This document shows positions 1 through 64,000 of a stretch of DNA of 64,000 nucleotides, piece by piece (position 1 is the first letter of the stretch; each line of letters opens with the position of its first letter). The position numbers were made by a program, and so were the translations under genes. Origin of the DNA: an uncultured Flavobacteriaceae bacterium (GTDB taxonomy: Bacteria > Bacteroidota > Bacteroidia > Flavobacteriales > Flavobacteriaceae); the NCBI GenBank assembly GCA_947504035.1, contig CANNGA010000020.1:1-64000 (forward strand), in the 5' to 3' direction. The notes below the pieces were generated by a model. It was not told the origin of the DNA, did no database searches, and saw nothing but the letters and a program-made list of their open reading frames with translations.

Positions 1-18
1 AATCTGTAAAAAATCCTT

Positions 19-26
19 TAGATTTG
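19..26 (+). promoter_or_regulatory. Bacteroidota-type -7 box (TAGATTTG)
   Basis: TAGATTTG is an exact match to the TAnnTTTG element of flavobacterial promoters. It lies 73 bases before the preferred start of the first gene, and a transcript would begin just before the 28-bp palindrome at 42-69. The -33 TTG half would fall outside the window, so the promoter cannot be checked fully. Confidence 0.45.
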
Positions 27-41
27 TGAAACACATACATG

Positions 42-69
42 AGATATATGTGCAATTGCACATATATCT
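42..69. repeat. Perfect 28-bp palindrome in a 5' leader
   Basis: The 28 bases read identically on both strands (AGATATATGTGCAA on the left arm, its exact complement on the right). It lies between the -7 box at 19-26 and the ATG at 99, so it could be a dyad operator bound by a dimeric repressor or a hairpin at the very 5' end of the mRNA. No T-run follows, so it is not an intrinsic terminator. Confidence 0.7.
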
Positions 70-98
70 ATGTTAGCCTTAATTACCCAACAAATAAA

Positions 99-902
99 AT
101 GAATATACCGAAAGAATCAATTTTATATCTTTTTAAAGGTGAATTAACCAAAGAACAATTGGTTGGATTAGATTGGGATATAAATGATTTAGGAGGATTT
201 AAAAATGAAGAAATATATTGGTTAAACACTCCTGGACCTATTTACACAACTCAAACTGACAATTGTGGAACTGGACAACCCGAAGCTCTTAATAATGTTG
301 GAGGAGACGAAGATTATTATGAATTTATATTCAAGCAACCTTTTAACGAAAAAGAGCTGATAGAAATAAAATCATCTGCTGATGTAGACCCATTGGGAGG
401 ATACTATATTGACGGAAATAAATATTGGACAAACGAAAAAATTATCGAATGGTGGGAGAAAATCGAATCCATAATCGATTATATGGTTAATCGATATGAA
501 GAAGAACTTCAACTCCCTTCTAATCCTCATAATAGACTTTATGACTTTGGAAAAGGCTTAAAAGAAGCTCATTTTTTTGGACCAATAAAACCTTTACCTC
601 AAAACTATAAATCTGCACTAGATTTTTACCAATATGACATTAAAAACTATCTTGAATGGTATACGACATTTAATAATGGAATATCCATTGAATTAAAAAA
701 GGTTGACTATAATTGGGATAAAAAGATTGAACTTGACGAGTTACTGAAAACATTCAATCCTGAAAGACGAGATTTACTTGAAGAATATAAAAAAAGTAAA
801 GATTATTCGATTCACAATCAAGGAAATGAAAAAGCAGAAAACAATAGTTCTTGGAAAAGAATAAAAAGTTGGATTAAAGGAAAAACTAAGGCTAATAATT
901 AA
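99..902 (+). CDS. Uncharacterised acidic cytoplasmic protein
   Basis: A 267-residue protein with no signal peptide or membrane segment. I prefer ATG 99 over the in-frame ATG at 39, because the extra 20 residues would be encoded across the palindrome at 42-69 and look unlike the rest. The N-terminal half contains the pattern GPIYTTQTDNCGTG followed by EFIFKQPFNEKEL, then GGYYIDGNKYWT and WW. From memory this resembles a scattered bacterial family often labelled ferredoxin although it lacks an iron-sulphur cysteine motif; I see only one conserved-looking cysteine. The C-terminus is lysine-rich (SSWKRIKSWIKGKTK). It stands alone, with terminator 1116-1152 downstream. Function unknown; the composition is more A+T-rich than the metabolic genes, suggesting accessory DNA. 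Confidence 0.6.
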   Translation: MNIPKESILYLFKGELTKEQLVGLDWDINDLGGFKNEEIYWLNTPGPIYTTQTDNCGTGQPEALNNVGGDEDYYEFIFKQPFNEKELIEIKSSADVDPLGGYYIDGNKYWTNEKIIEWWEKIESIIDYMVNRYEEELQLPSNPHNRLYDFGKGLKEAHFFGPIKPLPQNYKSALDFYQYDIKNYLEWYTTFNNGISIELKKVDYNWDKKIELDELLKTFNPERRDLLEEYKKSKDYSIHNQGNEKAENNSSWKRIKSWIKGKTKANN

Positions 903-1358
903 GAACTGTGTTAAAATAACAAAAGATAGACAACTTCAAAAAGAGGAAGTCGTCATTATTAAGCCATAGTTTAGACAGACTTGCTTAATTAAAAAAGAAT
1001 TTTCAAACCGAATTTACAAACTTAAAACAGCATGAGATTTTGAGAGTATTAGGAAGATGTCATGCTTCAAAAAGTTCGAACTCTGTCCCTCGGAATTGAG
1101 GTCACAATTTTAATTAAATCGCTTTAAACGAGATGTTTGAAACGATTTTTTTGTTTTACCTTGATTGGTAGTTTTTGTGTAGCTGGCATGTTTTAAGAGG
1201 GATAGTGGTTTGGACTGTTTTAGAATCATTTTTATTTAATAGCTAATCTATATTTTTATAAATTACAGATATATACTGTTATGATTTTAGTAACTTCACA
1301 TCAATTAGAAGAGTAGAATATTCAATTGTTGGGCGTAATTCCAAAAATCACCTGTTTT
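903..1358. other. Gene-poor gap with a terminator and a T-arm-like string
   Basis: No convincing coding frame is seen. The gap holds a terminator hairpin (1116-1152). Just before it, a string containing TTCGAACTCTGTCCCTCGGA has the arrangement of the 3' end of a tRNA (T-loop, T-stem strand, acceptor strand, discriminator), but the 5' partner strands do not match, so it is not a functional tRNA. It could be a remnant attachment site. Confidence 0.4.
1116..1152 (+). terminator. Rho-independent terminator
   Basis: A 14-bp stem (arms 1116-1129 and 1135-1148, one mismatch and one G-U pair, loop GAGAT) is followed by a run of T. It lies about 215 bases after the stop of the first gene, so it may end that transcript or a short unrecognised RNA between them. 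Confidence 0.6.
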
Positions 1359-2189
1359 ATGAATCAATTTGGAAAAATTAAAAATCAAGACATTAAAAAA
1401 TTTTGGCTACATGAGACAACAGGTTTTTCTTCTTGGTTAGCTAGACCAGAAAATCTTAAACTACTTTCCTTGACTGTAGGGATTGATCTTAAACTTATAG
1501 AAAGAGAAGCGTCTAGAAACTCAAGATTAAGAGTTGATTTACTAGCTATTGATAAAGAAACTAATGATTTCGTCATTATCGAAAATCAGATCAATAAAAC
1601 AGATCATTCGCACCTTGGGCAAATTGTAACTTATTCGGCTCTTTTTAATTCAAAAATTATAATATGGGTTGTTAGTGATATTAGAGAGGAGCATGAGTTG
1701 GCAATTGAGTGGTTAAATAATAATACTAAAGAACCTGTAAAACTTTATTTAGTAAGAATAGAGATTATAAAAATTAATAATTCATTACCAGCCCCTTTGT
1801 TTAATGTAATTTCAAAACCAAGATTTATTAATACTCCGAAATTGAGACTTGAAATAGAAGAAGATTTAAAACTTGGTGTATTCGAACTAGAAAAATTACA
1901 GAATAAAGTGCTTGACAAAGAAATAATAGCATTTTTTGATCTAAAATTGAAAGTAGGGAACGTTTACCCAAAAAAATCAACGGAAAAAGAGATTGGGGTA
2001 TTAGAAATGCTAGAAAAGTATAATTATAGTCTTTTTGAGAAATATTCAATACAATTTAGTCGTGACCTAAAAAATGATTTAATTGCTTGGGCTAATTTCA
2101 GAGGACTAAGTGTAAATGAAAAGCAATTTAAAAAAATAGGTAGACGAGATTATAAGAAAAATGGAGTAGAATATTTTCATATAGAGTAA
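1359..2189 (+). CDS. PD-(D/E)XK-like nuclease-fold protein (DUF4268-type N-terminus)
   Basis: The preferred ATG is 1359 (276 residues); a TTG at 1326 in the same frame is a weaker alternative. Residues about 18-110 carry a restriction-nuclease-like core: FWLHETTGFSSWL, then RVDLLAIDKETNDFVIIENQ, with the D and the ExQ spaced as the active-site motif, then the string TDHSHLGQIVTYSA. This pattern is typical of stand-alone proteins with a DUF4268-type or endonuclease-like N-terminal domain, often found in accessory and defence-rich regions. The C-terminal part (about 170-276) is charged and not recognised. No methyltransferase or partner gene is adjacent, so it is not a classical restriction-modification pair. 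The biochemical activity is inferred from the motif only. Confidence 0.6.
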   Translation: MNQFGKIKNQDIKKFWLHETTGFSSWLARPENLKLLSLTVGIDLKLIEREASRNSRLRVDLLAIDKETNDFVIIENQINKTDHSHLGQIVTYSALFNSKIIIWVVSDIREEHELAIEWLNNNTKEPVKLYLVRIEIIKINNSLPAPLFNVISKPRFINTPKLRLEIEEDLKLGVFELEKLQNKVLDKEIIAFFDLKLKVGNVYPKKSTEKEIGVLEMLEKYNYSLFEKYSIQFSRDLKNDLIAWANFRGLSVNEKQFKKIGRRDYKKNGVEYFHIE

Positions 2190-2242
2190 ACTATTTGAAC
2201 TTAAATGATTCATAAAAAGGTGTTTAGGGAAGGGCTGCGTTT

Positions 2243-2404
2243 TTGTCAGGCTTAACAACAAATAGTGTATTTGTAATACTCATTTTGACATTAGTAATAC
2301 TAATAGGCTCTTTTATTTTAACCAAAAATCTATTAAAAAAAACGAAATTTTACGACACAAAAATTAAAGACAAAGCTTACAATATACTTGTTGTATACCA
2401 TTAA
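2243..2404 (+). CDS. Possible small membrane protein
   Basis: A 53-codon frame starting at TTG with one strong hydrophobic helix (FVILILTLVILIGSFIL) followed by a basic tail (KNLLKKTKFYDTKIKDK). It ends 9 bases before the next gene. The helix-then-positive-charge layout is like a genuine inner-membrane peptide, but there is no ATG and I do not recognise a family. It could equally be the decayed N-terminus of a longer membrane protein. Confidence 0.3.
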   Translation: MSGLTTNSVFVILILTLVILIGSFILTKNLLKKTKFYDTKIKDKAYNILVVYH

Positions 2405-2413
2405 ACACCCTTG

Positions 2414-3097
2414 ATGAGTTTAGATAAAAAAATTAAAGCTGCATTCATTGGACAGGCTATAGGAAATAAAATGCCATTGAAATGCCTTAGCGCTATTTTT
2501 AAGCACAAGATTATGCGGTTGCTTAGAGCAACTATTAAAGGAAGAACTTCTTTTTTTTGTGATTTCGGTACATGTTGTACCATCGAACCACATAAAATAG
2601 TACTAGAGAACTATCCTTTTAAGCCCTCTAAGGCGTATCCGTATATGGTTTTAAATGCGCATGACATTCATGCTGTTGTTTTAAAGTCTCATCCTCCTCA
2701 ATTGTGTTATAAAGGTGATTGGATTTTTATAGCAGTTGAAAAATTGCAAGAATTAACAGTATTCGTAGAAACTAATGCCATTAGAACGGCTCCAAAAAAT
2801 TGAGTTTGGGATTACATTTTAGAGCCATTTCTCGATACAGCGCATACAAAAGAAGAGGCAGAACGTACCCTGCATGCGTTGGTGGAAAAGGGAATGCATA
2901 GCGCTCAGGTTGCAGCGATTCGAAAAGAAGTATCTCAGCAAATGTACCGCTATAACTTTGATACTATGCTTTGGGAATGGATAAGTCTAGGGCTTTTAGA
3001 TGTTTTACAAGCGATGCGCGTTGCGTATTCTGATAGAGCGTTTGAAGAATTTTATAATAAAGCAATGGCGATAGAAAATGAACACCTGTTATATTAG
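2414..3097 (+). pseudogene. Uncharacterised gene interrupted by an in-frame TGA
   Basis: From ATG 2414 one frame runs 129 codons to TGA 2801-2803, then continues without shift through VWDYILEPFLDTAHTKEE to a TAA at 3095-3097; together 227 codons. The part after the TGA has no start codon until TTG/GTG around 2879 and reads as ordinary protein with amphipathic helices (KEEAERTLHALVEKGMHSAQ), so a single ancestral gene with a nonsense mutation is the simplest explanation. The upstream part has a cysteine-rich patch (FFCDFGTCCTIE). I do not recognise the family. Alternatives are a sequencing error at the TGA or two adjacent short genes; recoding is unlikely because nothing nearby suggests a selenocysteine system. 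Confidence 0.55.
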
Positions 3098-3353
3098 CTG
3101 TTCATAGGGTATACTATTAAACCATGTGGAGACAAGCGTTAGACTAAAAGTTGCGAATAAAAAGTTAGTTATTACTTCAATTCTTTAATAAATTAGAGGC
3201 TGAAATGAAGGTGTTTACAATAGGGAAATGTATGGATGAGTTTGAATTGAAATAAATATCCGTTGTGGTGTTTTAAAATGACTGGTGCAGTCTAAACCTT
3301 AAAGCGCCAATGTGGTAGTGTGAGTAGTGGTTATATAGGTAACGCATTAAAAT

Positions 3354-3815
3354 ATGATAAAAGGACTTTTTGAAACACACATTTATGTTACAGATCTTGA
3401 AAGGTCGGTACAATTTTATGCAGAAACTCTTGGACTTGAACAGTGTCATTATGAAGCAGAACGGCGGGTTGCCTTTTTTTGGATTGGAGCACCGCAACAG
3501 CAAATGTTAGGCGTCTGGGAAGCTTCTAAAGGTTCTATTGATAAAAGGCATTTTGCTTTCGAGTGTGATGCAGATTGGGTTTTGAATGCTTCTGTAGACT
3601 GGTTAAAAGAAAGAGAAATTCCTTTTAGAAACTTTTTAAAGGAAGCTTCGGAACGACCTATGGTGTTTGCTTGGATGCCTGCTGTAGCAATATATTTTGA
3701 TGATCCGGATGGGCATTCGTTAGAATTTATAGCTAAGCTAGATGGCAGGCCGCGCCCAGATAAGGGAGTGGTCTCTTATGAGGCTTGGTTAGCCTTAGAG
3801 GCGCTAGAGGGGTAG
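3354..3815 (+). CDS. VOC-superfamily (glyoxalase/dioxygenase-fold) protein
   Basis: A 153-residue single-copy vicinal-oxygen-chelate protein with two beta-alpha-beta-beta-beta modules. Visible landmarks are ETHIYVTDLERSVQFYAETLGL at the start, KRHFAFECD in the middle and DPDGHSLEFIA near the end. The histidine of ETH, the histidine of KRHFAF and the glutamate of HSLEF are the expected metal ligands. The family includes lactoylglutathione lyases, fosfomycin- and bleomycin-resistance proteins and isomerases, and the substrate cannot be told from sequence. It stands alone between the broken gene and the GntR regulator. Confidence 0.8.
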   Translation: MIKGLFETHIYVTDLERSVQFYAETLGLEQCHYEAERRVAFFWIGAPQQQMLGVWEASKGSIDKRHFAFECDADWVLNASVDWLKEREIPFRNFLKEASERPMVFAWMPAVAIYFDDPDGHSLEFIAKLDGRPRPDKGVVSYEAWLALEALEG

Positions 3816-4065
3816 TGCGTTCTAAAGCTGTTATGTTCACGTTTAGAGGTGGTTGAGTGTCTGTTTTTGAGGCCTGTGTATGTCGTTTTTTTTTACTTCG
3901 GAAACTATAATACAGACAGTACAGGACAGATTTTTGAAAAGATTAATTTTAATTTGAGATAACTAGCGGACTCAACCCATAACAAGAATTAAATATTTTT
4001 TTCATGTTTTTAATTTCATTTTGATTGAAAATGAAGCTTTGTCTGTGAGAATTATTTTTTGATTT

Positions 4066-5067
4066 ATGACTGACACAAGAATACGACTAACGGATATAGA
4101 AAGTAATAGTATCCCTAAGTATAAAAAGATAGTTAATGCCTTTAAGGAATCTATAGAAATCAATGCGCATAAAATAGGGGATAGTATTCCTTCTATTAAT
4201 GAATTTAGTAAAGATTATAAGATTTCAAGAGATACGGTTTATAAAGCCTACAGTTTATTGAAAGAGGAAGGCTTAATTAAATCGACACCTAATAAGGGGT
4301 ATTACATTTCAGGGAGTCATAAACGCGTGTTGCTGCTTATAAGTACTTTTAAGGCTTATAAGGAGGTGTTTTACCATTCTTTTGTGAATTGCTTGCCAGA
4401 TAACGTAACTGTAGATTTACAATTTCACCACCATAATGTCAAGAATTTCAAATCAATGTTAGATGTTGATAATGGCAAGTATTACAAATATGTCGTTATG
4501 GGATTCGATCATCCAGAAGTTGAATGTGCATTGTCTAAAATAGATAAGAAACGCCTGTTACTTATCGATTGGAAAGCCAATTTGGATGATGTGAAAAATT
4601 ATGTATTTCAAGATTTTGGTGCGTCTTTTGGTAATTGTCTAGAAGAAGCCTTGTACCGTTTTAAAAAATACGAATCCTTAACGTTTATCTATCCGCCGTT
4701 TTCCTATCATCCTTATGAGAGTGTCTCACATTTTAAACAATTCTGTGCGTTGCATAATTTAGAACATGATGTCTTTGAGAACTCAGATCATTTTATGATT
4801 GAAAAAGGAAAGGCGTATATTACTGTAAACGATCGTATGTTGTATAAGTTATTGAGTAAATGTAAAGCTAAAGGTTATGAATTGGGTAAAGATATAGGCG
4901 TGTTGTCTTATAACGACACCCCTTTAAAAGAATTTACATACAAGGGAATCTCTGTGGTATCGGTAGATTTTACCGAGTTTGGTGCTAAGGCAGCAGAATT
5001 TGTAACCTCTACAGAGCCCGTACGGAAGTATTTAACAACGAAATTGATATTACGAGATTCCTTATAA
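4066..5067 (+). CDS. GntR-family regulator with periplasmic-binding-protein-like sensor domain
   Basis: A 333-residue transcription factor. Residues about 15-85 are a GntR winged helix (IPKYKKIVNAFKESI, DSIPSINEFSKDYKISRDTV, LLKEEGLI, NKGYYI). Residues about 88-330 form a LacI-like sugar-binding fold (RVLLLIST, KDIGVLSYNDTPLKEF, ISVVSVDFTEFGAKAA), so it should be a soluble dimer that senses a sugar ligand. It is the nearest regulator upstream of the uronate operon on the same strand and is the obvious candidate to control it. A close paralogue lies at 53234-54271 upstream of the sulfatase; both share the end motif GVxSYNDTPLK. The inducer is inferred to be a uronate or a pathway intermediate, unproven. 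Confidence 0.85.
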   Translation: MTDTRIRLTDIESNSIPKYKKIVNAFKESIEINAHKIGDSIPSINEFSKDYKISRDTVYKAYSLLKEEGLIKSTPNKGYYISGSHKRVLLLISTFKAYKEVFYHSFVNCLPDNVTVDLQFHHHNVKNFKSMLDVDNGKYYKYVVMGFDHPEVECALSKIDKKRLLLIDWKANLDDVKNYVFQDFGASFGNCLEEALYRFKKYESLTFIYPPFSYHPYESVSHFKQFCALHNLEHDVFENSDHFMIEKGKAYITVNDRMLYKLLSKCKAKGYELGKDIGVLSYNDTPLKEFTYKGISVVSVDFTEFGAKAAEFVTSTEPVRKYLTTKLILRDSL

Positions 5068-5670
5068 TAAGGCTCTCGAAAACGTTGTGATGTGTGTTTG
5101 TGTTTTAAATAGGTATAGTTTACAGCCTTGATTTAAAATGTCAATATTTTCTATACTGTACGCTGCATTAATTATATCGCATTGGGTTTAAAATGAGTGG
5201 ATTTAATGACGTGTATAATCTAAGAAGCGTTGTCGATAACTTCGTATAAATAATCGTTTAATAGTTTTATTTCTTTTTGTTTAAAAGTTTACTTTTGTCA
5301 AAGAATCAGGATAGAGCAGGACGGCTCGAAAGTGTGACTGCTTTATATTTGTTAGCAGCGCTTTTTTAGATAAAAGACTGTTTTTGATACCGTTTAGATA
5401 CGGAGATGTAGATATGGCGTATGAATGTCACATTTTAGCATGTCACATAGGATACAAAAACAGGAGTAGTTTAGTACATTTTTTGTGAATTGGGTTTGTC
5501 GTTACATTTTAATACAGTTGTTTTACTGCATTAGAAAATGTAATGTTATGAAAGGTATAAACCAGTGTGTACTGGTGTATTAAAACCCCTAGATATTTGT
5601 GTTTAGAGCGCACCAAAACGATGTACTGTATTAAAATAAAAAGAGATTATAAAACTAAATAATTAACTTG
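5068..5670. promoter_or_regulatory. 600-bp control region of the uronate operon
   Basis: No coding frame is apparent. Elements seen: -7-like boxes TACTTTTG (5290-5297) and TATATTTG (5344-5351), both without a convincing TTG at the right distance; an inverted repeat TTACATTTT (5502-5510) / AAAATGTAA (5535-5543) enclosing AATACAGT and ACTGCATT; a dyad ACCAGTGTGTACTGGT (5561-5576); and TGTACTGTAT (5622-5631) 40 bases before uxuB. The last string recurs upstream of the paralogous GntR gene at 53119-53128. These are candidate GntR operators; which are used is unknown. Confidence 0.4.
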
Positions 5671-6498
5671 ATGAGTAAAACAATTGTAGTTACAGGTGCC
5701 GGTGGTGTACTATGTAGCACGCTAGCAGAAGCTTTAGCAAAAGAGGGACATAAGATCGCTCTATTAGATTTAAATAAAGATGCCGCAATAGCAGCAGCAG
5801 ATAAAATTAATGAAGCAGGAGGAACTGCTATTGGCGTTAAAGCTAATGTTTTAGAGAAAGACTCTTTAGTAGCAGCAAAAGAAGAGGTAAATGCAGCTTT
5901 TGGAAAATGTGATATTTTATTAAACGGGGCAGGAGGAAACCACCCATTAGGTACAACAAGCAACCCATTTTTAGAAGCCAAAGATCTTTTAGATAAAACG
6001 GAGGGTTTTAAAACTTTTTTCGATTTAGATCCTACAGGCATTCAGTTTGTATTTAACTTAAACTTTATAGGAACATTATTACCAACTCAAGTTTTTGCCG
6101 AAGATATGGTAGGTAGAGAAGGGTGTAGTATTTTAAATGTATCTTCAATGAATGCATTTACACCATTAACTAAAATACCAGCATATAGTGGTGCAAAAGC
6201 AGCAGTATCTAATTTTACACAATGGCTAGCTGTACACTTTTCAAAAGTTGGTATCCGTGTAAACGCATTAGCACCAGGCTTCTTTTTAACAGAACAAAAC
6301 AGAACCCTATTAACGAATACTGATGGTAGTTTGACACCTCGTGGTAATCAAATTATAGACCAAACTCCAATGGGTAAATTTGGAGAGCCAGAAGATTTAG
6401 TAGGAACGACATTATGGTTGTGTGGAGAAGGCGCATCTTTCGTAACAGGTGTTGTAGTGCCAATCGATGGTGGTTTTAGTGCTTACAGTGGTGTTTAA
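5671..6498 (+). CDS. uxuB: D-mannonate oxidoreductase / fructuronate reductase, SDR type
   Basis: A 275-residue cytoplasmic short-chain dehydrogenase starting at ATG 5671 (a TTG directly before it is not needed). It shows the nucleotide-binding TGAGGVLC near residue 8, the NGAGG strand motif, catalytic serine in NVSSMNAF, and YSGAK with tyrosine and lysine. The long segment between NGAGG and the active site, and the end GEGASFVTGVVVPIDGGFSAYSGV, are characteristic of the SDR enzyme that interconverts D-fructuronate and D-mannonate with NAD(P)H. Directly downstream lie uxuA and uxaC, the steps on either side, which strongly supports this role. It is the first gene of the operon; gaps to the next genes are 20 bases or fewer. 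Confidence 0.85.
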   Translation: MSKTIVVTGAGGVLCSTLAEALAKEGHKIALLDLNKDAAIAAADKINEAGGTAIGVKANVLEKDSLVAAKEEVNAAFGKCDILLNGAGGNHPLGTTSNPFLEAKDLLDKTEGFKTFFDLDPTGIQFVFNLNFIGTLLPTQVFAEDMVGREGCSILNVSSMNAFTPLTKIPAYSGAKAAVSNFTQWLAVHFSKVGIRVNALAPGFFLTEQNRTLLTNTDGSLTPRGNQIIDQTPMGKFGEPEDLVGTTLWLCGEGASFVTGVVVPIDGGFSAYSGV

Positions 6499-6519
6499 TA
6501 CATAAATAATTGTACAAAT

Positions 6520-7488
6520 TTGGGAACATCTGCCATTACTTGGGGAATTATAGGTTGCGGAGACGTGGCAGAGCTTAAAAGTGGCCCTGCTTTTCAAAAA
6601 TGTAAGCATTCAAAATTAGTAGCCGTAATGCGAAGAGATGCCCGTTTAGCAGAAGACTTTGCAAAACGGCACAACGTGCCTTTGTGGTATAGTGATGCGC
6701 GTTTACTTTTAGAAAACGACACTATAAACGCTGTTTATATTGCGACACCTCCAGCTACGCATTTAGAATATGCCTTACAAGCTTTAAAAGCAGGTAAGGA
6801 TGTTTATATTGAAAAACCTATGGTGCTTTCTAATACAGAGGCTGCAGCATTAGAAGCCGCTGTTACTAACAGTTCTCAAAAATTAGTTGTGGCACATTAT
6901 AGACGTTTTCTGCCTATTTATCTTAAGGTGAAAACCCTTTTAGATACAGGTGCCATAGGAGCTGTAAAATATGCAGATATTACCTTTTTACAACCTTTCG
7001 ATTTTAATTCTAAAGCCACGTGGCGGTTAGATAAAGCCGTTTCAGGAGGCGGGTATTTTCATGATATTGCTCCGCATCAAATCGATTTAATGTATCATTT
7101 TTTTGGTGCATATCATACCGCCAAAGGAATAGCGGTAAACCAATCAGGGATTAATAGCGTAGACGATACTGTTAATGGCATCATTAATTTTAAAAATGGC
7201 GTACAATTTAGAGGTATTTGGTCTTTTGCAATTCCCAAATACCTTCAAGAAGATAAATGCGTTATTTATGGCGAAAAAGGGACACTCGCATTTTCCTTTT
7301 ATGAAGAAGAACTGACCTTAAGTATAGGAAACGATACGTCGGTTTTTAATTTCGAAAACCCAGAAAACATACAACAACCTTTAATACAAGAAACCGTAAA
7401 TTATTTCCTAGGAAAGCGCGACAACCCTTGCCCAGTAGAGGCAGGTGTTCGAGTTACAGCCCTTATGGAATCGTTTACTAACACATAA
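6520..7488 (+). CDS. Gfo/Idh/MocA-family sugar oxidoreductase
   Basis: A 322-residue NAD(P)-dependent oxidoreductase. Residues 1-120 are a Rossmann fold (WGIIGCGDVAELKSGPAF); the EKPM motif near residue 98 supplies the conserved lysine, and GGGYFHDIAPHQIDLM carries the catalytic histidine region. The start is TTG: the same frame runs back to the uxuB stop at 6496 without any ATG, so TTG 6520 is nearly forced. Its place inside the uronate operon suggests oxidation or reduction of a uronate derivative or a modified sugar acid, but family members act on many polyols and sugars, and the substrate is unassigned. Confidence 0.85.
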   Translation: MGTSAITWGIIGCGDVAELKSGPAFQKCKHSKLVAVMRRDARLAEDFAKRHNVPLWYSDARLLLENDTINAVYIATPPATHLEYALQALKAGKDVYIEKPMVLSNTEAAALEAAVTNSSQKLVVAHYRRFLPIYLKVKTLLDTGAIGAVKYADITFLQPFDFNSKATWRLDKAVSGGGYFHDIAPHQIDLMYHFFGAYHTAKGIAVNQSGINSVDDTVNGIINFKNGVQFRGIWSFAIPKYLQEDKCVIYGEKGTLAFSFYEEELTLSIGNDTSVFNFENPENIQQPLIQETVNYFLGKRDNPCPVEAGVRVTALMESFTNT

Positions 7489-7497
7489 TTTATACAC

Positions 7498-8673
7498 ATG
7501 GAACAAACATGGAGATGGTACGGGCCTAACGACCCAGTATCTTTATCAGATGTAAAACAAGCAGGAGCAACAGGCGTTGTCTCTGCACTACACCATATTC
7601 CAAACGGAGAAGTATGGACTGTAGAAGACATACAAAAACGAAAACATACTATTGAAAGCGCTGGTTTAACATGGAGTGTTGTGGAAAGTATTCCAGTACA
7701 CGAAAATATAAAAACCCGCTCTGGCGATTTTAAAACCTACATAGAAAGGTATAAAGAAAGTATTGCCAACTTAGCAAAATGTGGTATTACTATTGTATGT
7801 TATAATTTTATGCCTGTTTTAGATTGGACACGTACAGATTTAGCATTTAAAGTAGAAGATGGATCGGAAGCCTTACGTTTCGATGTAACAGCATTTGCAG
7901 CGTTTGAGTTGTTTTTATTAAAACGACCAGGTGCAAAAGAGGCCTACTCTGATGCGCAGCAAAAAGCAGCTAAAGTGTATATTGATGGACTTTCTGAAGA
8001 TGAAAAAAAGAAACTGGTAAATAATATTATCGCAGGCTTACCAGGCGCAGAAGAAGGCTATACTTTAGAGCAGTTTCAAACAATTTTAGATACTTATAAA
8101 GACATAGATGCACAAGCATTACGTGACAATTTAGTAGCGTTTCTAAAAGAAATTATACCTGTAGCCTCGCAAAACGAGGTGTTAATGTGTATCCACCCAG
8201 ACGACCCACCATATCCAATTTTAGGATTGCCAAGAGTTGTCAGTACAGAAGCAGATTATGCATATTTGTTCGATAATGTGCCAGATCGTGCCAATGGAAT
8301 TACATTTTGTACAGGATCGTTAGGTGTTAGAGAAGATAACGACTTAGTGGGGATTTTTGAACGTTTTGCAGATCGTGCGCATTTCTTACATTTGCGTAGT
8401 ACGAAGCGTGATGAGGAAGGAAACTTTTACGAAGCCGATCATTTAGATGGAGATGTAGACATGTATGCTGTTGTAAAAGCAATTCTTATTGAAGAAAAAA
8501 GACGAAAAGCAGCAGGTATGGCAGATTATGCAATACCAGTACGTCCAGATCACGGACACCAAATGCTAGACGATTTACATAAAAAAACCAACCCAGGCTA
8601 TTCTGGAATAGGCCGTTTAAGAGGTTTAGCAGAATTAAGAGGATTAGAATACGGTTTAAAACATACACTATAA
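7498..8673 (+). CDS. uxuA: Mannonate dehydratase
   Basis: 391 residues, the usual length of UxuA. The enzyme dehydrates D-mannonate to 2-keto-3-deoxy-D-gluconate (KDG) in the cytoplasm with a divalent metal. Recognisable family strings are the N-terminal [24 protein letters not shown], the metal-site regions [16 protein letters not shown] and [13 protein letters not shown], and near the end RPDHGHQM. It follows the Gfo/Idh gene by 9 bases and precedes kduI by 19. With uxuB it converts fructuronate to KDG, which then needs KdgK (48954-50000). Confidence 0.95.
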
Positions 8674-8692
8674 AACTAACATAACTTTAGCC

Positions 8693-9535
8693 ATGAGTAC
8701 ACATTACGAAACAAGATACGCGTCAAGTCCACAGGCAGTTAAGGCTTACGATACACAACAATTACGAGATGAGTTTTTAATAGACAACTTAATGCAAGAA
8801 GACCAATTGGTTTTGGTATACACGCATTATGACAGATATATGGCAGGTTCTGCCGTTCCTGTAGCAGGTCCAGTAGCCTTAGATACTATAGATCCTCTTA
8901 AGTCTAGTTATTTTTTAGAGCGTAGAGAACTAGGTATTATAAACGTAGGCGGCGACGGTACTGTAGAGGTAGATGGCGAAACGTATGCACTTACATTAAA
9001 AGATGCACTTTACATTGGTAGTGGTGCTAAAAATGTTGTGTTTAAAAGTGATGATGCTAAAAACCCTGCAAAATTTTATTTAAATTCTGCACCAGCACAT
9101 CAACATTTTCCAACTAAAAAGGTAAGTAAAGCAGAAGCTAATAAGATAGAGTTGGGGTCTTTAGAGACTGCAAATCACCGTACAGTAAACCAACAAATTA
9201 TTGGAGGTATTGTAGAGACCTGCCAACTGCAAATGGGAATGACAGAGCTTAAAACAGGAAGTGTATGGAATACCATGCCAGCGCACGTACATGACCGTAG
9301 AATGGAAATCTATTACTACTTAGATATTCCTCAAGACCAAGCCGTATGTCATTTTATGGGACAACCGCAAGAGACACGTCATATATGGATGCAAAACCAT
9401 CAAGCGGTAATTTCACCACCATGGTCTATCCACTCTGGTTCAGGAACATCAAACTATACTTTTATTTGGGGTATGGCAGGAGAAAACTTAGACTACGGCG
9501 ATATGGATGTTGCTAAAATAACAGATTTACGATAA
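8693..9535 (+). CDS. kduI: 4-deoxy-L-threo-5-hexosulose-uronate ketol-isomerase
   Basis: 280 residues, a full-length KduI with a cupin fold. The zinc-binding histidines and glutamate are visible in MPAHVHDRRMEIYYYL, with a further histidine in WSIHSGSGTSNYTFIWG. It isomerises the open-chain form of unsaturated uronates (released by lyases and unsaturated glucuronyl hydrolases) to 3-deoxy-D-glycero-2,5-hexodiulosonate. Its presence means the cell consumes lyase products of pectin, ulvan or glycosaminoglycan-like polymers, although no lyase is in this window. Kdu genes I and D are 3 bases apart. Confidence 0.95.
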   Translation: MSTHYETRYASSPQAVKAYDTQQLRDEFLIDNLMQEDQLVLVYTHYDRYMAGSAVPVAGPVALDTIDPLKSSYFLERRELGIINVGGDGTVEVDGETYALTLKDALYIGSGAKNVVFKSDDAKNPAKFYLNSAPAHQHFPTKKVSKAEANKIELGSLETANHRTVNQQIIGGIVETCQLQMGMTELKTGSVWNTMPAHVHDRRMEIYYYLDIPQDQAVCHFMGQPQETRHIWMQNHQAVISPPWSIHSGSGTSNYTFIWGMAGENLDYGDMDVAKITDLR

Positions 9536-9538
9536 GGT

Positions 9539-10333
9539 ATGAGTATAGCATTATTTGATGTAAAAGGCAAAGTAGCCTTAGTTACAGGCAGTACACATGG
9601 CTTAGGCATGTCTATGGCTAGAGGCTTAGGTTTAGCAGGCGCAACCATTATTGTAAATGGAAACTCGTCTCAAGAGAAAATAGACAAAGCTGTTGCTCAG
9701 TATAAAAGTGAAGGCATTACAGCTCATGGTTACAAGTTTAATGTAACTAATGAAGCCGAAGTAAGCACTGCTATTTCTAAAATAGAAGCAGAAGTGGGGA
9801 CTATTGATATTTTAATTAACAATGCGGGGATTATAAAAAGAACACCGCTTGTTGAGATGGAAGTTGCCGATTTTAAAGAGGTTATAGACGTAGATTTAGT
9901 GAGTCCTTTTATCGTCTCTAAACATGTTGTAAAAGGCATGATAGAACGAAAAGCTGGTAAAATCATTAACATCTGTTCAATGATGAGTGAACTTGGTCGT
10001 AACAGCGTAGGTGCTTATGCCGCAGCCAAAGGTGGGTTAAAAATGTTAACTCAAAATATGGCTACAGAATGGGCAAAGCACAATATACAAGTAAATGGTA
10101 TTGGTCCGGGGTATTTTGCAACATCGCAAACCGCTCCAATACGTGTAGATGGCCACCCGTTTAATGATTTTATTGTAAATAGAACACCAGCAGCTAAATG
10201 GGGAGACCCAGACGATTTAGCAGGTGCAGCAATATTCTTAGCGTCTAAAGCCAGCGACTTTGTAAACGGACATATCGTTTACGTAGACGGTGGGATATTA
10301 GCAACTATAGGAAAACCATCTAACGAAGACTAA
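9539..10333 (+). CDS. kduD: 2-dehydro-3-deoxy-D-gluconate 5-dehydrogenase (KduD), SDR
   Basis: 264 residues. Classical short-chain dehydrogenase features: VTGSTHGLGMSM cofactor motif, NNAGI, active-site serine in NICSMMSELG and tyrosine/lysine in YAAAKGG, ending DFVNGHIVYVDGGILATIG. It reduces the KduI product to KDG with NAD(P)H. The close pairing with kduI makes KduD preferable to the related gluconate 5-dehydrogenase. This is the second SDR of the operon; the two differ in the cofactor motif and in length of the substrate loop, consistent with two different substrates. Confidence 0.93.
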   Translation: MSIALFDVKGKVALVTGSTHGLGMSMARGLGLAGATIIVNGNSSQEKIDKAVAQYKSEGITAHGYKFNVTNEAEVSTAISKIEAEVGTIDILINNAGIIKRTPLVEMEVADFKEVIDVDLVSPFIVSKHVVKGMIERKAGKIINICSMMSELGRNSVGAYAAAKGGLKMLTQNMATEWAKHNIQVNGIGPGYFATSQTAPIRVDGHPFNDFIVNRTPAAKWGDPDDLAGAAIFLASKASDFVNGHIVYVDGGILATIGKPSNED

Positions 10334-10336
10334 ACT

Positions 10337-11518
10337 ATGAAACATTCACTTTTTTATACCGCTTTGGTTGCTTTAACACTTTTTACAAGCTGTAAAGGCA
10401 CACCACCCAAGGCTATTATTAGCATAAAAAATCCTTTAGATAGTGCACGCCAGCTTGAGACAGTAGAGGTAAAGATTTCAGACTTAAAGTTAAGTCCAGA
10501 AGACGTTATTGCCGATTTATCTGTTCAAGATGTAGCCACAAAAGCCATTTTAGTATCCCAATTGGTCGACGAAGATCAAGATGGTACTGCCGATGTATTG
10601 TTGTTTCAACCAGAACTTGAGCCTAATGCAACAAAAGCATATGCTTTGGTAAAAGTACCAGCTTCAGAACAACCAAAAGTTACCGAATATTGTTATTCTC
10701 GATTTGTACCAGAACGTACAGACGATTATGCTTGGGAAAACAATAAAGTAGGCTTTAGAACTTTTGGGCCTGTAGCACAACAAATGATAGAAGAAGGCGT
10801 TAAAGGAGGCACCCTGTCTAGTGGTATTGATGCGTGGTTAAAACGTGTGGAGTATCCCATAATAAACAAGTGGTATAAAAAAGCTGAAACAGAAAAAGGA
10901 GCGTATCATAAAGACACAGGTGAAGGTTTAGACAACTTTCATGTGGGTGTAAGTAGAGGTGTTGGTGGTATTGCTGTAAAAGCAGATACAACGTATTATG
11001 TGTCTAAAAATTTTACAGCATGGAAAACCATAACTACAGGGCCTTTAAGAACCAGTTTTGTTTTAGAGTATGCTAATTGGGATGCTAAAGGGAAAACAAT
11101 TTCTGAAACCAAACACATTGCTTTAGATTACGGAAGTAACCTGTCGCGTTTTGAAATAGAAGTATCTGGAACAGATACCATTCATGCAGGCTTAACATTA
11201 CATGAAAAAGATGGTACGCATACCATTAATAAAGCTTCTGGTTGGGTGTCGTATTGGGAGCCACATGACGATTCCGAATTAGGAACAGCCATTATAGTAC
11301 CAAACGGTAATTTAATATCAGGTGTACTTTACGATACGCCATTAAAAGATAAGAGTAACGTATTTGCTCAAATTAAAGTAGAAAATAATAAAGCTGTGTA
11401 TTATGCAGGATTCGGATGGAAAAAAGCAAACGAATTTACGACCAAAGCAGCATGGGAAGAGTACTTAGCATCTTTCGCAACAAAATTAAATAATCCTTTA
11501 GTTGTTACAATCAACTAA
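10337..11518 (+). CDS. DUF4861 lipoprotein of a uronate-utilisation locus
   Basis: 393 residues with a lipoprotein signal: hydrophobic FYTALVALTLFTSCKG with the lipid-bearing cysteine near residue 19. The body matches the DUF4861 family as I recall it (DDYAWENNKVGFRTFGP, then FHVGVSRGVGG, TGPLRTSFVLEY and SGWVSYWEPHD). Such proteins occur repeatedly in Bacteroidota loci for pectin, ulvan and other uronate polymers; their activity is not established to my knowledge. Position 3 bases after kduD and 8 before uxaC shows co-transcription. It probably acts in the periplasm on an uronate-containing oligosaccharide before or during import; this is inference. Confidence 0.8.
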   Translation: MKHSLFYTALVALTLFTSCKGTPPKAIISIKNPLDSARQLETVEVKISDLKLSPEDVIADLSVQDVATKAILVSQLVDEDQDGTADVLLFQPELEPNATKAYALVKVPASEQPKVTEYCYSRFVPERTDDYAWENNKVGFRTFGPVAQQMIEEGVKGGTLSSGIDAWLKRVEYPIINKWYKKAETEKGAYHKDTGEGLDNFHVGVSRGVGGIAVKADTTYYVSKNFTAWKTITTGPLRTSFVLEYANWDAKGKTISETKHIALDYGSNLSRFEIEVSGTDTIHAGLTLHEKDGTHTINKASGWVSYWEPHDDSELGTAIIVPNGNLISGVLYDTPLKDKSNVFAQIKVENNKAVYYAGFGWKKANEFTTKAAWEEYLASFATKLNNPLVVTIN

Positions 11519-11526
11519 ACCATACT

Positions 11527-12936
11527 ATGAACGCAACACATTTTATTTCAGACAATTTTGTGTTACAGTCTGATATCGCAGAAACACTTTACCATACCTA
11601 TGCTAAAGATCTGCCTATAATTGATTATCATAATCACCTTTCTCCAGAACAAATAGCAGCCAACAAGCCTGTTAAAAACATAACAGATGCTTGGTTAAAT
11701 GGAGACCATTATAAATGGCGAGCCATGCGTGCTAATGGTATAGACGAATCTTATATTACAGGTGCTAATACCTCTAAAAAAGACAAGTTTTTAAAGTGGG
11801 CAGAAACGGTGCCTTATACCTTAAGAAACCCATTATTTCACTGGACCCATTTAGAGTTGAAACGTTATTTTGGAATTGATGAAATCTTACAACCATCTAC
11901 AGCAGATGCGATTTACGATCAAATCAATACCATCTTAGAAAATAAGACGCCAGCGCAACTGTTAGAACATTTAAAAGTTGAGGTGGTGTGCACAACAGAC
12001 GACCCTATAGATAGTTTAGAACATCATAAAGCAATAAAAGCTTTGGGAATTTACACGAAAGTGTTTCCAACGTTTCGTCCAGATGCCTTATTGCTTGTAG
12101 ATAAAGACAGTTTTCCAGAATATATCGGGAAATTAGCGGCTTGTTCTGGGGTAGCAATTGCTACTTTAGAAGATCTAGTTGAAGCCATTTCAGCTAGAAT
12201 TGATTATTTTCATGAACAAGGCTGTCGATTGTCAGACTATGGATTAGAAGAAATTTATGCTTCAGAATTTACAGAAGCAGCTGTAGATGCTATTTTTAAA
12301 AAGCGACTTTCTGGCGCAGTACTTACTGCAGAAGAAGCTACAGAATTTGCATCTTGTATTTTAAATACACTTTGTAAATTGTATCACGCCAAGGGGTGGA
12401 CACAGCAATTTCATATTGGAGCTATTCGCAATAACAATAGCCGATTATTAGAACAAATTGGTCTAGATGCTGGTGTAGATTCTATTGGAGATTTCCCAGC
12501 AGCAAAAGCCATGTCTAAATTGTTTAACAGCTTAGACCGCTCTAGTCAATTAGCCAAAACAATCAGTTATAACTTAAACCCATCTCAAAACGAAGTGTTT
12601 GCAACGATGATGGGTAATTATAGTGAAGCTAATGTACCTGGTAAAATGCAATGGGGCTCAGGTTGGTGGTTTTTAGACCAAAAAGATGGTATGGAAAAGC
12701 AACTTAATTGTTTGTCTAACATGGGGCTATTAAGCCGTTTTGTAGGCATGTTAACCGATAGTAGAAGCTTCTTGTCATTTCCTAGACATGAATATTTTAG
12801 ACGCATTTTATGCAACCTTATAGGTGAAGATGTAAAGCAAGGTTTAATTCCTAATGATATTGAATTTTTAGGGAAAATGGTGCAAGACATTTGTTACTAC
12901 AATGCCAAAAATTATTTTGGTTTTAATATGAAATAA
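11527..12936 (+). CDS. uxaC: Glucuronate isomerase
   Basis: 469 residues, matching UxaC of the amidohydrolase superfamily. It converts D-glucuronate to D-fructuronate (and D-galacturonate to D-tagaturonate). Visible features: N-terminal PIIDYHNHLSPEQIA with the metal-binding HxH, VEVVCTTDDPIDSLEHH, QFHIGAIRNNN, and near the end MLTDSRSFLSFPRHEYFRR. It feeds UxuB. No tagaturonate reductase or altronate dehydratase (UxaB, UxaA) is present, so within this window only the glucuronate branch is complete. Confidence 0.95.
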   Translation: MNATHFISDNFVLQSDIAETLYHTYAKDLPIIDYHNHLSPEQIAANKPVKNITDAWLNGDHYKWRAMRANGIDESYITGANTSKKDKFLKWAETVPYTLRNPLFHWTHLELKRYFGIDEILQPSTADAIYDQINTILENKTPAQLLEHLKVEVVCTTDDPIDSLEHHKAIKALGIYTKVFPTFRPDALLLVDKDSFPEYIGKLAACSGVAIATLEDLVEAISARIDYFHEQGCRLSDYGLEEIYASEFTEAAVDAIFKKRLSGAVLTAEEATEFASCILNTLCKLYHAKGWTQQFHIGAIRNNNSRLLEQIGLDAGVDSIGDFPAAKAMSKLFNSLDRSSQLAKTISYNLNPSQNEVFATMMGNYSEANVPGKMQWGSGWWFLDQKDGMEKQLNCLSNMGLLSRFVGMLTDSRSFLSFPRHEYFRRILCNLIGEDVKQGLIPNDIEFLGKMVQDICYYNAKNYFGFNMK

Positions 12937-12948
12937 ACACAGAATATT

Positions 12949-13920
12949 ATGAAACATATACTTATGGCGTGTATGCTTGTTTGTGTAATGCTGTCTTGTA
13001 AAAAAGAAAGCGATACAAAAACATTCTATTTGGCACATACGCTGCCTCAAGGCCATCCTGTACACAAGGGAATTTTAGAGTTTAAAAAAGCACTGTATAA
13101 AAAATCTGGAGGCAAAATAGATGTTAAAATCTTTCCAGATGGCCAATTAGGGTCAGAACGAGAAGCCTTAGAGCTGCTTCAAATAGGAAGTGTAGCCATT
13201 ACAAAAGTAAGTGCAGCTACCTTGTCTAACTTTGTACCAGAATACCACATGTTTGGAATTCCGTATTTATTTAGAAACAAACAACATCAATTTGATGTTT
13301 TAGAAGGCGAAATAGGGAAGTCTATTTTAGAAAAAGGAAGTAAATTCTGGTTGAGAGGTCTGTGTTATTACGATGCAGGAAGTAGAAGCTTTTACACCTC
13401 TAATAAAGCCATTAGAACTCCAGAAGATTTAAAAGGCCTTAAGATACGTGTTATGAATAATCAAATGGCGATTAACATGGTAAATGCCCTTGGGGGGTCT
13501 GCCACACCAATGGCCTATGGAGAGTTATATACAGCCATACAACAAGGTGTTGTAGATGGTGCTGAAAATAACCCTCCATCGTTTGTATCGTCTAACCATT
13601 ACGAGGTAAGTAAATATTATACCTTAGATCAGCATTCTTCTGTTCCAGATGTTTTACTAATAGGAACAAAATACTGGAATAAATTAACGCCCCAAGAACA
13701 AACATGGGTGCAAGATGCTGCTAACGAATCGGCACAAGCGCAAAAAGCATTTTGGAATGCCTCTGTAGAAGCATCTATGGCTAAAGCCAAGAGTGCAGGT
13801 GTAGAAGTTATTATTCCAGAAAAATCATTGTTTCAAGAACAATCTAAATCGGTTTTAGAAGCCTTTTTAAAAGAACGTCCTGAAATGAATGAGATAGTTA
13901 CTAAAATTAAAAACAAATAA
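12949..13920 (+). CDS. TRAP transporter substrate-binding lipoprotein (DctP family)
   Basis: 323 residues. A lipoprotein signal ends at VMLSCKKES (cysteine near residue 17), so the binder is anchored to a membrane, not free. The DctP fold is clear: FYLAHTLPQGHPVHKGILEFKK, KIDVKIFPDGQLGSEREALELLQIG, the substrate-carboxylate arginine region LKGLKIRVMNNQM, and QGVVDGAENNPPSFVSS. The family binds carboxylic and sugar acids such as uronates. Genes for both membrane subunits follow with gaps of 3 bases. Uronate specificity is inferred from the operon. Confidence 0.92.
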   Translation: MKHILMACMLVCVMLSCKKESDTKTFYLAHTLPQGHPVHKGILEFKKALYKKSGGKIDVKIFPDGQLGSEREALELLQIGSVAITKVSAATLSNFVPEYHMFGIPYLFRNKQHQFDVLEGEIGKSILEKGSKFWLRGLCYYDAGSRSFYTSNKAIRTPEDLKGLKIRVMNNQMAINMVNALGGSATPMAYGELYTAIQQGVVDGAENNPPSFVSSNHYEVSKYYTLDQHSSVPDVLLIGTKYWNKLTPQEQTWVQDAANESAQAQKAFWNASVEASMAKAKSAGVEVIIPEKSLFQEQSKSVLEAFLKERPEMNEIVTKIKNK

Positions 13921-13923
13921 GGT

Positions 13924-14415
13924 ATGAAAGCAACAAACGTTCTTTTTGATAAAGCATGTAGAGTTATGGAAATTATTCTTATTGCAATTTTTGGTTTACT
14001 CGTCATTGATGTTTTAGGACAAGTATTTTCAAGGTATATTTTAGGCCAATCTTTTGCATTTACAGAAGAATTAGCACGTTTTTCTCTAATATGGCTCTCT
14101 GTACTGGGGGCAGCCTATTTAAATGCAAAACGTCAGCACCTGTCGATGGATTTCTTATATCAGAAATTTTCTGAGTCTGGACAAAAACGCGCTCTATATT
14201 TTATTGAACTCTGTGTGTTCTTATTTGCACTTGTTGTTATGGTTATAGGAGGTTTTAACTTGGTATATACCACATTACATTTAGGGCAGCTTTCAGGAAC
14301 ACTACGCATTCCTTTAGGCTATATCTATGCTATTATGCCCATAAGCGGCCTGTTAATCATGTGGTTTTCATTATACCATGTATCTCTAATTAAAGCAAAC
14401 AAACTAACAAACTAA
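13924..14415 (+). CDS. TRAP transporter small membrane subunit (DctQ family)
   Basis: 163 residues with four predicted membrane helices (IILIAIFGLLVIDVLGQVF; LIWLSVLGAAYLNA; LCVFLFALVVMVIGGF; IYAIMPISGLLIMWFSLYHV). The segment FTEELARFSLIWLSVLGAAYLNAKRQHLSMDFL is the DctQ signature in this kind of protein. It pairs with the large subunit at 14419. The inner-membrane complex imports substrate using an ion gradient, not ATP. Confidence 0.9.
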   Translation: MKATNVLFDKACRVMEIILIAIFGLLVIDVLGQVFSRYILGQSFAFTEELARFSLIWLSVLGAAYLNAKRQHLSMDFLYQKFSESGQKRALYFIELCVFLFALVVMVIGGFNLVYTTLHLGQLSGTLRIPLGYIYAIMPISGLLIMWFSLYHVSLIKANKLTN

Positions 14416-14418
14416 ACT

Positions 14419-15723
14419 ATGAGTATTGAAGTCATAAGTATAATCGTTTTATTTGCCAGTTTCTTTACATTATTAATGTTGAAGGTACCGGTAGCTTACA
14501 GTATTGGAATTTCTACGACTATAAGTTTATTATTAAACATAGATAAATTACCAGGTATTACCACTATTGCCCAACGTATGACCACGGGTATTGACAGTTT
14601 TGCCTTATTAGCCATTCCGTTTTTTGTACTGGCAGGTGAAATTATGAAACGGGGCGGCATTGCCAACCGTTTAATAAATTTTGCAAAATCCTTAGTCGCG
14701 AGTTTACCAGGAGGTTTAGCCTATGTAAATGTATTGGCCTCTATGTTATTTGGTGCTATTTCTGGATCTGCAATTGCTGCGACCTCGGCCATAGGAAGTA
14801 TCATGACCGATAGAATGGAAGAAGAAGGCTTGCCACGAGCATTTAGTGCCTCTATTAATATTACATCTTCTACAACAGGACTGCTAATTCCACCAAGTAA
14901 TATCTTAATTGTTTATGCCTTAGCAAGTGGCGGTACAGCTTCTGTAGCAGCCTTATTTATAGCAGGGTATTTACCAGGAATTTTATTAGGTGTAGCCATT
15001 ATTGCATACATTGCTTTTGTAGCTATAACACGAAAGTTTGCAAAAGGCGAACGTGCCCCATTGTCTTTAATTTGGACTTATTTCAGAAAGGCATTTTTTA
15101 GCTTATTATTATTGGTTATTGTTGTTGGAGGTATCGTTGCCGGTGTTTTTACTGCAACCGAAGCTTCTGCCATTGCCGTATTATACGCTGGTGTTTTAGC
15201 CTTGATTTACGGTGATATTTCCACAAAAGATTTTCCAGAGATTTTATTAACTAGCGCGAAAACAACAGCCGTCGTTATGTTTTTAATATGTACGTCTATG
15301 GCCATGTCGTGGTTATTTTCTTTTGAAGGTATTCCAGCACTTATCAGTAACTTTTTATTAGAGCAGTTTAGTAATAAAATTGTAATATTTCTTGTAATAA
15401 ATTTGGTGTTGCTTATTATAGGTACATTTATGGACATGACGCCAGCAGTACTTATCTTTACACCTATATTTTTACCTGTAGTTACAGCACTAGGGATGCA
15501 CCCTGTACATTTTGGTATCGTTTTGGTACTTAATTTATGCATAGGTCTGTGTACGCCTCCTGTAGGCACCATACTCTTTGTGGGCAGTGGTATAGCAAAT
15601 ATTTCTGTATCTCAGGTTGTAAAGCCTTTATTGCCGTTTTTATTAATAATGGTAGTGGTGCTATTACTCATAACCTATATTCCAAGCATATCGATGTATT
15701 TACCAGAATTATTCGATCTGTAA
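14419..15723 (+). CDS. TRAP transporter large permease (DctM family)
   Basis: 434 residues and about a dozen membrane helices. Family marks include DSFALLAIPFFVLAGEIM, GAISGSAIAATSAIGSIM, TGLLIPPSNILIVYALASGG and, near the end, LCIGLCTPPVGTILFVG. It forms the transport pathway of the tripartite carrier with the two preceding proteins. It is the last gene of the operon: 37 bases after its stop a strong terminator starts (15761-15796). Confidence 0.93.
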   Translation: MSIEVISIIVLFASFFTLLMLKVPVAYSIGISTTISLLLNIDKLPGITTIAQRMTTGIDSFALLAIPFFVLAGEIMKRGGIANRLINFAKSLVASLPGGLAYVNVLASMLFGAISGSAIAATSAIGSIMTDRMEEEGLPRAFSASINITSSTTGLLIPPSNILIVYALASGGTASVAALFIAGYLPGILLGVAIIAYIAFVAITRKFAKGERAPLSLIWTYFRKAFFSLLLLVIVVGGIVAGVFTATEASAIAVLYAGVLALIYGDISTKDFPEILLTSAKTTAVVMFLICTSMAMSWLFSFEGIPALISNFLLEQFSNKIVIFLVINLVLLIIGTFMDMTPAVLIFTPIFLPVVTALGMHPVHFGIVLVLNLCIGLCTPPVGTILFVGSGIANISVSQVVKPLLPFLLIMVVVLLLITYIPSISMYLPELFDL

Positions 15724-15760
15724 ATCGTATAGTTACAATTTAACGTATTATCAGCGTTCA

Positions 15761-15796
15761 AAAAACACCAAAATCTGTAAGATTTTGGTGTTTTTG
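15761..15796 (+). terminator. Strong terminator of the uronate operon
   Basis: A perfect 16-bp stem (arms 15761-15776 and 15780-15795) with loop GTA; the downstream arm ends in five T. The A-rich upstream side also makes it usable on the other strand. It closes the uxuB-DctM operon. Confidence 0.9.
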
Positions 15797-15825
15797 TTTA
15801 ATGTAAAAAAAGGATAGTATCTTAG
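15793..15825 (+). promoter_or_regulatory. Promoter-like pair before a mini-ORF
   Basis: TTTG (15793-15796), 21 bases, then TATCTTAG (15818-15825), one base off TAnnTTTG. It overlaps the tail of the preceding terminator and would start a transcript about 26 bases before the ATG at 15858. The imperfect -7 box lowers confidence. Confidence 0.35.
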
Positions 15826-15857
15826 AAAGACCAACTAAACCAAAAACAACTACTACA

Positions 15858-15944
15858 ATGCATATACCACCACCACCACCACCACCATCTTCACTAAAAT
15901 TCAAAATGATATTTTTAAACCTTAGCTTAACGCCAAGTATTTAA
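15858..15944 (+). CDS. 28-codon mini-ORF with seven tandem prolines
   Basis: ATG CAT ATA is followed by seven CCA codons, then a hydrophobic tail (KFKMIFLNLSLTPSI). The ATG sits in a good flavobacterial context (ACTACTACA before it) and a promoter-like pair is just upstream. Polyproline is expected to stall ribosomes unless EF-P helps, so a regulatory leader peptide is conceivable, but no gene or terminator hairpin follows closely. In the next frame the same bases read as seven histidine codons ending at TAA 15895-15897, as in a his leader, but that frame has no start codon. On balance this is a trinucleotide microsatellite with leader-like dressing. Confidence 0.25.
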   Translation: MHIPPPPPPPSSLKFKMIFLNLSLTPSI

Positions 15945-16531
15945 CCAAAAATAGCCGCATATAGATTTTTAGTTTTGTGATATTTTTTAAGCGAGGAATA
16001 CTTTAAATAGGCATTACTGTGCATTAACCGCTCTGAATACCTATATTTTTAATATAAAAATGTTTAGAAGGGATAGTTATGATGAGAAAATATGAAACTG
16101 AGAAAGCTTGAGGCACATATCTTTAATATGAAGTGATTTCATTTCGAGGCTTACCTTAAAGTTAAAACGTCTTTAAATAATACAATCTATTTTATTTAAA
16201 GACCTACAACAAATAAAGATAAAGTGAAATGACTTTATAAACACGTTTATGCTATGAAAAATTGTCTTGTTTGCCTCATTTTAGTATTAGGGACCGTTAT
16301 ATAAATGACTTGAATTAAAGGTGTTGTCGAAAATGAAAGTGATGATAATATCTAATGTAATTTATTAGTTTTCTTGTTAGAACCCATAGTACTATCAATG
16401 CTAGAATCTAGGATTAAAAGAAAGTTTTTTTGGTATTAAAAGAGGTTATTGTACATGTTTTGTAGCTAATTGTATTACAACAATTTTTAAAGTATTTAAA
16501 TTTTATAACTAATGGTTTTTATAATGCGTAT

Positions 16532-17001
16532 GTGAAAAAAGATTCAACATCAGGAAATCGGGGTGAACTAGTAATTACAGATGTGAAATTTTTGATAAAA
16601 TATGCAGAATTTAAAGCTTGGACAGAATTAGTGATACCAGTTAAAAGTGCCGATGGGTCGAAGGTATCTAGAGCACTGTATTTTGGAGCAGAAGCCATTA
16701 AACTCTCTAAAAAGGGAGCGCTTATAGGCGATATGAAATTTGTAATATTTCGGTCTTAGATAATAATTCAAAAGATAAGTTAGGTCACGTAAATGTGAGT
16801 TGCTTGTGCTTTGTTGAAAATTTTGAACAATATTTTGCCAAGAAAACAAATGCACCAAATTTATCTCAAGGTGTTATTACAATATTGAATTCTATTTCCA
16901 TCTCCACAATTAGAGGTGCTGTATATGGTATTTTTAGAGGGACTTTCTTAAATAGTGCACTTCTTCCTGTTGCTAATCCAGATATGCAAATAAAAAAGTA
17001 G
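16532..17001 (+). pseudogene. Decayed fragment of a larger protein
   Basis: Frame 2 from 16532 to 16759 reads as protein (GELVITDVKFLIKYAEFKAW, then ALYFGAEAIKLSKKGALIGD) and stops in TAG. Around 16740 a one-base shift gives another open stretch (SVLDNNSKDKLGHVNVSC) that runs to 17001. The first part looks like the N-terminal strand region of very large flavobacterial surface proteins (pattern: ...FGATDIKLS...GGIIGDAKL...), of which nothing else remains. A frameshifted, deleted remnant is the best reading. No start codon with a good context is seen. Confidence 0.3.
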
Positions 17002-17231
17002 ATGTTGAAAACATAAGCCTTTTCGGTGTGGATTGATAGAAATGTATTTTTTCTAAGTAAAGGCATTTTGAGGTGATGGGGTTACATACAAAAAAGAAAA
17101 CCAAAAAGGCTTTGGAAAACTCTTATGCAACATTAAGCATTTAGTTTAAAGTCTATTAGAGACATAAGGGCAGAAAAAGGGCTGTGTTTTCGTATTTCTG
17201 GCTTTAACTGGTTAATTTATAGGGCGAATAC

Positions 17232-17261
17232 TTGCGCATCGCTTTTTAAACTGTAAATTTG
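17232..17261 (+). promoter_or_regulatory. Promoter of the SulP transporter gene
   Basis: TTG (17232-17234), 19 bases, TAAATTTG (17254-17261): an exact match to the Bacteroidota consensus, 19 bases before the ATG at 17281. The resulting 5' leader would be only about 12 bases. Confidence 0.6.
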
Positions 17262-17280
17262 CAGCTTCAAAAAACTAATC

Positions 17281-19179
17281 ATGACAGAGTTTATACGAAA
17301 GCGTACTGTAAATGCTAAAAACGATATTTTAAGTGGACTAACAGTGGCCTTAGCCATGATTCCAGAAGTTGTAGCGTTTGCCTTTGTGGCTCAAATAAGT
17401 CCTATTGTTGCCCTTTTTGGAGCATTTGTAGTCGGTATTATTACCGCTACCTTTGGGGGAAGACCAGGATTAATTTCTGGAGCAGCTGGTGCTGTAGCTG
17501 TTATTTTTGTAAACATGATACAAGAAGGCCATGCCAAAGGGCTGCTTTTTGATACACCTGTAGAAAATATGGGGTATTTCTATTTGTTAGCGGCTGTGGT
17601 TGTTATGGGCGTTATTCAAATTATAGCAGGTGTTTTTAAGTTAGGAAAGTTTGTAAGATTGATTCCGCACCCTGTAATGATGGGATTTGTGAATGGTTTG
17701 GCGATCGTTATTTTTATAGCCCAATTGGGCATGTTCAAATCGAACGATAAGGATATTTATAACAACAACAGACGACATACCGTTTCTAAAGAAATGGTTT
17801 ACAGTGTTAACGATAATACAGTTAGAGATTTAGTCTCTAATTCTGTGTTGTTTACCATAGAAGGGAATGCTGTTGTAAATACAGTAACACAGGAAAAAAC
17901 GTTTGAAATATCAGAAGGACAGGTATTCGATACCAAAACGCAAAAGGTGGTCTTCAATGTGACCAACGATGGTTTTTTTAAGGTTAAAGATAAAGGCGTT
18001 TCTAAATCTTATATGACGGGGAAACCCTTGTATGTTATGATAGGATTGGTAATGTTAACCATGTTAATTATTTGGTTGTTGCCTAAACTAACCACAAAAC
18101 TTCCTGCCGCGCTTACCGCAATATTGGTGGTAACCTTAGTAGCTGTTTTAGGTGGTGATAGCTTGGCTTCTATAAATGTGGGCGATTTTATTAGAGATGG
18201 AGGCGGTAAAGGGCTTAATGGTGTTGGAGAAATAGGAAGTAGACTTAATGTTTTTGAGACGTGGAGTGCACTGCCTTTTAATTTAGACACCTTTAAATTT
18301 ATATTTCCTTATGCCTTTTTAGCGGCTTCTGTTGGTTTGATAGAAACCCTTATGACGATGAATCTTGTAGACGAACTTACCGAGACCAGAGGTAATGGTA
18401 ATAGAGAATGTATAGCACAAGGTTCTGGTAATATTTTAAGTGGTCTTTTTGGTGGTACAGGGGGCTGTGGTATGATTGGACAAACAGTAATTAATCTTAA
18501 AGCTGGTGGTAGAGGGCGCTTGTCTGGTATCATGATGGCCATAACCTTATTAACGTTTGTTTTGTTTGCAGATAAATATATCGAACAAGTACCAATTGCT
18601 GCTTTAGTAGGGGTAATGTTTATGATGGTTATTGAAACATTTGCATGGTCTAGTTTTAGAATCTTAAGAAAAATTCCTGTGTCGGATGCTGTGGTGCTTA
18701 TTTTGGTATCTACCGTAACCGTATTTTTTGATTTGGCTATAGCGGTTTTTGTTGGTGTTATTATTTCGGCCTTAGTGTTTGCTTGGGAAAATGCCAAGCG
18801 CATACGCGCTCGTAAACGTGTTCGCGAAGATGGCACAAAGGTATATGAGATATGGGGGCCTTTATTTTTTGGGTCTATCAATGCGTTCAATCAAAAATTC
18901 GATTTGAAAAACGATCCGGATTATGTCGAAATTGATTTTGTGGAGTCTAGAGTAAGCGACCATTCTGCATTAGAGGCTATTTTTAACTTGGTGGAGAAGT
19001 ATGAAGCCGCTGGTAAAACTATTAAATTGAAACATTTAAGTGAGGACTCTAAAACCTTATTATATAAGGCGAGTCCTAAGTTTAGCGAAGTCATTATAGA
19101 AGCTATAGATGACCCTCGTTACCATCTGGCCGAAAACCCTGAAGCGTTTACCAAACCCTTATCAGAATATAAGCTTTAG
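17281..19179 (+). CDS. SulP-family anion transporter with STAS domain
   Basis: 632 residues. An N-terminal SLC26/SulP membrane domain (GLTVALAMIPEVVAFAF, LISGAAGAVAVI, MGFVNGLAIVIFIAQLGMF; later GLIETLMTMNLVDE, GSGNILSGLFGGTGGCGMIGQ) is followed by a cytoplasmic STAS domain (about 530-610: EIWGPLFFGSINAF, EIDFVESRVSDHSALEAI). Family members move sulfate, bicarbonate or chloride; the substrate is not decidable. Odd feature: residues about 153-246, between two helices, form a soluble beta-rich insert (YSVNDNTVRDLVSNSVLFTI, EKTFEISEGQVFDTKT) where most relatives that I know have a short loop. The gene has its own promoter and faces the HEAT gene end to end, 21 bases apart. Confidence 0.9.
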   Translation: MTEFIRKRTVNAKNDILSGLTVALAMIPEVVAFAFVAQISPIVALFGAFVVGIITATFGGRPGLISGAAGAVAVIFVNMIQEGHAKGLLFDTPVENMGYFYLLAAVVVMGVIQIIAGVFKLGKFVRLIPHPVMMGFVNGLAIVIFIAQLGMFKSNDKDIYNNNRRHTVSKEMVYSVNDNTVRDLVSNSVLFTIEGNAVVNTVTQEKTFEISEGQVFDTKTQKVVFNVTNDGFFKVKDKGVSKSYMTGKPLYVMIGLVMLTMLIIWLLPKLTTKLPAALTAILVVTLVAVLGGDSLASINVGDFIRDGGGKGLNGVGEIGSRLNVFETWSALPFNLDTFKFIFPYAFLAASVGLIETLMTMNLVDELTETRGNGNRECIAQGSGNILSGLFGGTGGCGMIGQTVINLKAGGRGRLSGIMMAITLLTFVLFADKYIEQVPIAALVGVMFMMVIETFAWSSFRILRKIPVSDAVVLILVSTVTVFFDLAIAVFVGVIISALVFAWENAKRIRARKRVREDGTKVYEIWGPLFFGSINAFNQKFDLKNDPDYVEIDFVESRVSDHSALEAIFNLVEKYEAAGKTIKLKHLSEDSKTLLYKASPKFSEVIIEAIDDPRYHLAENPEAFTKPLSEYKL

Positions 19180-19200
19180 ACTTAAAAAAGCAGTACGTTA

Positions 19201-19647
19201 CTAGCGCATAGGTCTTTTGAGCTGTTCCTTAACACGGTCGAACGATGCCTTACTGGCGCGTTCCCATCTGTAAATGGTGTACGATTTAGTGCTACTAGCA
19301 GCTTGCTTTGCTTGACGTTCCCGACGTTTCTGTAACCAATAGAATCTTTTTTTTGTAATTGTACGCATCACGTCTTGAGGAATTCCTATCGTTTCCAAAG
19401 CATTTAAAGCAGCAACTGAAACGTTTTGTACCCTATCGTTAATGGCTTGTAGTAATACAGGAATGCTAGAATTATTACTGGTATGTGCTATAGCTTCGGC
19501 AGCCCATCTTCGGGTTCTGTAATTACCATGTTTAAGTGCATATTCGAGTTTAGGAATATCATAGCGCTTTAACCAAAAGTTGATGGCTTGCTTCGAAGGT
19601 TGACGTAAATGTAATTGTAATAATATAAAAGAGATACGATACAGCAT
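19201..19647 (-). CDS. HEAT-repeat protein
   Basis: 148 residues. Two to three helical HEAT/PBS-lyase-like repeats are visible (LEYALKHGNYRTRRWAAEAIAH, SIPVLLQAINDRVQNVSVAALNALETIG), followed by a basic tail (RFYWLQKRRERQAKQ). HEAT repeats make protein-protein scaffolds; the partner is unknown. It begins with a hydrophobic stretch (LYRISFILLQLHL) that is too short and irregular to call a signal peptide. Stand-alone gene, converging with the SulP gene. Confidence 0.75.
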   Translation of the reverse strand: MLYRISFILLQLHLRQPSKQAINFWLKRYDIPKLEYALKHGNYRTRRWAAEAIAHTSNNSSIPVLLQAINDRVQNVSVAALNALETIGIPQDVMRTITKKRFYWLQKRRERQAKQAASSTKSYTIYRWERASKASFDRVKEQLKRPMR

Positions 19648-19898
19648 AAGGTTTAGATTTAAAAACCCACTTTAAGCTACAGGTGCTTTACATTTAAAAA
19701 TAGAACGCAACGGTCGAGCTACAAAACAGAACGTTTCGTAATTTTAAAACACGTTTAAAAACTTAAAGGGGTATACCTATAGGTCTCTTTTTTTTATAAA
19801 ATGTTACAAAGCTTTTTGGTGCGACAACACAAAAGGTTTACAGCATGGTTTATAATAAGGTATTGAAGTGCTTTAAGAGTAGCACCGTGTATACTAAA

Positions 19899-19934
19899 AA
19901 ACCGTATGATCTAAATGAAAAGACCATACGGTTT
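19899..19934 (-). terminator. Terminator of the T9SS protein gene
   Basis: Stem of 13 bp with one mismatch (arms 19899-19911 and 19922-19934, core AAACCGTATG / CATACGGTTT). On the minus strand the second arm is followed by TTTTTAGT. It lies 30 bases past the stop of the large minus-strand gene. Confidence 0.8.
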
Positions 19935-19964
19935 ATACGCTATAGAATATAGACTTAGAGCACT

Positions 19965-22900
19965 CTAATTTTTAATTACTTTAGACTGGTATACCTTACC
20001 AGATACGGGATCTTTTATCGTAAGTATATATAGACCGCTTTGAAGATCTTTAGACATAAATTCTCCATTTCCGTTGGCATCTATACGAACGTACTTTGTC
20101 ACTGTCAATTCTTGCTGTAATGTATTTCTTAAACTAATAAGAACGTTTTTAGGCGCGGAAGTAAAAACTTTAAAGATGGCGTTAGATCTTACAGGGTTAG
20201 GGAAAAGCGACAGAGAAGCTGTTTGAGTCGTGAGGTCTTCTGGCGCATTGCTATTAAGTGTCTCGTCATTAAAAATTAGCGGCAGGCGCAACTCAGGTGT
20301 TGCAGCATTACTTCTTATAATTAAGACGTCGTTTATGGCATTAGGTGTGTTTGTTTCTAAAGTAAGTTCAATAATTAATACACCATTAGGCGGTAACATG
20401 GCGTTGGCCTCAGAAAAAGGCACATCGTTCAATACCGCAAATATATCTGAGTTCTCATAAACGCCTTCAGTAAGCAGTTCTGTAATGTGTATTGGTGTGC
20501 TTCCTGTGTTGGTGAGTTCTACGAAGGCAAATGCGGTGGTATCCTCAACAAATACATCAACGATAGGATCTGGTCCAAAAGTGCCTGGCATTGTTTCAGG
20601 AGGCGTTATTGCTCCAAAAATTAGCGGTAGGCGTAACTCAGGTGTTGCAGCATTACTTCTTACAATTAAGACATCGTTTATGGCATTAGGCGTGTTTGTT
20701 TCTAAAGTAAGTTCAATAATTAAGACACCATTAGGCGGTAACATGGCGTTGGCCTCAGAAAAAGGGGCGTCGTTTAGTAGCGCAAATATATCAGAGTTCT
20801 CATAAACGCCTTCAGTAAGCAGTTCTGTAATGTGTATTGGCGCGTTTCCTGTGTTGGTGAGCTCTACGAAGGCAAATGCGGTGGTATCCTCAACAAATAC
20901 ATCAACGATAGGATCTGGTCCAAAAGTGCCTGGCATTGTTTCAGGAGGCGTTATTGCTCCAAAAATTAGCGGCAGGCGTAACTCAGGTGTTGCAGCATTA
21001 CTTCTTACAATTAAGACGTCATTTATGGCATTAGGCGTGTTTGTTTCTAAAGTAAGTTCAATAATTAAGACACCATTAGGCGGTAACATGGCGTTGGCCT
21101 CAGAAAAAGGGGCGTCGTTTAGTAGCGCAAATATATCAGAGTTCTCATAAACGCCTTCAGTAAGCAGTTCTGTAATGTGTATTGGTGTGCTTCCTGTATT
21201 GGTAAGTTCTACGAAGGCAAATGCGGTGGTATCCTCAACAAATACATCAACGATAGGATCTGGTCCAAAAGTGCTTGGCATTGTTTCAGGAGGTGTTATT
21301 GCTCCAAAAATTAGCGGTAGGCGCAACTCTGGTGTTACAGCATTACTTCTTACAATTAAGACGTCGTTTATGGCATTAGGTGTGTTTGTTTCTAAAGTAA
21401 GTTCAATAATTAAGACACCATTAGGCGGTAACATGGCGTTGGCCTCAGAAAAAGGGACGTCGTTTAGTAGCGCAAATATATCAGAGTTATCATAAACGCC
21501 TTCAGTAAGCAGTTCTGTAATGTGTATTGGTGTGCTTCCTGTATTGGTAAGTTCTACGAAGGCAAATGCTGTGGTATCCTCAACAAATACATCAACGATA
21601 GGATCTGGTCCAAAATTGCTTGGCATTGTTTCAGGAGGTGTTATTGCTCCAAAAATTAGCGGTAGGCGCAACTCTGGTGTTACAGCATTACTTCTTATAA
21701 TTAAGACGTCGTTTATGGCATTAGGTGTGTTTGTTTCTAAAGTAAGTTCAATAATTAAGACACCATTAGGCGGTAACATGGCGTTGGTTTCAGAAAAGGG
21801 GGCATCGTTCAATACTGCAAATATATCAGAGTTCTCATAAGTGTCTCCCGTTAGCAGTTCTGTAATGTGTATTGGCGCGTTTCCTATGTTGGTGAGTTCT
21901 ACGAAGGCAAATGCAGTCGTATCTTCAACAAATACATCAACGATAGGATCTGGTCCAAAAGTGCCTGGCATTGTTTCAGGAGGCGTTATTGCTCCAAAAA
22001 TTAGCGGCAGGCGTAACTCTGGTGTTACAGCATTACTTCTTACAATTAAGACGTCGTTTATGGCATTAGGCGTGTTTGTTTCTAAAGTAAGTTCAATAAT
22101 TAAGACACCATTAGGCGGTAACATGGCGTTGGTTTCAGAAAAGGGGGCATCGTTCAATACTGCAAATATATCAGAGTTCTCATAAGTGTCTCCCGTTAGC
22201 AGTTCTGTGATGTGTATTGGCGCGTTTCCTGTGTTGGTGAGTTCTACAAAACCAAATAGGCTATTGTCTTCTACAAAAAGATCTACTATAGGGTCTGGGT
22301 TAAAACGCCCTATAGTGTTAACGATTTCTAAACGTGTGTCTATAATAGCTTCTGGGGTATCTAGAGCATCACGGGTTATTACAATAGCGTTTTCAAAAAC
22401 ACCAGCAGATTGCATGTTGCCGTTTAGAGTAACAACAAGTGACGTGCTTTCTCCTGGGGCTAGTGTGCCTCCTGTAGTATCAATCGCTATGGTACTATCT
22501 GTAGGGGTGTTTATACGAATACTATAGGTTATAGGCGTATCTTCTACGTTAGAAATTGTAATTTCTTCTGTAGTTGAGGTTTCTGTTGTAGCGTTTATAT
22601 TTAAAACTTTAAAAATAGAGGTTTCAGAAACGACTAATCCAGAAGGTGCTACTAAAGTAGAAAAGAAATTATAGTCACTATTTTCGTTTGGAATTGTGCC
22701 GTTATTTAATATTCTAACAGCGCCTCTAACTGGCAAGCCTGCTCGACCTCTTGGTGTAAAACGTGTGGTGACAGTAAGCACCTCACCAGGATTGACACGG
22801 TTGCCACTGGGGGTAGACCAGTTGATAATTTCTGTATTTATAGCATTTTGAACATCTTCTATAAGCACAGGAATTGTGCCTATGTTTTCAAATTCTAAAC

Positions 22901-25010
22901 GTCTTATCTCACTAGACCCCATTTCGATATTTGCACTAAACGCAGGTGTGTTTCTCAATGCTAAACGTCCTCTTTCTCTAGAAAGCATAACAGTTAAAGG
23001 GCGTCTTATTTCTGAGGCAGCAGGATCGTTACTGTTAAACACAATTTCAGAGGTAATTGTACGCTCGGTTGCAGCCGCTCCTGTAATTACGATAAAAGAA
23101 CCACGCGCTGTTTCTCCTGGCTGTAAGGTACCTCTAGCATTTCTCGTATCTAATGTAATAAGATCAGTAATTAAGGGTGTTAATTCATATTCTAAAGGCA
23201 ATGCTCCGGGATTAGAGACATTAAAACGAACGATGCCAACAGGGTCTCTGGCATCTACATCGATAGCCACATTAATAGCCTCATCTATAGTAATGTCGAA
23301 AATAGGTTTTGGTAAGTCTACAATGGTTAGGCTTACAGGTAGAGATAGGGATGGTGTATTGGTGGCATTACTAGTAATAATTAGATCTGCTGTATGTGTG
23401 CCCTCAGGAAGTGCTTCGGCATTGATTGTATATGCAATATCTTCTGCACTATTTCTAAAAATAATGCCTTCAGGATTGTCTATTGAAATAAAAGGGGCGC
23501 TTGCATTTGCAACAGTTACAGTGTAATTTAAGAGTCGGTTTCCCGTATTGCGCATTTCAAAAGTATTAGAAAAGCGGTCTACTAAAACATCTAGGGTATC
23601 TTGAATGCGCTCTACGGTGCTAATTTCGGCCACTTCAGTACCATTTAAAACACCGAGTCTTAAAGGCCTTTGTAATGCTATGGAAGATGTATTGGTCGTG
23701 ATGTTTAATGCGGCAGTAAACACGCCAGGCTCTAACCCTGCGGTATCGTAGGTTAGTGTTATAGAGGTTTCCTCTCCAGGGCGTAGTGTGATACCGTCTG
23801 CATTATCTAAAGTTATGGCTATTTGTTCTGGATTTTGGGATAGGCGGGCAGTATACACAAAAGGGGTTTCAGATGTGTTTTTTACGATTAGAGTTTGTAC
23901 TGCTGTTGCGCCTAGATGTGTTTCAAATTCACCTTGTGCTTCACCAACAGAAAGTGCAAAAAGACGCGTATCGCCTAAACGCCAGCCCATGTCCTTTAAA
24001 AGGCCTCGTGTAATGTCTCCAATGTCGAATATAGATTCAGACATTGCAGTAAAAGGCGTCATTAATGAGTTGGGATCTCCAGAAGGGAAAGTGTTTTCGT
24101 CCCAATGGGATACAGCGGAACCTTGCGCATAGAATGGCGGGGCTTCTACTTGGGGTTTTTCTCCAGCAAGTGCAGCAATGGCATTTGTTCCATTTATAAA
24201 AACAGCGTTACTTGTAAAGTAATTGCGTAATTCGAGACTAGGGTCTGGGAGGTCTATGGCTTTACTACCGTCTGCATTTATTAAGAGATTAGAGTAAGGG
24301 AAAGGAAAGTCTGTTATTCTGCGTAGTGTTAAGCCTCCAGATGTACCTAAAGCATTAATGTTACTTGAGATAAAACCTAAACCATGCCCAATTTCATGCA
24401 GTGCGGTAGTTACAAAATCGAATTGGCCTTCTGGAGTAATGCCGTCGGTGCCCAAATAAAAATTAATGTCTCGATTTAATACTACACTAAGATCGAAAGG
24501 TTGGTCGGGTTGTAATACGGCGCCTGCGATAGCATTTGCTAAGGCACCAGGATAACTCGTGGAAGGTTCTGGGGCATTTGGAAAATCTGAAACAAAGTAA
24601 ATCGGCCCTGCTTCTGCCAAAGTATTAGATGCTAAACTTCTATAGTCTGCCGATAGTCTTATGGGAACTGAAGACGCTATTTCTCGAGACCAAATGTCTA
24701 TGGCAAATTGAAAGGCATACATTGCTTCTGGGTCTTGCTGGATTTCAGGGCCAAAAGTGACTATAAACTCAGCTGTTTTTTCCCGCTCTAATAGCTGACT
24801 TATATTGTGTGTTGCTGTTGTTAAACCTTGTCTACTATGGGCGTTTTCATGAGATAGCGGACAGGAAACAGTAGTGCCTTCATAAACTTTCATACCGCCT
24901 TGCGCAGTAGCCAAAGTTGTTACAGATAATAGGAGTGTAAACAGGAATAGTAGTTGAGAAGTTTTGTGTTTTAATTTAATGTGCGATTTGCGTGTAGTTT
25001 TTTTAGTCAT
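19965..25010 (-). CDS. Large T9SS-secreted protein: zincin-like domain, Ig-like repeats, sorting domain
   Basis: 1681 residues from ATG 25010 (an in-frame upstream start at 25064 would put extra residues before the signal peptide). Order: signal peptide (SQLLFLFTLLLSVTTLATAQ); zinc-protease-like domain about 40-350 with ALHEIGHGLGF; then many approximately 110-residue beta-sandwich modules of the ASPM/choice-of-anchor D kind (LSVGEAQ..., LRPGEETSITLTYDTAGLEPG); six near-identical 115-residue repeats encoded at 20267-22305; and a C-terminal type A sorting domain (SLFPNPVRSNA ... LQSGLYILTIKDP ... KVIKN). It should be exported through the outer membrane by the T9SS. HEIGHGLGF is followed by ISS, so the third histidine of the standard HExxHxxGxxH motif is absent. 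Role, adhesin or protease, is undecided. Own terminator downstream. Confidence 0.88.
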   Translation of the reverse strand: MTKKTTRKSHIKLKHKTSQLLFLFTLLLSVTTLATAQGGMKVYEGTTVSCPLSHENAHSRQGLTTATHNISQLLEREKTAEFIVTFGPEIQQDPEAMYAFQFAIDIWSREIASSVPIRLSADYRSLASNTLAEAGPIYFVSDFPNAPEPSTSYPGALANAIAGAVLQPDQPFDLSVVLNRDINFYLGTDGITPEGQFDFVTTALHEIGHGLGFISSNINALGTSGGLTLRRITDFPFPYSNLLINADGSKAIDLPDPSLELRNYFTSNAVFINGTNAIAALAGEKPQVEAPPFYAQGSAVSHWDENTFPSGDPNSLMTPFTAMSESIFDIGDITRGLLKDMGWRLGDTRLFALSVGEAQGEFETHLGATAVQTLIVKNTSETPFVYTARLSQNPEQIAITLDNADGITLRPGEETSITLTYDTAGLEPGVFTAALNITTNTSSIALQRPLRLGVLNGTEVAEISTVERIQDTLDVLVDRFSNTFEMRNTGNRLLNYTVTVANASAPFISIDNPEGIIFRNSAEDIAYTINAEALPEGTHTADLIITSNATNTPSLSLPVSLTIVDLPKPIFDITIDEAINVAIDVDARDPVGIVRFNVSNPGALPLEYELTPLITDLITLDTRNARGTLQPGETARGSFIVITGAAATERTITSEIVFNSNDPAASEIRRPLTVMLSRERGRLALRNTPAFSANIEMGSSEIRRLEFENIGTIPVLIEDVQNAINTEIINWSTPSGNRVNPGEVLTVTTRFTPRGRAGLPVRGAVRILNNGTIPNENSDYNFFSTLVAPSGLVVSETSIFKVLNINATTETSTTEEITISNVEDTPITYSIRINTPTDSTIAIDTTGGTLAPGESTSLVVTLNGNMQSAGVFENAIVITRDALDTPEAIIDTRLEIVNTIGRFNPDPIVDLFVEDNSLFGFVELTNTGNAPIHITELLTGDTYENSDIFAVLNDAPFSETNAMLPPNGVLIIELTLETNTPNAINDVLIVRSNAVTPELRLPLIFGAITPPETMPGTFGPDPIVDVFVEDTTAFAFVELTNIGNAPIHITELLTGDTYENSDIFAVLNDAPFSETNAMLPPNGVLIIELTLETNTPNAINDVLIIRSNAVTPELRLPLIFGAITPPETMPSNFGPDPIVDVFVEDTTAFAFVELTNTGSTPIHITELLTEGVYDNSDIFALLNDVPFSEANAMLPPNGVLIIELTLETNTPNAINDVLIVRSNAVTPELRLPLIFGAITPPETMPSTFGPDPIVDVFVEDTTAFAFVELTNTGSTPIHITELLTEGVYENSDIFALLNDAPFSEANAMLPPNGVLIIELTLETNTPNAINDVLIVRSNAATPELRLPLIFGAITPPETMPGTFGPDPIVDVFVEDTTAFAFVELTNTGNAPIHITELLTEGVYENSDIFALLNDAPFSEANAMLPPNGVLIIELTLETNTPNAINDVLIVRSNAATPELRLPLIFGAITPPETMPGTFGPDPIVDVFVEDTTAFAFVELTNTGSTPIHITELLTEGVYENSDIFAVLNDVPFSEANAMLPPNGVLIIELTLETNTPNAINDVLIIRSNAATPELRLPLIFNDETLNSNAPEDLTTQTASLSLFPNPVRSNAIFKVFTSAPKNVLISLRNTLQQELTVTKYVRIDANGNGEFMSKDLQSGLYILTIKDPVSGKVYQSKVIKN
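20267..22305 (-). repeat. Six tandem 345-bp coding repeats
   Basis: Six copies of a 115-codon unit beginning (G/N)PDPIVD and ending LRLPLIFGAITPPETMP, the last copy lacking the end. Period is exactly 345 bases. Inner copies differ by only a few bases each, many of them synonymous, while the 5'-most copy (NPDPIVDLFVEDNSLFGF) is more diverged. Such homogeneity points to recent duplication or ongoing gene conversion, and copy number is likely to vary between strains. Short-read assemblies may miscount the copies. Confidence 0.95.
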
Positions 25011-25223
25011 AAATACTTTGTTAGCATTGATTTTGATTGCAGTTTTTGCCACAAATAACCCCACAAATTCACTCTTTTAAGCATAAAACCTAAGCGAGGC
25101 GGAATTTAAAAGGGTAAAACGGAAGCGTATCTTTAATGACTATTACTTAAAACCCAATTATGTGTTAGAAAATTTATTATGGCTTTCAACTCCTGTAAAT
25201 ACGAGTGTTACGCTATATTTTTT

Positions 25224-25255
25224 AATTTAACTGTAGTGCTCACTACAGTTAAATT
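25224..25255. repeat. Perfect 15-bp inverted repeat
   Basis: Arms AATTTAACTGTAGTG (25224-25238) and its exact complement (25241-25255) with a 2-base gap. Neither strand has a T-run after the stem, so it is not an ordinary terminator. It may be a dyad operator upstream of the T9SS gene or an mRNA hairpin at the end of the coaD transcript. Confidence 0.6.
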
Positions 25256-25324
25256 GAGAACATATTAGTGTTTATGGTATTGGGAACTTTTATGACGATG
25301 TTTAAAGGCGTAATCTGGGTTGCA

Positions 25325-25335
25325 GGGGGGGGGGG
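25325..25335 (+). repeat. Eleven-base poly-G tract
   Basis: Eleven consecutive G in a very A+T-rich intergenic sequence, about 315 bases upstream of the T9SS gene. Tracts of this kind slip during replication and can switch expression of surface proteins; they are also typical sites of assembly error. Confidence 0.8.
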
Positions 25336-25529
25336 CGCATTTTTATGTGTGATCTTAAACTTATAGCGGCTATAAGAATAGGGAAGGACTCACCGTTTGT
25401 CTTATACAAACAGTTAAAGGTATTTATTAAAGCCGAAATACGTGGCGTTATTAAGGGACAGATGAGGTCCCCCAAAGCGGAATTTAAGTCTATTAACGTG
25501 ACGATTAAAAACGTTGATGTTACCTTGTG

Positions 25530-25988
25530 TTATGGCTTTACACGAACACTATTAGGTACCAATTTGGTATAATCGCCATGATTTCGAATCACATCACGAA
25601 CAATGGAAGACGCAATATAAGAGGTTTCTGCAGAGGTTAATAAGAAAATGGTTTCTATGGCTGCTAAATCTCTATTGGTATGAGCAATGGCTTTTTCAAA
25701 TTCAAAATCAGCCGGATTTCTCAAGCCTCTTAGAATGAACTCTACATTGTTAGCCCTACAAAAATCTACGGTTAGCCCTTTATAAGTGGTTACTTTTACC
25801 TTAGGTTCGTCTTTAAAAGCTTCGCGAATAAATTGCTGGCGCTCTTCTAAAGAAAACATATAGGTCTTAGATGAATTTACGCCTATAGCGACTATAATTT
25901 CATCAAAAAGCGTGACACCACGTTTAATAATATCGTAATGGCCTAAGGTAAACGGATCGAAAGATCCTGGAAAAATAGCTCGTTTCAT
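25530..25988 (-). CDS. coaD: Phosphopantetheine adenylyltransferase
   Basis: 152 residues from ATG 25988; upstream in-frame codons exist but the family starts exactly at KRAIFPGSFDPFTLGH. The enzyme joins ATP and 4'-phosphopantetheine to dephospho-CoA, the penultimate step of CoA synthesis. Visible motifs: GSFDPFTLGH nucleotide-binding signature, RGLRNPADFEFE, and the end motif YIASSIVRDVIRNHGDYTKLVP. It precedes the T9SS gene on the same strand but a 519-base gap separates them. Confidence 0.96.
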   Translation of the reverse strand: MKRAIFPGSFDPFTLGHYDIIKRGVTLFDEIIVAIGVNSSKTYMFSLEERQQFIREAFKDEPKVKVTTYKGLTVDFCRANNVEFILRGLRNPADFEFEKAIAHTNRDLAAIETIFLLTSAETSYIASSIVRDVIRNHGDYTKLVPNSVRVKP

Positions 25989-26102
25989 AGGTACTGCTTT
26001 GCTTCCTTTTATAAGATGCGGTTCGTTTTGTAAATATACAATTCTGTACAAGCTTTTAATACTCTTAAGCCGCGATAATTTAAAAAAAAGACGGCCTAGT
26101 CT

Positions 26103-26705
26103 CTATCTATGTATAGCATAGATGGTATTATCCTTATAGAGGGACTCTAACTCACTTTGTAGATAGCCATCAATAACTGTACTGTAGTTTTCAGCTTTAT
26201 CAATTTGATCAATTCCAGTCTTTTTATCGATTTCATAATTGTTAAACACCACAAACACACTATCTGTTTTAACCTCTATAACTTTTATAGAAGAATAATG
26301 GCCTTTGCTTTCTGTTTTTACAGAATACACATCGCCCACAGCAGGTGTTTTAATATACTCAGCTTCTAAGTCTTTATGCTTAGCGTTGGCGTAACTAAAA
26401 TAGCCAATAGCTAAGGCGATAATAGCAAGACCACTAAAGTGTAAGAAAGGCACGCCTCTATGTTTTTCTGTTTCGAACTTATCCTTTACAGGTTGTGGAA
26501 GTTCTTTTAGTTTATATGTTTTTTTACAATTATCACACTCTAAAACATTTGTTTTCCCTAGAGGGAAGATAGGAATCCAATAGATGTAAGCATACTTTCC
26601 AAACACACTATAATGCATTGTGGTTTGTTCACTACAGTTAGGGCATTTTACATTTCTAAGTTGACCATCTTTTAGTCTAGAAGAATTAGTTCCATAAAAA
26701 ATCAT
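26103..26705 (-). CDS. Zinc-ribbon membrane protein
   Basis: 200 residues. An N-terminal zinc ribbon has CPNC (near residue 21) and CDNC (near residue 57), separated by a hydrophobic YAYIYWIPIFPLG that may dip into the membrane; a clear helix follows (LHFSGLAIIALAIGYFSYA, about 90-108), then a soluble domain (about 115-200) with GDVYSVKTESKGHYSSIKVIEV. The ribbon-then-helix layout is common in flavobacterial proteins of unknown function. It lies between coaD and ddl on the same strand, with gaps of 114 and 58 bases. Confidence 0.75.
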   Translation of the reverse strand: MIFYGTNSSRLKDGQLRNVKCPNCSEQTTMHYSVFGKYAYIYWIPIFPLGKTNVLECDNCKKTYKLKELPQPVKDKFETEKHRGVPFLHFSGLAIIALAIGYFSYANAKHKDLEAEYIKTPAVGDVYSVKTESKGHYSSIKVIEVKTDSVFVVFNNYEIDKKTGIDQIDKAENYSTVIDGYLQSELESLYKDNTIYAIHR

Positions 26706-26763
26706 ACAATTTGGTTTAAGTTTAGAGCTTAAATATAGCTAAATATACTTAAAAGTCAATAGC

Positions 26764-27738
26764 TTATGTAAGGGCTTCTGTTATGGCGTTATCAAACAAA
26801 TCGGAAAGCGAGATGCCTGCAGCCGCTGCTTGTTGCGGTAAAATACTTTCTGTGGTAAGACCGGGTACGGTATTAATTTCTAATAAATGTGGGTCGTCAC
26901 CTTTAAAAATAAATTCACTTCTAGAAAAGCCTTTAAGCTTTAAGACGTCATAGATCTTTTTAGCAAGTGCATTGACCTTAAGTGTTTGTGTTTCTGTTAA
27001 TCGCGCCGGTGTAATTTCTTGAGATTTTCCTAAATACTTGGCTTCATAATCAAAAAAGTCGTTTTCTGAGACGATTTCAGTAATGGGAAGGACTTTAGTT
27101 GCCCCTTTGTATGTGATCACACCAACAGAAACCTCGGTGCCTTCTAAAAAAGATTCTATAATAATTTCATCATCTTCCTTGAAAGCAACAGCAATAGCAT
27201 TTTTTAAGTCCGTTTTATGATGTACTTTGGTAACTCCAAAACTGCTGCCGGCTTTATTGGCCTTTACAAAGCAGGGGAGCCCTACCTTTTCAACAATAGC
27301 AGTTTCATCTACGGCATCACCTAAATTTAAAAAATAAGAGGTTGCTGTTTTAACGCCATAAGGCTGTAAGATGCTAAGACAATCTCTTTTGTTAAATGTT
27401 ATGGCAGCTTGATACATGGCACAGCTGGTATGCGGTATTCCTAATAACTCAAAGTAGCCTTGCAAATAACCGTCTTCACCAGGTGCGCCATGAATAGCAT
27501 TAAACACAACGTCGAATTTTAACTTTACATCGTCTATACGTACAGAAAAGTCGTTTTTATCTATGGGGGTTTCGGTACCATTAGGGGCTACATATACCCA
27601 TTTGTCTTTAAAAATATGAATGCGGTAAGCGTTATATTTAGAACGGTCTAAAGTATCGTAAACGACATTACCGCTGGTAAGAGAAATTTTGTATTCACTG
27701 GAGTACCCTCCCATGATGATGGCGATATTTTTTTTCAT
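26764..27738 (-). CDS. ddl: D-alanine--D-alanine ligase
   Basis: 324 residues, ATP-grasp ligase that makes the D-Ala-D-Ala dipeptide for peptidoglycan in the cytoplasm. Motifs: N-terminal IAIIMGGYSSEYKISLTSG, AIHGAPGEDGYLQGYFELLGIPHTS, PCFVKANKAGSSFGVTKV, IIESFLEGTEVSVGV, and the metal site LEINTVPGLTTESILPQQA. Starts at ATG 27738, 145 bases from the divergent PASTA gene. The ddl/PASTA/rluD neighbourhood is a familiar flavobacterial housekeeping arrangement. Confidence 0.96.
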   Translation of the reverse strand: MKKNIAIIMGGYSSEYKISLTSGNVVYDTLDRSKYNAYRIHIFKDKWVYVAPNGTETPIDKNDFSVRIDDVKLKFDVVFNAIHGAPGEDGYLQGYFELLGIPHTSCAMYQAAITFNKRDCLSILQPYGVKTATSYFLNLGDAVDETAIVEKVGLPCFVKANKAGSSFGVTKVHHKTDLKNAIAVAFKEDDEIIIESFLEGTEVSVGVITYKGATKVLPITEIVSENDFFDYEAKYLGKSQEITPARLTETQTLKVNALAKKIYDVLKLKGFSRSEFIFKGDDPHLLEINTVPGLTTESILPQQAAAAGISLSDLFDNAITEALT

Positions 27739-27883
27739 ATGTATGTGCTATGAGACGTGTATGCTTTCGTTATATTTAGTCGTACTGATGCCTAAAAATT
27801 AGTTTGAAGCTAAAATATCACTTAAATTGTAAAAGAAAAAACAGAACTGTTTTTATATATTTGCCAAATAGAAAAACCTGTAA

Positions 27884-28438
27884 ATGAGTATAATCAAGTT
27901 TATTGTAAGTAAGACATTTTTTAAACAATTAGGATTGGCTATTTTGGCCTTAGTTGTATTCTGTTTTTTAATGTTGCAGTGGTTAAAGTCTACAACAAAT
28001 CACGGTGAATTTGAAACCGTTCCAGATTTAAAAGGCAAATCTCAAAGTGTAGCACAGATGGAACTCAAAGCCCATCATTTGATTTTACAAATACAGGATT
28101 CTGCCAATTACAACCCTAATTATCCTAAATTTTCGGTTATAGAACAAGAGCCTGTTAAAGGATCTAAAGTAAAGAAAAACCGTAAAATTTATTTAACCTT
28201 AAACCCTTCTGGCTATAGAAAAGTAGAGGTGCCTAATTTAAGAGAACGCACCTACAGACAGGCAGAACCTAATTTGGAAGCTTTAGGTTTTAAGGTTGGC
28301 AAAATTACGTATGTAGATAATCTTGGTAAAGACATTGTCTTGGAGTTGAAATACAAAGGAAAAATTATAAAACCAGGACAAAAGTTGCCAAAAACATCTC
28401 AAATCGATTTAGTATTAGGTAACGGAAAACGCCCTTAG
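27884..28438 (+). CDS. Membrane-anchored PASTA-domain protein
   Basis: 184 residues. One membrane helix (about 14-34, LGLAILALVVFCFLMLQWL) is followed by two to three PASTA modules: VPDLKGKSQSVAQMELKAHHL, then VPNLRERTYRQAEPNLEALGFKVG. PASTA domains bind peptidoglycan stem peptides, so the protein should face the periplasm from the inner membrane. Unlike Ser/Thr kinases with PASTA domains, no kinase part is present. A TATATTTG box lies at 27856-27863. It leads rluD by 26 bases and is divergent from ddl, another cell-wall gene. Confidence 0.88.
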   Translation: MSIIKFIVSKTFFKQLGLAILALVVFCFLMLQWLKSTTNHGEFETVPDLKGKSQSVAQMELKAHHLILQIQDSANYNPNYPKFSVIEQEPVKGSKVKKNRKIYLTLNPSGYRKVEVPNLRERTYRQAEPNLEALGFKVGKITYVDNLGKDIVLELKYKGKIIKPGQKLPKTSQIDLVLGNGKRP

Positions 28439-28464
28439 CATTAGTAGACATCTCATGTCACATT

Positions 28465-29502
28465 ATGGAAACACAAGAACCACAATTGCCAGAAGAGGAT
28501 AATCTTCATGAGCACCACACGTTTACAGTAGATAAAGGGCAAGCACCTTTACGCGTCGACAAGTACCTTTTAAATTATATAGAAAATATAACAAGGAGCA
28601 AGTTGCAAACTGCTGCAAAGAACGATGGTATTTTAGTTAATGGGGCACCAGTAAAGTCTAATTATAAAGTAAGGCCAGACGATCATATTAGAGTCTTATT
28701 TCCACATCCTACTTATGAAGCTTTGCTGGTAGGAGAAGACATCCCTTTAGATATTGTTTATGAAGATGATGCGTTATTAGTTGTTAATAAACCAGCAGGA
28801 CTTGTAGTACATCCAGGTCATGGTAATTATTCTGGAACATTAATCAATGGATTAATTTATAAATTTGATAATCTGCCTAACAATTCTAGTGAACGCCCTG
28901 GACTGGTACATCGTATAGATAAAGATACAAGTGGGCTTTTAGTAGTCGCAAAAACAGAGGTTGCTATGCGCCATTTAGCATCTCAATTTGCCGAAAAAAC
29001 CAGCGAACGAGAGTATGTCGCTATGGTTTGGGGAGATGTAGAAGACGACGAAGGAACTGTAGAAGGACATATAGGCCGTCACCCTAAAAACAGGTTGCAG
29101 AACACAGTATATCTTGGTGAAGATGCCGATAAAGGGAAGCCGGCTGTAACGCATTATAAGGTGTTAGAACGTTTAGGTTATGTTACTTTACTGTCTTGTA
29201 AGTTAGAGACTGGACGTACACACCAAATACGTGTGCATATGAAACATATTGGGCATACTTTATTTAATGACGAGCGTTATGGAGGGGACGCGATTTTAAA
29301 GGGCACTACATTTACCAAGTATAAGCAATTTGTAGATAACTGTTTCAAGCTCTTACCAAGACAGGCATTACATGCTAAAACCTTAGGTTTTGTACATCCT
29401 GTTACTCATACGTTTATGCGGTTTGAAACCCCAGTGCCAGACGATATGGTGCAGTGTATTGCCAAATGGCGTACGTATGCAAAGCATCAGGATAATAAGT
29501 AA
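28465..29502 (+). CDS. rluD: RluA-family 23S rRNA pseudouridine synthase
   Basis: 345 residues. An S4 RNA-binding domain (about 22-85: LRVDKYLLNYIENITRSKLQ, DDHIRVLFPHPTYE) precedes the catalytic domain with HRIDKDTSGLLVVAK, the aspartate being the nucleophile, and later LETGRTHQIRVHMKHIGHTLFNDERYGG. The length and order match RluD-type enzymes that modify helix 69 of 23S rRNA; assignment within RluA/C/D is by resemblance. Co-transcribed with the PASTA gene. Confidence 0.88.
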   Translation: METQEPQLPEEDNLHEHHTFTVDKGQAPLRVDKYLLNYIENITRSKLQTAAKNDGILVNGAPVKSNYKVRPDDHIRVLFPHPTYEALLVGEDIPLDIVYEDDALLVVNKPAGLVVHPGHGNYSGTLINGLIYKFDNLPNNSSERPGLVHRIDKDTSGLLVVAKTEVAMRHLASQFAEKTSEREYVAMVWGDVEDDEGTVEGHIGRHPKNRLQNTVYLGEDADKGKPAVTHYKVLERLGYVTLLSCKLETGRTHQIRVHMKHIGHTLFNDERYGGDAILKGTTFTKYKQFVDNCFKLLPRQALHAKTLGFVHPVTHTFMRFETPVPDDMVQCIAKWRTYAKHQDNK

Positions 29503-29740
29503 ACTTTTTTGGTGTTAGAAAGCATGTGGTTAAAAAGAGGTTCTTATCATTTGTAATTTGAAATTATTGTAACCAAAATGCATGTTGTTGTATTTATATA
29601 AGGCGAAAATTACAGATGTGCATTAGCTTTATTTTGAAATAGAATGTATAAAAGTGTAGTCCAGTCATTTTAAAAGCAAAACGGGACACACGTAAATGCA
29701 ACGCTATATGTGAGATGCGATTAAGCCTTTTTTTAGGAGT

Positions 29741-30157
29741 TTAAGTGTCCCAATCCTCTATAAGTTGAAGTATTTTTGGGAAATCTATAGGCTTTTTTAA
29801 AGTATAGTTTGCGCCTAATGTAGCGGTAACATCTGCTGTAGAAATCTTGCAATCTTCACCATCTCTATAATAGCCTGTAACCGTGATAATGAGAGGGGAT
29901 TTATTTTTATGAGACCTATCATATTTCCTAATTTGTGCAATGCACCTAATGCCCCCATCTGGTAAAAATTCATTGTTGCGTACGTGAAATAGATCAACAA
30001 TAAAGCAATCGTAATCATTATGTAATAAAAGCTTAGCATCATTAGCATTAGTAACTATATCTGCATGATAGGCTTTAGTTTCTAATTCTTTTTTCCATTC
30101 TAAAGCCAATTGATAGTCATCTTCTACAATTAATATGTTTTTGATATTAGAATTCAT
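29741..30157 (-). CDS. Stand-alone response regulator
   Basis: 138 residues, a single receiver domain: acidic pair in LIVEDDYQLAL, phosphoacceptor aspartate in DCFIVDLFH, threonine in ITVTGYY, and conserved lysine in YTLKKPIDF. There is no output domain. It starts 9 bases after the bacteriophytochrome stop on the same strand, so it is most likely the partner or a branch of that light-signalling system. About 235 bases after its stop hold nothing recognised. Confidence 0.88.
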   Translation of the reverse strand: MNSNIKNILIVEDDYQLALEWKKELETKAYHADIVTNANDAKLLLHNDYDCFIVDLFHVRNNEFLPDGGIRCIAQIRKYDRSHKNKSPLIITVTGYYRDGEDCKISTADVTATLGANYTLKKPIDFPKILQLIEDWDT

Positions 30158-30166
30158 GTAAAATAT

Positions 30167-32692
30167 TTAAATGTGATGATTTATGATGTCGGTTATTTTT
30201 TGTGTACTTAAAGGTTTGAGTATAACGGGTGCTTTTGGGAAACCATTACCTTTTAAAAACGAGGAACCATAACCTGTGATGTAATAAAAAGGAATGTTTT
30301 TTTTATGGCATATTTTGGCAATGTTTAGGCAGGTTTCTTGTTTTAGATTTACATCTAACAAGGCTAAATGGTAATCTGTTGCGTTCATAGCGTTTAAAGC
30401 GTCTTTTTGATTGGAAAAGGTAGACACACTGTTTATGTCTAGTTTAGAGATCATATTTCGTAAATCTTGTGCATTGATGAAATCGTCTTCTAAAATAAGC
30501 ACATCGAGACGTTTTGCTTTTTTACGGGGTATTTTGATAACGGTATTTTCAATTTGATCTAGAACAAACATTGGCGCTTCATTTTCACCTATAAGATGAG
30601 CGGGTATGGTAAACTTTGCTAGAATACCGTCTTTGAGGTAATGCACTTCAGAAGCACCGTCAAATTCATATTTAATGGCATTTTCTATAATACTAGTGCC
30701 AAACCCTTTTTTTGTGGGTATATTCACTTTTGGCCCACCTAACTCTTTCCATTCTATAATGAGCCCATTTGTAACTTTATACCATTTTATAGCAATTTGA
30801 CCATTAGGTTGAGAAAAAGCCCCATACTTGATAGCGTTTGTGGTGAGTTCGTGAATGATCAATACGAGCATTGACATGACTTCCGATGAAATTTTAGCGG
30901 AATCTCCTTTTAAATGCAATTGTTCTGGACGATCACATAACGATAAAATAACAGATTCAAAGATGATTCTAATTTCAACAGCATTATAAAAGCTATCGGT
31001 GAGTAAATTATTTGCTTTTGCCAAAGCTATAATGCGTTGTTCTAAAGAGTTGACATAGCTTTCTATTGTAATGTTATCGTTAGCAGTTTGCCGAGAAATT
31101 GAACGCACTAAAGCTAAGATGTTTCTCAATCTATGGCTAAGTTCTCTAACCACCGTATTGAGACGGGCTGTTGTTGCTTTTTCTGTTACAGCAGCTTTTT
31201 GAAATGTAAGTAGTGCCGCTTCGGCAAGATATAAGGTTTCAGAATCCCATAATTTAGAGTGGCCTTTATTGGTTTCTTTAAAAATATTAAAAGAACTTCT
31301 TGGGTGTAAACGCACATTTTCTTTAGTAAATTCAATGTCTTTTTTAGGATTGCCAGCCCATGATATGTTTTGTTCTATTTCATTTCTAAAGAAATACATA
31401 TGGACTTTAGGAACCTCAAGATGTATGCATAAGGCTAATACGCCTTTGGTAGTACTCGTATCAAAAGCTAAGTTAGAACTATGGTATAGGGAAGGTGCAT
31501 TATTTTTTTTAAATTCTTTAGCGATGGATAGAATGGTGTTTTTAGGAGGACAAGATTTATAGACAAACAGTTTGTCCTCTATTTGGTAACAAACACCGTC
31601 GCAGTCTAGCAATGATTTAAGTTTAACAGCATAAGCTTCCCAAAATTTTTGAAGGTGCAGATTGTTTTGATTTAATGTTATAAATTCATCGCCTTTTAAA
31701 TGGAGTTTTTTGAGTTTTAAATCCGTTTTATGCTGTATTTTTTGTGTTAACACCATACCTGCGATTTGCCCAATTAATTCTGCAGTATACAGGATTTCAG
31801 AGGGCAACTCTATAACTTCTTTATGGTGTAATGCAAAGAGGCCCCATAGATTTCCTTTAACGATAATAGGTAGTGATAGGGTAGAGCTCACCTCCATATT
31901 TTTTAAGTATTGATTATGTACAGGAGAATTACCCCTTAATAGGCTTAGTGTTAAATTTAAAGGAATGTCTTTTACACTTGTATGTGCTAATAGTGCGGCA
32001 TTTCCTCCATTCACGTTTTCAATATATCTTATAGCGATTTTAGAAAATAATTGCCTGGCCACTGGTGGAATATCCGATGCGGGAAAGTGTAACCCTAAAA
32101 AAGAGTCCATTTCACCATTATTATGTTCAGCTACAACTTCTCCAGAATTATCGGGATGGAACATATACGCTTTTACACGATCAAATTGTGTTATGTTTTT
32201 TAACCCTGCTACAGATTGTTCTAAAATATCTTGAACGTCATCTAGCGATTTTATGCTGTCTAGAATCCATTTTAGATGTGAATTTGTACTATATGTAGCT
32301 ATTGATGATTGTAATGGTATAATTTCAATAACAACATTAGCATCTACTCGAAATAAAGAAAGGTCTACTTTTTTAGTATGAAGTACAGTAGTTTTAACTT
32401 GTTTTCTTTGGCTAAATGTTGCTTTATGAGATGCAATATTACTAATGTCATGAAAGTCTTTTGGCGTAAATAGCGTTAGAATGGAGAGATTAAATATGGT
32501 TTTAATGTTGACATCGAAATAGTCTGTGATGTTTTCAGAAACATAAGTCATCTCAAGCGTATCAACATTAAAAGCAATGAGGGCGCCGTAATCTTGAATA
32601 CGCCCAGGAATTGCAATTGGTTCATTATTACAAGTCTCTAAAGCTTTAGCTTCAAGTATTTTGGAGTTTTGTATGTCGTTGTTGAAGCTCAT
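30167..32692 (-). CDS. bphP: Bacteriophytochrome histidine kinase with C-terminal receiver
   Basis: 841 residues from ATG 32692 (the frame extends to a TTG at 32701). PAS (about 18-115) with the chromophore cysteine C21 in ETCNNEPIAIPGRIQDYGAL; GAF (about 130-300) with FPASDIPPVARQLF, SPVHNQYLKNM and LWGLFALHH; PHY domain (about 310-500); a kinase of the HWE/HisKA_2 class with RELSHRLRNILALVRSISRQT, N-box HELTTNAIKYGA and WKELGG; and a receiver (about 720-841) with LILEDDF, LLDVNL and ILKPL. It should bind biliverdin and sense red/far-red light in the cytoplasm. It overlaps the heme oxygenase gene by 41 bases. Key residues are all present. Confidence 0.93.
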   Translation of the reverse strand: MSFNNDIQNSKILEAKALETCNNEPIAIPGRIQDYGALIAFNVDTLEMTYVSENITDYFDVNIKTIFNLSILTLFTPKDFHDISNIASHKATFSQRKQVKTTVLHTKKVDLSLFRVDANVVIEIIPLQSSIATYSTNSHLKWILDSIKSLDDVQDILEQSVAGLKNITQFDRVKAYMFHPDNSGEVVAEHNNGEMDSFLGLHFPASDIPPVARQLFSKIAIRYIENVNGGNAALLAHTSVKDIPLNLTLSLLRGNSPVHNQYLKNMEVSSTLSLPIIVKGNLWGLFALHHKEVIELPSEILYTAELIGQIAGMVLTQKIQHKTDLKLKKLHLKGDEFITLNQNNLHLQKFWEAYAVKLKSLLDCDGVCYQIEDKLFVYKSCPPKNTILSIAKEFKKNNAPSLYHSSNLAFDTSTTKGVLALCIHLEVPKVHMYFFRNEIEQNISWAGNPKKDIEFTKENVRLHPRSSFNIFKETNKGHSKLWDSETLYLAEAALLTFQKAAVTEKATTARLNTVVRELSHRLRNILALVRSISRQTANDNITIESYVNSLEQRIIALAKANNLLTDSFYNAVEIRIIFESVILSLCDRPEQLHLKGDSAKISSEVMSMLVLIIHELTTNAIKYGAFSQPNGQIAIKWYKVTNGLIIEWKELGGPKVNIPTKKGFGTSIIENAIKYEFDGASEVHYLKDGILAKFTIPAHLIGENEAPMFVLDQIENTVIKIPRKKAKRLDVLILEDDFINAQDLRNMISKLDINSVSTFSNQKDALNAMNATDYHLALLDVNLKQETCLNIAKICHKKNIPFYYITGYGSSFLKGNGFPKAPVILKPLSTQKITDIINHHI

Positions 32693-33224
32693 AGGTGCCA
32701 ATGTTTTGTATCAGTTTAAAGGTGTTTTTGGCAGAGCTGATAACGTCATCAGTATTAAAAGACGATACATTTAATAATGTTTTGAGGGTTGTCATTTGCG
32801 CTTTACTGCTTTTAACCAAAGCATTTAAATAATAAAAGGGATGTTTTAGTGCGTGTTGTTGTGCCATATTTAAAAGTATTTTAGCGCCTGCAGAAGAGCC
32901 CGCAAATACGTAGAAGACTCCCAGCTGATTACTGAAATTATTCGCATAATTCATTGTTAGAGAAGGGGCGTCTTCATTATAGGTAAACGTTGATTTTAAG
33001 TGCTTTAAATCTTTCTCTAATGCTGCTATAAGCACAGCATTAAAAGTGTCGATTTGCAATTCATCTAATAAGGGTTTGCACCTGTGTCGGGCTGACAGCA
33101 TTGTACAGTAAAATACCTCAAGATTGGCATGCTGTAGCCCCTCATTAAAATTAAAGATAGCTTCTACAGCATTATGTTCTGCTTGTGTTGCTTGATGTAA
33201 TTGTTTTCTAAAAGGGATTTCCAT
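32652..33224 (-). CDS. bphO: Heme oxygenase supplying biliverdin
   Basis: 190 residues from ATG 33224. Helical heme-oxygenase fold: LHQATQAEHNAVE gives the proximal heme histidine, and GVFYVFAGSSAGAKIL corresponds to the distal helix segment (usually YVxEGSxLG). It opens heme to biliverdin, iron and CO. The 41-base overlap with bphP indicates translational coupling: it makes the chromophore that BphP binds. The G-S-S-A-G variation of the distal helix is typical of the bacteriophytochrome-linked subgroup as I recall it. Confidence 0.88.
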   Translation of the reverse strand: MEIPFRKQLHQATQAEHNAVEAIFNFNEGLQHANLEVFYCTMLSARHRCKPLLDELQIDTFNAVLIAALEKDLKHLKSTFTYNEDAPSLTMNYANNFSNQLGVFYVFAGSSAGAKILLNMAQQHALKHPFYYLNALVKSSKAQMTTLKTLLNVSSFNTDDVISSAKNTFKLIQNIGTYELQQRHTKLQNT

Positions 33225-33322
33225 GAACAAGGCTTTAGGCTAAAATATAAATTTTATTTGTAAGATAAAACTTATTTTTAGATTTTAATTTATTAGTAAT
33301 ATCAGAACGTTAAGATAACGAT

Positions 33323-33940
33323 TTAGAGGTGCTGTAAAAGCGTTTTAATACCAAACTCAGGACTGGTAAATACAGGTTTCTCTAAAGCTGTTAAATGGGT
33401 TTTTGCCCCTTCCATAGAGGCTTGAGCAAGAAAAATAACTTCCACTTGATCTGCCATTTGTAGGATGCTTTTTGCAATTTCTTTTTGATACCTATCGAAA
33501 TCACCATTTTCAAAATGTACCCAGTATTCAGAACAATCACAATTTACGACAGTAATGGTTTTTTGGTGTTGCTTAGCCGTTTTTAAAATTAAGTTTTCAC
33601 TTACCTTTTTAGTAGAGTTTGCTGTGTATACCAAACCTATTTTAGAGTAGGCCTCTACCAAATGCGCAATAATAGGTTGGTCTATGCGATATACGCCATC
33701 ATGCAGATCACTTTCGCTTCCATAAGTAGAACAGGTACATATGAGAAGTGCTGGTTTTTCTTTTTGAATAGCTTCTATGTCTTCTCGAAACATATTAGAG
33801 GCAGTTTCACCATGGGCTAATGCATGATCTAATAGCGTTTTGTTTACAAAATGTTTGGTTTCAATATGAGGATTAAACTGCCTTACTAAGGTTTCAAAAC
33901 GGTCTATGTGTACTTTAGAAGTGTGTAAAAATGCAATCAT
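33323..33940 (-). CDS. Asp/Glu racemase-superfamily-like protein
   Basis: 205 residues with an alpha/beta fold. The segment ALLICTCSTYGS corresponds to the first active-site cysteine loop of aspartate/hydantoin racemases and arylmalonate decarboxylase-like proteins. The matching second loop reads VIFLAQASMEG, with alanine where racemases carry the second cysteine, so a two-base racemisation is unlikely; decarboxylase- or isomerase-type chemistry, or a non-enzymatic role, is possible. It follows no clear operon: 99 bases from bphO, same strand. Confidence 0.6.
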   Translation of the reverse strand: MIAFLHTSKVHIDRFETLVRQFNPHIETKHFVNKTLLDHALAHGETASNMFREDIEAIQKEKPALLICTCSTYGSESDLHDGVYRIDQPIIAHLVEAYSKIGLVYTANSTKKVSENLILKTAKQHQKTITVVNCDCSEYWVHFENGDFDRYQKEIAKSILQMADQVEVIFLAQASMEGAKTHLTALEKPVFTSPEFGIKTLLQHL

Positions 33941-34265
33941 TTGCGAAGGGGAGTATTAGTTGTTGTGTATTGAACAGTGCTCTTAGGAGCATCTAATAAT
34001 AGAATCTTACAAATTTAAAACAATCGCTTAAAGTATCAATTCCATTGATGGGCATATTATAAATAATTTTTAACCAATAGGATAAATACAAAAAAGGAGT
34101 TGTAAATTTGAAATACTGATCTAAATCTTTTATAGCTTGTAGTTATGGAATAGAGATTTTAGGGCAGGTCATCTTGACGCTTATAATACGAAAACAATTA
34201 AACAGTTTCATATACCTTTGAGAAGCCTTGAAAGTAGTGTAACTGAGACCAAATAGAACATAATT
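33941..34265. other. Divergent intergenic region
   Basis: Lies between the racemase-like gene and yaaA, which point away from each other. TAAATTTG near 34115 and TACCTTTG (34213-34220) match the -7 consensus on the plus strand, but neither has a TTG at the right distance. I see nothing else. Confidence 0.4.
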
Positions 34266-35024
34266 ATGAAGTTAGTAATTTCTCCAGCGAAGTCTTTAGA
34301 TTTTGAAACGCCACTACCAACAGCGTTAAGTACCGAACCTCAATTTTTAAAACAATCTAAAGTTTTAAATACCGTTTTGAAGACGAAATCTGCCAAAGAT
34401 TTATCTCAGCTTATGCACATTTCTGAAGCTTTAGGAACTTTAAATTACGAACGCAATCAAAACTGGTCTTTGCCTTTTACCGCGACCAATGCAAGACCAG
34501 CGATCTATGCGTTTAATGGTGATGTATATCGTGGTTTAGATGCGTATACCATACCAGAAGCACGGCTTCCTGTTTTACAAGATGCTGTACGAATATTGTC
34601 TGGATTGTACGGTTTACTAACACCTACAGATTTGATACAGCCTTACCGCTTAGAAATGGGAACAAAATTACCTGTTGGAGCGCATAAAAATTTATATGAA
34701 TTTTGGAAAAAAGACATTACGGCAGCGTTAAATGCAACACTTGAAGATGATGAATTGTTTTTAAATTTAGCGAGTAATGAATATTTTAAAGCCATAGATA
34801 AAAAGGCTTTAAAGGTGCCTGTAGTGACTGCAAATTTTAAAGATTTTAAAAATGGTGCGTACAAAGTTGTTTCTTTTTATGCTAAAGAGGCGCGTGGTGC
34901 TATGGCGCGTTACGTTGTAGATCATGATGTACAGGATATTAAGGGGTTAAAAGGGTTTAGTTACAAGGATTATGCTTTTAGTGAAGAACTCTCTAAACCT
35001 AATGATTTGGTGTTTACCCGATAG
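34266..35024 (+). CDS. yaaA: Peroxide stress protein YaaA
   Basis: 252 residues, standard length for the YaaA/UPF0246 family. Landmarks: MKLVISPAKSLDFE at the start, AIYAFNGDVYRGLDA, LSGLYGLLTPTDLIQPYRLEMGTKL, LNLASNEYFKAI and YAKEARGAMARYVVDH. In Escherichia coli the protein limits iron-driven damage during hydrogen peroxide stress and binds DNA; the same role is presumed here. Single gene followed 69 bases later by the TPR protein. Confidence 0.93.
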   Translation: MKLVISPAKSLDFETPLPTALSTEPQFLKQSKVLNTVLKTKSAKDLSQLMHISEALGTLNYERNQNWSLPFTATNARPAIYAFNGDVYRGLDAYTIPEARLPVLQDAVRILSGLYGLLTPTDLIQPYRLEMGTKLPVGAHKNLYEFWKKDITAALNATLEDDELFLNLASNEYFKAIDKKALKVPVVTANFKDFKNGAYKVVSFYAKEARGAMARYVVDHDVQDIKGLKGFSYKDYAFSEELSKPNDLVFTR

Positions 35025-35093
35025 TAGCAGATATTTAAGCAATTACTTTTTAGTATCTTATTGCATTTTACACCATAATTTAACACGAATTGT

Positions 35094-35822
35094 ATGTTTT
35101 ATTTTGTGACCATTGCGCTGCAAGGATTTTGTATTTATCATAGTATTAAGTACAGAACAGCATATTATTGGATTTTTTTAATTGTGTTTTTACCAGTTAT
35201 AGGCAGTATCATTTATATTTTAACCCAAGTGTATAACAAACGGGATGCTGAGCTAATTACGTCTGGGGTGACCAAAATTATCAATCCTACAGGACAAATT
35301 AAAGCTTTAGAAAAGCAGGTGGATTTTTCAGATACCTATCAAAATAGAGTCAACCTTGCAGATGCTTATCTTGAAGCAGGCGATAACAGTAATGCCTTAA
35401 AACAGTATAATGCCGCGTTAGATGGTGATTTAAAAAGCGATTTTTACGTGGTAAAGCAGATGATGGAAGCTGCTTTTAATCAAAATGATTTTAAAGCTAT
35501 GGTGGTATATGCAGAAGGCATCTCCAACCATTCTGAATTTAAAAGATCGCGGGCTCAATTCCTATATGGATTAGCGCTTAAGGCAATAGGGGACTTAAAA
35601 GCTGCAGAAACGCATTTAAGTGCTATAGATATTCGGTTCTCGTATTATAAAGAGCGGGTTGCTTTTGCAGAGTTTTTGCTAGAAATAGATAAGGCGGCAG
35701 ATGCAAAAGCGGTATTAGAGGCTGTGATTTCTGAAGGGGCACATATGACGAAACAAAATAAACGCTTGTATAAATCTGCACTTGTTCAAGCGCAAACATT
35801 AATGCGTACTATTGATAATTAA
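35094..35822 (+). CDS. Membrane TPR protein
   Basis: 242 residues. Two N-terminal helices (about 1-18 and 25-46, YYWIFLIVFLPVIGSIIYILTQVY) resemble the short hydrophobic PLDc_N-type hairpin found at the start of many membrane proteins. Residues about 75-240 are tetratricopeptide-like helices (NRVNLADAYLEAGDNSNALKQYNAAL, FLYGLALKAIGDLKAAETHL). It would be an inner-membrane scaffold with a cytoplasmic TPR domain. Its TAA directly abuts the stop of bTHX on the other strand. Confidence 0.75.
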   Translation: MFYFVTIALQGFCIYHSIKYRTAYYWIFLIVFLPVIGSIIYILTQVYNKRDAELITSGVTKIINPTGQIKALEKQVDFSDTYQNRVNLADAYLEAGDNSNALKQYNAALDGDLKSDFYVVKQMMEAAFNQNDFKAMVVYAEGISNHSEFKRSRAQFLYGLALKAIGDLKAAETHLSAIDIRFSYYKERVAFAEFLLEIDKAADAKAVLEAVISEGAHMTKQNKRLYKSALVQAQTLMRTIDN

Positions 35823-35957
35823 TTATTTTACGACTATTTTGTTACTGATATCAAGTTGAGTTTCAATACTTGGTTTTTTCTTTACACGAGGGCGTTTTCT
35901 GCCAAATGTTCCGCGATAAATTTTGCCGCGTTTTGTCTTTTTATCTCCTTTTCCCAT
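35823..35957 (-). CDS. 30S ribosomal protein THX (bTHX)
   Basis: A 44-residue, very basic protein starting [20 protein letters not shown] and continuing with KRPRVKKKP, the hallmark of bTHX, a small peptide that sits in the head of the 30S subunit and stabilises it. The ATG is at 35957 with an A-rich upstream leader; the stop is 35823-35825. The C-terminal extension ([13 protein letters not shown]) is the less conserved tail seen in Bacteroidota copies. Too short for routine gene callers; it touches the TPR gene stop end to end. Confidence 0.88.
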
Positions 35958-36052
35958 AATTTTTTAATTTGAATTAAAGATAGGTTTTTATGTCGTTTTC
36001 ATTGAACGCTAATGCCATTAATTGGTGCTGTATCAAGATATGTGTTTAAAAA

Positions 36053-36087
36053 TTAAAGGCTATTTTCGTTTCGAAAATAGCCTTTAA
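36053..36087 (-). terminator. Terminator of the EF-hand gene
   Basis: Perfect 16-bp stem (36053-36068 and 36072-36087, core AAAGGCTATTTTCG) with loop TTT. Reading on the minus strand the stem is followed by TTTTAAACAC, so it ends the EF-hand transcript before bTHX. Confidence 0.85.
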
Positions 36088-36110
36088 GATTAACGTTTAA
36101 AAGAACGTTT

Positions 36111-36416
36111 TTACTGTGCTGCTTTTTTAGCTTTACGCGCTTCTTGTTTTTTAAAGTGCGTACGTATCTCCTCTAGAGTAATCGTTCCACTTTTATCGCG
36201 ATCCATGCGGTTAAACCTTTTTTCTAGGGTTTCTGCTGAAAGCTCTTTTTTGCGTTTTGTGTCTTTAAATTCTTCTAAGGTAACTTCACCATTTTTATCA
36301 TTATCTAAATGTTTTAATGTTCTCTCTGCTTTTGGTTTTTGTTGCGCAGTGGCACTTAACGAGAGAGAGAAACAAGCTATTGTGAATACACTTACTTTTA
36401 AAATACTTGAGATCAT
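36111..36416 (-). CDS. Small secreted EF-hand calcium-binding protein
   Basis: 101 residues. Signal peptide (VSVFTIACFSLSLSATAQ, cleavage after TAQ near residue 25), then two EF-hand loops: DNDKNGEVTLEE (about 38-49) and DRDKSGTITLEE (about 73-84), each with the D-x-D-x-D/S-G-x-I/V-x-x-x-E calcium pattern. The tail is basic (FKKQEARKAKKAAQ). It should bind calcium in the periplasm or outside the cell; the role is unknown. Single gene with its own terminator. Confidence 0.85.
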   Translation of the reverse strand: MISSILKVSVFTIACFSLSLSATAQQKPKAERTLKHLDNDKNGEVTLEEFKDTKRKKELSAETLEKRFNRMDRDKSGTITLEEIRTHFKKQEARKAKKAAQ

Positions 36417-36635
36417 TATATGTAATTTTAGATGTTATTAATTATTAGACGTAATTTATAACGAAAAGTTTAATACAATATTCAGTTTTTAGTAAATAAA
36501 ACACTATTATATTGTTTTTGTAATTAAAAACCTATGTTAAGTTGTTTTTTTAGCACGTATTATTTGTAGTAATTGCTTTTGTTTGGGTTGATTTTATTTA
36601 GTAATATGCGTACACTAACTAAAAAAATATTACAA

Positions 36636-37208
36636 ATGAAAAAAAGCACCCTTGTATTAAGTTTACTTGCATTGGGCATGGCCCTATTTGGTTATGTTGA
36701 AAATAGAAAATACCATAAGGCTGTAATTGTACTTCAAAAGGAGCATGTTAAAATAAATAAAATTCTTAAGAAGATTCTAGAAATACCTTCTGAAGGCCAT
36801 AGCTATTTAGAGGTTGGAACGCCTGCTCCAGAATTTTCGTTAGCAGATACTAATGGTGCATTTGTGACACAAAATACTTCGGATAAAGCGAACACCTTAT
36901 TGGTATTTTCCAATAAGAATTGCCACTATTGTGAAGCCTTTTATCCTGTGTTAGATAGTTTTGCTAACGGAAACCCAGAGGTTTCCGTATTGGTGTTACA
37001 AGGGGAATCTAACCAAGAGATGAATAAGACATTTTTGGATACTACAGGCTACACTTTTAAAATGCTGGTTTCTAATGATAGTATTTTAGATGCTTACAAA
37101 ATTGATGGAACGCCTACCTGTGTGTATTTGGATAGCAATAGTAAAGTCTTGACCACTTTTAGTGCAGCGTCTTTAGATGAAATTCGATACGCTATCGCAG
37201 AAGAATAG
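36636..37208 (+). CDS. Membrane-anchored thioredoxin-fold (redoxin) protein
   Basis: 190 residues from ATG 36636 (upstream in-frame starts at 36573 and 36606 would place residues before the signal anchor). N-terminal helix MKKSTLVLSLLALGMALFGYVE, then a redoxin domain from about 65: VGTPAPEFSLADTNG and the active-site motif NCHYC near residue 105. TPTCVYLD supplies the cis-proline segment in variant form. Probably a periplasmic thiol oxidoreductase of the TlpA/MauD kind; a membrane-tethered role in cytochrome or disulfide handling is inferred. Followed by a bidirectional terminator. Confidence 0.8.
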   Translation: MKKSTLVLSLLALGMALFGYVENRKYHKAVIVLQKEHVKINKILKKILEIPSEGHSYLEVGTPAPEFSLADTNGAFVTQNTSDKANTLLVFSNKNCHYCEAFYPVLDSFANGNPEVSVLVLQGESNQEMNKTFLDTTGYTFKMLVSNDSILDAYKIDGTPTCVYLDSNSKVLTTFSAASLDEIRYAIAEE

Positions 37209-37214
37209 AAAACA

Positions 37215-37256
37215 AAAAACCACCTATATACAAGTAGATATAAGGTGGTTTTTTTA
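37215..37256. terminator. Bidirectional terminator between redoxin gene and trpA
   Basis: Stem AAAAAACCACCT.../...AGGTGGTTTTTT (arms about 37215-37230 and 37239-37256). A-run on the left and T-run on the right serve both converging genes: the plus-strand redoxin gene and the end of the minus-strand trp operon. Confidence 0.85.
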
Positions 37257-37273
37257 GTTTTAAGTGGGCTTTA

Positions 37274-38041
37274 TTAGCCGCTTACAACCGATTTTATAAA
37301 GTGATCTATAGTGTGTACACCGTGCTTTGTCACATGTTTTACAAATGCACTCCCTATAATGGCACCCTTAGCATACTTAGTAGCTTCTGTAAATGTAGCA
37401 TTGTTGCTAATGCCAAAACCGATTATTTGTGGGTTTTTTAGTTTCATTTTAGCAATACGTTCAAAGTAAGCAGCTTGTTCGTCTCCAAACCCTGTTTTAG
37501 CACCTGTTGTACTGGCGCTACTTACCATGTAGATAAAGCCATTAGAAACAGAGTCTATAAACGCGATACGTTCTGCTGAGGTTTGTGGTGTAATTAAGAA
37601 CACATTAATTAAACCGTAGGCTTCAAACGTGGCTTGGTATTCCTCATGGTATACATCTACAGGAAGGTCTGGAATGATAAGACCATCAATGCCTATTTCA
37701 TTACATTTTTTACAGAAGGCTTCGATGCCATACTGAAACATTGGGTTAAAATAGCCCATGATAATTAATGGGATGTTTACAGATTTACGAATATCTTTTA
37801 ATTGTTCGAAAAGCACCTCTGTAGTCATGCCGTTTTTAAGAGCGGCAGTAGAGCTATCTTGTATGGTAGGACCATCTGCTAAGGGATCACTAAAAGGCAA
37901 TCCTATTTCAATCATATCAACACCGCTGTTTTCAAGGTTTTTTATAATGGTAACAGTATCATCAATATTAGGATACCCTGCCGTGAAGTATATCGATACT
38001 AATTTTTTGTCTTCTTGTAATTTATTCTGAATTCGGTTCAT
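37274..38041 (-). CDS. trpA: Tryptophan synthase alpha chain
   Basis: 255 residues. It cleaves indole-3-glycerol phosphate to indole and glyceraldehyde-3-phosphate, passing indole to TrpB. Visible: YFTAGYPNIDD, the catalytic glutamate in DMIEIGLPFSDPLADGPTIQ with its aspartate partner in the same string, IIPDLPVDVYHEE, LITPQTSAERI, YMVSSASTTGAK, and IGFGISN for phosphate binding. It is the last gene of the trp operon, 108 bases after trpF-trpB; the spacer is unusually long and GC-rich (38066-38148). Confidence 0.96.
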   Translation of the reverse strand: MNRIQNKLQEDKKLVSIYFTAGYPNIDDTVTIIKNLENSGVDMIEIGLPFSDPLADGPTIQDSSTAALKNGMTTEVLFEQLKDIRKSVNIPLIIMGYFNPMFQYGIEAFCKKCNEIGIDGLIIPDLPVDVYHEEYQATFEAYGLINVFLITPQTSAERIAFIDSVSNGFIYMVSSASTTGAKTGFGDEQAAYFERIAKMKLKNPQIIGFGISNNATFTEATKYAKGAIIGSAFVKHVTKHGVHTIDHFIKSVVSG

Positions 38042-38065
38042 TTTCTTTTATGTGCTAAAGGTGCC

Positions 38066-38148
38066 TTTTGCGTTAGGGATAGAGCGTTTGTTGAAGCGCC
38101 TCGTAGAGCGCGACTCGCGAAAGCCCGACCCTTGGGGAACGCCCAAGT
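38066..38148. repeat. GC-rich intergenic element in the trp operon
   Basis: A spacer between trpFB and trpA that is far richer in G+C than any other intergenic DNA here, with strings GCGCGACTCGCGAAAGCCC and GACCCTTGGGGAACGCCC. From memory, similar GC-rich, REP-like strings are dispersed in some flavobacterial genomes. It is present once in this window, so repetitiveness cannot be shown. Confidence 0.45.
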
Positions 38149-38149
38149 T

Positions 38150-39976
38150 TTAAAATTTAAAATAATCGATATAGTTTTGTAAATCTTTATCTCCTCTTCC
38201 AGATAAACTCATTACAACAACATCGTCTGGTTTAAAGGTTTTATGTTTAAAAATGGCAAACGCATGTGAGGTTTCTATGGCTGGAATGATACCTTCTAAT
38301 TTAGAGAGCTCTAAACCAGCTTCCATAGCGTCGCTATCGGTAATGGATAAAAATTCGGCACGTCCTGTCTTAGAGAGGTGGGCGTGCATTGGGCCAACTC
38401 CAGGATAATCTAAACCTGCAGATATGGAATACGGTTCTGTAATTTGACCATCTTCTGTCTGCATTAATAAGGTTTTACACCCATGTATAATACCTTCTTT
38501 TCCTAATACAGATGTTGCAGCACTTTCGCCAGAGTCAATGCCTAACCCAGCTGCCTCTACTGCTATTATGCCAACACTCTCTTCGTGCAAATAATGGTAA
38601 TATGTACCTGCGGCATTACTACCACCTCCAATACAGGCCACAACGTAGTCTGGATTTTCTCGGCCTTCTTGTGCTTTTAATTGCCATTTAATTTCTTCAG
38701 ATATGACAGCTTGAAAGCGTGTTACCATATCTGGGTATGGGTGAGGCCCAATAGCAGAACCTATAATATAATGCGTGTCAACAGGATTATTAATCCAATC
38801 GCGAATGGCTTCGTTTGTGGCATCTTTTAAGGTGCGACTTCCAGATAATGCAGGTACAACGGTAGCACCAAGCATTTTCATTCGCGCCACATTAGGCGCT
38901 TGTCGTGCAATATCGATTTCACCCATATAAACGATACATTCCATACCCATAAGGGCACAAACGGTAGCAGTGGCAACACCGTGCTGTCCTGCGCCTGTTT
39001 CTGCGATAATTCTGTGTTTCCCTAAACGTTTGGCCATTAATATTTGACCAATGGTATTGTTTATTTTATGCGCTCCTGTGTGGTTAAGATCTTCGCGTTT
39101 GAGGTAAATTTTAGTGTTGTATTTTTCAGAAAGACGCTTTGCAAAATATAGGGGAGAAGGGCGTCCAACATAATCTTTTAATAGTTTGTTGAATTCCTTT
39201 TGAAAATCGGGCTCGCCCATTATTTTCAAATAGTTTTGGCGCAACTCTTCTACATTGGGGTATAGCATTTCTGGAATGTAAGCGCCTCCAAATTCACCGT
39301 AATAGCCTTTGTCGTTAACGTTATAATTCTGCATGTCTTTATTAGGACTTAGTTTCATTTTAAATTCTCTTAAACTCGCACTGTTTTTTAAGCCAGGTTC
39401 TGTTTCAAATTTACTGTTTACATCTAGTGCATAACAATATTTAGAAGCGCTACTTGCTTTAAATGCTTTTAGAGCTTCTACTTGTTCTAAGCCAATACCA
39501 CCACTTAAAAAGAAGGGTTTGGTAGAGGGGTAGGCTTCTAATAAGCTCCAATCGAAGGTATACCCATTACCGCCAGGTAATTTGCCTTTGGTATCGAAAA
39601 GGTAGTAGTCGCATAAATCTTCATAAGGCTCTAAAACCTTAAAATTAAAGCCTTCTTTTACAGAAAAGACTTTTATAATATCTAAAGGTTTAGAAATGAG
39701 TTTGGTATTGCGTAGAATACTGCAGTAATAGGGCGCTTCTTCTCCGTGGAGTTGTACCGCTTGAAGATCGAATTTATTTACTTTTTCTATAACGGTATTG
39801 AGATCTTCATTTACAAAAACACCTACTTTTTTAATGCTTTTAGGAAGATCAGGTATTTTAGTATCAAAATGTCTAGGTGTTTTTTCATAAAATATAAAGC
39901 CAAGATAGTCGGGTTGCAATGCTGCAACTTGTGCTATATTATCTTGGTATTTCATTCCGCATACTTTTAATTTCAT
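38150..39976 (-). CDS. trpFB: Fused phosphoribosylanthranilate isomerase - tryptophan synthase beta chain
   Basis: 608 residues, two complete enzymes in one frame. Residues 1 to about 208 are Trp[13 protein letters not shown] with the catalytic cysteine, [38 protein letters not shown]. Residues 215-608 are Trp[26 protein letters not shown] lysine in [35 protein letters not shown] and LSGRGDKD. The junction is [13 protein letters not shown] with no stop codon. The former TrpB start survives as M215 (ATG 39334), so free TrpB could still be made internally. It overlaps trpC by 4 bases. Confidence 0.93.
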
Positions 39977-40758
39977 AGCTCTAAATCTTTAATGAAGGTT
40001 TTAGCATTTGCACCAGGATTATCGGTTTTCATAAAGTTTTCTCCTATTAAAAAGCCTTGGTACCCATAGGGTTTTAAACTTTTAATGGCTTCGGTATTGC
40101 TTATACCACTTTCAGATACTTTTACAAACTCGTCTGGAATACGCGTGCTTAATTCTTTACTCGTTTCTAAACTGACTTCAAATGTTTTTAAATTTCTATT
40201 ATTTACGCCTAACATGTCTATACTAGGCATTATAGATTTTTGCAATTCGGCTTCGTTATGAACTTCTAAAAGTACGTCTAAATGCAGCTGTTTTGCAAAT
40301 TCAGAAAATTGCTTTATTTCTGCTTTGGTAAGTATGGCTGCAATAAGCAGAATAACATCGGCACCATAAGCTTTGGCTTCCAATATTTGGTAGTCATCGA
40401 TTATAAATTCTTTTCTTAAAAGCGGTAAATTACAGCTGGCTCTTGCCGTTAGCAAATCGTCTAAAGCACCACCAAAATACTTGCCATCTGTTAACACAGA
40501 CATACCACACACACCAGCATCTTCATAGCCTTTTGCAACGTCTTGTACATTTAGCGAATGGTTAATGACTGCTTTAGATGGAGACCGGCGTTTGTGTTCT
40601 GCAATAATGCCAGAGGCGCTATGTCTTAGCTTATGGGCTAAAGATACTGTTTGGCGTTCAAATAGTACCGACTGCTCCAATTGAGACGTAGGGATTAATC
40701 CCTTTCTCAAGTCGACTTCTTTGCGTTTATCTCGTGTTATTTGGTCTAAAATATTCAT
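39973..40758 (-). CDS. trpC: Indole-3-glycerol-phosphate synthase
   Basis: 261 residues, a stand-alone TrpC (not fused to TrpF as in enterobacteria). It closes the indole ring from carboxyphenylaminodeoxyribulose phosphate. Motifs: [15 protein letters not shown] with the catalytic lysine, [56 protein letters not shown]. Stop and start overlap the next gene (ATGA type), indicating translational coupling. Confidence 0.95.
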
Positions 40759-40849
40759 ACCTCTTTTTGTACTTTTTATGACGTATAGGAACTTCTAAAA
40801 GTATTAGAAATTAAGACGTTACTTGTTATATTACAAGCGTTTTTTATTA

Positions 40850-41842
40850 TTATTTACTCAACGCTATTAAGCGTTCTAAACTGGCTTTTGCTTTGCCTGA
40901 ATGCAGGGAGGCTTTAGCAAGCTCAAAGCCTTCTTGATGCGATATTTGTTTTGTAGTTGCAATAGCTAAACCTGCATTGGCACAAACCACATTGTTTTGA
41001 GCTTCTGTACCATCACCATTAATAATAGCTACAAATATTTTAGCAGCATCTTTAATCGATTCGCCTCCAAATATGGCATTTTGAGCTATAGGTTGTACGC
41101 CTAAATCTTCGGGCGTAAAAAGTTTTTCTGTATGGTTAGATACAATTTTAGCACTACCTGTTAGTGAGATTTCATCGTAACCATCTAAAGCAAACACGAT
41201 GTTATAATTGGTTTGCGTATTTTGATACACAAAACTATACAAACGTAAAAGCTCTAAATTATAAACGCCTAACATTTGATTTTTAGGAAATGAAGGGTTG
41301 ACCATAGGGCCTAACATGTTAAAAAATGTTTTAACGCCTAAGGCTTTTCGAATAGGAGCTACATTTTTCATGGCAGGATGAAACAGGGGCGCATGTAAAA
41401 TGCATATGCCTGCTTTGTCGAGACAACGTTGTAAAAAACTTTCATTATTTGAGAACTTTACTCCCAAATGTTCCATTACATTTGATGAACCAGAGGTTGA
41501 GGACACACCATAATTACCGTGTTTGGATACATGAACACCAGCACCTGCTGTGATGAAGGCAGATAACGTAGAGATGTTAAATGTGTTTTTCCCATCGCCT
41601 CCCGTGCCTACAATATCAACAGCATTAAAATTGCTAAGATCTACGGGGATACACAATTCTAAAAGCGCATCTCTAAAGCCTTGAAATTCTTCTATAGTAA
41701 TACTACGCATCATATAAACCGATAGGAAACAAGCGATCTGGCTAGGGTTGTACAAATCATTAGAAATATTAAAAATGATGTGTTTGGCCTCCTCAGTAGA
41801 TAAAGTTTCGTGATTTATAAGTCTGTTTAAAACGTCTTTCAT
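40850..41842 (-). CDS. trpD: Anthranilate phosphoribosyltransferase
   Basis: 330 residues. It transfers phosphoribose from PRPP to anthranilate. The diphosphate-binding loop VGTGGDGKNTFNIST is intact, as are KHGNYGVSSTSGSSNVME, FHPAMKNVAPIRKALGVKTFFNMLGPMVNP and the acidic metal pair in GYDEISLTG. It is not fused to trpG, unlike in enterobacteria. Gaps to trpG and trpC are 70 and 91 bases. Confidence 0.95.
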   Translation of the reverse strand: MKDVLNRLINHETLSTEEAKHIIFNISNDLYNPSQIACFLSVYMMRSITIEEFQGFRDALLELCIPVDLSNFNAVDIVGTGGDGKNTFNISTLSAFITAGAGVHVSKHGNYGVSSTSGSSNVMEHLGVKFSNNESFLQRCLDKAGICILHAPLFHPAMKNVAPIRKALGVKTFFNMLGPMVNPSFPKNQMLGVYNLELLRLYSFVYQNTQTNYNIVFALDGYDEISLTGSAKIVSNHTEKLFTPEDLGVQPIAQNAIFGGESIKDAAKIFVAIINGDGTEAQNNVVCANAGLAIATTKQISHQEGFELAKASLHSGKAKASLERLIALSK

Positions 41843-41912
41843 TCGCTTTATAACCCTCTTTTATTTAGAGGGAGTATTTTGTTTGTTAATATTATAGTTG
41901 TGTTCTTATATG

Positions 41913-42488
41913 TTAAGCAGGCTCTGCATTGACCCAGTTTTCTAATATTTTTTTACCATCTGGAGTAAGTACAGATTCTGGGTGGTATTGTACGCCTCTT
42001 ACATCGTAAACTTTATGTCTTAAGGACATGACTTGTCCATTTTCATCAAAAGAAGTAGCTTCTAAACTATCGGGGAGGTCTGCACTAACTACCCAAGAGT
42101 GGTAACGCCCTATTTCTATAGTTTTGTCGAGTCCTTCAAAGAGGTATTCGTCGTCTACTGAAATTGTAACAGGTGTTGCCACACCATGATATACTTCGTC
42201 TAGGTTAATAAGTGTGCCTCCAAAGACTTCACCTATGGCTTGTTGCCCTAAACACACCCCTAGAATACGTTTTGAAGCCGCATATTTTTCTATAATAGGT
42301 TTTAATAAACCTGCTTCGTCTGGAATTCCAGGCCCTGGTGATAATACAATTTTATCGAAAGGCGCGACGTCCTCTAGGTTTAGCTTGTCATTTCTTACAA
42401 CAGTAACCTCACAATTTAAATCTTCTAAATAGTGTACAAGGTTGTAAGTAAAACTATCGTAGTTATCTATTACTAATACTTTTTTCAT
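41913..42488 (-). CDS. trpG: Anthranilate synthase glutamine amidotransferase component
   Basis: 191 residues, class I amidotransferase that feeds ammonia to TrpE. The catalytic triad is visible: C79 in GVCLGQQAIGEVFGG, H169 and E171 in VQYHPESVLT. N-terminal VLVIDNYDSFTYNLVHYLE and LSPGPGIPDEAG are typical. It may also serve para-aminobenzoate synthase. 52 bases after the NTR-like gene. Confidence 0.95.
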   Translation of the reverse strand: MKKVLVIDNYDSFTYNLVHYLEDLNCEVTVVRNDKLNLEDVAPFDKIVLSPGPGIPDEAGLLKPIIEKYAASKRILGVCLGQQAIGEVFGGTLINLDEVYHGVATPVTISVDDEYLFEGLDKTIEIGRYHSWVVSADLPDSLEATSFDENGQVMSLRHKVYDVRGVQYHPESVLTPDGKKILENWVNAEPA

Positions 42489-42540
42489 GTTTTATGGTCT
42501 TATATGCTTGTCTGTTATAAGGGGAGAATATAGCCTCAGC

Positions 42541-43014
42541 TTATTTTAGTTTGCATTTAAGTTTTTTCAATGTTTTTAATTCTTCTTTTACAGCTGTATG
42601 CAGTACTTTATTTCTGTCGCACAAGCTGGTTACATAATCTGTAGCGTGTTGTGTTGAACGGGCATAGGTTGTTGCCGATTTAGCGTACACGAGATACGAC
42701 GTTCCTAATTTAAATTTATAGCCACAACTGGCACTGCTTGAAGCAGAGACAATCTCTATGGTGTCTGTTTTTAGTTTACCTTTAAAATATTTTGATACTT
42801 TAAACGTGTATACAATGGGATCTGCAGAAGAAATATAGTTGCCTTTCGATATTTTTTTTATGCCTACAACCGTAGCATTTATAATGACATCTGCTTTACT
42901 AAAAGCATTTTTTACTTTTTCTACAAGAGGCGCATTAGTTTCAATACAACTACAGGCAAATGCGCTTGTGCTTCCTAGAAACACGATTAAAACTGAAAGA
43001 ATGTAAGTTTTCAT
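42541..43014 (-). CDS. Secreted NTR/TIMP-like cysteine protein inside the trp operon
   Basis: 157 residues. Signal peptide (YILSVLIVFLGSTSAFA) ending at CSC, so mature protein would begin CSCIETNAP. The N-terminal CxC followed by ADVIINATVVGI, VYTFKVSKYFKGK and SASCGYKFKLGTSYLVYA is the pattern of netrin/TIMP-like OB-fold (NTR) domains: an exposed CxC N-terminus and a later paired cysteine. It is likely periplasmic or extracellular. It sits between trpE (21-base gap) and trpG (52-base gap) on the same strand and should be co-transcribed, although no link with tryptophan synthesis is known to me. Function unknown. Confidence 0.75.
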   Translation of the reverse strand: MKTYILSVLIVFLGSTSAFACSCIETNAPLVEKVKNAFSKADVIINATVVGIKKISKGNYISSADPIVYTFKVSKYFKGKLKTDTIEIVSASSSASCGYKFKLGTSYLVYAKSATTYARSTQHATDYVTSLCDRNKVLHTAVKEELKTLKKLKCKLK

Positions 43015-43035
43015 ACGGTGTAGAATTAGTACAAT

Positions 43036-44442
43036 TTAAATGTCCTTTGCTAGAGTAATCGCTTTGGTTAGCGCACCTAGTTTATTAAATACTTCTTGTA
43101 ATTCGTCTTCTTTTTTAGATTTTGAAACTAAACCAGCACCTGCTTGCCAATTAAGCGTATAATCTTTACTTAAAAAGGTACGAATCATAATAGCGTGGTT
43201 AAAATTACCATCAAAATCCATAAAACCAATGGCGCCACCATAAAAGCTTCGACTTGTTTTTTCATAAGTTTCTATAAGTTGCATGGCTCTGTGCTTTGGC
43301 GCACCACTTAAGGTCCCTGCAGGAAATGTATCTGCAACGACTTGCATGGTAGAGGTGCTATCGTGTTTATGGCCTGTTACCTTACTTACTAAGTGGATGA
43401 CATGAGAGAAAAATTGAACTTCCCGATACGTTTCTACTTTTACTTGGCTACCGTGACGGCTTAAATCATTTCTAGCGAGATCGACAAGCATGACATGTTC
43501 TGCATTTTCTTTATCGTCTTTCTTTAGTTTTTCGGCTAGAAGTTCGTCTTTCTGTTCGTCTCCAGTTCTTTTAAAAGTACCTGCAATAGGATGAATTTCG
43601 GCCAAACCATCTGTTACAATAAGTTGTGCTTCTGGAGAACTTCCAAATATTTTAAAGTCACCGTAATCGAAATAGAACAGATAAGGTGAAGGGTTAATAC
43701 TTCTTAAAGCGCGATAGATATTAAAGTCGTCTCCCGTATATTCTTGAGAAAAACGTCTTGAAAGCACCAATTGAAACACATCACCTCGTGCACAGTGTTT
43801 TTTGGCAAGGTCTACATGGTCTCTAAATTCATCATCTGTTAAGTTGGATTGGATATCACCTTTAACATCAAAATTATACGATGCAAAATTTTGAACATTA
43901 ATGAGTTTATCTATAGCGTCTATATTATTCTCATTATCCTCATAGCAATGCGCAAAAATATAAGCTTCATTTTTATAATGATTTATCGCGATGATGTTTT
44001 TGTAAACCGCATAGTAAATGTCTGGAATGGTAACAGAATCTTCTTTTTTACTAATCTCGACATCTTCGAAATACCGAACAGCATCATAAGCTGTATAACC
44101 AAAAATACCATTATTGATAAACTTAAAGTGCTTTTCGGATTTGGTGTCGAATCTTTTGGTAAAGTTGTAAATCTCGTCAACAACATTAGTGGTGTCGGTA
44201 ATCTCTAAAGTGGTACTGCTACCATCAGGAAATGTTTGAGAGATGACCTCATTTTCTACTTTTATTGTAGCGATAGGATTAAAGCAGATGTATGAGAAGT
44301 TTTTGTGATTTCTATGGTAATCACCACTCTCTAATAAGATGCTATTAGGGTATTTATCTCGTATTTTATAATAAACGGTTACCGGAGTAATAGTATCGGT
44401 TAAAATTCTTTTATGATGTGTATAAAGACTAAATTTTTCCAT
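43036..44442 (-). CDS. trpE: Anthranilate synthase component I
   Basis: 468 residues from ATG 44442; the frame runs back to a TTG at 44481 but those codons overlap the end of the attenuator region. It converts chorismate and ammonia to anthranilate. Motifs: LLESGDYHRNHKNFSYI (tryptophan feedback site region), FGYTAYDAVRYFED, FQLVLSRRF, NPSPYLFYFDYGD, IAGTFKRTGDEQKD, LVDLARNDLSRHG, FPAGTLSGAPKHRAMQLI and YGGAIGFMDFDG. First enzyme of the operon; controlled by the leader described at 44484-44606. Confidence 0.96.
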   Translation of the reverse strand: MEKFSLYTHHKRILTDTITPVTVYYKIRDKYPNSILLESGDYHRNHKNFSYICFNPIATIKVENEVISQTFPDGSSTTLEITDTTNVVDEIYNFTKRFDTKSEKHFKFINNGIFGYTAYDAVRYFEDVEISKKEDSVTIPDIYYAVYKNIIAINHYKNEAYIFAHCYEDNENNIDAIDKLINVQNFASYNFDVKGDIQSNLTDDEFRDHVDLAKKHCARGDVFQLVLSRRFSQEYTGDDFNIYRALRSINPSPYLFYFDYGDFKIFGSSPEAQLIVTDGLAEIHPIAGTFKRTGDEQKDELLAEKLKKDDKENAEHVMLVDLARNDLSRHGSQVKVETYREVQFFSHVIHLVSKVTGHKHDSTSTMQVVADTFPAGTLSGAPKHRAMQLIETYEKTSRSFYGGAIGFMDFDGNFNHAIMIRTFLSKDYTLNWQAGAGLVSKSKKEDELQEVFNKLGALTKAITLAKDI

Positions 44443-44483
44443 ATTGTATGTTTTCAGAATCTGAATTAAGTCAAGATTCAAAG

Positions 44484-44515
44484 AAAAAGGCTTGTCGTGA
44501 AAGACAAGCCTTTTT
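44484..44515 (-). terminator. Attenuator terminator of the trp operon
   Basis: Perfect 13-bp stem (arms 44503-44515 and 44484-44496 in transcript order, AAAAAGGCTTGTC / GACAAGCCTTTTT, six-base loop) ending in five T on the minus strand. It lies 43 bases after the leader peptide stop and 41 bases before the trpE ATG, exactly where a transcription attenuator should be. Confidence 0.9.
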
Positions 44516-44558
44516 GATATTTTAAGATTAAATATACTAGGATTTTACTTCACGAAGT

Positions 44559-44606
44559 TTAATTTCGAAAGCACCACCACCAAGATATATTTAATATTGT
44601 GTTCAT
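44559..44606 (-). CDS. trpL: Trp operon leader peptide with three tandem Trp codons
   Basis: ATG at 44606, 15 codons, TAA at 44559-44561: MNTILNISWWWCFRN. Three consecutive TGG codons in a 15-residue peptide immediately upstream of an intrinsic terminator and trpE define a leader peptide: when charged tRNA-Trp is scarce, the ribosome should stall at TGG and favour readthrough. The promoter at 44628-44658 gives a 5' leader of about 15 bases. A 7-base complement exists between the region just after the stop (44549-44555) and the terminator loop/arm (44495-44501), but a full antiterminator fold needs computing. Confidence 0.88.
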   Translation of the reverse strand: MNTILNISWWWCFRN

Positions 44607-44627
44607 AAGATAAAAATTATAACGTAG

Positions 44628-44658
44628 CAAAGATAAAAACCAAAATAGTATTATACAA
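44628..44658 (-). promoter_or_regulatory. Promoter of the trp operon
   Basis: On the minus strand TTG (44658-44656), 20 bases, TATCTTTG (44635-44628): exact consensus spacing and sequence for a Bacteroidota housekeeping promoter. Transcription should start near 44621, 15 bases before the trpL ATG. Confidence 0.75.
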
Positions 44659-44681
44659 TCAATTCAGGCATATTTTTAATA

Positions 44682-44718
44682 AAAAAACGATCATAGTAAA
44701 TCTCTATGATCGTTTTTT
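44682..44718 (-). terminator. Terminator in front of the trp promoter
   Basis: Stem AAAAAACGATCATAG / CTATGATCGTTTTTT (arms 44682-44696 and 44704-44718), loop of seven. It lies in a divergent gap where no annotated gene ends, so it implies a transcript arriving from upstream on the minus strand: the small gene at 44791-44880. Confidence 0.85.
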
Positions 44719-44790
44719 AAGTTCTAAGTAGTGAGAGTATTCGTGTATTAAAAACCTTAGAATTTTTAATAGACTACAGTAATTGGGGGC

Positions 44791-44880
44791 CTATTTAAAA
44801 CGATTAAAGTACCCATTTGTGCTTCTGTTATTATGTATTAAGAGTGTCAAATCTTTATAAGAAGCGTAATCCCTCAGCAT
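44791..44880 (-). CDS. Putative 29-residue small protein gene
   Basis: ATG 44880 to TAG 44791; the peptide begins MLRDYASYKDLTLLIHNN and ends NGYFNRFK. It is basic, has no signal peptide and does not look like random sequence. An exact -7 box (TACATTTG) lies upstream at 44945-44938 and a strong terminator downstream at 44718-44682, giving a self-contained transcript of about 250 bases. A hairpin CAGCAT/ATGCTG overlaps the start codon and could hide it. A TAA directly precedes the ATG in frame. It could be a small protein, a leader-like regulator or a dual-function RNA; I do not recognise a family. Confidence 0.4.
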   Translation of the reverse strand: MLRDYASYKDLTLLIHNNRSTNGYFNRFK

Positions 44881-44937
44881 TTATGCTGATTTCGATATTT
44901 TTATAATGTTATATTATTATTTCATAGTTTGAGTCGG

Positions 44938-44945
44938 CAAATGTA
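44938..44945 (-). promoter_or_regulatory. -7 box for the small minus-strand transcript
   Basis: TACATTTG on the minus strand is an exact TAnnTTTG match. A TTTA, not TTG, lies about 19 bases upstream, so the promoter is incomplete. The expected start near 44931 gives a leader of about 50 bases. Confidence 0.4.
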
Positions 44946-45043
44946 GGGTAAATCCTGTTATTGTAAAGGAAATATTTAAAAATTTGTTAAACGGTAATCT
45001 CTTTACGATGTAATGTTTAAATTTAAGTTTAATTTGAAACTAT

Positions 45044-45595
45044 ATGATGTTAAGATTGTTACTATGTGTATGTATATGTATGCAATCCTGTAAAAAGGCT
45101 GTAAATGCGTTAGATTCTAAAACAGAACTTACGGATAAGGTGGTTACAGATGAGGCTAAAATAACATCTAGTGCTTTAGAGGTTTATGATTTTGAAACAT
45201 TTTCTAATACGTTTTTAAATAAAAAAGACGACAAGACTTATGTTATTAATTTTTGGGCTACATGGTGTGGTCCCTGTGTAAAGGAGTTGCCTTATTTCGA
45301 AAAACTCACAGAAAATTATGCGGGTAAAGGTGTTGAGGTAATTTTGGTGAGTTTAGATTTCCCACACATGTATGACAGTAAACTGAAACCTTTTATAAAA
45401 AAACGAAATTTAAAGAGTAAAGTTATAGCCTTAGATGATCCTAGTGAAAATACATGGATCAACGCCATAGATGAAAGTTGGTCTGGTGCTATACCTGCGA
45501 CTGTGATTTATAATAAATCAGCACGTAAATTTTACGAGCGTTCTTTTACATATAATGCTTTAGAGCAAGAAGTTCAACGATTAAATAAAAAATAA
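45044..45595 (+). CDS. TlpA-like thioredoxin lipoprotein
   Basis: 183 residues. Lipoprotein signal LLLCVCICMQSCKKA; thioredoxin fold from about 50 with active site INFWATWCGPCVKELPYFEKL (WCGPC near residue 75) and a late WSGAIPATVIYN cis-proline. It is a periplasm-facing thiol-disulfide oxidoreductase of the TlpA/ResA kind. The stop overlaps the next start by one base (TAATG), so the two redoxins are translated together. ATG 45047 in the same frame is an equally possible start. Confidence 0.9.
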   Translation: MMLRLLLCVCICMQSCKKAVNALDSKTELTDKVVTDEAKITSSALEVYDFETFSNTFLNKKDDKTYVINFWATWCGPCVKELPYFEKLTENYAGKGVEVILVSLDFPHMYDSKLKPFIKKRNLKSKVIALDDPSENTWINAIDESWSGAIPATVIYNKSARKFYERSFTYNALEQEVQRLNKK

Positions 45596-46212
45596 TGAAT
45601 ACAGTATTTAAAATTATACCGGTGCTTATAGCAACTATTTTTGTGAGTGCATTTACGCTCAAACCTGTTCATAACCATCCTTATAATATAGGCGATGTGG
45701 TTAAAGATTTTTCGCTTAAAAATGTGGATGGGCAAATGGTTTCGTTATCCGATTATAAAGATGTAAAAGGTGTTATTGTAACATTTACATGCAATACTTG
45801 TCCTTATTCTATAGCCTATGAGGATCGAATTATAGCATTAGATGCTGCATATGCAGGTAAAGGGTATCCTGTTATAGCTATTAACCCTAATAATCCTAGC
45901 GTAAGACCGGGCGATAATTTTGAAGCCATGCAGAAGCGGGCTAAAAAGAAAGGTTATACCTTTCCTTATTTGGTAGACGAAGGGCAAAAGGTGTATCCTA
46001 AGTTTGGTGCCACAAAAACGCCACATAATTATGTTCTGCAAAAAACGAATAAAGGCTTTGTTGTTCAGTACATTGGGGCGATAGATGATAGTTCTAGATA
46101 CCCTAAAGCCGTAAAGGAAAGGTATTTGGAAAATGCCGTGGATGCGCTTTTAGCAGGTAAAGCTGTAGACGTTAAAAAAACAAAGGCCATAGGGTGTTCT
46201 ATAAAGGTATAA
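45595..46212 (+). CDS. Secreted thioredoxin-family (redoxin) protein
   Basis: 205 residues. Signal peptide (FKIIPVLIATIFVSAFTL), then a peroxiredoxin/thioredoxin-like domain: IGDVVKDFSLKNVDGQMVSLSDYKDVKGVIVTFTCNTCPYS with CNTC as active site, AINPNNPSVRPGD, and TPHNYVLQK. The CNTCPYSxxYEDR pattern marks a redoxin subfamily common in Bacteroidota and planctomycetes. It forms a two-gene unit with the preceding TlpA-like protein, perhaps as an oxidised/reduced pair in the periplasm. Confidence 0.87.
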   Translation: MNTVFKIIPVLIATIFVSAFTLKPVHNHPYNIGDVVKDFSLKNVDGQMVSLSDYKDVKGVIVTFTCNTCPYSIAYEDRIIALDAAYAGKGYPVIAINPNNPSVRPGDNFEAMQKRAKKKGYTFPYLVDEGQKVYPKFGATKTPHNYVLQKTNKGFVVQYIGAIDDSSRYPKAVKERYLENAVDALLAGKAVDVKKTKAIGCSIKV

Positions 46213-46231
46213 ATCAATAGGTATAAGGCGT

Positions 46232-46270
46232 AAGCCATTGTGAAACGGAGGCGTAATACTTTGGCTTTTT
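46232..46270 (+). terminator. Weak terminator-like hairpin
   Basis: AAGCCA (46232-46237) can pair with TGGCTT (46262-46267), followed by a run of T. The stem is short and the loop long, so it is only a candidate end for the two-redoxin transcript. Confidence 0.3.
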
Positions 46271-46322
46271 TTTCGTCTATGTATTTAGAAATATTAGTTT
46301 TGTTAAAAATTAAAACATAATA

Positions 46323-46640
46323 ATGGAAGATTTAACACAAGAAGAGTGGGTAGAGCAGTTAGCTAAAGACGATAACGCTGTAGTTTTAGATGTAAGAACA
46401 GATGCAGAGGTTGCGGATGGTATTATCGCAAATGCAATTCATATAGACATCTATAAAGGACAGGCTTTTGTAGATGAGATAGAAGATTTGGATAAGTCCA
46501 AAAACTACTATGTATACTGCCGTTCTGGAAACAGAAGTGGACAAGCTTGTAAAATTATGGAACAACTTGGTTTTGAAAACGCTTATAATTTAGAAGGCGG
46601 TATGTTAGAATGGACTGGTGACGTTGTGGATATGGAGTAA
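46323..46640 (+). CDS. Cytoplasmic single-domain rhodanese
   Basis: 105 residues, one rhodanese domain: VVLDVRTDAEVADGIIANAIHIDI, and the active loop YVYCRSGNRSGQAC with catalytic cysteine near residue 72, then AYNLEGGMLEW. It would carry persulfide sulfur in the cytoplasm. A second rhodanese gene, with a lipoprotein signal, starts 15 bases later, suggesting paired sulfur handling on both sides of the inner membrane. Confidence 0.9.
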   Translation: MEDLTQEEWVEQLAKDDNAVVLDVRTDAEVADGIIANAIHIDIYKGQAFVDEIEDLDKSKNYYVYCRSGNRSGQACKIMEQLGFENAYNLEGGMLEWTGDVVDME

Positions 46641-46655
46641 TTGACATTATATACT

Positions 46656-47042
46656 ATGCGAATATTCTTTTTTAGTGTCATATTTAGCATTTTGGCAACG
46701 GGGTGTGGGTGGAATTCTAGTTCGGATTCTGTTGGATTAGAACCTGAAATGTTTAAGACTGAAATTGCTGTAGTTGGAAGTCAACTTATAGATGTACGTA
46801 CACCAGAAGAGTATATGCAAGGGCATATTTCTGGAGCAGTCAATATAGATTATTTTTCTAAAGATTTTGAAACGCATTTGAAACAGTTTGACACAGAAAA
46901 GAAAATTTACATGTATTGCCGTTCGGGAAAGCGAAGTTCTAAGAGTGTTTCTAAACTTAAAGCACTAGGATTTAGTCAAATATATGAACTTGACGGTGGC
47001 ATTATCAACTGGAGAAGTAAAGGTTTAAAAACAGCAAAATAG
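46656..47042 (+). CDS. Rhodanese-domain lipoprotein
   Basis: 128 residues from ATG 46656 (a TTG at 46641 in frame is less likely). Lipoprotein signal FFSVIFSILATGCGW; then a rhodanese domain LIDVRTPEEYMQGHISGAVNIDY and MYCRSGKRSSKSV with the catalytic cysteine, ending YELDGGIINWRSKG. Periplasmic or outer-membrane sulfurtransferase by inference. It looks like a duplicate of the preceding gene that gained a signal. Confidence 0.88.
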   Translation: MRIFFFSVIFSILATGCGWNSSSDSVGLEPEMFKTEIAVVGSQLIDVRTPEEYMQGHISGAVNIDYFSKDFETHLKQFDTEKKIYMYCRSGKRSSKSVSKLKALGFSQIYELDGGIINWRSKGLKTAK

Positions 47043-47212
47043 ATGTGGTTTTACCGTAAAAAACCTGTTTTTTAAACGTTTAACTTTTTTTTGAGCACTT
47101 TAACTTTTTTATTTTTAGAATTCTAGGCCTTTCTGTAGTTTTGTTATAGTCTTAGTGATATTAACCAATATTTTTAAGATATATCTAACTTTCACCCTAA
47201 AAAACTAAAATT

Positions 47213-47545
47213 ATGGAAAATGGTTTACTCGTACTAGGTATTATAGTAATGCTTTTTGTTTGCATGTATGGATTTGCATATGGCAGTGTCGCTTTAGAAA
47301 AATTAAAGTACAGAAAGCAAGCTGAAGAATTAGAGCGTATTGCAGCTGTTAAAGCGGCAAAGCGTGCTGAAAAACAAGAAGCCAGAGACGCAAAACTTGA
47401 GAAATTAAGAAAGCGTAGTGAGCAAATTCGATTAGAACTTAACAGATTAGAAAAAGTAAATCTGCACAAGACTATTGATGAGCATGCGATTGTTGAAAAA
47501 ATGAAAGGACGTATAGGTACAGAGCAGCAACAAGCCGCAAGTTAA
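47213..47545 (+). CDS. Small membrane protein with a coiled coil
   Basis: 110 residues. One N-terminal helix (LLVLGIIVMLFVCMYGFAYGSVAL, about 5-28) is followed by a long charged coiled coil (about 35-90: AEELERIAAVKAAKRAEKQE, KLRKRSEQIRLELNRLE) and a short polar tail. The layout, membrane anchor plus cytoplasmic coiled coil, is similar to phage-shock PspB-like and chaperone-like adaptors, but no family is clear. Stand-alone, with its own terminator 32 bases after the stop. Confidence 0.7.
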   Translation: MENGLLVLGIIVMLFVCMYGFAYGSVALEKLKYRKQAEELERIAAVKAAKRAEKQEARDAKLEKLRKRSEQIRLELNRLEKVNLHKTIDEHAIVEKMKGRIGTEQQQAAS

Positions 47546-47576
47546 ATCCAGGCATTTTCCTCTCAAAATATATAAT

Positions 47577-47600
47577 AAACACCCTTCAAGGGTGTTTTTT
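47577..47600 (+). terminator. Rho-independent terminator
   Basis: AAACACCCTT / AAGGGTGTTT stem with a very small loop and a run of six T. It ends the coiled-coil gene; the A-rich left arm could also serve the converging LacI gene. Confidence 0.8.
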
Positions 47601-47667
47601 TATGCATACGTGTTGCGCGTAGAACAGAACTGTCTGATTTTTTTGGATTTATAGCACGTTCTTTAAC

Positions 47668-48696
47668 TTATACACTTCGGCGTTTAGAAGATGCTCTCAC
47701 AATAAGTTCTGGCGTAAGTATCATTTTATTTAAAGACACCTTTTCTTCGGGATGTGCAATGCGCCTTAAAAATGTTTTTGCAGCCAGTTCTCCAATTTTT
47801 TCGCTGTGTTGTTCAATAGATGTTATGGCAGGTGTTACAATAGATGAAAAGGGTTCGTTGCTAAAGCCTACCAAAGCAATGTCTTCAGGAACTCTAATAT
47901 GTTCACTTTTTAAAACTTCAAGAGCTCCTAAGGCGACATAATCTCCCGAAGCATACACCGCATCTGGAGGTTCTGGCAATTCTAAAAGCTGTTTCATGAT
48001 GTGTTTACCATCAATCTGTCTTAGATTACTCTCTATAAGTAGTTCTTTTTTAAAAGGCAGCTGGTGTTGCTCTAAAGCATCTATATACCCTCTAATTCTG
48101 TTTTTATAAATTCTAGCATTACTGTTACCACTTATGTGCGCTATACGTTTACAGCCTTGTTGTGCCAGATGTTGAATCACCATATGGCTGCTTTGGTAAT
48201 CGTCTATACCCACATAATCAACATTTAAATCGTTTTCTCCACGATCAAATAAAATTAAAGGAATGCCTTTCTTTTTAACTTTATTATAATAATCTAAAGT
48301 TACTGTTTCGTTGGCCATAGAAGCTATAATGCCATCCACCTGGGTAAATAATAAGGCTTCTATACTGGCGCACTCTTTTTTATAAGATTCATTAGATTGT
48401 GCGATGATAACATTATAACCTTCGTCATTTAAAATCTCTTCAATCTTTTCGATAATTGAGGAGAAAAAATTACTGCTGGCTCTGGGAATAATAACGCCTA
48501 CTAAGTTGGTTTTGCCTTTGCGTAAAGCACTGGCAATGTGATTGGGTTGGTAGTTTAAATTTTTGGCAACTTGAAGTACAGCGTCTTTGGTTTTTTTACT
48601 AATTCTAGGGTGATTATTGAGTGCTTTTGAGACTGCAGAAGGGGTAATGCCTAACACATTAGCGATATCTTTTATAGTTGTTTTTTTATGTCCCAA
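47668..48696 (-). CDS. LacI-family regulator of kdgK-kdgA
   Basis: 342 residues. LacI HTH and hinge helix at the N-terminus (TTIKDIANVLGITPSAVSKALNNHPRISKKT, YQPNHIASALRKGKTNLVGVIIP), then a periplasmic-binding-type sensor (GIIASMANETV, LILFDRG, VGIDDYQSSHM, PPDAVYASGDYVALGALEVL, VGFSNEPFSSIVTPAITSIEQ). The start must be TTG 48696, since the frame is closed by a stop just upstream and the HTH begins at residue 5. It is divergent from kdgK; the two dyads at 48710-48729 and 48859-48878 are its likely operators, so it should repress kdgK-kdgA and itself, with KDG or a related acid as inducer (inferred). Confidence 0.9.
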   Translation of the reverse strand: MGHKKTTIKDIANVLGITPSAVSKALNNHPRISKKTKDAVLQVAKNLNYQPNHIASALRKGKTNLVGVIIPRASSNFFSSIIEKIEEILNDEGYNVIIAQSNESYKKECASIEALLFTQVDGIIASMANETVTLDYYNKVKKKGIPLILFDRGENDLNVDYVGIDDYQSSHMVIQHLAQQGCKRIAHISGNSNARIYKNRIRGYIDALEQHQLPFKKELLIESNLRQIDGKHIMKQLLELPEPPDAVYASGDYVALGALEVLKSEHIRVPEDIALVGFSNEPFSSIVTPAITSIEQHSEKIGELAAKTFLRRIAHPEEKVSLNKMILTPELIVRASSKRRSV

Positions 48697-48709
48697 TTTT
48701 TATATACTT

Positions 48710-48729
48710 TTGTTCCAACGTTTGAACAA
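48710..48729. promoter_or_regulatory. LacI-type operator 1
   Basis: TTGTTCCAACGTTTGAACAA, a 20-bp dyad with the central CG typical of LacI-family operators, 14 bases upstream of the LacI start codon. It covers the region where the LacI promoter would be, so autorepression is expected. Confidence 0.8.
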
Positions 48730-48858
48730 ATATAATGTTTTTTAGTAAGTTCAAAATTTAAAATGACTAAACGCACTTCTTTATAACCACCATCTTTATA
48801 GAATTTGTTACCACTAATTTCTTGTGAAATAAAAGAGCCTGTGTTGTATTTAGATGTT

Positions 48859-48878
48859 TTGTTCAAACGTTGGAACAG
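48859..48878. promoter_or_regulatory. LacI-type operator 2
   Basis: TTGTTCAAACGTTGGAACAG matches the reverse complement of operator 1 in 19 of 20 bases, and lies 76 bases before the kdgK ATG. The centres are 149 bases apart, about 14 helical turns, which would allow looping between two dimers. A second dyad TACTTG/CAAGTA (48881-48899) lies next to it. Confidence 0.8.
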
Positions 48879-48953
48879 AATACTTGTGTTGCGCAAGTAT
48901 TTGAAAATAGATGTAGCAAACAATACAAATTAAATTTATATAATTAAGCAAAA

Positions 48954-50000
48954 ATGGCAAGAGTAATAACATTTGGAGAAATCATGTTAAGATTAGCTCC
49001 TCAAGGGTTTTTAAGATTTTCTCAAGCAAACAACTTTGATGTTGTTTATGGAGGTGGTGAGTCTAACGTGGCAGTTTCTTTAGCAAACTACGGTGTAGAT
49101 GTTGATTTTGTAACACGTTTACCAAAAAATGATATTGGGGAGTGTGCTATGATGGAGATGCGTAAAAGAGGTGTTGGTGTCAATAAAATTGCTTGGGGTG
49201 GAGACCGTTTAGGAATTTATTTCTTAGAAACTGGTGCTGTATCTAGAGGCTCTAAAGTGGTTTATGACCGTGCGCATTCTGCAATGGCAGAAATAAAATC
49301 GGGTATGATTAACTGGGAAGAGGTATTTGATGGTGCAGAGTGGTTTCACTGGACAGGTATTACGCCAGCGATTTCTCAAGGATCGGCAGATGTTTGTTTA
49401 GAAGCAGTAAAAGCAGCTAGCAAATTAGGTTTAACAATTTCTACAGATTTAAATTACCGCGCTAAACTTTGGAAGTATTGTGATGATGCGCATAGAGAAG
49501 CTGTAATGACAGAGTTGACCTCTTACTGTGATATCGTTTTAGGTAATGAAGAAGATGCAGAAATGCACTTTGGTATCAAACCAGAAGGGATCTCTGTACA
49601 AACAGAAGGCCATAATGTAAAAGCAGAGGCATTCTTATCGGTTTGTGAGCAAATGATGAAGAAATTCCCTAGAGCTAAAAAGGTAATCACTACGTTAAGA
49701 GGGTCTATATCTGCATCTCATAACACATGGGCAGGCGTTTTATATGACGGTACAACATTGTTTCAAACACGTCAGTACCAAATTACAGATATCGTAGACC
49801 GTGTTGGAGGTGGAGATTCTTTTATGGGAGGCTTAATTTATGGATTGCTTAAATACCCAGAAGACGATCAAAACGCATTAGATTTTGCAGTAGCAGCATC
49901 TTGCTTAAAGCACACCATTAAAGGTGATGCAAATTTAGCTACAGTTGCAGAAGTAGAAAAATTAATGGGTGGAGATGCTTCAGGGCGTGTTGCTAGATAA
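48954..50000 (+). CDS. kdgK: 2-dehydro-3-deoxygluconate kinase
   Basis: 348 residues, PfkB sugar kinase that phosphorylates KDG to KDPG with ATP. Motifs: N-terminal FGEIMLRLAP, YGGGESNVAVSLANYGVDV (substrate site), ISTDLNYRAKLWK and the catalytic DRVGGGDSFMGGLIYGL. It is followed 75 bases later by the KDPG aldolase. With uxuA and kduD in the operon at 5.6-15.7 kb it completes uronate breakdown, which is thus split over two transcription units with different regulators. Confidence 0.93.
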   Translation: MARVITFGEIMLRLAPQGFLRFSQANNFDVVYGGGESNVAVSLANYGVDVDFVTRLPKNDIGECAMMEMRKRGVGVNKIAWGGDRLGIYFLETGAVSRGSKVVYDRAHSAMAEIKSGMINWEEVFDGAEWFHWTGITPAISQGSADVCLEAVKAASKLGLTISTDLNYRAKLWKYCDDAHREAVMTELTSYCDIVLGNEEDAEMHFGIKPEGISVQTEGHNVKAEAFLSVCEQMMKKFPRAKKVITTLRGSISASHNTWAGVLYDGTTLFQTRQYQITDIVDRVGGGDSFMGGLIYGLLKYPEDDQNALDFAVAASCLKHTIKGDANLATVAEVEKLMGGDASGRVAR

Positions 50001-50075
50001 TATATTTGGTGTTTAAGTGTTAAACGGTTTTTCTGTTTAACACTTAAACAATTTAATAATTCAAGATTTAAAGAA

Positions 50076-50744
50076 ATGGCACAATTTTCAAGAATAGAAG
50101 TTGCAGCAGCAATGAAAGAAACAGGGATGATCCCTTTGTTTTTCAATAATGATATAGAGTTAAGTAAAAAAGTACTAAAAGCCTGTTATGATGGTGGTGC
50201 GCGCTTAATGGAATTTACAGCTCGTGGCGATTTTGCTCATGAGGTTTTTGGTGCACTTACCAAATATGCTATAGCAGAATTACCAGGAATGATTATGGGT
50301 GTTGGTTCTGTTACAGATGGAGCGGCTGCTTCTTTGTATATGGCTTTAGGTGCTAATTTTATTGTAACTCCTGTATTAAGAGAGGATATCGCTATAGCAT
50401 GTAACCGTAAAAAAGTATTATGGTCTCCAGGCTGTGGTACGTTAACAGAGATCGCTAGAGCAGAAGAGCTAGGATGTGAGATCGTTAAATTATTCCCTGG
50501 TGATATTTACGGTCCTCAATTTGTTAAAGGTGTTAAAGGCCCTCAACCTTGGACCAGTATTATGCCAACAGGAGGTGTTGCACCAACAGAAGAAAACCTA
50601 AAAGGATGGTTTGATGCAGGTGTAACCTGTGTAGGTATGGGATCTAAGTTAATTTCAAAAGAGATTATTGCGAATAAAGATTATGCCAAGTTAGAACAAG
50701 ATGTTAAAAATGCTTTAGCCATTGTAAAAGCAGTTAGAAAATAA
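50076..50744 (+). CDS. kdgA: KDPG / KHG aldolase
   Basis: 222 residues, class I aldolase (Entner-Doudoroff type). It splits 2-keto-3-deoxy-6-phosphogluconate to pyruvate and glyceraldehyde-3-phosphate. The Schiff-base lysine is in CEIVKLFPGDIYGPQFVKG, the general-acid glutamate in LMEFTARGD, the GSVTD and NFIVTPVL strands and PTGGVAPTEENL complete the site. Same unit as kdgK; a terminator follows at 50781. Confidence 0.94.
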   Translation: MAQFSRIEVAAAMKETGMIPLFFNNDIELSKKVLKACYDGGARLMEFTARGDFAHEVFGALTKYAIAELPGMIMGVGSVTDGAAASLYMALGANFIVTPVLREDIAIACNRKKVLWSPGCGTLTEIARAEELGCEIVKLFPGDIYGPQFVKGVKGPQPWTSIMPTGGVAPTEENLKGWFDAGVTCVGMGSKLISKEIIANKDYAKLEQDVKNALAIVKAVRK

Positions 50745-50780
50745 CAGAGACTTCTGGTTTAAACTCTTAAAGTGTTCTAA

Positions 50781-50823
50781 AGCCAAAACGATGATTTAAA
50801 AATCATGGTTTTGGCTTTTTTTA
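50781..50823 (+). terminator. Terminator of kdgK-kdgA
   Basis: Stem AGCCAAAACGATGATTT / AAATCATGGTTTTGGCT with one internal G-G mismatch, loop AA, followed by a run of T. It lies 36 bases after the kdgA stop. Confidence 0.9.
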
Positions 50824-51615
50824 TGGACTCAACCTTGAGATAGATTCTTGATAAGAATTGTTTTTGAGATGGCTTGTGGGTCTATTTATAACCGAGAGTA
50901 CGATATAAAGATTTTTTAATGTCGTGCTTTTCTACGTTTTACTTATAGCATTTACATAAGGGATGCCCTTTTATTATAGAATTGATTCTTATGATAATGA
51001 CAAATTAGGGAAATAGTTTTAGAACTCACTTAAGATGGACACTTAAAATCTAAAGTAGGGGCTGCTCACCAAACGTCATAAAAGGGTGATTTCATTTTAC
51101 GATTTTAACTTTAGACATGATGGTTTTGGAATTAAAACGCAATGGTATAGGATAATCAAAGAACAGTAGGCCTCTATAATGATCTAATTTACAGTGTTTT
51201 TTTTGTATTTCTGTTTTTTAGGAGCGCTTAAGACCTCGTTTAGTCGGTGTTTTTATATGGTAGATTTCGATGAAAAAGCAAATTATCGATGAACGACATT
51301 TACAGAAAAAAAACTTTCTTAACAATTACATAACATACAAGTTTGTAAGGTTATGATTTCTCCAAACTTTAATTTTAACATATTCGTAAAAAAGTGAAAT
51401 CAAATAGTAGTATCCTTTAAAAGAAACGTGTTTAATTATAAAAAGTAGCAGTATTTAAATAGAACCTTATTTTTAGTCAAAAAATGAAAACAGCTGTTTT
51501 AGCAAAATGCATGTAAAAGTTTACATTTTGGTAACGTCATGTTTTTAATTCAGGAGTTGCGTTTTATATAATTTTGTACCAGTTAAAGTTTAATAACCCC
51601 AAAAAGAATTTTAAA
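50824..51615. other. Non-coding gap of about 0.8 kb
   Basis: I see no coding frame, RNA gene or repeat. The only signal is TAATTTTG (51569-51576), an exact -7 box for the next gene; transcription would begin near 51583. Confidence 0.5.
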
Positions 51616-52929
51616 GTGAAACATTATCTACTACTTGCAGTATTGTTTATAACAGGAACTGCTATCTCTCAAGACAACAGCATTAAAACAACTTTTGCGG
51701 ATTCAGGAGCTATACATCAAGCTATTGATGACAATTCTGAAATTCTAGATCAATTTGAAAGAAACGAAAATTGCATCGTTCTCGGATATTTAGGAAACAA
51801 CTTTTATAAAGTATCTTATAATGAAGTTGTAGGCTATGTAGGCGACGAATATTTGATGGTTAATGGACAAATGATGGATTTGTTTAATACTTACGAAGCG
51901 CAAGGCATGTCTTCAACATCATCAGAACAAGGCAATGCAGGAACCAAGAATGTAACACGTTTTGAAAACGAATCTAATCGTGTTCAAAGTTTAAAAGAAA
52001 AGGAAGCCGCTTTAGAAGAAAAATACAATAAGCTAAAGCTTAAAATAGAGGCACGTAAAGCTAAAGAGCTGTTAAAAGAACAGGATGCGCTTATTGCTAA
52101 GGCCAATGAAGCTGCAAAACAACAAGTACTACTTAGCAATGAGCAAAGACGTCTAGATCAAATACGTATAAACGATTCTATTGCTAGAGTAAATGAGCGC
52201 ATGCGTATCGCTACATTGTATAAAAACGAGCAACAAAGAAAACGTGCCTTGTTTGTAGCCGACTCTATTGCTAAAGCAGAAAAGGCTTTGAAATACCAAA
52301 AGCGTTTAGCAGAGAAAAAAGCAAAAGCATTAGAAAAGCAAAATACGCAAAAAGCTTTGGCAGCAAAAGAGAAAAAGCGTTTAGCAGAAGAAGCTAAGGC
52401 CAAAGCATTAGAAACAGAAACTCTTGCTAATGCTCTTGAAAAAGCTAAAAAAGAAATAGAAGCTTTAAAGAAACAACAGTCTCAGTCTGCAGCGACGGTT
52501 AAAAATACAACAAAGTCGTTATGTGAGTATCAATTTAGAGAGTCTACAGGAGAAGAAAACGGATTTAAAATAAGAACAGAAGCTTACGACATAGCAAAAA
52601 ATGTTAATGTTCAATTAGATAAAAAAGGTCTAAAAACAAATGTTATTTTTAGTGTCTCTAAAAATATAGGTTGCGCTAGTAATAAACCTAATGAGCGTTC
52701 TAGTGTTAAAATTACATTAGAGAATCATAAAGTGATTTCTTTTTATCACTCTGGAAGTATTATTTGCGATGCTTTTTTCTTTAAGAGTAGCATGTCTAAT
52801 TCTAAGATCTCAGCACTAAAAACATCTCCTATAAAATCGATAGAATTAAAAGGAACAAAAGAAGCATTAACGCTTACACAAATAGCTAATAAAAATTACT
52901 TTATAGATATGTTAAGTTGTGTTGAATAA
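51616..52929 (+). CDS. Secreted coiled-coil protein with an SH3-like N-terminus
   Basis: 437 residues from GTG 51616, which fits the signal peptide KHYLLLAVLFITGTAISQ; the frame runs back to a TTG at 51574, which would lie before the predicted transcription start. Residues about 25-90 look like a bacterial SH3 domain (LDQFERNENCIVLGYLGNNFYKVSYNEVVGYVGDEYL). A long Lys/Ala/Glu-rich coiled coil (about 130-300) follows, with SIARVNERMR and SIAKAEKALK units, then a cysteine-containing C-terminal beta domain (about 315-437). Probably periplasmic or surface associated; function unknown. Ends at a 16-bp-stem terminator. Confidence 0.78.
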   Translation: MKHYLLLAVLFITGTAISQDNSIKTTFADSGAIHQAIDDNSEILDQFERNENCIVLGYLGNNFYKVSYNEVVGYVGDEYLMVNGQMMDLFNTYEAQGMSSTSSEQGNAGTKNVTRFENESNRVQSLKEKEAALEEKYNKLKLKIEARKAKELLKEQDALIAKANEAAKQQVLLSNEQRRLDQIRINDSIARVNERMRIATLYKNEQQRKRALFVADSIAKAEKALKYQKRLAEKKAKALEKQNTQKALAAKEKKRLAEEAKAKALETETLANALEKAKKEIEALKKQQSQSAATVKNTTKSLCEYQFRESTGEENGFKIRTEAYDIAKNVNVQLDKKGLKTNVIFSVSKNIGCASNKPNERSSVKITLENHKVISFYHSGSIICDAFFFKSSMSNSKISALKTSPIKSIELKGTKEALTLTQIANKNYFIDMLSCVE

Positions 52930-52950
52930 TACAATTTAATTTATAAAATT

Positions 52951-52990
52951 TAAAAGCGCTCTAAATGAAAATTTAGAGCGCTTTTAGTTT
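52951..52990 (+). terminator. Rho-independent terminator
   Basis: Stem TAAAAGCGCTCTAAAT / ATTTAGAGCGCTTTTA, 16 bp, loop GAAA, followed by GTTTTA. It lies 21 bases after the stop of the coiled-coil gene. The 240 bases beyond it to the next gene hold the motif TGTACTGTAT (53119-53128) and nothing else recognised. Confidence 0.9.
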
Positions 52991-53233
52991 TAAGAAACAG
53001 CAATATAGAAATGATATGCGTTATCCGTATCGGTTCAAAATGTAAAATTATACGTGTTAGCGCAAGCGGGTATAACTGACTTTTTTAGCTGTAGGAATTA
53101 TTCTTTGCCTTAGCTTAGTGTACTGTATATGAAATGATTTAAGGGTAATATAAATTTAACGTTACCTTATTTTGGATTTTTGAGACTCCTGTTTTTTTTA
53201 ATTTTGAGTAACTAATACTAAAAAAGATTTGTT

Positions 53234-54271
53234 ATGATTGAATTAATTAAATTAGACAAGACGTCTAGGGTACCCAAGTACTTGCAAATAATAAATTCTA
53301 TTATTCACAATATTACTATTGGCAATGCGAGTATTGGAGATAAAATGCCCTCTATAAATAAATTGAGTGAAGAGTTTTACCTCTCTAGAGATACCGTAGA
53401 AAGGGCCTATAATGTTTTAAAAGAACAGCAGGTTATTGTTTCTGTTCATGGCAAGGGAACTTACGTGGCAAAGACACAGTTAAATGCAAAACGCAATGTG
53501 TTATTTTTAATAAACAGATTAAGTCCTTATAAATTACAAACCTACAACACCTTTTTCAAAACATTAGGAGAGAATTACCATGTAGATTTTCATAGTTACC
53601 ACTGTGATGAAGATTTATTTTTAGACTTGTTTCATAAAAACAGAATGAATTATGACTATTTTGTGGTGACCCCCCATTTTAGAACAAATAATTTAGGGCA
53701 CACTAATTTTACAGAGAAAATAAATACATTACTAAAAGAAATTCCCGAAGGACAATTGATTCTCTTAGACAATCAAAACACAGTAGGTGGTAATTTTATT
53801 GAAGTGTATCAAGATTTTAAGAATGATATCTTTACGGCATTGTCTTCTGGATTAGAGAAAATTTCAAAATATAAGAAACTCACTTTAGTATATCCAAAAT
53901 CTTCTTTCTATCCACATCCAAAAGGCATTGTAGATGGTTTTCATAAGTTTTGTGCGCATCATCATTTTAATTTTGAAGTTATAGATGAGGTAGAACAAGA
54001 TATTACACTTCATAAAGATGAACTTTATATTACTTTAGAAGAAGACGATTTGGTTAATCTCGTAAACCGTATAAAGGTGTATGATTATAAGCTAGGCAAA
54101 GATTTTGGTGTGATTTCTTACAACGACACGCCTTTAAAGCAATTGTTAGGTATTACGGTTATCTCTACAAATTTCGAAGCTATGGGGTGTAAAGCTGCAC
54201 AAATGATTTTGAATAATGATAGAACCCAAGTGAAAAATGATTTTGACTATATTGAGAGAACATCAGTGTAA
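53234..54271 (+). CDS. GntR-family regulator with sugar-binding sensor domain (paralogue)
   Basis: 345 residues, the same architecture as the protein at 4066-5067: winged helix about 10-80 (VPKYLQIINSIIHNI, GDKMPSINKLSEEFYLSRDTVERAYNVLKEQQVI, HGKGTYVA) and a LacI-like sensor (NVLFLINRLSPYKLQ, KDFGVISYNDTPLKQLLG, STNFEAMGCKAAQMI). It lies 198 bases upstream of the sulfatase on the same strand. The pair of regulators in one 64-kb window, one at the uronate operon and one near a sulfatase, suggests related ligands from the same sulfated polysaccharide. Confidence 0.88.
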   Translation: MIELIKLDKTSRVPKYLQIINSIIHNITIGNASIGDKMPSINKLSEEFYLSRDTVERAYNVLKEQQVIVSVHGKGTYVAKTQLNAKRNVLFLINRLSPYKLQTYNTFFKTLGENYHVDFHSYHCDEDLFLDLFHKNRMNYDYFVVTPHFRTNNLGHTNFTEKINTLLKEIPEGQLILLDNQNTVGGNFIEVYQDFKNDIFTALSSGLEKISKYKKLTLVYPKSSFYPHPKGIVDGFHKFCAHHHFNFEVIDEVEQDITLHKDELYITLEEDDLVNLVNRIKVYDYKLGKDFGVISYNDTPLKQLLGITVISTNFEAMGCKAAQMILNNDRTQVKNDFDYIERTSV

Positions 54272-54403
54272 TGGGGCTTAAAAAATTAAAGGTGTATGTG
54301 TAATTAGACATACAATATCTTTGTTTAGACGCAGTGCGTGTTTAAAATGCGTTAAGTTTACAGCATTAAAGTACAAACTTCTATATTAAAGTTAGCAATT
54401 AAT

Positions 54404-54435
54404 CAGATATTATATCTGGATAAGTGCTAATTTTG
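54404..54435 (+). promoter_or_regulatory. Sulfatase promoter region with a 15-bp palindrome
   Basis: CAGATATTATATCTG (54404-54418) is a perfect odd palindrome, and TAATTTTG (54428-54435) is an exact -7 box 10 bases later. The palindrome occupies the position of the -33 element, for which no TTG is seen, so this may be an activated or repressed promoter. The GntR protein just upstream is the natural candidate to bind it. Confidence 0.5.
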
Positions 54436-54469
54436 TGTTTTATATAAAACACCAATTGAAAATTATTTT

Positions 54470-56200
54470 ATGAAATACAGTGTAACAAAACGAATAACGA
54501 AACGGCCTTATGTCTTATTATGTGTTTATCTATTAGCATTTGCTTTTGGATGTAAGAAAAGCGAAGAACAGGGCACTGAACCTAAAGAAAAGTCAAAACC
54601 TAATATTATTTTTATCCTTACTGATGATCAGCGTTGGGATGCTTTAGGTTATGCTGGAAACCCATTGGCGCATACACCGCAAATGGATAAATTAGCAGAG
54701 CAAGGCGTTTTCTTTAAAAATACGATAGCAACAACACCTATTTGTTCGGCGAGTAGAGCGAGTATATTTACGGGGCTCCATGAGCGTACACACAGATATA
54801 GTTTTTCTTCCACAAGTATAAAGCCAAGCTATATGAAAAATGCATTTCCACGTTTGTTAAAAGAGGCAGGGTACTATACCGGGCTTTATGGTAAGTTTGG
54901 TGTAAAATACAAAGGGTTGGACACGTTATATCATGAGCATGAAAACTACGATCTACGCTATGACCGTAAGGATATTACTAGCTATTACTATAAAACTTTA
55001 GGTAAGGACACGGTACACTTAACACGTTACACAGGTCAAAAAGGATTAGAGTTTATTAAAAAAGCCCCAAAGGATAAACCTTTTTGCTTACAGTTAAGTT
55101 TTAGTGCCCCGCATGCGAGCGATAATACTGTAGAGCAATATTTTTGGCAAGAAGAAAATAATCATGTCTTAGCGAACACAACAATCCCAAAGGCTAATAT
55201 TTCTGAAGATGCCTATTATGATAAATTACCACAGTTGGTAAAGGATGGTTTTAGCCGTTTACGCTGGTATTGGAGGAATGATACCGAAGAGAAATACCAA
55301 CATAGTGTAAAAGGCTATTTTAGAATGATAGCAGGTATCGATAATGAAATTGCTAAAATACGTGCAGAATTAGAACAAAAAGGTATTGCGGATAATACCA
55401 TTATTGTACTTATGGGAGATAATGGCTTCTTTTTAGGAGAGCGCCAAATATCAGGGAAGTGGCTTATGTATGATAATTCAATTAAAGTCCCTCTTATTGT
55501 TTATGATCCAAGACAAGATCATCATGAAGATGTTGATGCCGTAGCTCTTAATATAGATATTCCTTCTACACTTTTAGATTTTGCTGGTGTTGCTATTCCT
55601 GAGACATGGCATGGTAAAAGTTTAAAACCATTGGTGTATGCAGAAGAAAAGACCACAGCACGTGATACAATTCTTATTGAGCATTTATGGGACTTTAAAA
55701 ATATTGCAGCAAGCGAAGGGGTGCGTACAAAAGACTGGAAGTACTTTAGGTATGTTAAGGATAAAACTATTGAAGAATTGTATCATTTAAAGAATGATCC
55801 CAAAGAAACTCAGAATTTAGCCAAAGATGAAAACTATAAAGATGTTTTACTTAAGCTTAGAACAAAATGTGATGCCTTGATAGCCCACTATGCAGATCGT
55901 AATGACCTTAAACCTGAGGACATGTCTGTTGTTACAGGACGTACAAGTACCTTTAGTTGGAACTACCCAACGACAGAGACCCAAGCTGCTTTCCAAATCT
56001 TGGTGTCATCATCAAAAGAAAAGGCATTGAATAACATAGGCGATATATGGGATACAACAAAGATAACAAGTACAGAAAAGAGTTATCAAGTTGCTTTAAA
56101 GTCGTTGCCAAAAGGGAACTATTATTGGAAAATAAGAGTTTGGGATGCTTTAAATAGAGTAGGAGCGTACACAGCACCAGTTGAGGTTAAACTGAAATAA
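54470..56200 (+). CDS. Lipoprotein sulfatase with C-terminal rhamnosidase-type beta-sandwich
   Basis: 576 residues. Lipoprotein signal VLLCVYLLAFAFGCKK (cysteine 28). Type I sulfatase domain about 45-470: metal site NIIFILTDDQRWDALGYAGNP, formylglycine signature C92-S-A-S-R with TTPICSASRASIFTGLHERT, GKFGVKYKGLD, and LMGDNGFFLGERQISGKW. Residues about 485-576 form an extra domain (TFSWNYPTTETQAAFQILV, GDIWDTTK, YYWKIRVWDALNRVGAYT) that closely resembles the first Ig-like domain of GH78 alpha-L-rhamnosidases. Anchored in the periplasm or on the surface, it probably desulfates a rhamnose- or uronate-containing algal glycan such as ulvan (inference). Cys is used as nucleophile precursor, so an anaerobic-type or FGE maturase is needed. 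Confidence 0.9.
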   Translation: MKYSVTKRITKRPYVLLCVYLLAFAFGCKKSEEQGTEPKEKSKPNIIFILTDDQRWDALGYAGNPLAHTPQMDKLAEQGVFFKNTIATTPICSASRASIFTGLHERTHRYSFSSTSIKPSYMKNAFPRLLKEAGYYTGLYGKFGVKYKGLDTLYHEHENYDLRYDRKDITSYYYKTLGKDTVHLTRYTGQKGLEFIKKAPKDKPFCLQLSFSAPHASDNTVEQYFWQEENNHVLANTTIPKANISEDAYYDKLPQLVKDGFSRLRWYWRNDTEEKYQHSVKGYFRMIAGIDNEIAKIRAELEQKGIADNTIIVLMGDNGFFLGERQISGKWLMYDNSIKVPLIVYDPRQDHHEDVDAVALNIDIPSTLLDFAGVAIPETWHGKSLKPLVYAEEKTTARDTILIEHLWDFKNIAASEGVRTKDWKYFRYVKDKTIEELYHLKNDPKETQNLAKDENYKDVLLKLRTKCDALIAHYADRNDLKPEDMSVVTGRTSTFSWNYPTTETQAAFQILVSSSKEKALNNIGDIWDTTKITSTEKSYQVALKSLPKGNYYWKIRVWDALNRVGAYTAPVEVKLK

Positions 56201-56281
56201 AAGTTGGCCATTGCTAATATTATGATCTAACGTTATATACTATTAGGTGTGTAGCTAATAATCTGTAAAATAGTATTCTAG

Positions 56282-56328
56282 AAAACTCCAAATTGAATAT
56301 TGCGATTCAATTTGGAGTTTTTTTTTGC
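56282..56328 (+). terminator. Terminator of the sulfatase gene
   Basis: Stem AACTCCAAATTGAAT / ATTCAATTTGGAGTT (arms 56284-56298 and 56305-56319), loop ATTGCG, followed by nine T. Confidence 0.92.
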
Positions 56329-56462
56329 TTTTATCGGTACTGTTCAGGATACTTAAATGCTTTTAGATAAATACTTTTACAATGAAAGTAAAACAAACGA
56401 TATATATAATATAGAAGGCATTAGTAATTTATAGAGTTACTAATATTTAGTAGTTAGTTTAT

Positions 56463-56497
56463 AAGCTGTTTAGTGTGGTATCTAAACAGCTTTTTAA
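56463..56497 (+). terminator. Second terminator upstream of the HTCS gene
   Basis: Stem AAGCTGTTTAG / CTAAACAGCTT (56463-56473 and 56482-56492), loop of eight, with TTT after it. There is no gene directly before it on the plus strand. Confidence 0.65.
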
Positions 56498-56616
56498 ATT
56501 TAATACCTTTTGTGAGCTCTGTTTTTAATGAATAATTCATATATTCTAACTTGAATTTATAAGATACCATACAGGGGGCTTTATTTCGGTTTTTTGTAGA
56601 GATAGAGATAAGGTAA

Positions 56617-59600
56617 ATGCCAAATAATATAAAAATGATCTCAATATTAAGAACCTCTATCCTACTTTTTTTTGCAGCTACTTTTGTGTTTCATGCGCAA
56701 AAAGACACTTTTCATTTTAAACATATTTCTACAGTTCAGGGCCTATCGAATAACTCTATAAATGCTATTGCGCAAGACCGCTTAGGCCAAATGTGGTTTG
56801 GTACACGTAATGGTCTTAATAAGTACAACGGTGTAGATGTAGAAGTGTATTTAAATAGACCTAAAGACAATTTAAGTTTAAGTAATAGCGATGTTTCCAC
56901 ATTATTAGAAGATAAAGAAGGGTTTCTTTGGGTAGGTACCAGTAATGGATTGAATAGGTATGACCCTATAAAGAATACGTTTAAACGCTACTACCGTCTA
57001 GCAGAAACTTCAAACACTCTTATAAACGGCGTTATAATATGTAGTAAGGAAATGCCTGATGGCGAATTATGGTTTGGAACAGCAAATGGAATATCGATTT
57101 ATAATAGAGCTACAGATAATTTTAAAAATGTGTTTTTCAGTGCGTCTCGTGGAGATGTAAAATCCTTTAAAAATATACGATCTATTTATTTGGATACCTC
57201 CGAAAATGTTTGGATTGCTACTACTAGTGGTTTGGTGAAACTGGTATCAAGAGCTCAAGGAAAATTTGAGTTTAAAACTTATAATTGGAGTGGAAGCGAC
57301 ACGCCTATTTTTATACAAGATATTATTGAAATACGACCAGGTGTACTAGGCATAGCAACGCGATACAATGGTTTTTTATTTTTTGATAGTGTATCAAATA
57401 CATTCAAGAGGGCGCCATATACTGAAATTTTACCCACGAGCGATGTAAGAAGTTTGAAGAAATCTAACGAAGGAGATCTATGGTTAGGGACAACCGATGG
57501 GGTGTTTGTAATAGACCGAGAAAATGTAGTAACGCATATCAAAGGCGGGCAAGACAATTTTTCTGGAATAAGTCAGAACTTTATAAAGACTATTTTTAAA
57601 GACAATGGCGGTTCTATGTGGTTAGGGACCTATAGTGGCGGTGCTAACATTTGGAATAAAATCAATGAAAATTTTATATACATCAAAGGGAATACTGTAC
57701 AAAGTCATAAAGTAAGTGCCATAGTAAGCGATGCTAATGCTAACATTTATTTTGCTACAGAGGGGGGAATTATTAATAAATTAGATAAAGCGGGACGTGT
57801 TACAACACAGTTTAAGGTGTCTAAACGCGAAGACGCCTCTTTGCAATATGGGGTACAAACGATGTTGTATACTAAGCCTGGTTTATTGTGGGTAGGTGTC
57901 TTAGATCATGGCATCTTTGTTTATGATTTAAAAACAAATCAAAGACGTTATGATCTTATAAGTACAGAATTGCAAAACTATTTAAAAGATACTGGAGTAT
58001 ATGCGATAAAAGATGCGGGGAATGGTGTGTTTTGGTTTGGTACTTTTGGAAAAGGACTAGTGCGGTATGATACAAAAACCAAAGCGCTCTTAAAATTACG
58101 AAGACCTAATATTAGAACTAACGTTATAAAGACCATAGCAATAGATGCCGCAGGGACCATTTGGGTTGGCGGTGGTTTAAGTGGTGTAAATGCGGTGCGT
58201 TTTGATGAAGAGGGCCGCTATAAGGTGACAAATTATTTAAGTAATGATCCTTTTTCAAGGTATGATGTAAAAACTATTTTCATAGATAACTCTAATGTTA
58301 TTTGGGTGGGTACAAAAACCAAAGGCCTTTACAAGTTTAATGGTAAAACGTTTGAAAAAGTTTTTATCGACACAAAAAATCCCATAACTACGGTATATAG
58401 TATGCTGGAAGATCAAGAAGGATTTATTTGGATAGCAACTAATAAAGGGATTGCAAAACACAACCCAAAGTCTAAAAAATCTGTAGTGTATAACCAAAAA
58501 GACATTACGCCTTACAGTGAGTTTAGTTCTAACTCTAGTCTAAGTTTACCCAATTCGCAAATGTATTTTGGTGGTTATGACGGAATTATTACGTTTAATC
58601 CTAAACACCTTTATAAAAACACCTATGCCCCTAAAGTATTACTCTCAGATTTAAAAATAAAAGACCAATCCGTAAAGATCAATTGCGAAGAAGCTATTTT
58701 GTTTAAAAGCATTAGTTATGCACACACGATACATTTAAAGCATGATAATTCAAATTTCTCGATTAGTTATGCGCAACCCAATTTTACCAACCCAGAAAGT
58801 AATTATTATGCCTACCGTTTAAAAGGTCTAGATGACGATTGGGTATATACGAGAAAGACAGAAGCATTCTATACGCTTCAAAGTTCTGGGGAATATATTT
58901 TTGAAGCCAAGGCAGCTAATAATCACGGTGTATGGAACCATAGTACGGCAAAATTAAGGATTATAGTGCACCCCGCACCATGGTTTAGTTGGTGGGCAAT
59001 TTCTATATATTGTTTCCTTATTATTAGCGCTTTAAGTGGCTTATATTGGATCTTACAATCGCGTTCTAGATTACGTCATAAATTACAATTAGAATATGTT
59101 GAGAGTAAACGTGCCGAAGAATTAAATAATGCAAAGTTGCAGTTTTTTACAAACATATCTCACGAGTTTAGAACCCCATTAACACTAATATCAGGACCAC
59201 TTCAGCAGTTGTTAAAACAGTACAATGGTTCGGCTAAAATGCACAAGAAATTAAAAGTTATAGAAAGTAGTGCCAACCATTTGCTGCGATTAATTAACCG
59301 GTTGATGGATTTTAGAAAACTGGAAAGTAATCAATCTAAATTAGAAGCAGCAGAAGGTAATATAGTGAAATTTTTACATGAAATATTTCTATCGTTTCAA
59401 GAATATGCTAAAATTGGGGATTACATCTATACGTTTGAAAGCGAATTTGATACATTAGTGCTCTATTACGATAGGTATAAATTAGAACGTGTATTTTATA
59501 ACCTTATATCTAACGCATTTAAGTATACAGAGAAGGGGGGGCATATTTCGGTAACGCTCACAAAAGAAGATACCCACGTTATTATAACTGTAAATGATAC

Positions 59601-60708
59601 AGGAAAAGGAATAGCAGACGCACATATAGATAAAATTTTTGATCGCTTTTTTGAAGCATCTTCGGGGCGTAAACAAGGCGATGATTACAATAAGGGAACA
59701 GGTATAGGTTTAGCTATAGCAAATAATATTGTAAAACTACACAGAGGTACTATAGAAGTGAAAAACAGACAACCTAAAGGCGCAGCTTTTACTGTAAAAC
59801 TTAAGTTAGGAAAGGCTCATTTTTCTGAAGAAGAAGTATTGAAAGATTTTAAAATGAGTGATGAAGTTTCTCAATATGTAACCCAATTAGAAGCTTCAAA
59901 ATTACCAACAACCGAAGTCGGTTTAGAGGACTTTATTTCAGAAAAAAAGAAATACACCATTTTAGTTGTGGAAGATAATAAATTATTACGATCCTTTATG
60001 AAAGAACTGTTAAAAAAGGAATATAATATCCTTCAAGCAGAAAATGGTTCTATCGCTTTAGAAAAAGCTAAAACACAATTACCAGACTTAATTATAAGTG
60101 ATGTTATCATGCCGGAAATGGTAGGTACAGAGTTGTGTGCTAAGATTAAAGCCGATATTAATACCAGTCATATTCCTGTAATACTATTAACCTCAAGAAC
60201 CTCATTAATCTATAAATTTGAAGGATTAGAAAGTGGTGCAGATGATTATATTAGTAAGCCGTTTAATCTTAAAGAGTTTCAACTCCGCATTCATAATTTA
60301 TTAGAATCTCAAGAACGTTTAAAAAATAAATTTGCTAAAGAAGATACGTTTATAGCTGATGATATTGCCGTAACAACCATAGATGAAGAGCTTCTAAAGA
60401 AAGCGTTTAAAATTGTAGAAGCGCATATCGCCGATGTTGATTTTGATGTAGAAACATTTGCTATAGAACTAGGCGTAAGCCGATCACTCCTATTTACAAA
60501 AATAAAAGCGTGGACAAATTTTACGCCTAACGAATTTGTTAGAGAAATACGGCTTAAGTATGCTGCAAAGCTCTTAGAAACCAAAACAATTCGAATCGCT
60601 GAAGTTTCTAATAAAGTAGGATTTAAAAGAGTGAAATATTTTAGCCAATGCTTTCATAAGAAATACGGCATGACACCAACCCAATTTGCCGACAAAGACG
60701 TAAAGTGA
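56617..60708 (+). CDS. Hybrid two-component system sensor-regulator (HTCS)
   Basis: 1363 residues. Signal peptide (SILRTSILLFFAATFVFHAQ); a periplasmic two-component-regulator beta-propeller (about 30-710) with repeated strings such as DRLGQMWFGTRNGLNKY, DKEGFLWVGTSNGLNRY and DQEGFIWIATNKGIAKHN; a Y_Y_Y domain (about 715-785); one membrane helix (about 790-812); histidine kinase with FTNISHEFRTPLTLISGP (His near 849) and ATPase DTGKGIADAHIDKIFDRF; a receiver (about 1112-1225; D near 1162 in IISDVIMPEM, K in SKPFNL); and an AraC HTH (about 1268-1363). HTCS proteins sense oligosaccharides in the periplasm and switch on polysaccharide loci. It is placed to control the sulfatase and the gene after it. 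ATG 56635 is an alternative start. Confidence 0.95.
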   Translation: MPNNIKMISILRTSILLFFAATFVFHAQKDTFHFKHISTVQGLSNNSINAIAQDRLGQMWFGTRNGLNKYNGVDVEVYLNRPKDNLSLSNSDVSTLLEDKEGFLWVGTSNGLNRYDPIKNTFKRYYRLAETSNTLINGVIICSKEMPDGELWFGTANGISIYNRATDNFKNVFFSASRGDVKSFKNIRSIYLDTSENVWIATTSGLVKLVSRAQGKFEFKTYNWSGSDTPIFIQDIIEIRPGVLGIATRYNGFLFFDSVSNTFKRAPYTEILPTSDVRSLKKSNEGDLWLGTTDGVFVIDRENVVTHIKGGQDNFSGISQNFIKTIFKDNGGSMWLGTYSGGANIWNKINENFIYIKGNTVQSHKVSAIVSDANANIYFATEGGIINKLDKAGRVTTQFKVSKREDASLQYGVQTMLYTKPGLLWVGVLDHGIFVYDLKTNQRRYDLISTELQNYLKDTGVYAIKDAGNGVFWFGTFGKGLVRYDTKTKALLKLRRPNIRTNVIKTIAIDAAGTIWVGGGLSGVNAVRFDEEGRYKVTNYLSNDPFSRYDVKTIFIDNSNVIWVGTKTKGLYKFNGKTFEKVFIDTKNPITTVYSMLEDQEGFIWIATNKGIAKHNPKSKKSVVYNQKDITPYSEFSSNSSLSLPNSQMYFGGYDGIITFNPKHLYKNTYAPKVLLSDLKIKDQSVKINCEEAILFKSISYAHTIHLKHDNSNFSISYAQPNFTNPESNYYAYRLKGLDDDWVYTRKTEAFYTLQSSGEYIFEAKAANNHGVWNHSTAKLRIIVHPAPWFSWWAISIYCFLIISALSGLYWILQSRSRLRHKLQLEYVESKRAEELNNAKLQFFTNISHEFRTPLTLISGPLQQLLKQYNGSAKMHKKLKVIESSANHLLRLINRLMDFRKLESNQSKLEAAEGNIVKFLHEIFLSFQEYAKIGDYIYTFESEFDTLVLYYDRYKLERVFYNLISNAFKYTEKGGHISVTLTKEDTHVIITVNDTGKGIADAHIDKIFDRFFEASSGRKQGDDYNKGTGIGLAIANNIVKLHRGTIEVKNRQPKGAAFTVKLKLGKAHFSEEEVLKDFKMSDEVSQYVTQLEASKLPTTEVGLEDFISEKKKYTILVVEDNKLLRSFMKELLKKEYNILQAENGSIALEKAKTQLPDLIISDVIMPEMVGTELCAKIKADINTSHIPVILLTSRTSLIYKFEGLESGADDYISKPFNLKEFQLRIHNLLESQERLKNKFAKEDTFIADDIAVTTIDEELLKKAFKIVEAHIADVDFDVETFAIELGVSRSLLFTKIKAWTNFTPNEFVREIRLKYAAKLLETKTIRIAEVSNKVGFKRVKYFSQCFHKKYGMTPTQFADKDVK

Positions 60709-60909
60709 TGCAGGGGCTTTGTGTAGGCTTTATTTACAATATATAACGCAGGCTTATAGGCTTTAGGTATTGATACTAATAAGTGGTTTAAAATAGTATA
60801 TTTGCTTCCGTTTCGAAAAATAACGACTGGCATTATAGTTGTTTTAAAAAGCACATGACGTTGTAATTTAAATACCTAGAAACAAAGGATATAATTGAAA
60901 ATAAACACT

Positions 60910-61788
60910 ATGCACATGACTAAACTACCTTTACGCGTTCTTATTGTAGTTCTATTAACGGCAACAACTTTTGCTCAAACCATTACCCCTCCAGCAGGGC
61001 GCATAGCGATAGTTGCAGATGGGAACTCTCCAGATCCAGATGATCTTGGTGCTACAGCAGTTTCTTTAGCGGTTTTAAGAGCAGCCGGTCTAGAAGATAG
61101 ACTTGTACATTACTCGCATAGTTGCGATTTGGTACGTGGGCAGCGCATTTCAGAACGTGCCGAGAAAGAACGTCACCATTTAATGCAATTAAGTTGTGAT
61201 GTTACAGCGCGACGTTGGGGCGGTTTTGACGATTTAAAATTTTACGATGCCATTTGGGAAAAGAAGAAAACCATAAAAGATTTGGGAAGCGCTATTAAAG
61301 CCTCTACGGCAGCAGACCCGTTATGGATTATTGAAGCTGGTGAACCCGATATTATAGGTTATGCTTTAAAGGCGACTCCTAAAAAGTACCATAAGTATGT
61401 TAAAGTGATAACGCACCATCCTGCTAATGATGATGCTGGAGACTTTTTTACATGGCAACAAATTTTAGATTTTGGTGTAGAAGAAGTACGTATTACAGAT
61501 CAAAATATAAACTTAAAAGTAGCATTACACCAATGGGATTGGGCAAAAATACATACCGATTCTAGAATTCAATGGATTTGGACAATTGGTAAAATTGCAG
61601 AGGTCGATGATGTTGTTAAGTTTCAAAAAGGCAAATGGGATTGTTCAGATGCTGGTATGTTACTGTATTGGATGACTGGTGCGACTAACGGTGGTGCTAA
61701 AGCGGCATCTGTAGCGTATGTTAAATCGTTATTATTAGATTATGTAGCAGAGCATCCAGAACCTAAACGCGGAAAGAAGAGAACGTAA
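60910..61788 (+). CDS. Secreted nucleoside-hydrolase-like protein
   Basis: 292 residues from ATG 60910 (TTG 60895 and ATG 60916 are alternatives). Signal peptide RVLIVVLLTATTFAQ. The mature start RIAIVADGNSPDPDDLGATAVSLAVLRAAG places clustered aspartates (DGNSPDPDD) where nucleoside hydrolases bind calcium and the ribose (DxDxxxDD), and the helix after it matches that fold. Later strings are WIIEAGEPDIIGYALK and WGGFDD. The exact family is DUF-like; the ligand may be a ribose- or sugar-containing compound. It lies 200 bases after the HTCS on the same strand. The C-terminus is basic (PKRGKKRT). Confidence 0.68.
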   Translation: MHMTKLPLRVLIVVLLTATTFAQTITPPAGRIAIVADGNSPDPDDLGATAVSLAVLRAAGLEDRLVHYSHSCDLVRGQRISERAEKERHHLMQLSCDVTARRWGGFDDLKFYDAIWEKKKTIKDLGSAIKASTAADPLWIIEAGEPDIIGYALKATPKKYHKYVKVITHHPANDDAGDFFTWQQILDFGVEEVRITDQNINLKVALHQWDWAKIHTDSRIQWIWTIGKIAEVDDVVKFQKGKWDCSDAGMLLYWMTGATNGGAKAASVAYVKSLLLDYVAEHPEPKRGKKRT

Positions 61789-61843
61789 AATAGGGATTGT
61801 AAATCGTAATGTTATAAAACACATTTTACAATAAGCATAAAAA

Positions 61844-61875
61844 TTAAAAAATCCCCAAACTTGGGGATTTTTTAA
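61844..61875. terminator. Bidirectional terminator
   Basis: Perfect 15-bp stem (61844-61858 and 61861-61875; TTAAAAAATCCCCAA and its complement) with two bases between the arms. It serves the nucleoside-hydrolase-like gene and the converging aspartate aminotransferase. Confidence 0.88.
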
Positions 61876-61931
61876 TTTTATATCTTTTTTAGAGCGCGGC
61901 ATGACACTTTGCTCTAAAATCGTATTCGTTT

Positions 61932-63116
61932 TTAGCTTACAGCTGCTTTAATACGTTTTATGGCTTCAATAATTTGTTCGTTAGAAGCTGCATAAGAAAT
62001 TCTAATACAGTTAGGGTTTCCAAAGGCTTCTCCTGTTACTGTTGCTACTAAAGCTTCTTCTAATAAGAATAACGAAAAGTCTGTAGCGTTATGAATTGTT
62101 TTTCCTTTTAATGTTTTGCCGAAGAAATGAGTTACGTCAGGGAATACATAAAAAGCACCATCAGGAACGTTACATTTAAAACCGTCAATACCATTTAATA
62201 AGCCTAAGATTAAGTCGCGTCTCTCTTTAAACTCATCAATCATGTACTTTACCTTGTCTGGAGACTCTGTACATGCTGTAATTACGGCACGTTGGGCGAT
62301 ACAGTTCGCGCCACTAGTGGCTTGCCCTTGTAGTTTGTTACAAGCACGCGCTATCTTTTCAGGAGCACCAATGTAACCAATACGCCAGCCCGTCATAGCA
62401 AACGCTTTAGAAACACCATTAACCGTTATGGTTCTATCATAAAGTTCTTCAAAACTTGCGATACTCGTATGGCCTTTACCGTAATTGATATGTTCATAAA
62501 TTTCATCAGACACGACATGAACATCAGGATATTTCGCTAAAACATCAACTAAAGCCTGTAATTCTTCTTTGCTGTACACAGAACCACTTGGGTTACAAGG
62601 AGAACTGAACCACATCATTTTTGTTTTTGGCGTAATGGCTGCTTCTAATTGCGCAGCAGTCATTTTAAAATCGGTATCAATCGTTGTCTTAACTTCTACA
62701 GGAACACCTCCAAAAAGTTTAACAATATCCGAATAACTTACCCAATATGGACACGGAAGAATCACTTCATCTCCATCGTTGAGCATTACACCAGCAATAT
62801 TGAATAAAGCTTGTTTTGCACCTGTAGATACTACAATTTGTGATGGCGTGTATGTTAAATCATTATCACGTTTAAATTTAGTAATGATAGCCTCCTTTAA
62901 TTCTGCGTAACCATCAACAGGTGTATAAGAATTATAGTTGTCATTAATTGCTTGTATGGCAGCATCTTTAATGAAATCTGGAGTGTTAAAATCTGGTTCG
63001 CCAAGACTTAAACCAATAATATCTTTGCCTTCGCCTCTAAGTTCTCTTGCTTTAGCAGCCATTGCTAAAGTGGCAGACGTTGCCATGCTTAATATTCTAT
63101 CAGATAGTAATTGCAT
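61932..63116 (-). CDS. aspC: Aspartate/aromatic-type class I aminotransferase
   Basis: 394 residues, PLP-dependent class I aminotransferase of the Ib (thermophilic aspC-like) subgroup. Motifs: LGEPDFNTP, YTPVDGYAELKEAI, PLP-contacting STGAKQALF and SSPCNPSGSVYS, VSDEIYEH, and Schiff-base lysine in VNGVSKAFAMTGWRIGY, with the carboxylate arginine in NCIRISYAASNE. It most likely transfers amino groups between aspartate and 2-oxoglutarate; substrate range is not certain. Confidence 0.9.
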   Translation of the reverse strand: MQLLSDRILSMATSATLAMAAKARELRGEGKDIIGLSLGEPDFNTPDFIKDAAIQAINDNYNSYTPVDGYAELKEAIITKFKRDNDLTYTPSQIVVSTGAKQALFNIAGVMLNDGDEVILPCPYWVSYSDIVKLFGGVPVEVKTTIDTDFKMTAAQLEAAITPKTKMMWFSSPCNPSGSVYSKEELQALVDVLAKYPDVHVVSDEIYEHINYGKGHTSIASFEELYDRTITVNGVSKAFAMTGWRIGYIGAPEKIARACNKLQGQATSGANCIAQRAVITACTESPDKVKYMIDEFKERRDLILGLLNGIDGFKCNVPDGAFYVFPDVTHFFGKTLKGKTIHNATDFSLFLLEEALVATVTGEAFGNPNCIRISYAASNEQIIEAIKRIKAAVS

Positions 63117-63151
63117 TTTATGATGTTATATTTAAATGTGAAATGTGATTT

Positions 63152-64000
63152 TTAAACTAGGTTTGGTTTTTTTCCTAGTACTTTTAATTGATTGTAATGT
63201 TCTGCTACAGCGTGTATAAATGAATTGTATTCATTATAGGGTAAGCTAAATTCAAGAGCAGTTTCTTTTACGATTTTAGCAATTTTGCTATAGTGTATGT
63301 GACTGATGTTGGCAAACAAATGGTGCTCTACCTGTCGGTTTAATCCGCCAGTATAGAATTCTGCAAACCAATTTCTAGGCGAAAAATTAGAAGTTGTGAA
63401 TAATTGGTGAATAGCCCAAGTGTTTTTCATGTTTCCTTGCGCATCTGGCAAAGGCATCTTAGTATTAGGCATAACGTGTGCCAATTGAAAAATAATACTT
63501 AAAATAATTCCAGCGGTATAGTGCATAATAAGGAAACCTATTAAAACTTGCCACCATAAAAAGCCAACAGATAGAGGCAAGGCAATCCATAAGGCATAAT
63601 ACAATATTTTACCAATGATAAGTTTTGTCCATTGCGAAGCAGGGCTAGGGTATTTACCATAAGCCAGTCTACGTTTTAAATAACTGTAAGTTTGCGTAAA
63701 ATCTGTGGTGATCGCCCAGTTAACTGTTAATAAACCGTATAATAAAAAGGCGTAATATTTTTGGTATTTGTGAAAGCCGTACCATTTAGCGTGTTTCGAA
63801 AAACGAATAATTCTTCCAGCGTCTATATCCTCATCGTGACCTTGGATATTAGTATACGTATGGTGTAAAACATTATGCTGTACTTTCCAGTTGTAATCGT
63901 TACCAGCAAGAAGACAAATACTACTTCCCATTAATTTATTTACCCATTTTCTACTGGAAAATGAACCGTGATTCGCATCATGCATCACGTTCATACCAAC
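63152..64000 (-). CDS. Acyl-lipid/fatty acid desaturase, 5' end outside the window
   Basis: At least 282 residues; the frame continues past the right edge (HDANHG is preceded by further coding sequence), so the N-terminus is missing. Integral-membrane di-iron desaturase: the three histidine boxes are HDANHG, HNVLHHTYTN and NRQVEHHLF (the Q-x-x-HH form typical of front-end and linoleoyl-CoA-type desaturases), with hydrophobic helices between them (LLTVNWAITTDFT, IALPLSVGFLWW). It introduces double bonds in membrane lipids, likely in cold adaptation. 35 bases separate its stop from the aspC start on the same strand. Confidence 0.9.
   Translation of the reverse strand, partial: VGMNVMHDANHGSFSSRKWVNKLMGSSICLLAGNDYNWKVQHNVLHHTYTNIQGHDEDIDAGRIIRFSKHAKWYGFHKYQKYYAFLLYGLLTVNWAITTDFTQTYSYLKRRLAYGKYPSPASQWTKLIIGKILYYALWIALPLSVGFLWWQVLIGFLIMHYTAGIILSIIFQLAHVMPNTKMPLPDAQGNMKNTWAIHQLFTTSNFSPRNWFAEFYTGGLNRQVEHHLFANISHIHYSKIAKIVKETALEFSLPYNEYNSFIHAVAEHYNQLKVLGKKPNLV

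Follow-up and report, generated by a model that had tools for sequence, protein, structure and literature searches.

A Bacteroid-trp (RF01692) leader upstream of trpE in a flavobacterium: a probable ribosome-mediated transcription attenuator with a conserved antiterminator strand

Introduction

The trpL leader of E. coli carries an ORF with two Trp codons and forms mutually exclusive helices, designated 1:2, 2:3 and 3:4. A trp attenuator has also been described for trpL-trpE(G) of Sinorhizobium meliloti, which operates without transcriptional repression and whose leader ORF begins at the 5' end of the mRNA (PMC7298713). In Bacteroidota, whose mRNAs lack Shine-Dalgarno sequences (PMC6847099, PMC9976891), the Bacteroid-trp RNA was published in 2010 by Weinberg et al. 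(Table 1 of PMC2864571) and is held in Rfam as RF01692 under the title 'Bacteroidete tryptophan peptide leader RNA'. It has been noted upstream of the trp operon of F. psychrophilum and likened to the E. coli leader (PMC6414381), and a transcriptome study of this species reported strong clues for leader-peptide attenuation before amino-acid operons, in a main text that names neither tryptophan nor trpE (PMC9723704). The literature searched yielded no account of a Bacteroid-trp antiterminator, most subscription journals lying outside its coverage. Attenuators of Bacteroidetes may already have been treated in Vitreschak 2004 or in Lopatovskaya 2010.

Here, a trp leader was analyzed in a 64-kb stretch of flavobacterial DNA (hereafter the window, meaning the whole stretch). 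An earlier sequence-only reading of this locus as a Trp-codon leader peptide followed by a transcription attenuator is backed by membership in RF01692, by conservation and by tests of the paired regions, and the element is very probably a ribosome-mediated (leader-peptide) transcription attenuator of the trp operon belonging to that family. The surprise then expressed at leader attenuation in a flavobacterium was unwarranted, as RF01692 was already catalogued for Bacteroidetes and papers on F. psychrophilum mention the element or attenuation. Because RF01692 has been in print since 2010, this kind of system was already known; it is its mechanism that is better resolved.

Results

The trp leader and operon of the window

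Comparison of the whole window with all Rfam families at curated thresholds returned RF01692 as the only match; the element scores above the curated cut-off, its genome is of Bacteroidota, and trp genes follow it. GibS, Thr_leader, the trpB motif and other Rfam leads in the region all fell under their own gathering scores and were rejected. Promoter, leader ORF and terminator together span 44658-44484 on the minus strand, and sequence and comparison show the promoter box, the leader ORF, the terminator and both alternative helices (Table 1).

Table 1. Features of the trp leader and of the operon downstream; positions refer to the window.
Feature	Position	Strand	Basis
Probable -33 element TTG	44656..44658	-	Sequence; 20 nt upstream of -7 box
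-7 box TATCTTTG, Bacteroidota sigma-A type (TAnnTTTG)	44628..44635	-	Sequence; consensus per PMC9723704
RF01692 Bacteroid-trp match, full length (1-131 of 131)	44503..44626	-	62.5 bits; gathering cut-off 49; E 2.8e-5
Leader ORF, 15 codons, MNTILNISWWWCFRN + TAA	44559..44606	-	Sequence, conservation
Three consecutive Trp codons UGG UGG UGG	44574..44582	-	WWW in 106/109 and WW in 3/109 family loci
1:2 (protector) hairpin; 5' side with Trp codons, upper part with antiterminator strand	44527..44595	-	MFE fold; P 0.99-1.00 without ribosome; comparative support
Antiterminator strand UCGUGAAG	44548..44555	-	Comparison of loci and folding
UUUCACGA, terminator loop plus first two 3'-arm bases; antiterminator partner	44495..44502	-	Pairing and folding
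Intrinsic terminator: perfect stem of 13 bp closed by the loop UUUCAC, with a U-rich run after it	44484..44515	-	Hairpin scan, fold, family loci
trpE, first gene of the controlled operon	43036..44442 (ATG at 44442)	-	Pfam Anth_synt_I_N + Chorismate_bind (PF04715, PF00425)
Remaining operon: trpG, trpD, trpC, fused trpF-trpB, trpA	37274..42488	-	Pfam domains, ORFs

A Bacteroidota promoter, a 15-residue peptide with WWW and a perfect terminator followed by trpE had all been claimed from the sequence, and all were found: TTG and TATCTTTG are present with 20 nt between them, the ORF is there, and the 13-bp hairpin with its U-rich run precedes a trpE identified by Pfam. TTG is probably the -33 element, judged by the usual consensus and spacing. 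A TAnnTTTG box occurs no more than 45 nt from the leader start in 104 of the 109 RF01692 loci of the window's family. Since the sigma-A box, as mapped in F. psychrophilum, sits at -12..-5 (PMC9723704), transcription is predicted to start near 44623, which would leave a 5' UTR of about 17 nt in place of the 15 bases given in the earlier reading. The terminator is separated from trpE by 41 nt, and the end of the RF01692 match from the trpE start by 61 nt. The fold energy of the leader has a z of -6.0, with none of 200 shuffles equally good. Inspection by eye showed another hairpin, between runs of A and T, just upstream of the promoter (ca. 44681-44718) and absent from the hairpin-scan list; it could be a two-way terminator insulating the trp operon.

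Among the 104 family loci with a recognizable box, the start codon follows the -7 box by 4-8 nt in 31, one of which (L017) probably has its box as a second, chance match; in 19 of the 104 the spacing is exactly 5 nt, which would place the start codon at +2. The context of the AUG in the window is poor in A (25% in the last 12 nt, versus a mean of 52%), as low or lower values being found in 18 of 108 relatives, and this is a point against strong initiation. The free fold also pairs bases around this AUG.

In the operon, trpE comes first and is followed by an ORF of 157 residues that matches TIMP, then by trpG, trpD, trpC, a trpF-trpB fusion and trpA. The fusion is a single 608-residue ORF (38150-39976, minus strand) with PRAI at residues 4-205 and PALP at 271-593. 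The TIMP-domain protein (E 1.1e-8; 42541-43014, minus strand), encoded between trpE and trpG, has a signal peptide by eye. Hyunsoonleella and Algibacter are among the closest TrpE matches (best 80 of 574), and the host is placed in Flavobacteriaceae near these two genera.

Trp leader peptides among relatives

RF01692 matches were found in 109 of 149 genomes of the window's family, 95 of them above the cut-off, as well as in 47 of 296 genomes of an order-level draw and 42 of 395 of a phylum-level draw, these draws overlapping with each other and with the family set. Among 14 control genomes, only Bacteroides ihuae gave a match. Conserved WW or WWW mini-ORFs upstream of trpE in relatives, which the sequence-only reading had proposed to look for, proved widespread. 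In the family, all 109 loci that match RF01692, the window being one of them, contain a short leader ORF with WWW (106) or WW (3); trpE was present in the fetched stretch for 108, the remaining one being at a contig end, and the script detected a terminator in 106. Loci L032, L060 and L070 were left out of the terminator and antiterminator counts, the reasons being a contig end, a U-run that is interrupted and a search range without a hairpin.

Twenty-five family genomes have trpE (E below 1e-15) and no RF01692 match, and 20 of these loci were fetched. A WW or WWW mini-ORF was present in 19, of which 18 have a terminator detected by script and one, L145, a terminator seen by eye; in L136 neither leader nor terminator was found. 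For other families of the class, upstream DNA was taken from 40 of 49 genomes with trpE, the nine others comprising four in the window's family, three already fetched via RF01692, one near a contig start (G826) and one with a stop inside the match (G902). A WW mini-ORF with a terminator was recovered by script in 23 of these 40 loci, versus 1 of 40 on the reverse strand. The other 17, sorted by eye, included four with WW or WWW (bringing the total to 27 of 40), six with WxW (WRW, WCW, WLW), three with a single W and four with no evident leader, for which the script found no terminator either, one of them being at a contig end. A terminator kept without the peptide would speak against the attenuator reading. 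The one same-family locus of 20 without a leader yielded no terminator either; the three single-Trp loci of other families, which keep a terminator, come nearest to a counter-example.

Related trpE loci in named genomes, taken as the best 80 of 574, contain WWW in 80 of 80 cases. It was found directly in 73 and further upstream in seven, because an ORF intervenes between terminator and trpE. This intervening ORF (L203:460-756, with the same place occupied in L219, L222, L223, L225, L230 and L270) encodes in L203 a 98-residue GIY-YIG protein (Pfam E 2.4e-16), the other six being alike by eye. At threshold, none of 14 hand-chosen divergent trp-leader loci matched any Rfam family. These counts indicate that the Rfam model of Bacteroid-trp under-calls trp attenuators of Bacteroidota.

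Comparative evidence for the antiterminator

The sequence-only reading had noted a 7-base complement to the terminator loop, judged the antiterminator not obvious and supposed that the switch may use a different fold. That complement (44555-44549) is most likely part of a conserved antiterminator strand and, as shown below, compensatory changes in other families preserve its pairing. In the window itself, UCGUGAAG at 44555-44548 is complementary to UUUCACGA (44502-44495) with one G-U pair. When region 2 (taken from W+15 onward, counting from the first Trp codon) is paired with the terminator, the best duplex comprises 6 or more Watson-Crick pairs in 99 of 106 family loci, and starts at W+25..28, i.e. 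25-28 nt past the first Trp codon, in 103 of 106. At least 6 such pairs were likewise found in 72 of the 73 directly WWW loci among the best 80 of 574, L239 having only 4. Compensatory variants occur within the family (UCGCAA/UUGCGA in L082, GGAUUCAG/CUGAAUCC in L137) and outside it (CGGGGUUC/GAACCCCG in L174, CGCUGUGU/ACACAGCG in L176, and GAACAGCA/UGCUGUUC in both L161 and L163). In 10 of 31 outside-family loci the best duplex is confined to the loop and 3' arm, like that of the window, and in 21 it reaches the 5' arm, the classical side.

Pairing was assessed by a swap test, in which the best ungapped duplex of a segment downstream of the Trp codons with its own terminator was compared with those formed with the terminators of other loci. 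The set comprised 59 of 166 loci: 31 outside the family, i.e. all those with a script-found leader and terminator minus the near copies L116 and L118, and 28 of the family, i.e. the window, nine divergent loci hand-picked after the pairing had been seen, and 18 non-RF01692 loci in which the script detected a terminator, a condition that leaves out L136 and L145. L113 has no script-found hairpin. For segment W+20..35, own terminators scored 17.32 versus 12.10 for swapped ones in the 31 outside-family loci (z 9.5, 0/3000) and 16.39 versus 11.88 (s.d. 0.36) in all 59 (z 12.6, 0/3000). The test uses an ad hoc score and takes no account of the tree; a version with one locus per family (the lowest-numbered), which guards against relatedness, gave a z of 7.8 (n = 20, 0/20000). 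The signal was confined to windows overlapping W+16..W+43, and no excess was found for W+0..15, W+36..51 or the 16 nt that immediately precede the terminator (z -1.1 to -0.1).

The 1:2 helix also distinguished own from swapped partners (z -11.4, 0/5000), chiefly through W-15..12 with W+36..60 (z -8.1), W+18..40 contributing just -1.6. Because this signal comes mainly from W+36..60, the antiterminator strand occupies the upper part of this hairpin. Some loci fit less well. The antiterminator has 3 pairs in L140, 4 in L106, 5 in L108 and 5, with a low score, in L173; the best duplex lies at W+15 in L107 and outside the usual place at W+12 in L121 and W+44 in L180; L143 has its best-scoring duplex at W+40, with a 5-bp UCGUG/CACGA visible at the usual place; and the pairs of L150 and L185 are rich in G-U. 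The locus thus combines a Trp-codon ORF, a terminator between this ORF and trpE, and an antiterminator that comparison marks as mutually exclusive with the terminator.

Folding of leader transcripts

Without a ribosome, folding locked region 2 (P 0.99-1.00) and gave the antiterminator a P of at most 0.01. When a ribosome occupied the Trp codons and the RNA ended at 44495, P(antiterminator) was 0.88, and about 0.81 four bases later; with the ribosome at the stop codon it was 0.00. Two further nucleotides brought the stalled-ribosome value from about 0.81 to 0.00, and the terminator won in every state tried, its hairpin having an energy of -17.6 kcal/mol versus -8.3 kcal/mol for the antiterminator duplex. 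Folding of stalled versus free states, the check proposed with the sequence-only reading, yielded the antiterminator in short transcripts with a stalled ribosome, and the terminator prevailed once complete; a ribosome-freed antiterminator is supported only in transcripts short of the full terminator. Since the complete terminator wins at equilibrium in all states tried, the model needs kinetic control, and the folding suggests a switch that is kinetic in nature. When the entire leader was folded at equilibrium with the footprint of the ribosome masked, the terminator always resulted; this was considered as evidence against the antiterminator and rejected, as shorter transcripts give it a window of a few bases.

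Other candidate leaders in the genome

Elsewhere in the same genome, a candidate His leader peptide, MTFTQLHHHSHTCTQAS, and a terminator precede hisG (L196:1439-1492). A candidate leader peptide rich in Thr and Ile and ending in STILATTTSTITLWGF (L195, reverse complement from base 967) is followed by an ORF of 814 residues that contains a homoserine dehydrogenase domain. A candidate branched-chain leader peptide, MKNKFLNKNVGLVIVLKNQG, lies before ilvD (L197, from base 1302) with a terminator-like hairpin by eye. Because of these His, Thr/Ile and branched-chain candidates, leader-peptide attenuation may be general in this genome. Another open frame with this domain, of 1133 residues, is preceded by a SAM riboswitch (RF00162, 71.4 bits; L198:907-1034).

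Discussion

We infer translation of the leader ORF, ribosome stalling, readthrough and a kinetic switch, which would operate as follows. Transcription would start near 44623 and a ribosome would initiate at the AUG at 44606 without a Shine-Dalgarno sequence. When charged tRNA-Trp is ample, the ribosome would reach the stop codon and cover the antiterminator strand, or the 1:2 hairpin would lock it; with this strand unavailable, the terminator (44515-44484) would form and transcription would end. When charged tRNA-Trp is scarce, the ribosome would stall on UGG UGG UGG and open the base of the 1:2 hairpin, freeing UCGUGAAG to pair with the emerging terminator loop and the start of its 3' arm. 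Nucleation of the terminator would thereby be blocked long enough for the polymerase to cross the U-run into trpE.

That the complete terminator beats the antiterminator at equilibrium in every state tried would also suit a mechanism acting mainly by ribosome occlusion, in which the ribosome alters only the 1:2 hairpin and the complementarity between region 2 and the terminator is a by-product. A by-product pairing would not be maintained, however, and region 2 and the terminator co-vary across families of quite different sequence, with a signal only at W+16..W+43, which makes this account very unlikely. Control of the operon by another Trp sensor (TrpR repressor, TRAP or T-box), with the leader as a relic, is harder still to credit, and no evidence in its favour was found. 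The genome, 99.2% complete, gave no match to Trp_repressor (TrpR) and 0 to TRAP (TrpBP), whereas the controls, including Bacillus subtilis for TRAP, were positive; at Rfam thresholds the window contains no T-box match. Nor does a relic fit with a leader ORF kept in 109/109 RF01692 loci, 19/20 non-matching loci of the same family and 27/40 loci of other families.

A further option is a role in trans, besides attenuation, for the peptide or for the leader RNA released at the terminator, like that of peTrpL and rnTrpL in S. meliloti, a precedent in its favour (PMC7298713). Partly conserved residues before WWW (Thr in the first place in 86/109 loci, Asn or His in the second in 95/109) could be read in the same way; yet they overlap the 1:2 hairpin, so that RNA structure explains them equally, and the low synonymous share among differing codons before WWW (0.02-0.36) does not point to selection acting on the peptide itself. 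The N-T before WWW was rejected as a sign of a functional peptide, synonymous patterns giving it no support over RNA structure, and action in trans is considered unlikely.

Returning to the attenuator, we lean slightly towards a broader joint reading. It would be a class-wide trp attenuator of Bacteroidia of which RF01692 is only the easily recognized part; in Flavobacteriaceae, the antiterminator would take the terminator loop and the leading bases of the 3' arm, win for a few nucleotides only and be purely kinetic; and ribosomes would start without a Shine-Dalgarno sequence, in about 30% of relatives with a recognizable -7 box at no more than 4 bases from the mRNA 5' end. If this is true, tight coupling of transcription and translation would be needed from the first codons in this phylum. 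The Bacteroid-trp element is a natural probe of how closely translation trails transcription where Shine-Dalgarno sequences are lacking.

Compared with known systems, the leader resembles that of S. meliloti, by description rather than by comparison of the RNAs themselves, in being a trp attenuator without transcriptional repression and in having its ORF at the mRNA 5' end, a position predicted, give or take 4 nt, in about 30 of the 104 relatives; it belongs to a different phylum, and the 5' UTR in the window is predicted at 17 nt. With E. coli trpL, as generally described, it shares a Trp-codon ORF and exclusive helices. It differs in having three Trp codons instead of two and an antiterminator that pairs with the terminator loop and 3' arm, whereas that of E. 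coli pairs with the 5' arm; in addition, the window has no Rfam Trp_leader match at threshold and its genome no TrpR match. With RF01692 it has in common the sequence, the stem, the UGG-bearing 5' side, the start of the terminator 5' arm, the position upstream of trp genes and the occurrence in Bacteroidota. The Rfam model consists of one stem and ends within the terminator 5' arm, so that the full terminator and the antiterminator are both missing from it; the leader of the window has both, and the antiterminator, absent from that model, is now specified to the base.
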